Part shown: in pieces, positions 1 to 21,182 of the stretch
Position numbering within the stretch: position 1 is the first letter of the stretch
How the letters are laid out: each line of letters begins with the position of its first letter
Virus record (IMG/VR): IMGVR_UViG_3300033978_000224
Coordinates: 1-21,182 of that record
From: a virus
Length of the DNA: 21,182 nucleotides
Direction: 5' to 3' (one strand)
Position numbers and translations under genes: made by a program
The notes under the pieces: generated by a model
What the model saw: the letters and a program-made list of their open reading frames with translations, nothing else
Told to the model about the DNA's origin: nothing
The model's database searches: none

Positions 1-123
1 GCCCTTCCTATTGAATCATCAGTAACAAATGCAATAGGCATGCGAATGGCTGCTGCACACATAGCAAGAGGCAAAAACAATTATATGACCAACATGTTTG
101 AAAACCAAAAAGATTTTGAGTAA
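1..123 (+). CDS. 3' end of an unrecognised gene (partial)
   Basis: An open frame enters from the left edge and ends at TAA 121-123, giving the last 40 residues of a protein. The stretch is part hydrophobic (AIGMRMAAAHIARG) and ends with a polar tail, NQKDFE. I do not recognise the family from this fragment. The next gene starts 3 nt after the stop, so this gene probably leads the same transcription unit. Confidence 0.6.
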   Translation, partial: ALPIESSVTNAIGMRMAAAHIARGKNNYMTNMFENQKDFE

Positions 124-126
124 CAG

Positions 127-483
127 GTGATATCACAAAGAGTAGAAAAAACTAAGATCGTTCCATTAAGATGGATTGGAAATCTGTGTGGTCAAATTTC
201 AAGCAATAGTTTAGTTAAAGCATTTAACCTACAAGATGATGAAAACTTTGGACCTCGTTTTAAGTTTCATACAAAAGTTTGGCACTATTTAAACAAACCT
301 TATGAAAAATGGGGCACATACTATATGGTAGACCTTTTGTCTTTTAAAGTAGACATGTCTGGTCCTGAGTGGGATGACTATGATGAAAATGGTATTGCGT
401 ATTGGGAAAAGTGGGAAGACGAAGGTGGTCCTGTGAATGACACAGAAGAAAGATTAAAGTATATGGAGGATAACGGAATATGA
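127..483 (+). CDS. phage hypothetical protein, acidic C-terminus
   Basis: 118 residues from a GTG start lying 3 nt after the previous stop; no good Shine-Dalgarno is visible, so initiation probably depends on coupling. The middle is rich in aromatic residues (FHTKVWHYLNKPYEKWGTYYM) while the last 40 residues are strongly acidic (EWDDYDENGIAYWEKWEDEGG). No signal peptide, membrane segment or catalytic motif is evident and I do not recognise the family. The stop overlaps the ATG of the next gene (ATGA at 480-483), which supports both as real members of one operon. Confidence 0.7.
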   Translation: MISQRVEKTKIVPLRWIGNLCGQISSNSLVKAFNLQDDENFGPRFKFHTKVWHYLNKPYEKWGTYYMVDLLSFKVDMSGPEWDDYDENGIAYWEKWEDEGGPVNDTEERLKYMEDNGI

Positions 484-584
484 GTAGAATGGTTGTATGT
501 TCTGTTTGCAAAAAAGAGTGGGAACTAAGATGGGGAATCATGGCCAATGAGTCTCTAGCAAGACATATGAAAGAGCATAATTGA
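480..584 (+). CDS. 34-residue C2H2-type zinc-finger microprotein
   Basis: A short frame starting at ATG 480 and ending TGA 582-584. It carries Cys7-x2-Cys10 and His29-x3-His33, a C-x2-C-x18-H-x3-H spacing like a single C2H2 zinc finger. Both ends are coupled: its ATG overlaps the upstream stop (ATGA) and its TGA overlaps the TTG start of the HAD gene (TTGA 581-584). The double overlap and the preserved metal ligands are the evidence that it is translated. Role unknown; a small nucleic-acid- or protein-binding finger is the natural guess. Confidence 0.65.
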   Translation: MSRMVVCSVCKKEWELRWGIMANESLARHMKEHN

Positions 585-1030
585 AGCCTACAGCACACAT
601 TTATGATGTAGATGGAACTCTTGCTAATGTAGATCCGTTCTTGCACTATGTTCGTAATGGCAATAAAGATTACGATGCCTTTCATTATTCTTCTATTGAT
701 GCCCTGCCAAATGTGGAAGTTGTTGAGATGCTAAATAATTCTGCTAGTGATGACCACTCTATAATAATTGTTACATCTAGAAAAGAAAAGTATCGTGGTA
801 TAACCTCTCTGTGGCTTGCAAGAAATAAGATAAAGTGTCATGCACTTTTTATGAGGGCAGACGATGATCACAGGCCAGATTACGAAACCAAAAGGGATAT
901 CCTTAATAGGATTACAGAACTTTGGGATGTTGTTCATGCGATAGATGACAACCCATATGTTATAAAATTGTGGCAGGATAATGGAATTCCTACTACAAAA
1001 ATAGGAGATTGGGACGGTGATCGTGGTTGA
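581..1030 (+). CDS. HAD-superfamily phosphatase (polynucleotide-kinase 3'-phosphatase-like)
   Basis: 149 residues from a TTG start that overlaps the upstream stop. HAD motif I is clear near the N-terminus (YDVDGTLANV; the two Asp of DVDGT are the nucleophile and the acid/base). Motif II is in IIIVTSRKEKYR, a Lys near ETKRDIL suits motif III, and HAIDDNP supplies the motif IV acidic pair. The order and spacing match the stand-alone HAD domains that phages carry, related to the phosphatase half of T4 Pnkp. A role in 3'-end repair or nucleotide dephosphorylation is inferred. Its TGA lies within the dyad and -35 of the next promoter. Confidence 0.8.
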   Translation: MKPTAHIYDVDGTLANVDPFLHYVRNGNKDYDAFHYSSIDALPNVEVVEMLNNSASDDHSIIIVTSRKEKYRGITSLWLARNKIKCHALFMRADDDHRPDYETKRDILNRITELWDVVHAIDDNPYVIKLWQDNGIPTTKIGDWDGDRG

Positions 1031-1055
1031 CTAGAACAGTCAACTATGATATGAT
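1026..1055 (+). promoter_or_regulatory. sigma70-type promoter overlapped by a 7-bp dyad
   Basis: TTGACT (1027-1032), 17-bp spacer, TATGAT (1050-1055) with TGA just before it (extended -10). A perfect inverted repeat GTTGACT (1026-1032) / AGTCAAC (1038-1044), 5 nt apart, covers the -35. Start of transcription 7 nt after the -10 would be the A of the ATG at 1062. The dyad could be an operator; there is no T-tract to make it a terminator. Confidence 0.7.
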
Positions 1056-1061
1056 TAGACT

Positions 1062-1223
1062 ATGAAAAAAAATAATAATAAGTTATCTCAACACAAAGCA
1101 AAGCGTTATGCAAAAAATAAGAAAAGACTAAAAGATAAGCCATACTTGTCAAAACATGAACGCAAACTAATTGCCAAAAGACAAGAAATTATTTCTTCTG
1201 GTCTAAGATCTATATCAAACTAA
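1062..1223 (+). CDS. 53-residue highly basic protein, leaderless
   Basis: ATG 1062 to TAA 1221-1223. About 20 of 53 residues are Lys or Arg (for example KNKKRLKDKPYLSKHERKL) with very few acidic residues, so it is strongly cationic and could bind nucleic acid or the ribosome; there is no diagnostic motif and I do not recognise the family. There is no Shine-Dalgarno; the ATG sits exactly 6 nt after a -10 box, so the mRNA is predicted to be leaderless. The tRNA genes begin 7 nt after the stop and may be co-transcribed. Confidence 0.65.
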   Translation: MKKNNNKLSQHKAKRYAKNKKRLKDKPYLSKHERKLIAKRQEIISSGLRSISN

Positions 1224-1230
1224 AATACGG

Positions 1231-1304
1231 GGAGCAGTAGCCAAGTTGGTTAAGGCCCCGAACTCATAATTCGGTTATCGTAGGTTCAAGTCCTACCTGC
1301 TCTA
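1231..1304 (+). tRNA. tRNA with anticodon CAT (elongator Met, or Ile2 after lysidine modification)
   Basis: Acceptor GGAGCAG (1231-1237) pairs with CTGCTCT (1297-1303) with a G-U at the first pair. Anticodon stem CCGAA/TTCGG (1258-1262/1270-1274) holds the loop CTCATAA, anticodon CAT at 1265-1267. T arm GTAGG-TTCAAGT-CCTAC at 1280-1296, discriminator A1304. The first pair is not the C-A mismatch of an initiator and the anticodon stem lacks three G-C pairs, so it is not tRNA-fMet. CCA is not encoded. Confidence 0.93.
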
Positions 1305-1308
1305 CTAT

Positions 1309-1381
1309 GTCTCCATGGTCTAGTGGCCTAGGACTCCACCCTTTCACGGTGGCAACACGGGTTCGAATCCCGTTGGAGATA
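1309..1381 (+). tRNA. tRNA-Glu (anticodon TTC)
   Basis: Acceptor GTCTCCA (1309-1315) pairs with TGGAGAT (1374-1380), again with a G-U first pair. Anticodon stem CCACC/GGTGG holds loop CTTTCAC, anticodon TTC. T arm ACGGG-TTCGAAT-CCCGT at 1357-1373, discriminator A1381; no encoded CCA. Only 4 nt separate it from the previous tRNA, so the two probably mature from one transcript. Confidence 0.94.
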
Positions 1382-1390
1382 CTAAAAGTA

Positions 1391-1399
1391 TGGTATTAT
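1391..1399 (+). promoter_or_regulatory. extended -10 promoter, leaderless start
   Basis: TGG-TATTAT at 1391-1399 with no convincing -35. The A of ATG 1406 is the seventh base after the hexamer, the expected transcription start. Confidence 0.6.
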
Positions 1400-1405
1400 A
1401 TATAA

Positions 1406-2119
1406 ATGGAAAAAATATATTTAGATAAAGGCGATGGCGTTTGGTTTATAGAAGATTTTTTAACTAAAGAAGAACTAAATATATTAAAAAAATATTGGGA
1501 TGCTCCAGGTGCCTGGTACAAAACTATGAGATCTCCATACAAAAACATATTAAACAGATGGCCAATGCATATACCAGAGTATGAGCCAGACGGGACACTT
1601 TCAATTCCCACTGAAAATAGCGTAAGAGTTCAAGAAGTTTGGGATATTTTTTCTAAAGAAGACGGCATTTGGAAAAGATTAGAATCTGTTCTCCCAGAAG
1701 GCTATGGACCCAATAGCGGAATTCAAACCTTTAAGTATTGCACTGATGAAGAAATAGAAAGAGATAGAGACGAAAGTATGTCTCTTGGTGATGCAGAAAT
1801 GCATGCTATTAGATCTAACCCAGAAGATGCTAAGGACATTGACTATGCGATGGATTGGCACTGGGAAGACACTGGTAAAAATAAAAACAGAACAGCCTCA
1901 CACTCTATTTATCTTAATGATGATTTTGAAGGTGGAGAGATAGAGTTTAAAAGTGGTCATGCTATCAAGCCAAAGGCTGGCATGCTAATAAATATACCAG
2001 TAGGAAAAGAGTTTGAGCATAGAGTTAAGAAAGTTTTAGGCCCTAATGATAGGCACACGCTATATGGCCAATGCTGGTCAACACCAGAAATTCCATTAAG
2101 CACAAAGGACGACTGCTGA
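1406..2119 (+). CDS. 2OG-Fe(II) oxygenase, paralogue 1 (HxE metal triad)
   Basis: 237 residues. The N-terminus (WFIEDFLTKEEL) and the C-terminal double-stranded beta-helix are typical of prolyl-4-hydroxylase-like phage oxygenases. Metal ligands are H152-W-E154 and distal H205; R216 (PNDRHTLYG) should bind the 2-oxoglutarate carboxylate. The usual HxD is HxE here, while the neighbouring paralogue keeps HxD; some family members such as clavaminate synthase also use Glu, so it may be active. Compared with paralogue 2 it has a longer acidic segment before the triad (about 112-148). Substrate unknown; hydroxylation of a protein or glycan is the family role. No Shine-Dalgarno: predicted leaderless mRNA. 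Confidence 0.85.
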   Translation: MEKIYLDKGDGVWFIEDFLTKEELNILKKYWDAPGAWYKTMRSPYKNILNRWPMHIPEYEPDGTLSIPTENSVRVQEVWDIFSKEDGIWKRLESVLPEGYGPNSGIQTFKYCTDEEIERDRDESMSLGDAEMHAIRSNPEDAKDIDYAMDWHWEDTGKNKNRTASHSIYLNDDFEGGEIEFKSGHAIKPKAGMLINIPVGKEFEHRVKKVLGPNDRHTLYGQCWSTPEIPLSTKDDC

Positions 2120-2142
2120 CAAAATGCTTAAAATAAAAACTA

Positions 2143-2151
2143 TGGTATCAT
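2143..2151 (+). promoter_or_regulatory. extended -10 promoter, leaderless start
   Basis: TGG-TATCAT at 2143-2151, then 6 nt and ATG 2158. No -35 at 16-18 nt upstream. Nearly the same layout as the promoter of the upstream paralogue, so gene and promoter were probably duplicated together. Confidence 0.55.
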
Positions 2152-2157
2152 ATTGTT

Positions 2158-2841
2158 ATGAATAAAATATATTTGGACGAGGCCAAAAAAATTTGGGTTA
2201 TTGAAGATTTTTTAACAACAGAAGAGTTGGCATGGTTTAAAGTACAAACCGATGACCCAAATGGATGGTACCCAACAATGAGGTCTCCATACAAAAATAT
2301 ATTAAACAAATTTTTAGACATAGTTCCTTCTTATCATGATGATGGAAATATAAAATTTCCTGATAAGGACTCAGTAGTAGTCAGCCTTCCACTTTTTTCT
2401 GATCCAGGGGGGATTTGGGATAGGCTTGATTCTGTTTTACCTCCAGGATATAAAAGACATGCAACACTACAAACATTTAAATATTTAACAGAGGAAGAAA
2501 TTCAAGAACGCTTAGATTTAGAATGGTTTACAGAATCAAAAGTTGATACAACAAATATAGACTTTGCGATGTATTGGCATCAGGATCCTGGTGCTGAAGC
2601 AAACATTCAGGGTTCATTTAGCCTATACCTTAACGACGACTTTGATGGTGGAGAGTTAGAGTTTGGAAACCTTCCAATAACAATTAAGCCAAAGGCTGGC
2701 ATGCTTGCTCATATTGCAGACGGAGACCTATACAAACACAGAGTAAAAAGAGTTTTAGGTCCTAACTCAAGACACACACTTTACGGAAACTCGTTTATAG
2801 ATGTTGAAAAGGCACCAGTTAGCACCGCAGAAGACTGCTAA
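2158..2841 (+). CDS. 2OG-Fe(II) oxygenase, paralogue 2 (HxD metal triad)
   Basis: 227 residues, clearly a tandem duplicate of the upstream gene: the segment TMRSPYKNILN is identical, and both share SLYLNDDF/SIYLNDDF, IKPKAGML and RHTLYG and end in ST-x2-DC. Metal ligands H141-x-D143 and H194, with R205 for 2-oxoglutarate, so the classical triad is complete. Same predicted role as paralogue 1, with substrate unknown. The conserved C-terminal cysteine in both copies is unusual and may be functional. Predicted leaderless mRNA; no Shine-Dalgarno. Confidence 0.88.
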   Translation: MNKIYLDEAKKIWVIEDFLTTEELAWFKVQTDDPNGWYPTMRSPYKNILNKFLDIVPSYHDDGNIKFPDKDSVVVSLPLFSDPGGIWDRLDSVLPPGYKRHATLQTFKYLTEEEIQERLDLEWFTESKVDTTNIDFAMYWHQDPGAEANIQGSFSLYLNDDFDGGELEFGNLPITIKPKAGMLAHIADGDLYKHRVKRVLGPNSRHTLYGNSFIDVEKAPVSTAEDC

Positions 2842-2847
2842 AATGGG

Positions 2848-2877
2848 TGTTATAATATTATCATAACCTTTAGGAGG
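2848..2877 (+). promoter_or_regulatory. extended -10 promoter and strong Shine-Dalgarno
   Basis: TGT-TATAAT at 2848-2856, predicted start near 2863, then AGGAGG at 2872-2877, 6 nt before ATG 2884. Unlike the two genes upstream, this one has a leader. Its leader (ACCTTTAGGAG) resembles that of the next peroxidase gene (ACCTTAAAGGAG). Confidence 0.65.
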
Positions 2878-2883
2878 TCTTAA

Positions 2884-3693
2884 ATGAAATCAATATATGA
2901 CATAGAATTACCATCTGCAGAAAAAGAACCACACTTTTTGCAGCAATTCAAGGGCAAGGCAGTGCTATTAATCAATACGACTGTTGGTTGTGGTAACGCT
3001 GGACAAATGGAGTCTATTGAATGGATTCAAGAAGACCTGGCTGGAGAAGACTTTACCGTTGTAGCAATTCCTACTAATGATTTTTGTGGACCAAGCATTA
3101 CAAAAGGAAAGTGGTCACAAGGCATTACTTGTGGTATGGATTCTAAGTTATACGGAGAAGATGTTTATGGTGTTACATTCCCATTCTCAGAAATGATCAC
3201 ATCTAATCCCGCAGATATTCCATTAGAAGCACCATGGCTTGGCAAAGGTCCAGGACTTAACGGAAATGGTCAACCATTTGGAGAAAGACACGAACTTTAT
3301 TTAGAAGTTTCAAGACAAGTTTTAGCAATTATGGAAAAGAAAAAAGAACTTGGTATTGTTGAAAAAACAGATTACGAATCACGCTACTTAAACGAACATG
3401 ATGGTGGAGTTATGATGAATGCTAACTTTGAAAAATATTTAATTGACAAAGATGGTTATGTAGTTAAGCATTATCCTGCTACAACATTAAACTGGGATGT
3501 AGAGCGCACACTAAAAGAAGACCTTATTGCAAAGGGACAAGATCCTAAAATGGGTCCTGATAGATCTGAGTACATATTCAACGAAGAAAACGCAGTTATT
3601 CGTGATCATATCGAAAGATTGATGGCTGGAGAAAAATCAATTGTAAACCCAGCATATGTTCATTCTGTTGATCAAGAACTAATTGCTGTTTAA
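2884..3693 (+). CDS. divergent, enlarged glutathione-peroxidase-like protein
   Basis: 269 residues with a thioredoxin-fold GPx core. FKGKAVLLINTTVGCG aligns with the GPx active-site strand and places the peroxidatic residue at Cys36; VVAIPTNDFCG aligns with the GFPCNQFG strand. The tetrad is eroded: no Gln follows the NDFCG loop and the WNF motif near the C-terminal strand is NANF, so the Trp is gone. An insertion of about 50 residues (IPLEAPWLGKGPGLNGNGQ and beyond) and a C-terminal extension of about 60 residues make it far longer than the usual 160. It may be a thiol oxidoreductase rather than a true peroxidase. Adjacent to a normal GPx, so duplication followed by divergence is likely. Confidence 0.75.
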   Translation: MKSIYDIELPSAEKEPHFLQQFKGKAVLLINTTVGCGNAGQMESIEWIQEDLAGEDFTVVAIPTNDFCGPSITKGKWSQGITCGMDSKLYGEDVYGVTFPFSEMITSNPADIPLEAPWLGKGPGLNGNGQPFGERHELYLEVSRQVLAIMEKKKELGIVEKTDYESRYLNEHDGGVMMNANFEKYLIDKDGYVVKHYPATTLNWDVERTLKEDLIAKGQDPKMGPDRSEYIFNEENAVIRDHIERLMAGEKSIVNPAYVHSVDQELIAV

Positions 3694-3710
3694 TATATTA
3701 AAATATAATA

Positions 3711-3755
3711 TTTCTCCTTTATGGTATAATTAAACTATAGACCTTAAAGGAGAAA
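3711..3755 (+). promoter_or_regulatory. promoter inside an inverted repeat that covers the Shine-Dalgarno
   Basis: TTTCTCCTTT (3711-3720) is the perfect complement of AAAGGAGAAA (3746-3755), which contains the Shine-Dalgarno AAGGAG of the gene at 3761. Between them is the extended -10 TGG-TATAAT (3722-3730) with a start near 3737. Transcripts from this promoter lack the left arm and have an open ribosome site. Read-through transcripts from the upstream gene contain both arms and should hide it. Confidence 0.6.
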
Positions 3756-3760
3756 TTTTT

Positions 3761-4186
3761 ATGAGCATATATGATTTATCACTTACTGATAACTTTGGAA
3801 ATGAAATAAAACTAAATAATTTTAAAGGAAAAAATATATTAATAGTAAATACCGCAAGCCATTGTGGCTATACTACACAGTATGCGGATTTGCAAAAAAT
3901 ACAAAATGAAAATACAGTTGTAATTGGGTTTCCATGTAATCAATTTGGCAATCAAGAGCCAGGTACAGATCAAGAAATTAAAGATTTCTGTACAACAAAT
4001 TATGGTGTAACCTTTACAATTTCTAAAAAGGTAGATGTAAATGGACCAAATGCCCATCCAATATATAAGTACTGCAAAGAAGTTACTGGTAGAGCAGACA
4101 TTGGCTGGAATTTTGAAAAATTTTTAATATCTACAGATGGATCTATTACCCATTATCCTAGTTCTTATCAGGTATCAGAATTGTAA
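3761..4186 (+). CDS. glutathione-peroxidase family thiol peroxidase
   Basis: 141 residues, a compact GPx of the Cys, probably thioredoxin-dependent type. Peroxidatic Cys35 is in NTASHCGYT, Gln65 in GNQEPG and Trp116-Asn117 in GWNFEKF, completing the C-Q-W-N tetrad. Cys77 in IKDFCTTNYG sits where the resolving Cys of 2-Cys GPx enzymes lies. It would reduce hydrogen peroxide or lipid hydroperoxides in the cytoplasm. The C-terminus stops about 15-20 residues earlier than in most bacterial homologues (ends YPSSYQVSEL) but all catalytic residues are present. Start fixed by AAGGAG 8 nt upstream. Confidence 0.92.
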   Translation: MSIYDLSLTDNFGNEIKLNNFKGKNILIVNTASHCGYTTQYADLQKIQNENTVVIGFPCNQFGNQEPGTDQEIKDFCTTNYGVTFTISKKVDVNGPNAHPIYKYCKEVTGRADIGWNFEKFLISTDGSITHYPSSYQVSEL

Positions 4187-4196
4187 AATAAAAAAA

Positions 4197-5180
4197 ATGG
4201 ATCCCATACTTATAGAAGATGAACTTTTAAAAAATTATTTAGAAACTTGCTTATTTGATAGAACCTTGTCACAATTATCTACAGTTGCAGAAATTGATCG
4301 TGGTGCAGGACAGACAAATCCGATTGATACTGTAGATGTGGTATATTATGATATAAATAATCATGGGTATAGGTCGGATCAGTTTGACAAAGATAACGAA
4401 GTTTTAGTATTAGGATGCTCTCAAACATTTGGAACTGGAATTCCAAATAATTTCACATGGCCTGATCTTGTTTGCAAATATTTAAATAAAAAATATTCTA
4501 GATTGGCAATTATGGGTGATAGCGCTGGGGGGCAGGTATATAAAGCATTTAAATATTTTGAAGAAATAGGAAATCCTAAAATAATTCTAGCACTACTTCC
4601 TTTGTATAGGATGGAATATGTTTTAACTCCAGGAAAATTTGAATTTAGTACAGGAAATTCTTTAGAAACCAAAAAAGATGAAGCGCCTCGCATATCTGTA
4701 TCATATTTTTATGAACCTGGTTTATTAAAATTTTCTAAAGCGCCACACGATCCGTCTCGTGTAATTCCTAAAAATTTTGTTTTGTTTTATAATTTTATGT
4801 TTGTAAAATTTTTAGAACAATATTGCGAGTCTAATAATATAAAACTAATTTGGAGTTTTTATGAAGACGATGAGGGTATTAACTCTCATATAAAACAAAA
4901 CTCAAAAAATGTATTAAAAAATTATATAAATACATCAAATGTATTGGGAGAATTTCAATATTTAAACAATGTATTTAGTAAAAACAAATATAGTTCTGAA
5001 ACTAATCTTTTAATGGAGAATAAACACAAAGAATGTCATAAAGATTTTAAAGATAATGTTCTCTATAACTGGGCTGCGGATTATGATGGCAAAAAAAAAT
5101 TGGGACATTGGGGCATTCATGTACATCAGCACATAGCAGAAAAATTTGTTGAAAGGTATGAACAAATAAAAAATGATTAA
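4197..5180 (+). CDS. SGNH/GDSL-like hydrolase
   Basis: 327 residues from ATG 4197; a longer in-frame start at 4137 would lie inside the peroxidase gene and is less likely. Block I is VLVLGCSQTFGTGI, where GDS is GCS with the Ser kept, as in other phage SGNH-like proteins. MGDSAGG further on and the C-terminal HWGIHVHQH (the DxxH region) fit the remaining SGNH blocks. Likely an esterase or acetylhydrolase acting on a glycan or other cell-surface acyl group; the substrate cannot be read from the sequence. It lies between redox enzymes and a carbamoyltransferase, suggesting a shared modification pathway (inference). Base composition is notably AT-rich. Confidence 0.72.
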   Translation: MDPILIEDELLKNYLETCLFDRTLSQLSTVAEIDRGAGQTNPIDTVDVVYYDINNHGYRSDQFDKDNEVLVLGCSQTFGTGIPNNFTWPDLVCKYLNKKYSRLAIMGDSAGGQVYKAFKYFEEIGNPKIILALLPLYRMEYVLTPGKFEFSTGNSLETKKDEAPRISVSYFYEPGLLKFSKAPHDPSRVIPKNFVLFYNFMFVKFLEQYCESNNIKLIWSFYEDDEGINSHIKQNSKNVLKNYINTSNVLGEFQYLNNVFSKNKYSSETNLLMENKHKECHKDFKDNVLYNWAADYDGKKKLGHWGIHVHQHIAEKFVERYEQIKND

Positions 5181-5259
5181 TGAAATTAAATGGATGTATT
5201 ATAAAATAGTTCTATTTTTTAAAAATAGAAAAAGAAAAAAGAAAAACTTTATTTACTAA
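5173..5259 (+). CDS. 28-residue basic/hydrophobic micro-ORF, coupled on both sides
   Basis: ATG 5173 lies inside the last codons of the SGNH gene (8-nt overlap) and the TAA 5257-5259 overlaps the ATG of the carbamoyltransferase (TAATG). The peptide has a short aromatic/hydrophobic part (WMYYKIVLFF) followed by a Lys/Arg cluster, which could associate with membrane. It may simply be a coupling ORF that delivers ribosomes to the next start, which has no Shine-Dalgarno of its own. Short length and AT-rich sequence keep confidence moderate. Confidence 0.42.
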   Translation: MINEIKWMYYKIVLFFKNRKRKKKNFIY

Positions 5260-6683
5260 TGATAATATTGGGAATAAATGAAACTTCTCACGACGCATCT
5301 GTGTCATTAATTGAAGATGGAGAGATACTTTTTGCAGGGCATGCTGAAAGATATAGCAAGCAAAAAAATGACTGGTATGTGAATGATAGTTTAATAAAAG
5401 ATGCCTTACAATATGGTAGACCAGATCACATTGCCTACTATGAAAAGCCATTCCTAAAGGCCTCCAGGCTGGCTTTAAGGGGTGGATCTGGGGAATGGAA
5501 GCCAAGGTTTAGCATAGATAGTATTCCAAGAAAATCTTTTAGCCACCACTATTCCCATGCAGCAGCAGGCTACTATACAAGCGCCTTTAGTAGTGCTGCA
5601 ATCGTAGTGCTTGATGCAATTGGTGAATACAACACATCTACAATATGGGTTGGTGAAGGAGATAAGATTAAACTAAAGTATAAGCAAAACTATCCTGTTA
5701 GTTTTGGATTATTTTATTCTGCATTTACAAAGTTGATTGGGCTAATGCCAAATCAAGAAGAATATATTATGATGGGCATGGCTGCTTATGGAAATTGGAA
5801 AAGATATTATAAAGAAGTAGATGAGTATTTTCCAAAATATGATCAACAAAAATATAACTTTCATAAAGGAATTAATGACTGGTGCATGACTATTACAGAA
5901 CAAGATAGGTTTGATATTGCTGCAGCGGTACAAGTAGTATATCAACAAAGACTTAATGACTTTATGCATATGGCATACTCTATTACTGGTAAAAAGAATT
6001 TGGTATTTATGGGTGGTTGTGCCCTTAACTCTTCAGCAAATACATTGCTGTGGAATATTTTTGATATGATTTGGATCATGCCAAACCCAGGAGATGCTGG
6101 TAGTTCTTTGGGTGCAGCAGCAGCCCTATACGGAAAGCACCTTGAATGGAAGACTCCTTATCTTGGCTATAATCTTGGAGGCAAGTATCCTGTTCAGCAA
6201 ATTGTGGACGGTATATTAAAAGATGGAATCGTAGCAGTAGCAACAGGTAGAGCCGAGTACGGTCCACGAGCACTGGGAAATAGAAGCATACTTGCAGATC
6301 CAAGAGATCCAAACATTAAAGATAAAGTCAATCTAATTAAACAAAGAGAGTTGTTTCGTCCATTTGCTCCAGTAGTTATGGAAGAGTGTGCATCTAAATG
6401 GTTTGATATGGACTTTGCAAGCCCTTATATGCAATATACCGTCAAGTGTCTACAACCAGAAAAGATCCCATCTGTAGTTCATGCAGATGGAACTTCAAGG
6501 GTTCAGACTGTAAATAAAGATCAACACCGTGGCCTATGGAGAGCAATCAATAAATTTTACCTTGAAACTGGTGTTCCCGTCCTTTTAAACACAAGTCTTA
6601 ACATTAAGGGACAGCCATTGCTAAATGACGAGGCTGATATTGTTAAATGGGAAAAAGAATACAACTTCACAATCTGTAGGTAG
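5259..6683 (+). CDS. carbamoyltransferase, NodU/CmcH/TobZ family
   Basis: 474 residues with both family domains. The N-terminal Kae1-like part has GINETSHDASVSL (His11), the His cluster FSHHYSHAAAGYY (H96, H97, H100) and VLDAIGE (Asp119) for metal and nucleotide binding. The C-terminal YrdC-like part has EYGPRALGNRSILADPR (334-350) and RPFAPVV (368-374) for carbamoyl-phosphate and carbamoyladenylate chemistry. These enzymes place a carbamoyl group on a hydroxyl of a sugar or secondary metabolite. The protein is shorter than TobZ (about 570) and ends soon after the NTSLNIKGQP motif, so it is a compact form. Phage relatives could modify a nucleotide, glycan or DNA-linked group. Start coupled to the micro-ORF stop. 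Confidence 0.9.
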   Translation: MIILGINETSHDASVSLIEDGEILFAGHAERYSKQKNDWYVNDSLIKDALQYGRPDHIAYYEKPFLKASRLALRGGSGEWKPRFSIDSIPRKSFSHHYSHAAAGYYTSAFSSAAIVVLDAIGEYNTSTIWVGEGDKIKLKYKQNYPVSFGLFYSAFTKLIGLMPNQEEYIMMGMAAYGNWKRYYKEVDEYFPKYDQQKYNFHKGINDWCMTITEQDRFDIAAAVQVVYQQRLNDFMHMAYSITGKKNLVFMGGCALNSSANTLLWNIFDMIWIMPNPGDAGSSLGAAAALYGKHLEWKTPYLGYNLGGKYPVQQIVDGILKDGIVAVATGRAEYGPRALGNRSILADPRDPNIKDKVNLIKQRELFRPFAPVVMEECASKWFDMDFASPYMQYTVKCLQPEKIPSVVHADGTSRVQTVNKDQHRGLWRAINKFYLETGVPVLLNTSLNIKGQPLLNDEADIVKWEKEYNFTICR

Positions 6684-6685
6684 GG

Positions 6686-6694
6686 TGATATAAT
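6686..6694 (+). promoter_or_regulatory. extended -10 promoter for a putative small RNA
   Basis: TGA-TATAAT at 6686-6694, 3 nt after the carbamoyltransferase stop. The predicted start, 6701, is one base before a 10-bp stem and there is no ORF at that point. Confidence 0.6.
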
Positions 6695-6700
6695 AGTATC

Positions 6701-6766
6701 AAGGGTGTGGTTAGCCTATATTTGTCGGGAAACTTTTATAGCCTATGTTGCAACACCACACCCTCC
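6701..6766 (+). ncRNA. putative structured small RNA A
   Basis: About 66 nt with no coding potential. AGGGTGTGGT (6702-6711) and ACCACACCCT (6755-6764) form a perfect 10-bp stem closing a 43-nt loop. Inside, CTATA (6716-6720) can pair with TATAG (6737-6741), and TAGCCTAT occurs twice (6712-6719, 6739-6746). The predicted transcription start is the base just 5' of the stem, which argues for a discrete RNA rather than a leader. It is not a tRNA: there is no T-loop motif next to the stem. The 3' side (CCTCCTAAATTTT) is only a weak terminator tail. No known family recognised. Confidence 0.5.
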
Positions 6767-6778
6767 TAAATTTTACTC

Positions 6779-6787
6779 TGATATAAT
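6779..6787 (+). promoter_or_regulatory. extended -10 promoter, leaderless start
   Basis: TGA-TATAAT at 6779-6787; ATG 6794 begins 7 nt after the last base of the hexamer, so the mRNA should begin at the A of ATG. Confidence 0.65.
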
Positions 6788-6793
6788 TGATTT

Positions 6794-6943
6794 ATGGATC
6801 TAGAAAAAGAAATAAAAGATATTCTTTTTGAAATAGGAAAAGACATCAAGATTCATAAATTAATAGATGGTAACTTAATTGTTGAAATGGATTATGAAAA
6901 ATACACTGCTGAATTAATAGCCTTATTTAATAAAACTAATTAG
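6794..6943 (+). CDS. 49-residue protein, leaderless
   Basis: ATG 6794 to TAG 6941-6943. The peptide starts acidic (MDLEKEIKDILFEIGKDIK) and looks mostly helical, with no motif that I recognise. There is no Shine-Dalgarno and the ATG lies exactly 6 nt after a consensus -10. It is the last + strand gene; its stop overlaps by 4 nt the stop of the convergent gene on the other strand, and no bidirectional terminator is visible there. Confidence 0.6.
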   Translation: MDLEKEIKDILFEIGKDIKIHKLIDGNLIVEMDYEKYTAELIALFNKTN

Positions 6944-7092
6944 CCCTTATCCTTCTTGTACTCTCCATATTTACCAAGGACTGCTTTAACTGTCCCGTCT
7001 TTTCTTAAACGAACAATCATTCCGTCTTTAATCTGAACAGGATTAAATGGATGCTTTGTCCTAAACTTCCCAGATGCTTTTCTGTTTCCCAT
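6940..7092 (-). CDS. 50-residue basic hypothetical protein
   Basis: ATG 7092-7090 overlaps the stop of the upstream head-type gene by one base (TAATG), and the frame ends at TAA 6942-6940. The peptide is Lys-rich at both ends with a beta-like centre (IKDGMIVRLRKDGTVKAVLG), possibly a small SH3-like or OB-like strand pair. Family not recognised. It is the last gene of the - strand arm and converges on the 49-residue + strand gene. Confidence 0.65.
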   Translation of the reverse strand: MGNRKASGKFRTKHPFNPVQIKDGMIVRLRKDGTVKAVLGKYGEYKKDKG

Positions 7093-8069
7093 TATATCGT
7101 GTGTGTTTCTCTTTGTACCTTGGTATGATCTTTACCAAATTCGGCAAACAATGCTTTATCTTTTTCACGATTAACAATTCCTCTTGACCAAGAGAATCCT
7201 GCATCTCCACCCCATGCAAGCCACATAATATATCCGTTAGATGGGTTTGCTGAGTTGCCCCAGTCCTTACCCTTCTTGTCTACTTCATGGCGTGAGAAGT
7301 ACGAGAACATTCTCTTAACAGTACTGAGAGAGATAGTTTCTCCTCTTGCTAACTGCCCTGCACGAGTCCAACCAACTGCAGTTCCAGCACCATTTGCTTT
7401 TCCATCTTCCTTAAACTTAATTGCTCTACGAGCAGCAGATCTTGCTCCTGCTGGTGGTGAGTATCCGTCCGCTTTTGAAACTGAATCTGTTTCGTATTCA
7501 ACTGTATCATCATCTTCAAATAGATCATCTGCTTTTGCAGCAGGTACACAATTAGGAACTGGCTTACCATTGTCTCCTGGCTTCATTCCTCTTTGAACAT
7601 ATCCATCCCAACAAGGTGCTTGCTTACTTACATTACCACAGCAATCTGATTTCATTTCTCCAGCCTGACACTGAGGACATTCTTCGCATGTAACATTTAG
7701 TTCTTTACACATTGGACAGCCACAGCCTTCGTATTCTTTTTTAATCTTTTCTTCTTCTTTATACGACTTGCCCATCTGCGAATCGTACATTGCCATAGCA
7801 ACCTCTGAATCCATTGAGTGATTATCCATATCTGCTTTTTCAGCATCCTTGTACATCATGCCAATACTGTATGCTGTTGGCTTCCATGTACCGTTTTCTT
7901 CTTTGTGTATTCTAACTGACATTGCTGGGTTTTCTGGTGGCATTGAAACCAAAGCATATTCTGATCCAGGAGTACCAAGTATTCCACCCTCAGTCATAAT
8001 GTGCTCTATAACGCCATGAATAACCCCCTCAGAGGTTGATCCCATAACAAAGTCGCCTTCTTTTAACAT
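7092..8069 (-). CDS. phage head/structural-type protein with Tudor-like N-terminus and Cys-rich insert
   Basis: 325 residues in three parts. Residues 1-75 (KEGDFVMGSTSEGVIHGVIEHI) resemble the small Tudor/SH3-like domain found at the start of many actinophage head-associated proteins. Residues 116-174 hold ten cysteines (116, 118, 121, 128, 131, 134, 143, 144, 153, 174), a likely multi-zinc knuckle. Residues 204-296 match the common phage domain with GWTRAGQLARGE, VKRMFSYFSRHEVDKKGKDW and WLAWGGDAGFSW. That C-terminal domain often occurs in capsid-assembly or protease-linked proteins, but its biochemical role is unsettled. The mRNA is predicted leaderless: TATAAT ends 6 nt before the ATG. Confidence 0.75.
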   Translation of the reverse strand: MLKEGDFVMGSTSEGVIHGVIEHIMTEGGILGTPGSEYALVSMPPENPAMSVRIHKEENGTWKPTAYSIGMMYKDAEKADMDNHSMDSEVAMAMYDSQMGKSYKEEEKIKKEYEGCGCPMCKELNVTCEECPQCQAGEMKSDCCGNVSKQAPCWDGYVQRGMKPGDNGKPVPNCVPAAKADDLFEDDDTVEYETDSVSKADGYSPPAGARSAARRAIKFKEDGKANGAGTAVGWTRAGQLARGETISLSTVKRMFSYFSRHEVDKKGKDWGNSANPSNGYIMWLAWGGDAGFSWSRGIVNREKDKALFAEFGKDHTKVQRETHTI

Positions 8070-8075
8070 CTAACT

Positions 8076-8084
8076 ATTATATCA
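8076..8084 (-). promoter_or_regulatory. extended -10 promoter, leaderless start
   Basis: On the - strand TGA-TATAAT (8084 to 8076), then 6 nt and ATG 8069. The TGA is at the same time the stop codon of the HNH gene. Confidence 0.65.
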
Positions 8085-8357
8085 CTTTGTAAGACCTAAA
8101 AACCTATTATGAGTCCTTATCCTGTGGCAGTTGGCACAAACTACCTCGCACTTTTCTATCTCTTTTTTAATGGCCTTCCAGGACATCCCGTCGTGGACCA
8201 TCCTTGAAACATTGTATTTTTTATTTCCTAGGTGATCAAAATCTAAGACTATAGGGTTCTTATTCCCACAATCAGCACAACCAGCAGCCTCTTTTATCTC
8301 TGTAAGTCTCTGCTTAAACTGTTTCTTATTGTAAGCGGACAACTCTTTGTCTGTCAT
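8082..8357 (-). CDS. small HNH endonuclease
   Basis: 91 residues from ATG 8357. Zinc ligands Cys27-x2-Cys30 and Cys74-x2-Cys77 frame the HNH core DFDHLGNKK (His42), followed by NCHRIRTHNR with His78 and His83. Longer in-frame starts exist at 8366 and 8402, but 8402 lies in the stem of the putative RNA next door, and a TATAAT at 8373-8368 predicts a start near 8361, just before ATG 8357. Free-standing HNH proteins of this size in phages act as homing endonucleases or as packaging-associated nucleases. No intron or terminase is seen nearby, so a solo mobile endonuclease is the more likely reading. Confidence 0.82.
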   Translation of the reverse strand: MTDKELSAYNKKQFKQRLTEIKEAAGCADCGNKNPIVLDFDHLGNKKYNVSRMVHDGMSWKAIKKEIEKCEVVCANCHRIRTHNRFLGLTK

Positions 8358-8396
8358 AGATATACCCATTATATAGCCTTTTAAGGGCATTAGAAG

Positions 8397-8478
8397 CCCC
8401 ATACAGGCAATTCAGGCACGAAGGCCACGGTATATATCAATGGGTAACTAAGCCATCTCTAAGGTCCTGTATGGGGAC
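8397..8478 (-). ncRNA. putative structured small RNA B
   Basis: Read on the - strand from 8478. CCCCATACAGG (8476-8466) pairs perfectly with CCTGTATGGGG (8407-8397), an 11-bp stem closing a 58-nt interior. The interior can form ATGG/CCAT (8456-8453 with 8443-8440) and GGC/GCC (8426-8424 with 8417-8415), giving a three-way junction. The predicted start, 8478, is two bases before the stem, the same design as small RNA A. It ends about 24 nt before the predicted HNH mRNA start. No known family recognised; it could also be a cis element for the HNH gene. Confidence 0.5.
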
Positions 8479-8484
8479 AACTAT

Positions 8485-8493
8485 ATTGTAACA
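8485..8493 (-). promoter_or_regulatory. extended -10 promoter for small RNA B
   Basis: On the - strand TGT-TACAAT (8493 to 8485). Seven nt beyond the hexamer is G8478, just ahead of the 11-bp stem. Confidence 0.55.
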
Positions 8494-8500
8494 TAATAAT

Positions 8501-8604
8501 GGAGCAGTTTAGTAGACTTGCTCAGGTCCCCCAGGTAATTACCCTGGTCCTCCGTACTCAGCAATAAGGTTGCTATAAGCAACTGCATGTATCATGACGG
8601 AATA
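8501..8604 (-). ncRNA. putative multi-hairpin small RNA C
   Basis: Non-coding gap 3' of hsp20. On the - strand TATAAT at 8616-8611 predicts a start near 8604, but there is no TGn or -35, so it could instead be the hsp20 3' UTR. Possible helices in order: TTCCGT (8602-8597) with ACGGAG (8555-8550) closing a loop that contains GTTGC/GCAAC (8583-8579 with 8573-8569); CCAGG/CCTGG (8547-8543 with 8535-8531); and GAGCA/TGCTC (8523-8519 with 8506-8502). Four helices in about 100 nt is more than expected by chance for AT-rich DNA, and the promoter of small RNA B follows directly. Confidence 0.4.
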
Positions 8605-8616
8605 CTGTCTATTATA

Positions 8617-9036
8617 CTACTTAATTTTAATAGACTTAGGTTTCTTTTCTTCTGGAACTACCCTGATGACATTTACATTTAGCATGCCATCTTTTAGTTC
8701 TGCCGAGGTCACTTCCATATACTCACCAAGAGCAAAAGATCTTACGAACTTTCGTCCTGCTATACCCTTATGGACTACCTCTGCATCTATTACATCTACA
8801 ATCTCTCCCTTAATAATAAGAGTTCCATTGTCTACTGAGACATCAATATCTCCCTTGGAAAAACCAGCAACCGCAAGAGATATCCTATATGTATCTTCAT
8901 CTAGTTTGATAAGATCATAAGGTGGATATGACTGTGAGTTTGTTTTGTATGCATTGTTTAGGCGATTCAACTCTCTGTTGAAGCCAATAAAAAAAGGATC
9001 ATTAAATAGATCCAGTGTTGACCATGTTTGTTTCAT
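8617..9036 (-). CDS. small heat-shock protein Hsp20 (alpha-crystallin family)
   Basis: 139 residues. The alpha-crystallin domain spans about 38-139, with AVAGFSKGDIDVSV, the strand LIIKGE and the family end AELKDGMLNVNV followed by an IKIK tail that can fill the dimer groove. It should be an ATP-independent holdase that binds unfolding proteins in the cytoplasm; phage versions probably protect virion or host proteins during stress or assembly. Expression should be strong: the promoter has consensus TTGACA and TATAAT 17 bp apart. The Shine-Dalgarno AGGGG is buried in a ROSE-like hairpin, suggesting heat control. Confidence 0.93.
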   Translation of the reverse strand: MKQTWSTLDLFNDPFFIGFNRELNRLNNAYKTNSQSYPPYDLIKLDEDTYRISLAVAGFSKGDIDVSVDNGTLIIKGEIVDVIDAEVVHKGIAGRKFVRSFALGEYMEVTSAELKDGMLNVNVIRVVPEEKKPKSIKIK

Positions 9037-9037
9037 T

Positions 9038-9060
9038 TTATTCCCCTTTCAAGCGAATAA
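9038..9060 (-). promoter_or_regulatory. candidate RNA thermometer (ROSE-like hairpin) on hsp20 mRNA
   Basis: In the RNA, UUAUUCGCUU (9060-9051) folds over a GAA triloop onto AGGGGAAUAA (9047-9038): nine pairs, one of them U-G, and one G-G mismatch. The whole Shine-Dalgarno AGGGG is inside the stem and the hairpin ends one base before the AUG. A G facing a G in the ribosome site, flanked by weak A-U pairs, is the hallmark of ROSE thermometers of small heat-shock genes. Confidence 0.6.
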
Positions 9061-9093
9061 GTTAAATTACCCCCCATATGGGCAGGCATAAAT

Positions 9094-9122
9094 ATTATAG
9101 CATAAGAAAAGACGGCTGTCAA
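9094..9122 (-). promoter_or_regulatory. full-consensus promoter of hsp20
   Basis: On the - strand TTGACA (9122-9117), 17-bp spacer, TATAAT (9099-9094), with TGC before the -10. Predicted start near 9087 gives a 5' UTR of about 51 nt. A short CCC-ATAT-GGG hairpin lies early in this leader, before the thermometer hairpin. Confidence 0.88.
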
Positions 9123-9134
9123 ATAACAACCGTC
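9103..9134 (-). terminator. rho-independent terminator after the holin-like gene
   Basis: On the - strand GACGGTTGT (9134-9126) pairs with ACAGCCGTC (9119-9111), one T-G wobble, 6-nt loop, followed by TTTTCTTA. It ends the long - strand gene string. The loop and 3' arm contain the -35 box of the hsp20 promoter. Confidence 0.8.
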
Positions 9135-9155
9135 AAATCTTATTTGTATTTTTGA

Positions 9156-9464
9156 TTACAATACGTTATGGCTTGTTCCGCCTCCGCCACTCTTGCGAGT
9201 TGACTTCTTTGCTGGAGCCTTCTTGGCAGTCTTCTTAACTACCTTTGCATTCTTAACTGCAACATCTACGTCTTTTACTGATGGCATTCTACCGAACGCT
9301 GGATCAGATGGATTTGCTGCTCTCAATACTACGGGCACAAGTGCTCCAAGTAGTGAGTATGCTAGTGTCTGTGGATCAGTTACACCAGAGGCATACATTG
9401 CTGTTGCTGCTCCAAGTACTGATCGTCCGTATGACGCTAGTGCATTTTTAATTTGTTCATTCAT
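9156..9464 (-). CDS. holin-like small membrane protein with Lys-rich tail ending GGGG-x2-H-x2-L
   Basis: 102 residues from ATG 9464, chosen because AGGAGG lies just upstream; a longer frame to 9530 would run into the previous gene. Two hydrophobic stretches (SVLGAATAMYASG and LAYSLLGALVPVVLRAA) flank a short polar turn, then NPSDPAFGRMPS, a pattern of small actinophage membrane proteins sometimes annotated as holins. The C-terminus is a Lys/Ala-rich basic linker (VVKKTAKKAPAKKSTRKS) ending in GGGGTSHNVL. The CHAP lysin ends almost the same way (GGGGKGHVAL), linking the two proteins functionally. A terminator follows the gene. Confidence 0.72.
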   Translation of the reverse strand: MNEQIKNALASYGRSVLGAATAMYASGVTDPQTLAYSLLGALVPVVLRAANPSDPAFGRMPSVKDVDVAVKNAKVVKKTAKKAPAKKSTRKSGGGGTSHNVL

Positions 9465-9474
9465 TTTATTCCTC

Positions 9475-9660
9475 CTAGGATATGAACTTCGATATGGCTG
9501 TCCAAACTGGTTGAGCAAGCCATAGTCCAATTATACCAGCAACTCCAGCAAAAACTGGGGGAGCAGGAATTGGAATCTTAATTGGGGATATTGCGCTTAT
9601 TGATAGGATAATTATGCCTAAAGTAAGCCCTACTGATAGTGATAGTAATATTTCTTTCAT
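9475..9660 (-). CDS. XapX-like small membrane protein
   Basis: 61 residues, with two predicted membrane segments (LLSLSVGLTLGIIILSISAI and FAGVAGIIGLWLAQPV) around IPIPAPP. That layout and the PIPAPPxxAGVxGIxG signature match the XapX domain, a small bacterial membrane family of unknown function. The ATG directly abuts the upstream TAA (TAAATG), with GAGGGA as ribosome site inside the upstream gene. The next gene starts 10 nt downstream. Confidence 0.7.
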   Translation of the reverse strand: MKEILLSLSVGLTLGIIILSISAISPIKIPIPAPPVFAGVAGIIGLWLAQPVWTAISKFIS

Positions 9661-9822
9661 TTATTCCCTCGATTTTTGTAGTTGTGTGTAATGATTTAAA
9701 CAGATATCTAAAATTTTTGTTTCAGTGCTAAATAATTTTTCTCCATCAACATCGCAGCCAATAACGCTGCAGGTTCCTAATGGTTCAAAAGAAAGTTGGT
9801 CGTATGACTTAAATTCTATCAT
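9661..9822 (-). CDS. 53-residue hypothetical protein
   Basis: Starts at ATG 9822, overlapping the stop of the monooxygenase gene (ATGA), and stops at TAA directly before the XapX-like start. Three cysteines (Cys18, Cys23, Cys41) and SVIGCDVDGEKLFSTET, which reads like a beta hairpin. No family recognised. The tight junction on both sides is the main evidence that it is translated. Confidence 0.65.
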   Translation of the reverse strand: MIEFKSYDQLSFEPLGTCSVIGCDVDGEKLFSTETKILDICLNHYTQLQKSRE

Positions 9823-10694
9823 TGTTTAGAATCCAAATACTGTTTGATAAATGGAATAATAATATTCCTTTCTTGCCTTGGCACAGCATTTATTAATAAA
9901 TGGTTTATGCCATCTTGCTCAAGAGTATTAACAAACTCATCAAAACTTTCATGAGTAAAGTATTCCGTGTCATCTATTACTTTTGGAACTTCTCCTTTTC
10001 TCCACACTGGCCTTAAGGAGTAGTTGTGCAATGATTTAAGTTCTTCTTCAGTTTTTCTAATAATAGGTGTCATGGTTATCATTACTTCAGTGTCTTTGAT
10101 ATCGATAGGAATTTTTAATGAAGGATCTTTATGAACATCTGACCAAAACCCTCTTTTATATATGTGGTATGGAAGTATTATTTTGTTATTATACTTTTTT
10201 ACTGCTTCTAATACATAACTATTTGTTGTAGAAATAAAAATATCTAGGCTATTTTTTAATGGTTCGTTTTCTGCGTTAGTAGAATGATCTATACTTTTTA
10301 TCATTTTGCCAAGAGACTCAATAAAATCAACAGTATATTTTGATCTTTCTAAAGGAGTAGACAAATCATTTACGTTTCCAACTATTCCACCAATAGACTG
10401 TTCATGATCTTTGATGTATCCTGGAACAATATTTATTTGAAGCCTATTTTCCATTATTTCGCTCATTGATTGACTAATTGCATTAAGGTATTGTGGAGAA
10501 ATAGTGTGTGGCCTGATTGCAATAAGATATTTTATTTTTTTGTTTAGTTTCATTTCTCTTGCAACCCTTATAAACATGTCCCCTTGTGTTGGATCATAAG
10601 TATACATCACGCCAGAAAAATTGCTTTTTTCTAGATTGTGTGCTGACTCAGGACTTTCTTCTTGAAACACACCACCAAAATAATAAAATTTCAT
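9819..10694 (-). CDS. luciferase-like monooxygenase (LLM, flavin-dependent)
   Basis: 291 residues with the TIM-barrel start of bacterial luciferase/alkanesulfonate monooxygenases: FSGVMYTYDP (strand 2), IKYLIAIRPHTISPQYLNA (55-73; compare the SsuD-type LRFLVALRPG...SP motif) and RLQINIVPGY (84-93, matching RLLINVVTGG). The family oxidises organosulfur or other small molecules with FMNH2 or F420H2. The protein is shorter than typical SsuD (about 380), and its C-terminal part is less similar, so the substrate is open. A flavin monooxygenase in a phage operon of small membrane and unknown proteins is unusual. The gene starts at the last base of the upstream stop (TAATG). Confidence 0.78.
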   Translation of the reverse strand: MKFYYFGGVFQEESPESAHNLEKSNFSGVMYTYDPTQGDMFIRVAREMKLNKKIKYLIAIRPHTISPQYLNAISQSMSEIMENRLQINIVPGYIKDHEQSIGGIVGNVNDLSTPLERSKYTVDFIESLGKMIKSIDHSTNAENEPLKNSLDIFISTTNSYVLEAVKKYNNKIILPYHIYKRGFWSDVHKDPSLKIPIDIKDTEVMITMTPIIRKTEEELKSLHNYSLRPVWRKGEVPKVIDDTEYFTHESFDEFVNTLEQDGINHLLINAVPRQERNIIIPFIKQYLDSKQ

Positions 10695-11104
10695 TATACT
10701 ATTTTATCATAATCTTCTGGCAGTAAGTTTTTTAATTTTTTAAATTCTGAAGATATTTTTTTTAATGCGAAGTCATGTGGAGCAACCATACCATCTACTG
10801 CTGCACCATATCTATCATAGTATTCAACCTGGGGACCAACCTCATTAATAAATGACTTAAGGCCAGCCTGAACTTCTTCTATGTATTGATATGCCCAATC
10901 ACGAGAATCTGAAACAAATTTTAAAAAATCTTCATTAGATTTTTCTTTATCTGTTTTGTTGGCTTCGTGTTCTTGTTGTTGATGCAGCAATAGTTTTAGT
11001 GTATTGGCAAGAATAGCCTTGTTATTTTTTATTTGTTTTAAATAAAGATATAAAAACAAAGAAGTAAGAATAGACAGAATAAAAATTAAAACTAATTCAA
11101 TCAT
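10694..11104 (-). CDS. membrane-anchored phage protein with coiled-coil
   Basis: 136 residues. A single N-terminal membrane segment (about 3-22: ELVLIFILSILTSLFLYLYL) is followed by a basic stop-transfer end and a long helical, Glu/Lys-rich part that should lie in the cytoplasm. The segment FLKFVSDSRDWAYQYIEEVQ is distinctive and feels conserved among phages, but I know no function for it. It overlaps its neighbours by ATGA and TAATG. Confidence 0.7.
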   Translation of the reverse strand: MIELVLIFILSILTSLFLYLYLKQIKNNKAILANTLKLLLHQQQEHEANKTDKEKSNEDFLKFVSDSRDWAYQYIEEVQAGLKSFINEVGPQVEYYDRYGAAVDGMVAPHDFALKKISSEFKKLKNLLPEDYDKIV

Positions 11105-11340
11105 ACTTCTTTACCACCCTCTCTAACTAAAAGGACTATTGCCCCATTATCTTCTAAAGCCTTTTTAACACGAATCATATATTCTACAGCCTGTCTTTTA
11201 AGATCGACTGTTTCTAAAGACATGAAAACTTTTTCTTTTGCTTTGACTGTAATAAAACTGTCGTTATCTATTACTTCCAAAGAAAATCCTTTTGGACAGT
11301 CCAAAGACCTAAAGGCTCTTCTCATCTGATCTGTATACAT
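11101..11340 (-). CDS. 79-residue hypothetical protein
   Basis: Compact alpha/beta sequence: MRRAFRSL helix, FSLEVIDNDSFITVKA strands, then a long helix VDLKRQAVEYMIRVKKALEDNG and a final strand AIVLLVREGG. It resembles a small ferredoxin-like fold, but no family is recognised. Starts one base after the WhiB stop and overlaps the downstream start by ATGA. Confidence 0.7.
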   Translation of the reverse strand: MYTDQMRRAFRSLDCPKGFSLEVIDNDSFITVKAKEKVFMSLETVDLKRQAVEYMIRVKKALEDNGAIVLLVREGGKEV

Positions 11341-11341
11341 A

Positions 11342-11623
11342 TTACTCCATTGTTAGGGATTGCCATGTGGTTCCCCAGTCAGTCTTTGTCTTGTGGCTAG
11401 AAAATTCTTTTGATATTTCTCCATTTTCTAAATATACCCCGCCCCAAACTCCCCATTCTTTTCCTGAAATACCAACAGAAAAACATTCTTTTCTTACAGG
11501 ACATGTAGAACATAACAGATCTACGGCAGGCCTTAGCAATTCATCTTCTTCATACTTGTCAAAAAACACATTTGTGTCATAATCCAGGCATGCAGCATCG
11601 TCTTTCCATTTATACTTATTCAT
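11342..11623 (-). CDS. WhiB-family Fe-S transcription factor
   Basis: 93 residues. The four cluster ligands are Cys12, Cys38, Cys41 and Cys47 (C-x25-C-x2-C-x5-C), followed by GVWGG (58-62), the family turn that contacts the principal sigma factor. WhiB proteins are confined to actinobacteria and their phages, which is the best host clue in the window. By analogy with mycobacteriophage TM4 WhiB it could redirect host sigma-A/WhiB regulation or block superinfection (inference). The usual basic C-terminal DNA-binding tail is short here (SSHKTKTDW). Its ribosome site GTGAGG overlaps the end of the upstream gene. Confidence 0.95.
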   Translation of the reverse strand: MNKYKWKDDAACLDYDTNVFFDKYEEDELLRPAVDLLCSTCPVRKECFSVGISGKEWGVWGGVYLENGEISKEFSSHKTKTDWGTTWQSLTME

Positions 11624-11624
11624 A

Positions 11625-11837
11625 CTACCTCACATACTTGTCAGGTATTTCCCATCCACTTCTAGAAACGACAAAAATCTTTTTTAGATGCCAGGCATTA
11701 TTTTTTAATGCTCCGTGCTTTGATGTAAAAGCCTTATTTGACTTTACCATCTCTACAACATCCCACCCATCCCAGGACAAGTTGCTGTTCTTAGAAACGA
11801 TTGTTTCCATTTTTTCAAGAGAATTAATTGATATCAT
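11625..11837 (-). CDS. 70-residue hypothetical phage protein
   Basis: Start set by AAGGAG 8 nt upstream of ATG 11837. The sequence SWDGWDVVEMVKSNKAFTSKHGALKNNAWHL looks like a small globular domain with three Trp; it ends in SRSGWEIPDKYVR. I do not recognise the family. Stops one base before the WhiB ATG. Confidence 0.68.
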   Translation of the reverse strand: MISINSLEKMETIVSKNSNLSWDGWDVVEMVKSNKAFTSKHGALKNNAWHLKKIFVVSRSGWEIPDKYVR

Positions 11838-11849
11838 TGTGTGTACTCC

Positions 11850-12200
11850 TTAAAAGTTGTATACGTTTGTGTTGATGTTCTTTGATCTTGACAAGTTAAC
11901 TACTTTAGAAACTTGCTCTTTTGGATTAGCAACAAAAGCAAAATGATTAAAACTGTCTATGTTTTCTTCAATCCATTCAGGGCTAACCCTAAACAGTTTA
12001 ATAGACTTTCCTCTAGCCTTCATTCCTCTTTCAGAAAGATTTACAAACTCTGATGCCATTGCACTAATGTTTCCTGGACCAGCAGTATATAAATAAAAAT
12101 CTTTCTCGTTTTCTTTTAATTCAGATAATGCAACTGCCATTGCTCTAAGAAAAATATTATAGTTTTTGAAACTAGGTGTCCCTTGAACCCCTACTATCAT
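11850..12200 (-). CDS. SLOG/Rossmann-like nucleotide-binding protein
   Basis: 116 residues from ATG 12200; a GTG one codon earlier is possible. The first strand MIVGVQGTPSF and the later YLYTAGPGNISAMASEFVN fit a SLOG-type (DUF2493/LOG-like) Rossmann fold, in which a glycine-rich loop binds a nucleotide derivative. The assignment is from pattern only. Its start lies 29 nt inside the upstream gene in another frame, an unusually long overlap for this operon. Confidence 0.6.
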   Translation of the reverse strand: MIVGVQGTPSFKNYNIFLRAMAVALSELKENEKDFYLYTAGPGNISAMASEFVNLSERGMKARGKSIKLFRVSPEWIEENIDSFNHFAFVANPKEQVSKVVNLSRSKNINTNVYNF

Positions 12201-12600
12201 CACTTATCCCTTCTCTTAGTTTGTCCAGTATGAACAACATCTGATCTAATTGTACCTTATCCATGTTAGTTGTGTCAACTCTTTGTGCAGACTCTTTATC
12301 AACCATATCATTTAATAGTGGGGCATTGTAAAAAATGTTATCTTTAATCCAGTACGCCTGGCCATCTACGATGATAACTCTAACATTTGTTTCTTTTTCA
12401 TGATTTTTAGACTGACTCTTCGTATTAAATTTTCTTGAATACCTATTTCCGCTAGAGAACCTGTGCTGAAGCATTGCTTGGCTAATTATCTGGGGTTCCC
12501 TTGAGTTTAACCGTAACCTAACTATATAAACAGACAAAAGTAAAAGCATGACTATACTTAACAATCCTGCCCCTAAAGCGCCATTCATAAACGCATCCAT
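12172..12600 (-). CDS. membrane-anchored phage protein
   Basis: 142 residues. One N-terminal membrane segment (about 8-28: ALGAGLLSIVMLLLLSVYIV) is followed by a basic linker (RYSRKFNTKSQSKNHEK) and a small soluble domain with VRVIIVDGQAYWIKDNIFYNA. That motif reads like a conserved phage cytoplasmic domain of unknown role. The C-terminus (SDDSRGSRDT) overlaps the next gene and may be shaped by it. Confidence 0.66.
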   Translation of the reverse strand: MDAFMNGALGAGLLSIVMLLLLSVYIVRLRLNSREPQIISQAMLQHRFSSGNRYSRKFNTKSQSKNHEKETNVRVIIVDGQAYWIKDNIFYNAPLLNDMVDKESAQRVDTTNMDKVQLDQMLFILDKLREGISDDSRGSRDT

Positions 12601-12612
12601 CCTACAATTCTA

Positions 12613-12945
12613 TCATTGTTTATCGAAAAGAACTTTTATAATTTGTTTAAGCGCTGTTCTCTCGTTAGGATCAAGGGCATTTATTTTGTTTATATCAAAA
12701 GCCCTTTCGCTTATGTTTACAATTGGGTTAGGGGAAGTAATGTCCATGTCAATAAAACCTTTTTCCCACAACTTCATTGCTATCTCTGAAAAATAATAAG
12801 TCATTTCTCGATCAAGATTAGGATCTATGTCTTTTAACATTTCTGTTCTAACATACATATTTTCGCCCGTATCTGGATCTTTGCCAGCAAACTTAAGTCC
12901 ACCAGTTAAAATTAACTTATTAAATATCTTATCTTCATCGCTCAC
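12613..12945 (-). CDS. 110-residue hypothetical phage protein
   Basis: GTG start overlapping the nuclease stop (GTGA). Mostly helical and acidic; TGGLKFAGKDPDTGENMYVRTEML near the start resembles a small winged-helix-like or beta turn region, and EIAMKLWEKGFIDMD a helix. No motif that I recognise. Coupled to the nuclease, so both are probably made together. Confidence 0.68.
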   Translation of the reverse strand: MSDEDKIFNKLILTGGLKFAGKDPDTGENMYVRTEMLKDIDPNLDREMTYYFSEIAMKLWEKGFIDMDITSPNPIVNISERAFDINKINALDPNERTALKQIIKVLFDKQ

Positions 12946-13349
12946 TTGCCAGACTTCTTTCTAGCCTTTACCAAAGCGTCAAAATCCTTTACCTTAGTAT
13001 CACCTAGGTATCCCCAAGCATAGCCGTCGTTGATCATCATATCATTTAATGACACTGTATCTCCATTAACATATAGCCAGCCCAAAATGCGACCATACTT
13101 CTCAGATGAGTTCATCTTTTCAGTCTTAATTACAACAGACTTAGCATCCTTTAGAGCCTTCTTTAAATACTCTTTGGATTCAAGACCAAGTGCTTTTTCT
13201 TTTAGGTCTTTCGTACGAGACTCAGGGGTATCAATACCAGCCAATCTCACACGGGATTGAAACAAAATATCAAACCCTAAATCAATAAGAACGTCAATGG
13301 TATCTCCATCTACTACGTTCTCTACTTTTCTTACATAGTATTCATACAT
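12942..13349 (-). CDS. staphylococcal-nuclease-like (thermonuclease) protein
   Basis: 135 residues with the complete SNase OB-fold. VVDGDTIDV gives the calcium-site Asp, VRLAGIDTPE gives Arg35, Asp40 and Glu43, KYGRILG gives Arg87, and the helix NDMMINDGYAW closes the fold. Catalytic Arg35/Glu43/Arg87 are all present at the same numbers as in the S. aureus enzyme. No signal peptide, so it acts inside the cell, perhaps to degrade host DNA or RNA for nucleotide scavenging. Between DUF7455 (2-nt gap) and the hypothetical gene (GTGA overlap). Confidence 0.92.
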   Translation of the reverse strand: MYEYYVRKVENVVDGDTIDVLIDLGFDILFQSRVRLAGIDTPESRTKDLKEKALGLESKEYLKKALKDAKSVVIKTEKMNSSEKYGRILGWLYVNGDTVSLNDMMINDGYAWGYLGDTKVKDFDALVKARKKSGK

Positions 13350-13351
13350 TT

Positions 13352-13579
13352 TTATACCGCCAACTTTTCTCGTTCGTCAAGTATTGTAATAGCAAACTTC
13401 ATCATTTTGTCATATCCTACAGCATTGTCCATGACCTTGTTGTAGTGATGCCCACAGAACAATAGTTCTCCATTTAGCCCAGTTACTTGAACCAAGGCTT
13501 CTGCGTTGCACCTATCACATCTATCTAAAGGTGATAATTTCCATTCTGGTTTTACATCATCTTTAAGCATTGTAAACAT
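13352..13579 (-). CDS. DUF7455-like zinc-binding protein
   Basis: 75 residues from ATG 13579, one base after the upstream stop (TAA-T-ATG), with AAGG 8 nt before; a longer frame to 13621 would overlap the FmdB gene by 41 nt. Cys21-x2-Cys24 (DRCDRCNAEALVQV) and Cys42-x-His44-His45 (GELLFCGHHY) form a zinc site typical of small actinobacterial DUF7455 proteins, often found near sigma factor genes. Function unknown. Confidence 0.8.
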   Translation of the reverse strand: MFTMLKDDVKPEWKLSPLDRCDRCNAEALVQVTGLNGELLFCGHHYNKVMDNAVGYDKMMKFAITILDEREKLAV

Positions 13580-13580
13580 A

Positions 13581-13766
13581 TTATACCTTCCGATTGTCGG
13601 TTTTATAAAATCCAGAGCCATTGAATGTAACTCCTATATCTGAGTATACACGAACCAAGTCTTTATTGCAAGTATCACATTTATAGCCTGGATCGTCTTC
13701 TGACATGCTTCTAACTTTTGTATACCTCATGGCACAGGCCATGCAGTCATACTCATATGCTGGCAT
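13581..13766 (-). CDS. FmdB-type zinc ribbon protein
   Basis: 61 residues starting MPAYEYDCMAC, the standard FmdB opening, with zinc ligands Cys8/Cys11 and Cys30/Cys33 (YKCDTCNKDL). Members of this family are called putative regulatory proteins; their biochemistry is not known. Overlaps the end of the oxygenase gene by 14 nt. Confidence 0.85.
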   Translation of the reverse strand: MPAYEYDCMACAMRYTKVRSMSEDDPGYKCDTCNKDLVRVYSDIGVTFNGSGFYKTDNRKV

Positions 13767-14328
13767 ATATATCCATTTCCTTAAAAAAACATATAATATT
13801 TACTCTATCTCCGTCTATTACTTCTTGTACCTCATGCTGAATGTCTTCCGTGCCCTGAAAACATATAAATGTTCCTGGCTTTGGATGTAATTTTAAGTCT
13901 TGGTTGGGAAAATTTATTGCTCCTCCAGTATAACTGTCTGCTAAATATAGTATTCCAGAATAATCATTAGTATACTGATCCTCATAGTTGTCATAATGCA
14001 AAGAGTTTTTCCCACCAGATTTCATATGACTATAAAAAAAGGATTTCATTACGATATTTTTTTTAAAAATTTCAGACATTGTTTTTTCTATACTAGGGAA
14101 AAGACTCATAAGTAGATCAACTGCAACATCTTTAGTTCCATCATAATTTATAACCTTGTTTTTGCCACAAATTTTATGTGTATTCTCATCGTTATTGCTA
14201 ATACTTCCATAAATACCAGTGTGTGGTGTTGGCTTTAAGTCTTTAGAAAAATTTTCTACAATAAAACTTGCAGTATTAGGAGATATAAAATCTTCTAATA
14301 TAAAAATTTTATTGTCAATAATTTTCAT
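13753..14328 (-). CDS. 2OG-Fe(II) oxygenase, third copy
   Basis: 191 residues, only distantly related to the pair at 1.4-2.8 kb. Metal ligands H-Y-D in SLHYDNYED and the distal His in DIQHEVQEV; the Arg in DGDRVNIICFF should bind 2-oxoglutarate. GGAINFPNQDLKLHPKPGTFICF is the typical jelly-roll core of phage P4H-like enzymes. Its ATG overlaps the upstream stop (TAATG). The substrate is unknown; a distinct one from the left-arm copies is likely given the divergence. Confidence 0.88.
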   Translation of the reverse strand: MKIIDNKIFILEDFISPNTASFIVENFSKDLKPTPHTGIYGSISNNDENTHKICGKNKVINYDGTKDVAVDLLMSLFPSIEKTMSEIFKKNIVMKSFFYSHMKSGGKNSLHYDNYEDQYTNDYSGILYLADSYTGGAINFPNQDLKLHPKPGTFICFQGTEDIQHEVQEVIDGDRVNIICFFKEMDIYASI

Positions 14329-14438
14329 TATTTATTCTTTTTCTTTTCCTTCACATACCAAACAGGCAGTTTAAGTTCATCTCCAGACCATTCATAGCCT
14401 AAAGCCTTTACTACAAACTTAATAATTTTAATACGCAT
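14328..14438 (-). CDS. 36-residue micro-protein
   Basis: ATG 14438 overlaps the DUF2061 gene stop (TAATG) and its TAA overlaps the oxygenase ATG (TAATG). It has a hydrophobic/basic start (MRIKIIKFVVKALGYEWSG) and a Lys-rich end (YVKEKKKNK). No family recognised. Double coupling and an open frame filling the whole gap support it. Confidence 0.6.
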   Translation of the reverse strand: MRIKIIKFVVKALGYEWSGDELKLPVWYVKEKKKNK

Positions 14439-14656
14439 TATTTTACCTTGTGTCCAAACTTTGCCCAGACTCTCTCATGTAGGTAATAGAATGTCATTTC
14501 TAATGCCATGTATGAAAGTGCATATAGTCCAACATACTCCCATTCAGCCTCACCATAAATTATATGGCTTGCTGCAAATAAAATTCCAGCAACAAAAGTA
14601 AAATGTACAAATGGCCAACTGATTGTTTTTAGTACTGATTTCTTTTTAGATTCCAT
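14438..14656 (-). CDS. DUF2061-like membrane protein
   Basis: 72 residues. KTISWPFVHFTFVAGILFAASHIIYG and a second membrane helix LYALSYMALEMTFYYLHERVW match the DUF2061 pattern, especially the ending YYLHERxW. Family function is unknown. It starts at the stop of the CHAP lysin gene (TAATG), so it may help lysis (inference). Confidence 0.8.
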   Translation of the reverse strand: MESKKKSVLKTISWPFVHFTFVAGILFAASHIIYGEAEWEYVGLYALSYMALEMTFYYLHERVWAKFGHKVK

Positions 14657-15276
14657 TATAGTGCCACATGACCTTTTCCTCCGCCACCAACGGACTTCTT
14701 TACTGCTTTCTTAGCAGGCTTTGTAGGTGTAGTTGCTTCTGCTTTACTTAGTAGTGGAGCATTTTCTTCTCCAGTATAAACTGGACGACCCCAACCAACT
14801 ACAGCATTGATCAACTTTTTCTTATTGTTCTTTACATATGCACGAGTTTTTTCTACGCACATTCCGCCGTTGCGCTGATCTCCCTTTGCAGTTCCTGAAG
14901 TGTTTCCTTCAATAACTTGGATAGTTCCATCACCGTTGTTCTTAATGCAAAGACCAACATGTGAAATACGATTTACACCATCATCTGGGAAATCAAAATA
15001 AATCCAGTCTCCTGCTTGTGGATCATCGTTACGAGCATCTGACCAACGCTCAGCCTTCTTAAACCAATCTGATGCTGCTACTGTTGATGCAGACTTAGGG
15101 AATGATTTTACTCCCGCAGTAAATGCACACCAAGAAACAAAGGACTGGCACCATGGTTGGAAGTTAACCTTAATCCATGCACCGTACTTTGTTTCATTAT
15201 CTTTAGGACCTTCAATAGTCCCTATTTCTTTCTTTGCAACCTCAACGATTGCTTCTACTGAACCTTTTACTGCCAT
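14656..15276 (-). CDS. CHAP-domain peptidoglycan hydrolase (probable endolysin)
   Basis: 206 residues. CHAP core: Cys43 in QPWCQSFVSWC, His106 in ISHVGLC and the Glu123/Asn125 pair in VIEGNT complete the cysteine-histidine amidase/peptidase site. No signal peptide, so export would depend on a holin; three candidates lie upstream and one at 9.4 kb. There is no recognisable cell-wall-binding domain; instead the C-terminus is a basic Thr/Pro/Lys linker ending GGGGKGHVAL, shared with the holin-like protein at 9156. Strong ribosome site AAGGAGG. A tail-associated lysin is the alternative. Confidence 0.88.
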   Translation of the reverse strand: MAVKGSVEAIVEVAKKEIGTIEGPKDNETKYGAWIKVNFQPWCQSFVSWCAFTAGVKSFPKSASTVAASDWFKKAERWSDARNDDPQAGDWIYFDFPDDGVNRISHVGLCIKNNGDGTIQVIEGNTSGTAKGDQRNGGMCVEKTRAYVKNNKKKLINAVVGWGRPVYTGEENAPLLSKAEATTPTKPAKKAVKKSVGGGGKGHVAL

Positions 15277-15306
15277 AATATTCCTCCTTGTTGATATGAC
15301 ACCATA

Positions 15307-15315
15307 ATTATATCA
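15307..15315 (-). promoter_or_regulatory. extended -10 promoter of the lysin operon
   Basis: On the - strand TGA-TATAAT (15315 to 15307), predicted start near 15300, AAGGAGG then ATG 15276. No -35. Probably drives the long downstream gene string. Confidence 0.6.
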
Positions 15316-15348
15316 TGGGCAGTTTTTAGTCATACCCAGGACTGATAT

Positions 15349-16221
15349 TTAATTACGAATGTAAGAGGCAGACCCTATTACAATCTTTGAAAGAGACGAC
15401 AAATACTCTCCAAAAGTGCTAAAGGTGTTGCGATTTACATATGAGGCTGCAGAAACTGCAGTTGCCACAGAACTTCCAGCAGTATCTGTTGGAGAGCCAT
15501 TGTACTTAGTGATACGAACCTTACCAGGAGCAACCATATCAAGTCCAGGACCTGTGTTTGTCAATCCTTCTAGTTGCGTTGCGTTGCCTAATGCGCCTAC
15601 ACCGATGACCCCATTAACACATGAAGGAAATCCTACAACATCTTTGCGTCGATCATTTCCTACCGCAACGAAAACAGGAATATTATTTGCAGTCAAAGAT
15701 GCTACTGCATTGACAGTTACTGTATCGCTTGTGCATAGTTTAAGGTTTCCTGTACTTACTGAAGATTGACTGACTGAAAGAGCATCAATACTATACTTAG
15801 CAGCATTTTTTGATACCCAATCAAATGCTAGTGCTAAGGCTCTTGCATCTCCCCTTGAATTTCCAAGTGTTGTAACATCATTAAATCTAATGAAAACAAT
15901 TTTTAGATTTGGATTAACGGTAAGAGCAGACTTTACCATTGAATCACCATGGTAGGTAGCATTGTTAATTGATGTTGGCCATGGAGCAGATGCTGCTCCT
16001 TTGCCCTCCATAAATAGTTCTCCATTAGGGCAAGACATGTTTTGAGAAACAACCTTTGACTTTACAGTGGTAAAGCAAACCTCATGAATAATTTGAGGGA
16101 AGTTATTAGAGTTGATGGCAGTGTCAATAATTGCCAATACTCTTTCATCTTGTGCCTGTGCTGGCTGAACTACTGTGATTACAAGTAATGCTGATAGTAG
16201 TGCTAGTAGTGCTTTCTTCAT
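15349..16221 (-). CDS. secreted subtilisin-family (S8) serine protease
   Basis: 290 residues. Sec signal peptide with MKK, a hydrophobic core and AQA before residue 24 as cleavage site. The triad is Asp33 (LAIIDTAIN), His91 (TYHGDS) and Ser251 (AGSSVATA, for the usual GTSMA), with the oxyanion Asn189 in VAVGND. Two Cys pairs could form disulphides after export. It is minimal for the family, with a short N-terminal region and no propeptide. In a phage it might cut host surface proteins or process the two large secreted proteins encoded upstream (inference). Ribosome site AAGGAG. Confidence 0.88.
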   Translation of the reverse strand: MKKALLALLSALLVITVVQPAQAQDERVLAIIDTAINSNNFPQIIHEVCFTTVKSKVVSQNMSCPNGELFMEGKGAASAPWPTSINNATYHGDSMVKSALTVNPNLKIVFIRFNDVTTLGNSRGDARALALAFDWVSKNAAKYSIDALSVSQSSVSTGNLKLCTSDTVTVNAVASLTANNIPVFVAVGNDRRKDVVGFPSCVNGVIGVGALGNATQLEGLTNTGPGLDMVAPGKVRITKYNGSPTDTAGSSVATAVSAASYVNRNTFSTFGEYLSSLSKIVIGSASYIRN

Positions 16222-16245
16222 TTTTTCTCCTTGTTTGTTGTTTGT

Positions 16246-16428
16246 TTATTCTTTTATTTTAAAAACTACTTGACATGGATCTCCGCCATCTTCCCATTCC
16301 TGCTGTTCCTCAGCAGTCATGTATGGATCTCCATCGTGTGTGTTGCAGAACGGTTCTGTTATCCATCCCCGCTCAATTCCATTTTCTAACCAAATAGAAA
16401 ATTCGTCGTGATCTATTTCTTCTAACAT
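16246..16428 (-). CDS. 60-residue acidic phage protein, leaderless
   Basis: Very acidic; the core ERGWITEPFCNTHDGDPYM and EEQQEWEDGGDPCQVVF is distinctive, with two Cys and a His that might bind a metal. I do not know a function. There is no Shine-Dalgarno: the ATG is 6 nt after a consensus -10 whose -35 is TTGACA, so a strong, leaderless mRNA is predicted. The promoter lies inside the 3' end of the proteasome-like gene. Confidence 0.75.
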   Translation of the reverse strand: MLEEIDHDEFSIWLENGIERGWITEPFCNTHDGDPYMTAEEQQEWEDGGDPCQVVFKIKE

Positions 16429-16434
16429 ATAATA

Positions 16435-16463
16435 ATTATACCCCTAAGCACTGACAATGTCAA
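16435..16463 (-). promoter_or_regulatory. full-consensus promoter, leaderless start
   Basis: On the - strand TTGACA (16463-16458), 17-bp spacer, TATAAT (16440-16435), 6 nt, ATG 16428. The -35 is within the last codons (VDIVSA) of the upstream gene. Confidence 0.85.
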
Positions 16464-16968
16464 CTGGGCCCATACATGATGGGTTAAATTTGATAGCAGC
16501 ATTTACTGCTTGCATTACTCTGTTCCTTGCATTTTTTTGCTTATCTGTTGCATATAGAACCCCATATGCATACTCTGATCCAGAACCCATGGCAAGATAA
16601 GGAAGCATGTACTTAGATAAAGACATATCTCCAGAACTGTGTTCGTATAGTTCTCCACGAACTGCAATGATTAAACCAAGGTCTCCCTCTTTAGATGTGT
16701 CAACCCAGAACTCGTTGTAAAAGTCACGCAGTTCTTTAACAAATCTTGTATGCATAAATTTATCTGTATCTTTAATAGTAGGAGCAGTTGGTTTAAAGTT
16801 GTGACGAATTCTTTCTCCGTCCATTGATCCTGCATACCCAATTAAATAGGGACCAGTCTTCCAAACCTTTGGTGCTTGAAGTGCTAGAATGGTTCCATCA
16901 TCTGATGCTCCACGATCTCCAGCCATATAAACTTTGTCTTCATGCTTTAAAACAACAATACAGGTCAT
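16444..16968 (-). CDS. proteasome/HslV-like N-terminal-threonine hydrolase
   Basis: 174 residues from ATG 16968, selected over the longer frame to 17007 because GGAGGGG precedes it and removal of Met would expose Thr1 (TCIVVLKH). Counting from that Thr, Asp17 (AGDRGAS) and Lys33 (APKVW) fall exactly at the catalytic positions of 20S proteasome beta subunits, and LAMGSGSEYAYG is the conserved glycine/serine loop. No propeptide. Phage proteins of this type are known but poorly understood; roles in head maturation or in degrading host proteins are guesses. The gene follows the small membrane gene cassette and has its own promoter. Confidence 0.88.
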   Translation of the reverse strand: MTCIVVLKHEDKVYMAGDRGASDDGTILALQAPKVWKTGPYLIGYAGSMDGERIRHNFKPTAPTIKDTDKFMHTRFVKELRDFYNEFWVDTSKEGDLGLIIAVRGELYEHSSGDMSLSKYMLPYLAMGSGSEYAYGVLYATDKQKNARNRVMQAVNAAIKFNPSCMGPVDIVSA

Positions 16969-16973
16969 GCGAA

Positions 16974-17027
16974 AGCCCCTCCAGATAGGTATAGTTAAGT
17001 ATACCATCCACCTGAAGGGGCTGTCAA
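16974..17027 (-). promoter_or_regulatory. promoter of the proteasome-like gene inside an inverted repeat
   Basis: On the - strand TTGACA (17027-17022), 18-bp spacer, TGG-TATACT (hexamer 17003-16998). AGCCCCTTCAG (17022-17012) pairs with CTGGAGGGGCT (16984-16974), 11 bp with one T-G, 27-nt loop. The right arm includes the Shine-Dalgarno GGAGGGG; the left arm lies upstream of the predicted start (about 16991). Confidence 0.65.
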
Positions 17028-17043
17028 GCAGGCTTAATAATGA

Positions 17044-17328
17044 CTAATTAGCCTTTTTGTCTACCGTTTTAAACGCATCATTGATCTCTGCCAATGTGAG
17101 TTTTCCATCGTCCAAAAAAGCCCTTGCCAGCCTTTCAATGACTGTTGCTACGCCTAATAGACCTGCAAGCATTACTGCTTGTATGGTGTCAATTCCTACT
17201 ACGGCTCCTGCACCAAGTACTGATAAACCTGAAGCAGCAAATACTGCTACTATACGCATCAATATATTTGATATAGCCTTTTGTGGTTTTTCTTTCTTAG
17301 GGGCTTCTACTATCTTTTTAGTTGCCAT
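17044..17328 (-). CDS. small membrane protein, holin-like
   Basis: 94 residues. A Lys-rich soluble start (MATKKIVEAPKKEKPQK), then two hydrophobic stretches (ILMRIVAVFAASGLSVLGAG and IDTIQAVMLAGLLGVATVIE), then the charged tail LARAFLDDGKLTLAEINDAF. This order is common in actinophage holins near lysin genes. Starts at the stop of the previous membrane gene (TAATG). A holin call is by pattern and position; topology is not proven. Confidence 0.68.
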   Translation of the reverse strand: MATKKIVEAPKKEKPQKAISNILMRIVAVFAASGLSVLGAGAVVGIDTIQAVMLAGLLGVATVIERLARAFLDDGKLTLAEINDAFKTVDKKAN

Positions 17329-17540
17329 TATTTATCTCCTTTCCCAGCGAAATATCCGCCAATAATTCCAATTAGACCTACTAAGGCATTTTGAACTAAA
17401 GCGATAGCATCTTCATTGGTTCCAAATTTTTCACCCGTTGAAGATTGCTGTAAGAGCATTGAGGCATATTCACCAAGAACTACTAAGCCAATAAAGCCAA
17501 GTATGCCTAGGGTTATGACCCACATTAATTTATCTTTCAT
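17328..17540 (-). CDS. small two-helix membrane protein, holin-like
   Basis: 70 residues; membrane segments at about 6-24 (MWVITLGILGFIGLVVLGE) and 50-67 (LVGLIGIIGGYFAGK), polar Gln/Ser-rich loop between. Ribosome site AAGGAG lies in the last codons of the upstream gene. Second of three consecutive small membrane genes; holin or antiholin role likely but unproven. Confidence 0.62.
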   Translation of the reverse strand: MKDKLMWVITLGILGFIGLVVLGEYASMLLQQSSTGEKFGTNEDAIALVQNALVGLIGIIGGYFAGKGDK

Positions 17541-17541
17541 T

Positions 17542-17748
17542 TTAGTCCTCCTTTCTTAGCGGGATTGTAATTAGCCATATCACTGTGGTTGCAAGTACTG
17601 CAATACCAACAATGTCTCTTGCTGATCCCGTCAAAGTTAGCCATGCGATGAAGAAGCCAAGGAGAGTAAAGGCCTGTGCAATTACTTCCACCCCTGCATC
17701 TTTAAGCCATGTGAAGAATCCCTTCACAACCTTTTTGATTATTTTCAT
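17542..17748 (-). CDS. small two-helix membrane protein
   Basis: 68 residues: an amphipathic basic start (KIIKKVVKGFFTWLKDAG), two hydrophobic stretches (AQAFTLLGFFIAWLTLTG and DIVGIAVLATTVIWLITIPL) and a charged end RKED. Its Shine-Dalgarno AGGAGG is formed by the last two Arg codons of the upstream surface protein, with the ATG one base after that stop. First gene of the membrane cassette. Confidence 0.62.
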   Translation of the reverse strand: MKIIKKVVKGFFTWLKDAGVEVIAQAFTLLGFFIAWLTLTGSARDIVGIAVLATTVIWLITIPLRKED

Positions 17749-17749
17749 A

Positions 17750-19903
17750 TTACCTCCTCATCCCAATCATTACATTTGCAATCTGTGAAACAATGATTAC
17801 TGGGATAATGACTTCTTGGGCCTTTTCTCTCTGATCGTCTGTCATATCGCTACCTAACTCAGAGAAATTAGATAGGAGTTCTGTAACATCCACTTCGAAT
17901 ACCGCTCCAAGTGGATCTGCTAAGAATGCTTCTGTTTGTACTTCTGTTACTGCATCTGCTAATGTAAATGGCATTGGTGTTTCTCCTGCATCCCCTGCTC
18001 TTTCTGCGAACTCAACAAATGCTGCTGCTACTGCAGGTTCTGATTTCATTATCTCTGCTATCTTTGCAACTTCTGATGGAGCAATTCCAAGTTCTTCTGC
18101 AACTTCTACTTTTGCTTCTTGCGTCAATGCTTTGAGTGTTTGACTTACTGCTGTAATTTGTTCAGGGGAAAGAGTAACTAACTTATTATCCTTGCTTGTA
18201 AGGTTAGCAATAACTCCAGATAAATCTTCTGAAGTTCCAGTTCCCTTTTCAGGAATGAGGGCTGCTAATACTTCATCTTTGATTTCTGCATCTGGTTCAG
18301 TCCAAGGATTATCTTCTGGCTCTGGATCTGGTCCAGGTTCTGGTGAAGGTTCTGGTGTAGGTTCTTCAGTAGGTTCTACAACTGGCTCTTCAGTTGGTTC
18401 TGGATCTGGGGTAACTTCTGGGGTAGGTTCAGGTGTAGGCTCTTCTGTAGGGTCTACTGTAGGCTCTGGTGATGGCTCTGAGGTAGGTTCGGGCGTTGGT
18501 TCATCTGTAGGCTCATCAGTTGGATCTGGCGAAGGCTCTGGAGTTGGTTCATCTGTTGGCTCTTCGGTTGGTTCTGGAGAAGGTTCTGGTGTGGGTTCTG
18601 GGGTAGGCTGATTGGCTGCAGCATTGGCTGCTGCCTGAGCAATAGCAGCATTAAGTTCTCTTTGTGCCTGCTCATAATAATAATCCCATGCATCACCAAT
18701 AGCATTATTTAAATCAATTATTGACTGATTATATATTTCTATTCTGCTATTCTTCAAGTCTAAAGCATCTTCTGTATCTGAAATGGCATCAAGATGTTCC
18801 TGTGTCTTGGTTTGCAAAACCTGATTCATTGATGACAGTGTTGTATTCTCAGAGTTGTATACGCTTAGTTTGTCATTGTATACTGCCAATTTATTGTTAT
18901 AGTTTGTTTGTGCTATAGCCTGTGCTGCAACAGCATCATTGTAAGCATTTATTTGTGATTGAGTTGGTCCTGATCCAGAAGAAAATGTATTAAGATTACA
19001 ACTAAAATTTTGTCCCCATACTCTTGGATTTCCAGCATAGTCACAACCTGCACCAGTCCATCCTCCAGGGATTCCCCAGCCAAGAAGGTAGGATCCAGGG
19101 CCTCCTCCGTTGTACCACCATATTTCTACATCTAAAGTTTTGTCTTCACTAACATCATATACGGGAGAGTAATCGCTCCAAGTTGTCCCTTGCTCTACCC
19201 AGTTATCAACAGCAAGTTGCCCGTCAACATACATTCTAAAACCATCATCCGTATATCCTGCAAAGTAGGTTTGTGTAAACCATGAAGGGACTGTTATCTG
19301 TCCAGTAAATTTAACTATAAAGTTTTCATATCTATTTCCGCACACTGGAAGTTGCATAGAGTTTGAGTTCCAGGTGCCAGAACAAAGAACAGATCCTGGG
19401 GTAGCAACATTACCCTGCCTAACAAGAGTATAAACAGTGTATGCCAAACCTGTTCCTCCAGCACTCTGCATATTAGATTGTGTGGTTTGAACATTAATAT
19501 TGGCTATGCTGAGAGCATCCTGTGCATCGTTTCTTTCTTCAAGAGCATTGTCTTTATGTTCAAGGGCCAAGGCTACTGTGGCTGTCTGCCCATCCACATT
19601 TGATTGGGCAAGGTTCTTTGCTTCTAAGGCTGTGGCTTCTGCTTCTACTGCATCTTCGTGGGCATCATAGGCATCATCTTTAAGTTCCTTCGCATTTGTG
19701 GCTGAGGCAAACTTATTTTCTGCTATCTCTATAAGATCTATAAATTCATCCTTGTAGCCAAGATCGTCTACGCTATCGTTAAGTTCCTGTATTTCTTGGG
19801 CTGCTACTGTGAGTGGATCATCAGAGTGGGCTTCCTGGGGGGCTATAAGTAGCCAGCCAAAGGCTAGAACTGTGGCTGTTACTATTCTTAGTAGTCGTTT
19901 AAT
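17750..19903 (-). CDS. secreted PA14-domain surface protein with Pro-rich repeats, ATT start
   Basis: 717 residues if it starts at ATT 19903. The first ATG/GTG/TTG in frame is GTG 19597, but 102 codons upstream of it stay open and encode a textbook signal peptide (KRLLRIVTATVLAFGWLLIA, then EAHSDD). GGGGG lies 7 nt before the ATT and a TGG-TATAAT promoter predicts a start near 19935, so initiation must lie in between. Order: signal peptide, acidic helical region (30-150), PA14-like beta domain (about 157-302, YTDDGFRMYVDG), second helical region, acidic proline repeats (433-530), C-terminal domain, and a hydrophobic end followed by RR (695-717). PA14 domains bind glycans. Possible adhesin, tail-tip or host-surface protein. 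Confidence 0.8.
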   Translation of the reverse strand: MKRLLRIVTATVLAFGWLLIAPQEAHSDDPLTVAAQEIQELNDSVDDLGYKDEFIDLIEIAENKFASATNAKELKDDAYDAHEDAVEAEATALEAKNLAQSNVDGQTATVALALEHKDNALEERNDAQDALSIANINVQTTQSNMQSAGGTGLAYTVYTLVRQGNVATPGSVLCSGTWNSNSMQLPVCGNRYENFIVKFTGQITVPSWFTQTYFAGYTDDGFRMYVDGQLAVDNWVEQGTTWSDYSPVYDVSEDKTLDVEIWWYNGGGPGSYLLGWGIPGGWTGAGCDYAGNPRVWGQNFSCNLNTFSSGSGPTQSQINAYNDAVAAQAIAQTNYNNKLAVYNDKLSVYNSENTTLSSMNQVLQTKTQEHLDAISDTEDALDLKNSRIEIYNQSIIDLNNAIGDAWDYYYEQAQRELNAAIAQAAANAAANQPTPEPTPEPSPEPTEEPTDEPTPEPSPDPTDEPTDEPTPEPTSEPSPEPTVDPTEEPTPEPTPEVTPDPEPTEEPVVEPTEEPTPEPSPEPGPDPEPEDNPWTEPDAEIKDEVLAALIPEKGTGTSEDLSGVIANLTSKDNKLVTLSPEQITAVSQTLKALTQEAKVEVAEELGIAPSEVAKIAEIMKSEPAVAAAFVEFAERAGDAGETPMPFTLADAVTEVQTEAFLADPLGAVFEVDVTELLSNFSELGSDMTDDQREKAQEVIIPVIIVSQIANVMIGMRR
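18314..18607 (-). repeat. coding tandem repeat for Pro/Glu/Thr linker
   Basis: About 98 residues of x-P-E/D-P units such as TPEPTPEPSPEP and TDEPTPEPSPDP, made from degenerate 12-18 nt repeats. It forms an extended acidic spacer between the helical and C-terminal parts of the protein. The + strand reads as Gly/Ser repeats, which are a shadow. Confidence 0.9.
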
Positions 19904-19941
19904 TACCTTTCCCCCTTGCAGACGACATGTCTGATAGGATG

Positions 19942-19950
19942 ATTATACCA
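19942..19950 (-). promoter_or_regulatory. extended -10 promoter of the PA14 protein gene
   Basis: On the - strand TGG-TATAAT (19950 to 19942); predicted start A19935, 32 nt before the ATT codon. No -35 is visible; the terminator of the upstream gene lies just before it. Confidence 0.65.
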
Positions 19951-19961
19951 TTTTATTGCAC

Positions 19962-19993
19962 AAAAAGGGGCTACCGTAATTGGTAACCCCTTT
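19962..19993 (-). terminator. rho-independent terminator after the Ig-like surface protein
   Basis: On the - strand AAAGGGG-T-TACC pairs with GGTA-G-CCCCTTT over a 6-nt loop (AATTAC), followed by TTG; the arms lie at 19993-19982 and 19975-19964 and the T-tract runs to 19962. It begins 13 nt after the stop codon, isolating the surface-protein gene from the next promoter. Confidence 0.88.
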
Positions 19994-20006
19994 AGTGTTG
20001 GACTAA

Positions 20007-21179
20007 TTACTTAACTAAAGTAACCTTAGCCTTTGGATTCTTCTTGTTCCACTTTGTAGCAAGTGCATTGAATGACTTCTTCAAAGAAGAAAGTGCTGCT
20101 GCATTATCTGCAGTCAACTTAGCAATCTGTGCATCCTTAGCAGCAAGAGCAGCATCTGATGCTACCTTTGCATCTGCAAGTGCCTTATCTGAAGCAGCCT
20201 TTGCCTGAGCAACTGCTGTTGTTGTGTCGTCCTTGAACTTTGCAAGTTCTGCATTCTTAGCAGCAATTAGAGCAGTGTGCTCTGCTGTTGCCTTAACAAG
20301 TGCAGCATCTGAAGCAGCCTTTGCAGCAAGTGCTGCATCCTTAGCAGCAGTCTGTGCAGCAAGTTCTGATACTAGATCACGAACTGTGATTTCTGCATAT
20401 GGTGCAAGTGCTCGTGCTGGCAAACCAACTACATCAGCAGTTGTTGCATCTCCAGCAGTTGTTGGAGCAAACATAACAAGTGCACGAGTTCCAGTTGTTG
20501 GAAGTGTTGCAGTAAACTTTGCAACTCCAAAATTTGAAAGTGTAAGACCAGTTACTGCTGTTGCAGAATCTAGTGTTGCTGTTGCAGCAAACACTGTTGC
20601 AGTAATTGACGTACCAGTAGTTGGTGCAGACACCTTATTACCAAATACGTCTGTTGCTGTAACTAAAATGTCTTGCTTTGTTCCAGCAGCACCTGAAGCA
20701 GGAGCAGATACTGTAAGAGTATTAATCTTACCAGCAGTTCCCTGTACGTAGTAGGTAAGTGTTGTACCTTGGTTTGTTATAACAACTGTTCCAATTGCTG
20801 TCGTTTTAGTATATACATAAAACGTTGCTGTTGTTCCTGTACCAGTCGCAATGGATAAACTTGATGATCCAGATGCCGATGTTACTGGTGCAGCGGTTGT
20901 GTGTAGTGCAGACACGATTGTTGCGTTTGTTGCTACAACAGAAACTACTGTTCCTGTGTCAACTGTTGCGACGAACTTAAGTGCGTCTGCAGCGTCAACT
21001 GTGTTGTCTGCAGGTACTGGCAATGCAGCAGGTGTTGAGATTGATGAAGCGGTTGTGTTAGCCGTTCCAGCAAGATCTACAGCGACTGTCATTACAGCAG
21101 CACTTGCAGGTGTTGCTACGATTGTGCCCAAAGTCATGGCTGCAACCATGGCTAGTGCGATTTTCTTAAATGAGTTCAT
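20007..21179 (-). CDS. secreted Ig-like/coiled-coil surface protein
   Basis: 390 residues. Clear signal peptide (FKKIALAMVAAMTLG, ATPASA before residue 28). A Thr/Ala/Ser/Val-rich beta part follows (30-255), including a bacterial Ig-like segment with ILVTATDVFGNKVSAP (about 170-250). Residues about 265-360 are an Ala/Lys/Asp coiled-coil (DAALAAKAASDAALVKATAE), ending in the basic tail KWNKKNPKAKVTLVK. This architecture resembles S-layer-like or surface proteins of freshwater actinobacteria, so it may be a captured host gene or a structural decoration protein (inference). The start is 3 nt from the window edge, so its promoter is not visible. A strong terminator follows. Confidence 0.82.
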   Translation of the reverse strand: MNSFKKIALAMVAAMTLGTIVATPASAAVMTVAVDLAGTANTTASSISTPAALPVPADNTVDAADALKFVATVDTGTVVSVVATNATIVSALHTTAAPVTSASGSSSLSIATGTGTTATFYVYTKTTAIGTVVITNQGTTLTYYVQGTAGKINTLTVSAPASGAAGTKQDILVTATDVFGNKVSAPTTGTSITATVFAATATLDSATAVTGLTLSNFGVAKFTATLPTTGTRALVMFAPTTAGDATTADVVGLPARALAPYAEITVRDLVSELAAQTAAKDAALAAKAASDAALVKATAEHTALIAAKNAELAKFKDDTTTAVAQAKAASDKALADAKVASDAALAAKDAQIAKLTADNAAALSSLKKSFNALATKWNKKNPKAKVTLVK

Positions 21180-21182
21180 TTA

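Follow-up and report, generated by a model that had tools for sequence, protein, structure and literature searches.

A Shine-Dalgarno-masking RNA hairpin nested in a promoter as a probable translational insulator of an HslV-like phage gene

The HslV-like gene of the virus record IMGVR_UViG_3300033978_000224 is preceded by a predicted RNA hairpin that is nested in the promoter of the gene and masks its Shine-Dalgarno sequence (SD), and that very probably serves as a translational insulator. The window, that is, the whole stretch of DNA analysed, is this 21,182-bp IMG/VR record; it lies outside the cellular genomes compared, and the virus is presented here as one infecting aquatic bacteria. Polymerase arriving from the upstream holin-like and structural genes would copy both arms of the hairpin, and in this presumed read-through mRNA the SD would be hidden and HslV would remain untranslated. 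RNA started at the nested host-type promoter would begin a few nucleotides upstream of the right arm, without the left arm, so that the SD would be free and the protein could be made. The evidence obtained by computation comprises the two arms and the promoter motif, the covariation, a G-U bias on the sense strand, the predicted accessibility of the SD and the recurrence of the arrangement before unrelated genes.

All features of this locus lie on the minus strand, where several small membrane genes form a run (17748-17044) that ends in a weakly holin-like member (17044..17328), located directly upstream of the site and the presumed source of read-through; it matched the holin family phrog_443 weakly and phrog_26427, annotated as nuclease, better. 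After a gap of 16 nt follow TTGACA-18-TGGTATACT (17027-16998) and the gene of an HslV/proteasome-like Ntn hydrolase of 174 aa (16444..16968; PF00227, phrog_1040). The promoter scanner reported TTGACA-18-TATACT with an extended TG and 11/12 matches at 17027..16998, with the -35 element TTGACA at 17022..17027 and the -10 element TATACT, extended by TGG, at 16998..17003. TTGACA and TATACTT were invariant across 37 aligned relatives, and the promoter spacing across HslV relatives was TTGACA-17/18-TATACT. Transcription is predicted to start at 16991, 7 nt past the -10. A start at this distance agrees with the next downstream gene (16246-16428; TTGACA-17-TATAAT, window 16428-16463), whose -10 ends exactly 6 nt before the ATG, a spacing identical in 62/62 relatives with a scored promoter; judged from this spacing, the mRNA of that gene is leaderless.

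The start codon of HslV was placed at 16968. An alternative start at 17007 was rejected because the frame of this upstream ATG is broken in relatives with a 1-nt insertion, and the start at 16968 gives a protein beginning M-T, which after removal of Met has Thr1, Asp17 and Lys33, the catalytic positions of proteasome/HslV proteins. Relatives of the protein were sought in GTDB genomes and none was found encoded there, the Rfam search at the HslV leader gave no match, and the literature search on transcription in Nanopelagicales phages returned nothing usable.

The left arm AGCCCCTTCAG, an anti-SD (17012..17022), forms 11 bp with the right arm CTGGAGGGGCT (16974..16984), one of them a U-G wobble (17015/16981), as the first-pass annotation had described. 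Its placement of the left arm between -35 and -10 also holds, the arm filling most of the spacer and overlapping the -35 hexamer by one nucleotide, its first A, and the right arm does contain the HslV SD, GGAGG (16982-16978). Absent from that description was an inner helix in the sense-RNA fold, formed by GGTATA (17000..17005), which overlaps the -10, and TATACC (16988..16993), with 98.6% of cells paired. The complete helix is interrupted, with about 12-14 bp plus 6 bp, and the sense-strand fold reached -32.2 kcal/mol, whereas dinucleotide-shuffled sequences averaged -19.2 +/- 3.1 (z -4.25, 0/200).

It had further been proposed that the hairpin forms only in read-through RNA, and folding predictions agree with this. 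For 91 distinct homologous leaders, with own-promoter RNA modelled from a start about 7 nt past the -10 and thus predicted to lack the left arm, the median predicted probability of an unpaired SD was 0.0004 in read-through RNA and 0.48 in own-promoter RNA, and the predicted cost of opening the SD was 14.6 and 2.5 kcal/mol, respectively. For the HslV device of the window itself the opening cost was 14.1 vs 2.3 kcal/mol.

A total of 361 related viral-contig loci were considered, of which 80 were kept, and a promoter pattern scan added more. The left arm stands before the -10 in the relatives that were aligned or inspected, and the arms change jointly among relatives (AGCCCCTTCAG/CTGGAGGGGCT, AGCCCTCTCTGG/CTGGAGAGGGCT and ACCCCTCCTGGG/CTGGGAGGGGT). 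Across 36 distinct arm pairs, 95.8% of the cells of a 12-bp helix were paired, compared with 50-75% in slid controls. Compensatory changes were present at 8/12 helix pairs, and double-change cells numbered 71 vs 21.7 after shuffling; these values all refer to the alignment A2, which was constructed to fit the helix, and the sequences are related, so the counts from shuffling should not be read as probabilities. An independent alignment made with MAFFT (A1) pointed in the same direction, with 4 compensated pairs and 98.6% of cells paired.

A similar arrangement, which had been indicated at 3.7 kb, proved to be real. On the plus strand, the left arm ATTTCTCCTTTA (3710..3721), a -10 TATAAT with extended TGG (3725..3730) and the right arm TAAAGGAGAAAT, holding the SD AAGGAG (3745..3756), precede a glutathione peroxidase-like (Gpx) gene (3761..4186; PF00255, E 8.6e-38); the predicted SD opening cost was 13.0 kcal/mol in read-through and 1.9 kcal/mol in own-promoter RNA. 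Gpx leaders carrying both promoter and inverted repeat (L198, L207, L228, L241, L252 and L255) fold at -17 to -26 kcal/mol. Gpx relatives without the nested promoter mostly lack the hairpin as well, and most relatives other than the leaders just named show a plain operon junction with neither element. A few Gpx relatives have a promoter-like sequence without hairpin, and these count against the insulator reading.

The window also contains an Hsp20 gene (PF00011; 8617-9160, minus strand) with a consensus promoter, in which a terminator-like hairpin and T run overlap the -35 and spacer. Its 5' leader has two hairpins, the second of which masks the SD, and is similar across the relatives inspected; from its predicted structure it is a candidate RNA thermometer. 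Two tRNA genes stand in tandem on the plus strand of the window (1231-1381).

The search for nested SD-masking repeats suggested in the first-pass annotation was carried beyond the site, and enrichment was detected among related phages and, by pairing extension, across IMG/VR. Among 293 gene clusters that combine TATA[AC]T with an SD, a stem score >=26 was reached in 6 vs 0.33 expected, and a score >=28 in 5 vs 0.13 expected. TATA[AC]T sites taken genome-wide without the SD and gene filter gave only a small excess (6 vs 2.9 at a score >=28), probably due to AT-rich repeats that inflate the null. The device was also present before a marine deaminase-like gene, assigned from a sequence motif only (L085, L122 and L132), and before a gene of L272.

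The IMG/VR site lists are lower bounds, and the counts given here are among the matches listed. The motif TTCTCCT..TGNTATAMT..AGGAGAA had at least 36 matches in IMG/VR. Before 19 distinct genes, the pairing extended over 80 further positions vs 24.6 +/- 6.2 expected (0/5000), among the matches listed; matches of the same list away from genes (12 vs 10.1 extra pairs) and a permuted-arm control (14 vs 15.3) showed no excess. A second motif (B) gave 156 vs 58.8 extra pairs before 38 genes (0/3000), again among the matches listed. Listed matches of motif B that were not called as preceding genes showed a weaker extension (56 vs 30.3), and because the extension also occurs away from called genes some of them are generic palindromes. 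Raw IMG/VR counts among the listed matches showed no enrichment of complementary over permuted left arms (36 vs 39); the argument therefore draws on how far the pairing extends, on gene context and on a position control, in which an anti-SD placed after the -10 with equal gap volume had 8 listed matches vs 36, 1/8 before a called gene. For 32 genes with at least 3 extra pairs, a co-directional upstream neighbour was found in 23, with a median gap of 23.5 nt among the matches listed. The guarded genes include an integrase, a RecD-like helicase, a prohead protease, a ligase and a phosphatase-like protein; endolysin leaders showed no consistent device. Unrelated genes share only SD complementarity in their arms. 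From the two sites of the window it had been argued that unrelated sequences with the same logic favour a regulatory device over chance, and the observation at HslV is indeed far from chance.

Two observations were made in the course of these comparisons. In T4-like phages (L366, L373, L375 and L355), TTCCTCTTGACTG...CAGTTAAGAGGAGAA surround an early-type promoter as an apparent nested SD-masking device, before a gene that we take to be a T4-like regB. At L433 (533-576), each strand of a near-perfect palindrome carries TCCTCC as well as a -10, and ORFs run in both directions; this palindrome could be an operator.

A DNA operator, in which a dimeric repressor would bind the inverted repeat straddling the promoter and RNA folding would be incidental, had been named as a refutation and was considered. 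In its favour, the two-fold symmetry runs from the -35 spacer to the SD, and some IMG/VR matches, such as that of L433, form near-perfect palindromes flanked by genes on either side. Departures of the G-U and the A-C kind are equally tolerable in a DNA palindrome, while a sense RNA tolerates only G-U. In the fixed 12-bp frame the symmetry-breaking pairs were 97 G-U vs 5 A-C, and under neutral scoring of unique arm pairs 72 vs 9; the G-U excess in the fixed frame has p about 2e-8 even against a 0.74 expectation (left-arm-only mutation), a value for related sequences that are not independent. Since G-U departures far outnumber A-C departures, selection appears to act on the sense RNA rather than on a DNA operator, and the arms of unrelated genes, having in common only SD complementarity, also disfavour an operator, which we regard as very unlikely.

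An attenuator or weak terminator, whose GC-rich stem and U3-5 would stop upstream transcription just before the gene, is of slightly lower probability still. In its favour, GGGGCUUU or GGGGUUUU stands at the end of the stem, and a terminator-like hairpin with a T run is nested in the Hsp20 promoter elsewhere in the window. Against it, the longest T run ahead of the start codon was 3 in 58/93 leaders and 5 in only 2/93, the stem covaries but its U tract is variable, and the minus-strand scan called no terminator from the upstream gene to HslV. A plain intrinsic terminator, the other refutation that had been named, was rejected on the short T runs and the lack of a scanner call, a GC stem with a U-rich tract not being found; termination may contribute partially. 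The least probable explanation is a processing site, at which RNase III or another nuclease would cut the read-through hairpin and destabilise the RNA or free the SD. Intercistronic phage hairpins are often processed, and this one would be a long stem within intergenic mRNA, but its interrupted helix and a conservation that follows SD pairing, with no fixed cleavage sequence, speak against it. The preferred reading is an SD-masking hairpin acting as translational insulator.

Natural displacements speak for this insulator reading. In G005, two genes separate HslV from the membrane cassette; the first of them is methyltransferase-like (weak PF01739 match) and follows a full device whose arms are unrelated to those of HslV (GTATTTTCCCCTACTTAG...CTGAGTAGGGGAAGATAT), and the hairpin of the displaced HslV has decayed, its SD being 0.71 unpaired by prediction. 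In L009, another gene is inserted behind the HslV-type device, and HslV keeps a promoter without left arm. From these two cases, the device stays at the membrane-cassette junction and not with the HslV gene. The exception is L053, with HslV directly behind a different holin-type cassette and a weak hairpin, and it counts against the insulator reading. Methyltransferase-like and oxygenase-like genes also have an insertion spot in the junction behind the holin-like cassette (L009 217-1013, L287 4926-6331).

Whether nested SD masking is a general and repeatedly evolved form of phage insulation, by which auxiliary genes of late operons would be translatable only from their own host-type promoters, and which in this phage group would stand beside leaderless genes and promoter-nested terminators, is in our judgement an evenly balanced proposition. 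The comparisons extend a device known in T4 from a handful of genes to many unrelated phages and genes, where it is apparently widespread, and they supply natural displacement cases. A simple sequence rule, an anti-SD before the -10 and an SD after it, would find genes deliberately uncoupled from read-through; the arrangement suggests how phages may accept new late-operon genes without mis-expression, and could provide compact natural parts for insulated expression.

As described in two reports (PMC3014915, PMC2988022), the T4 genes e, soc, 49 and I-TevI have the SD or start codon sequestered in long transcripts initiated upstream, and a promoter just upstream of each gives a short RNA without the 5' strand. 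According to the same reports (PMC3014915, PMC2988022), the effect for gene e is about 100-fold, and the set uses late TATAAATA promoters, with the gene silent early and on late. The HslV SD is likewise predicted to be buried in RNA started upstream, in agreement with the covariation, and the promoter is placed so that its RNA, from the predicted start, would lack the left arm. Unlike the T4 set, the nested promoter of HslV is of sigma-70 type and not a T4 late TATAAATA promoter, the left arm lies within the -35/-10 spacer, and the gene family differs; sharing the logic but not the late promoter, the HslV device is a variant of the T4-type kind. Given a host-like nested promoter, and lysis and structural genes among those upstream, the timing is probably the reverse of T4, with translation on from host-type promoters and off in late structural-gene read-through.

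In Tn10/IS10, Tn5/IS50 and IS200, RNA read through from outside folds over the transposase start and RNA from the internal promoter does not; our literature search on this parallel gave nothing usable. The phage device resembles these hairpins in that read-through RNA is predicted masked and own-promoter RNA open, and differs from them in that their arms are the end of a mobile element guarding a transposase, whereas here single resident phage genes are guarded, the HslV-like gene (PF00227, phrog_1040) not being a transposase within terminal inverted repeats. Morons of lambdoid phages are extra genes of the late operon with their own host-type promoter, usually insulated by a terminator. HslV, too, is an extra gene that has entered a late operon and is served by a host-type promoter of its own; unlike in the lambdoid morons, its proposed insulation acts on translation and lies within the promoter.
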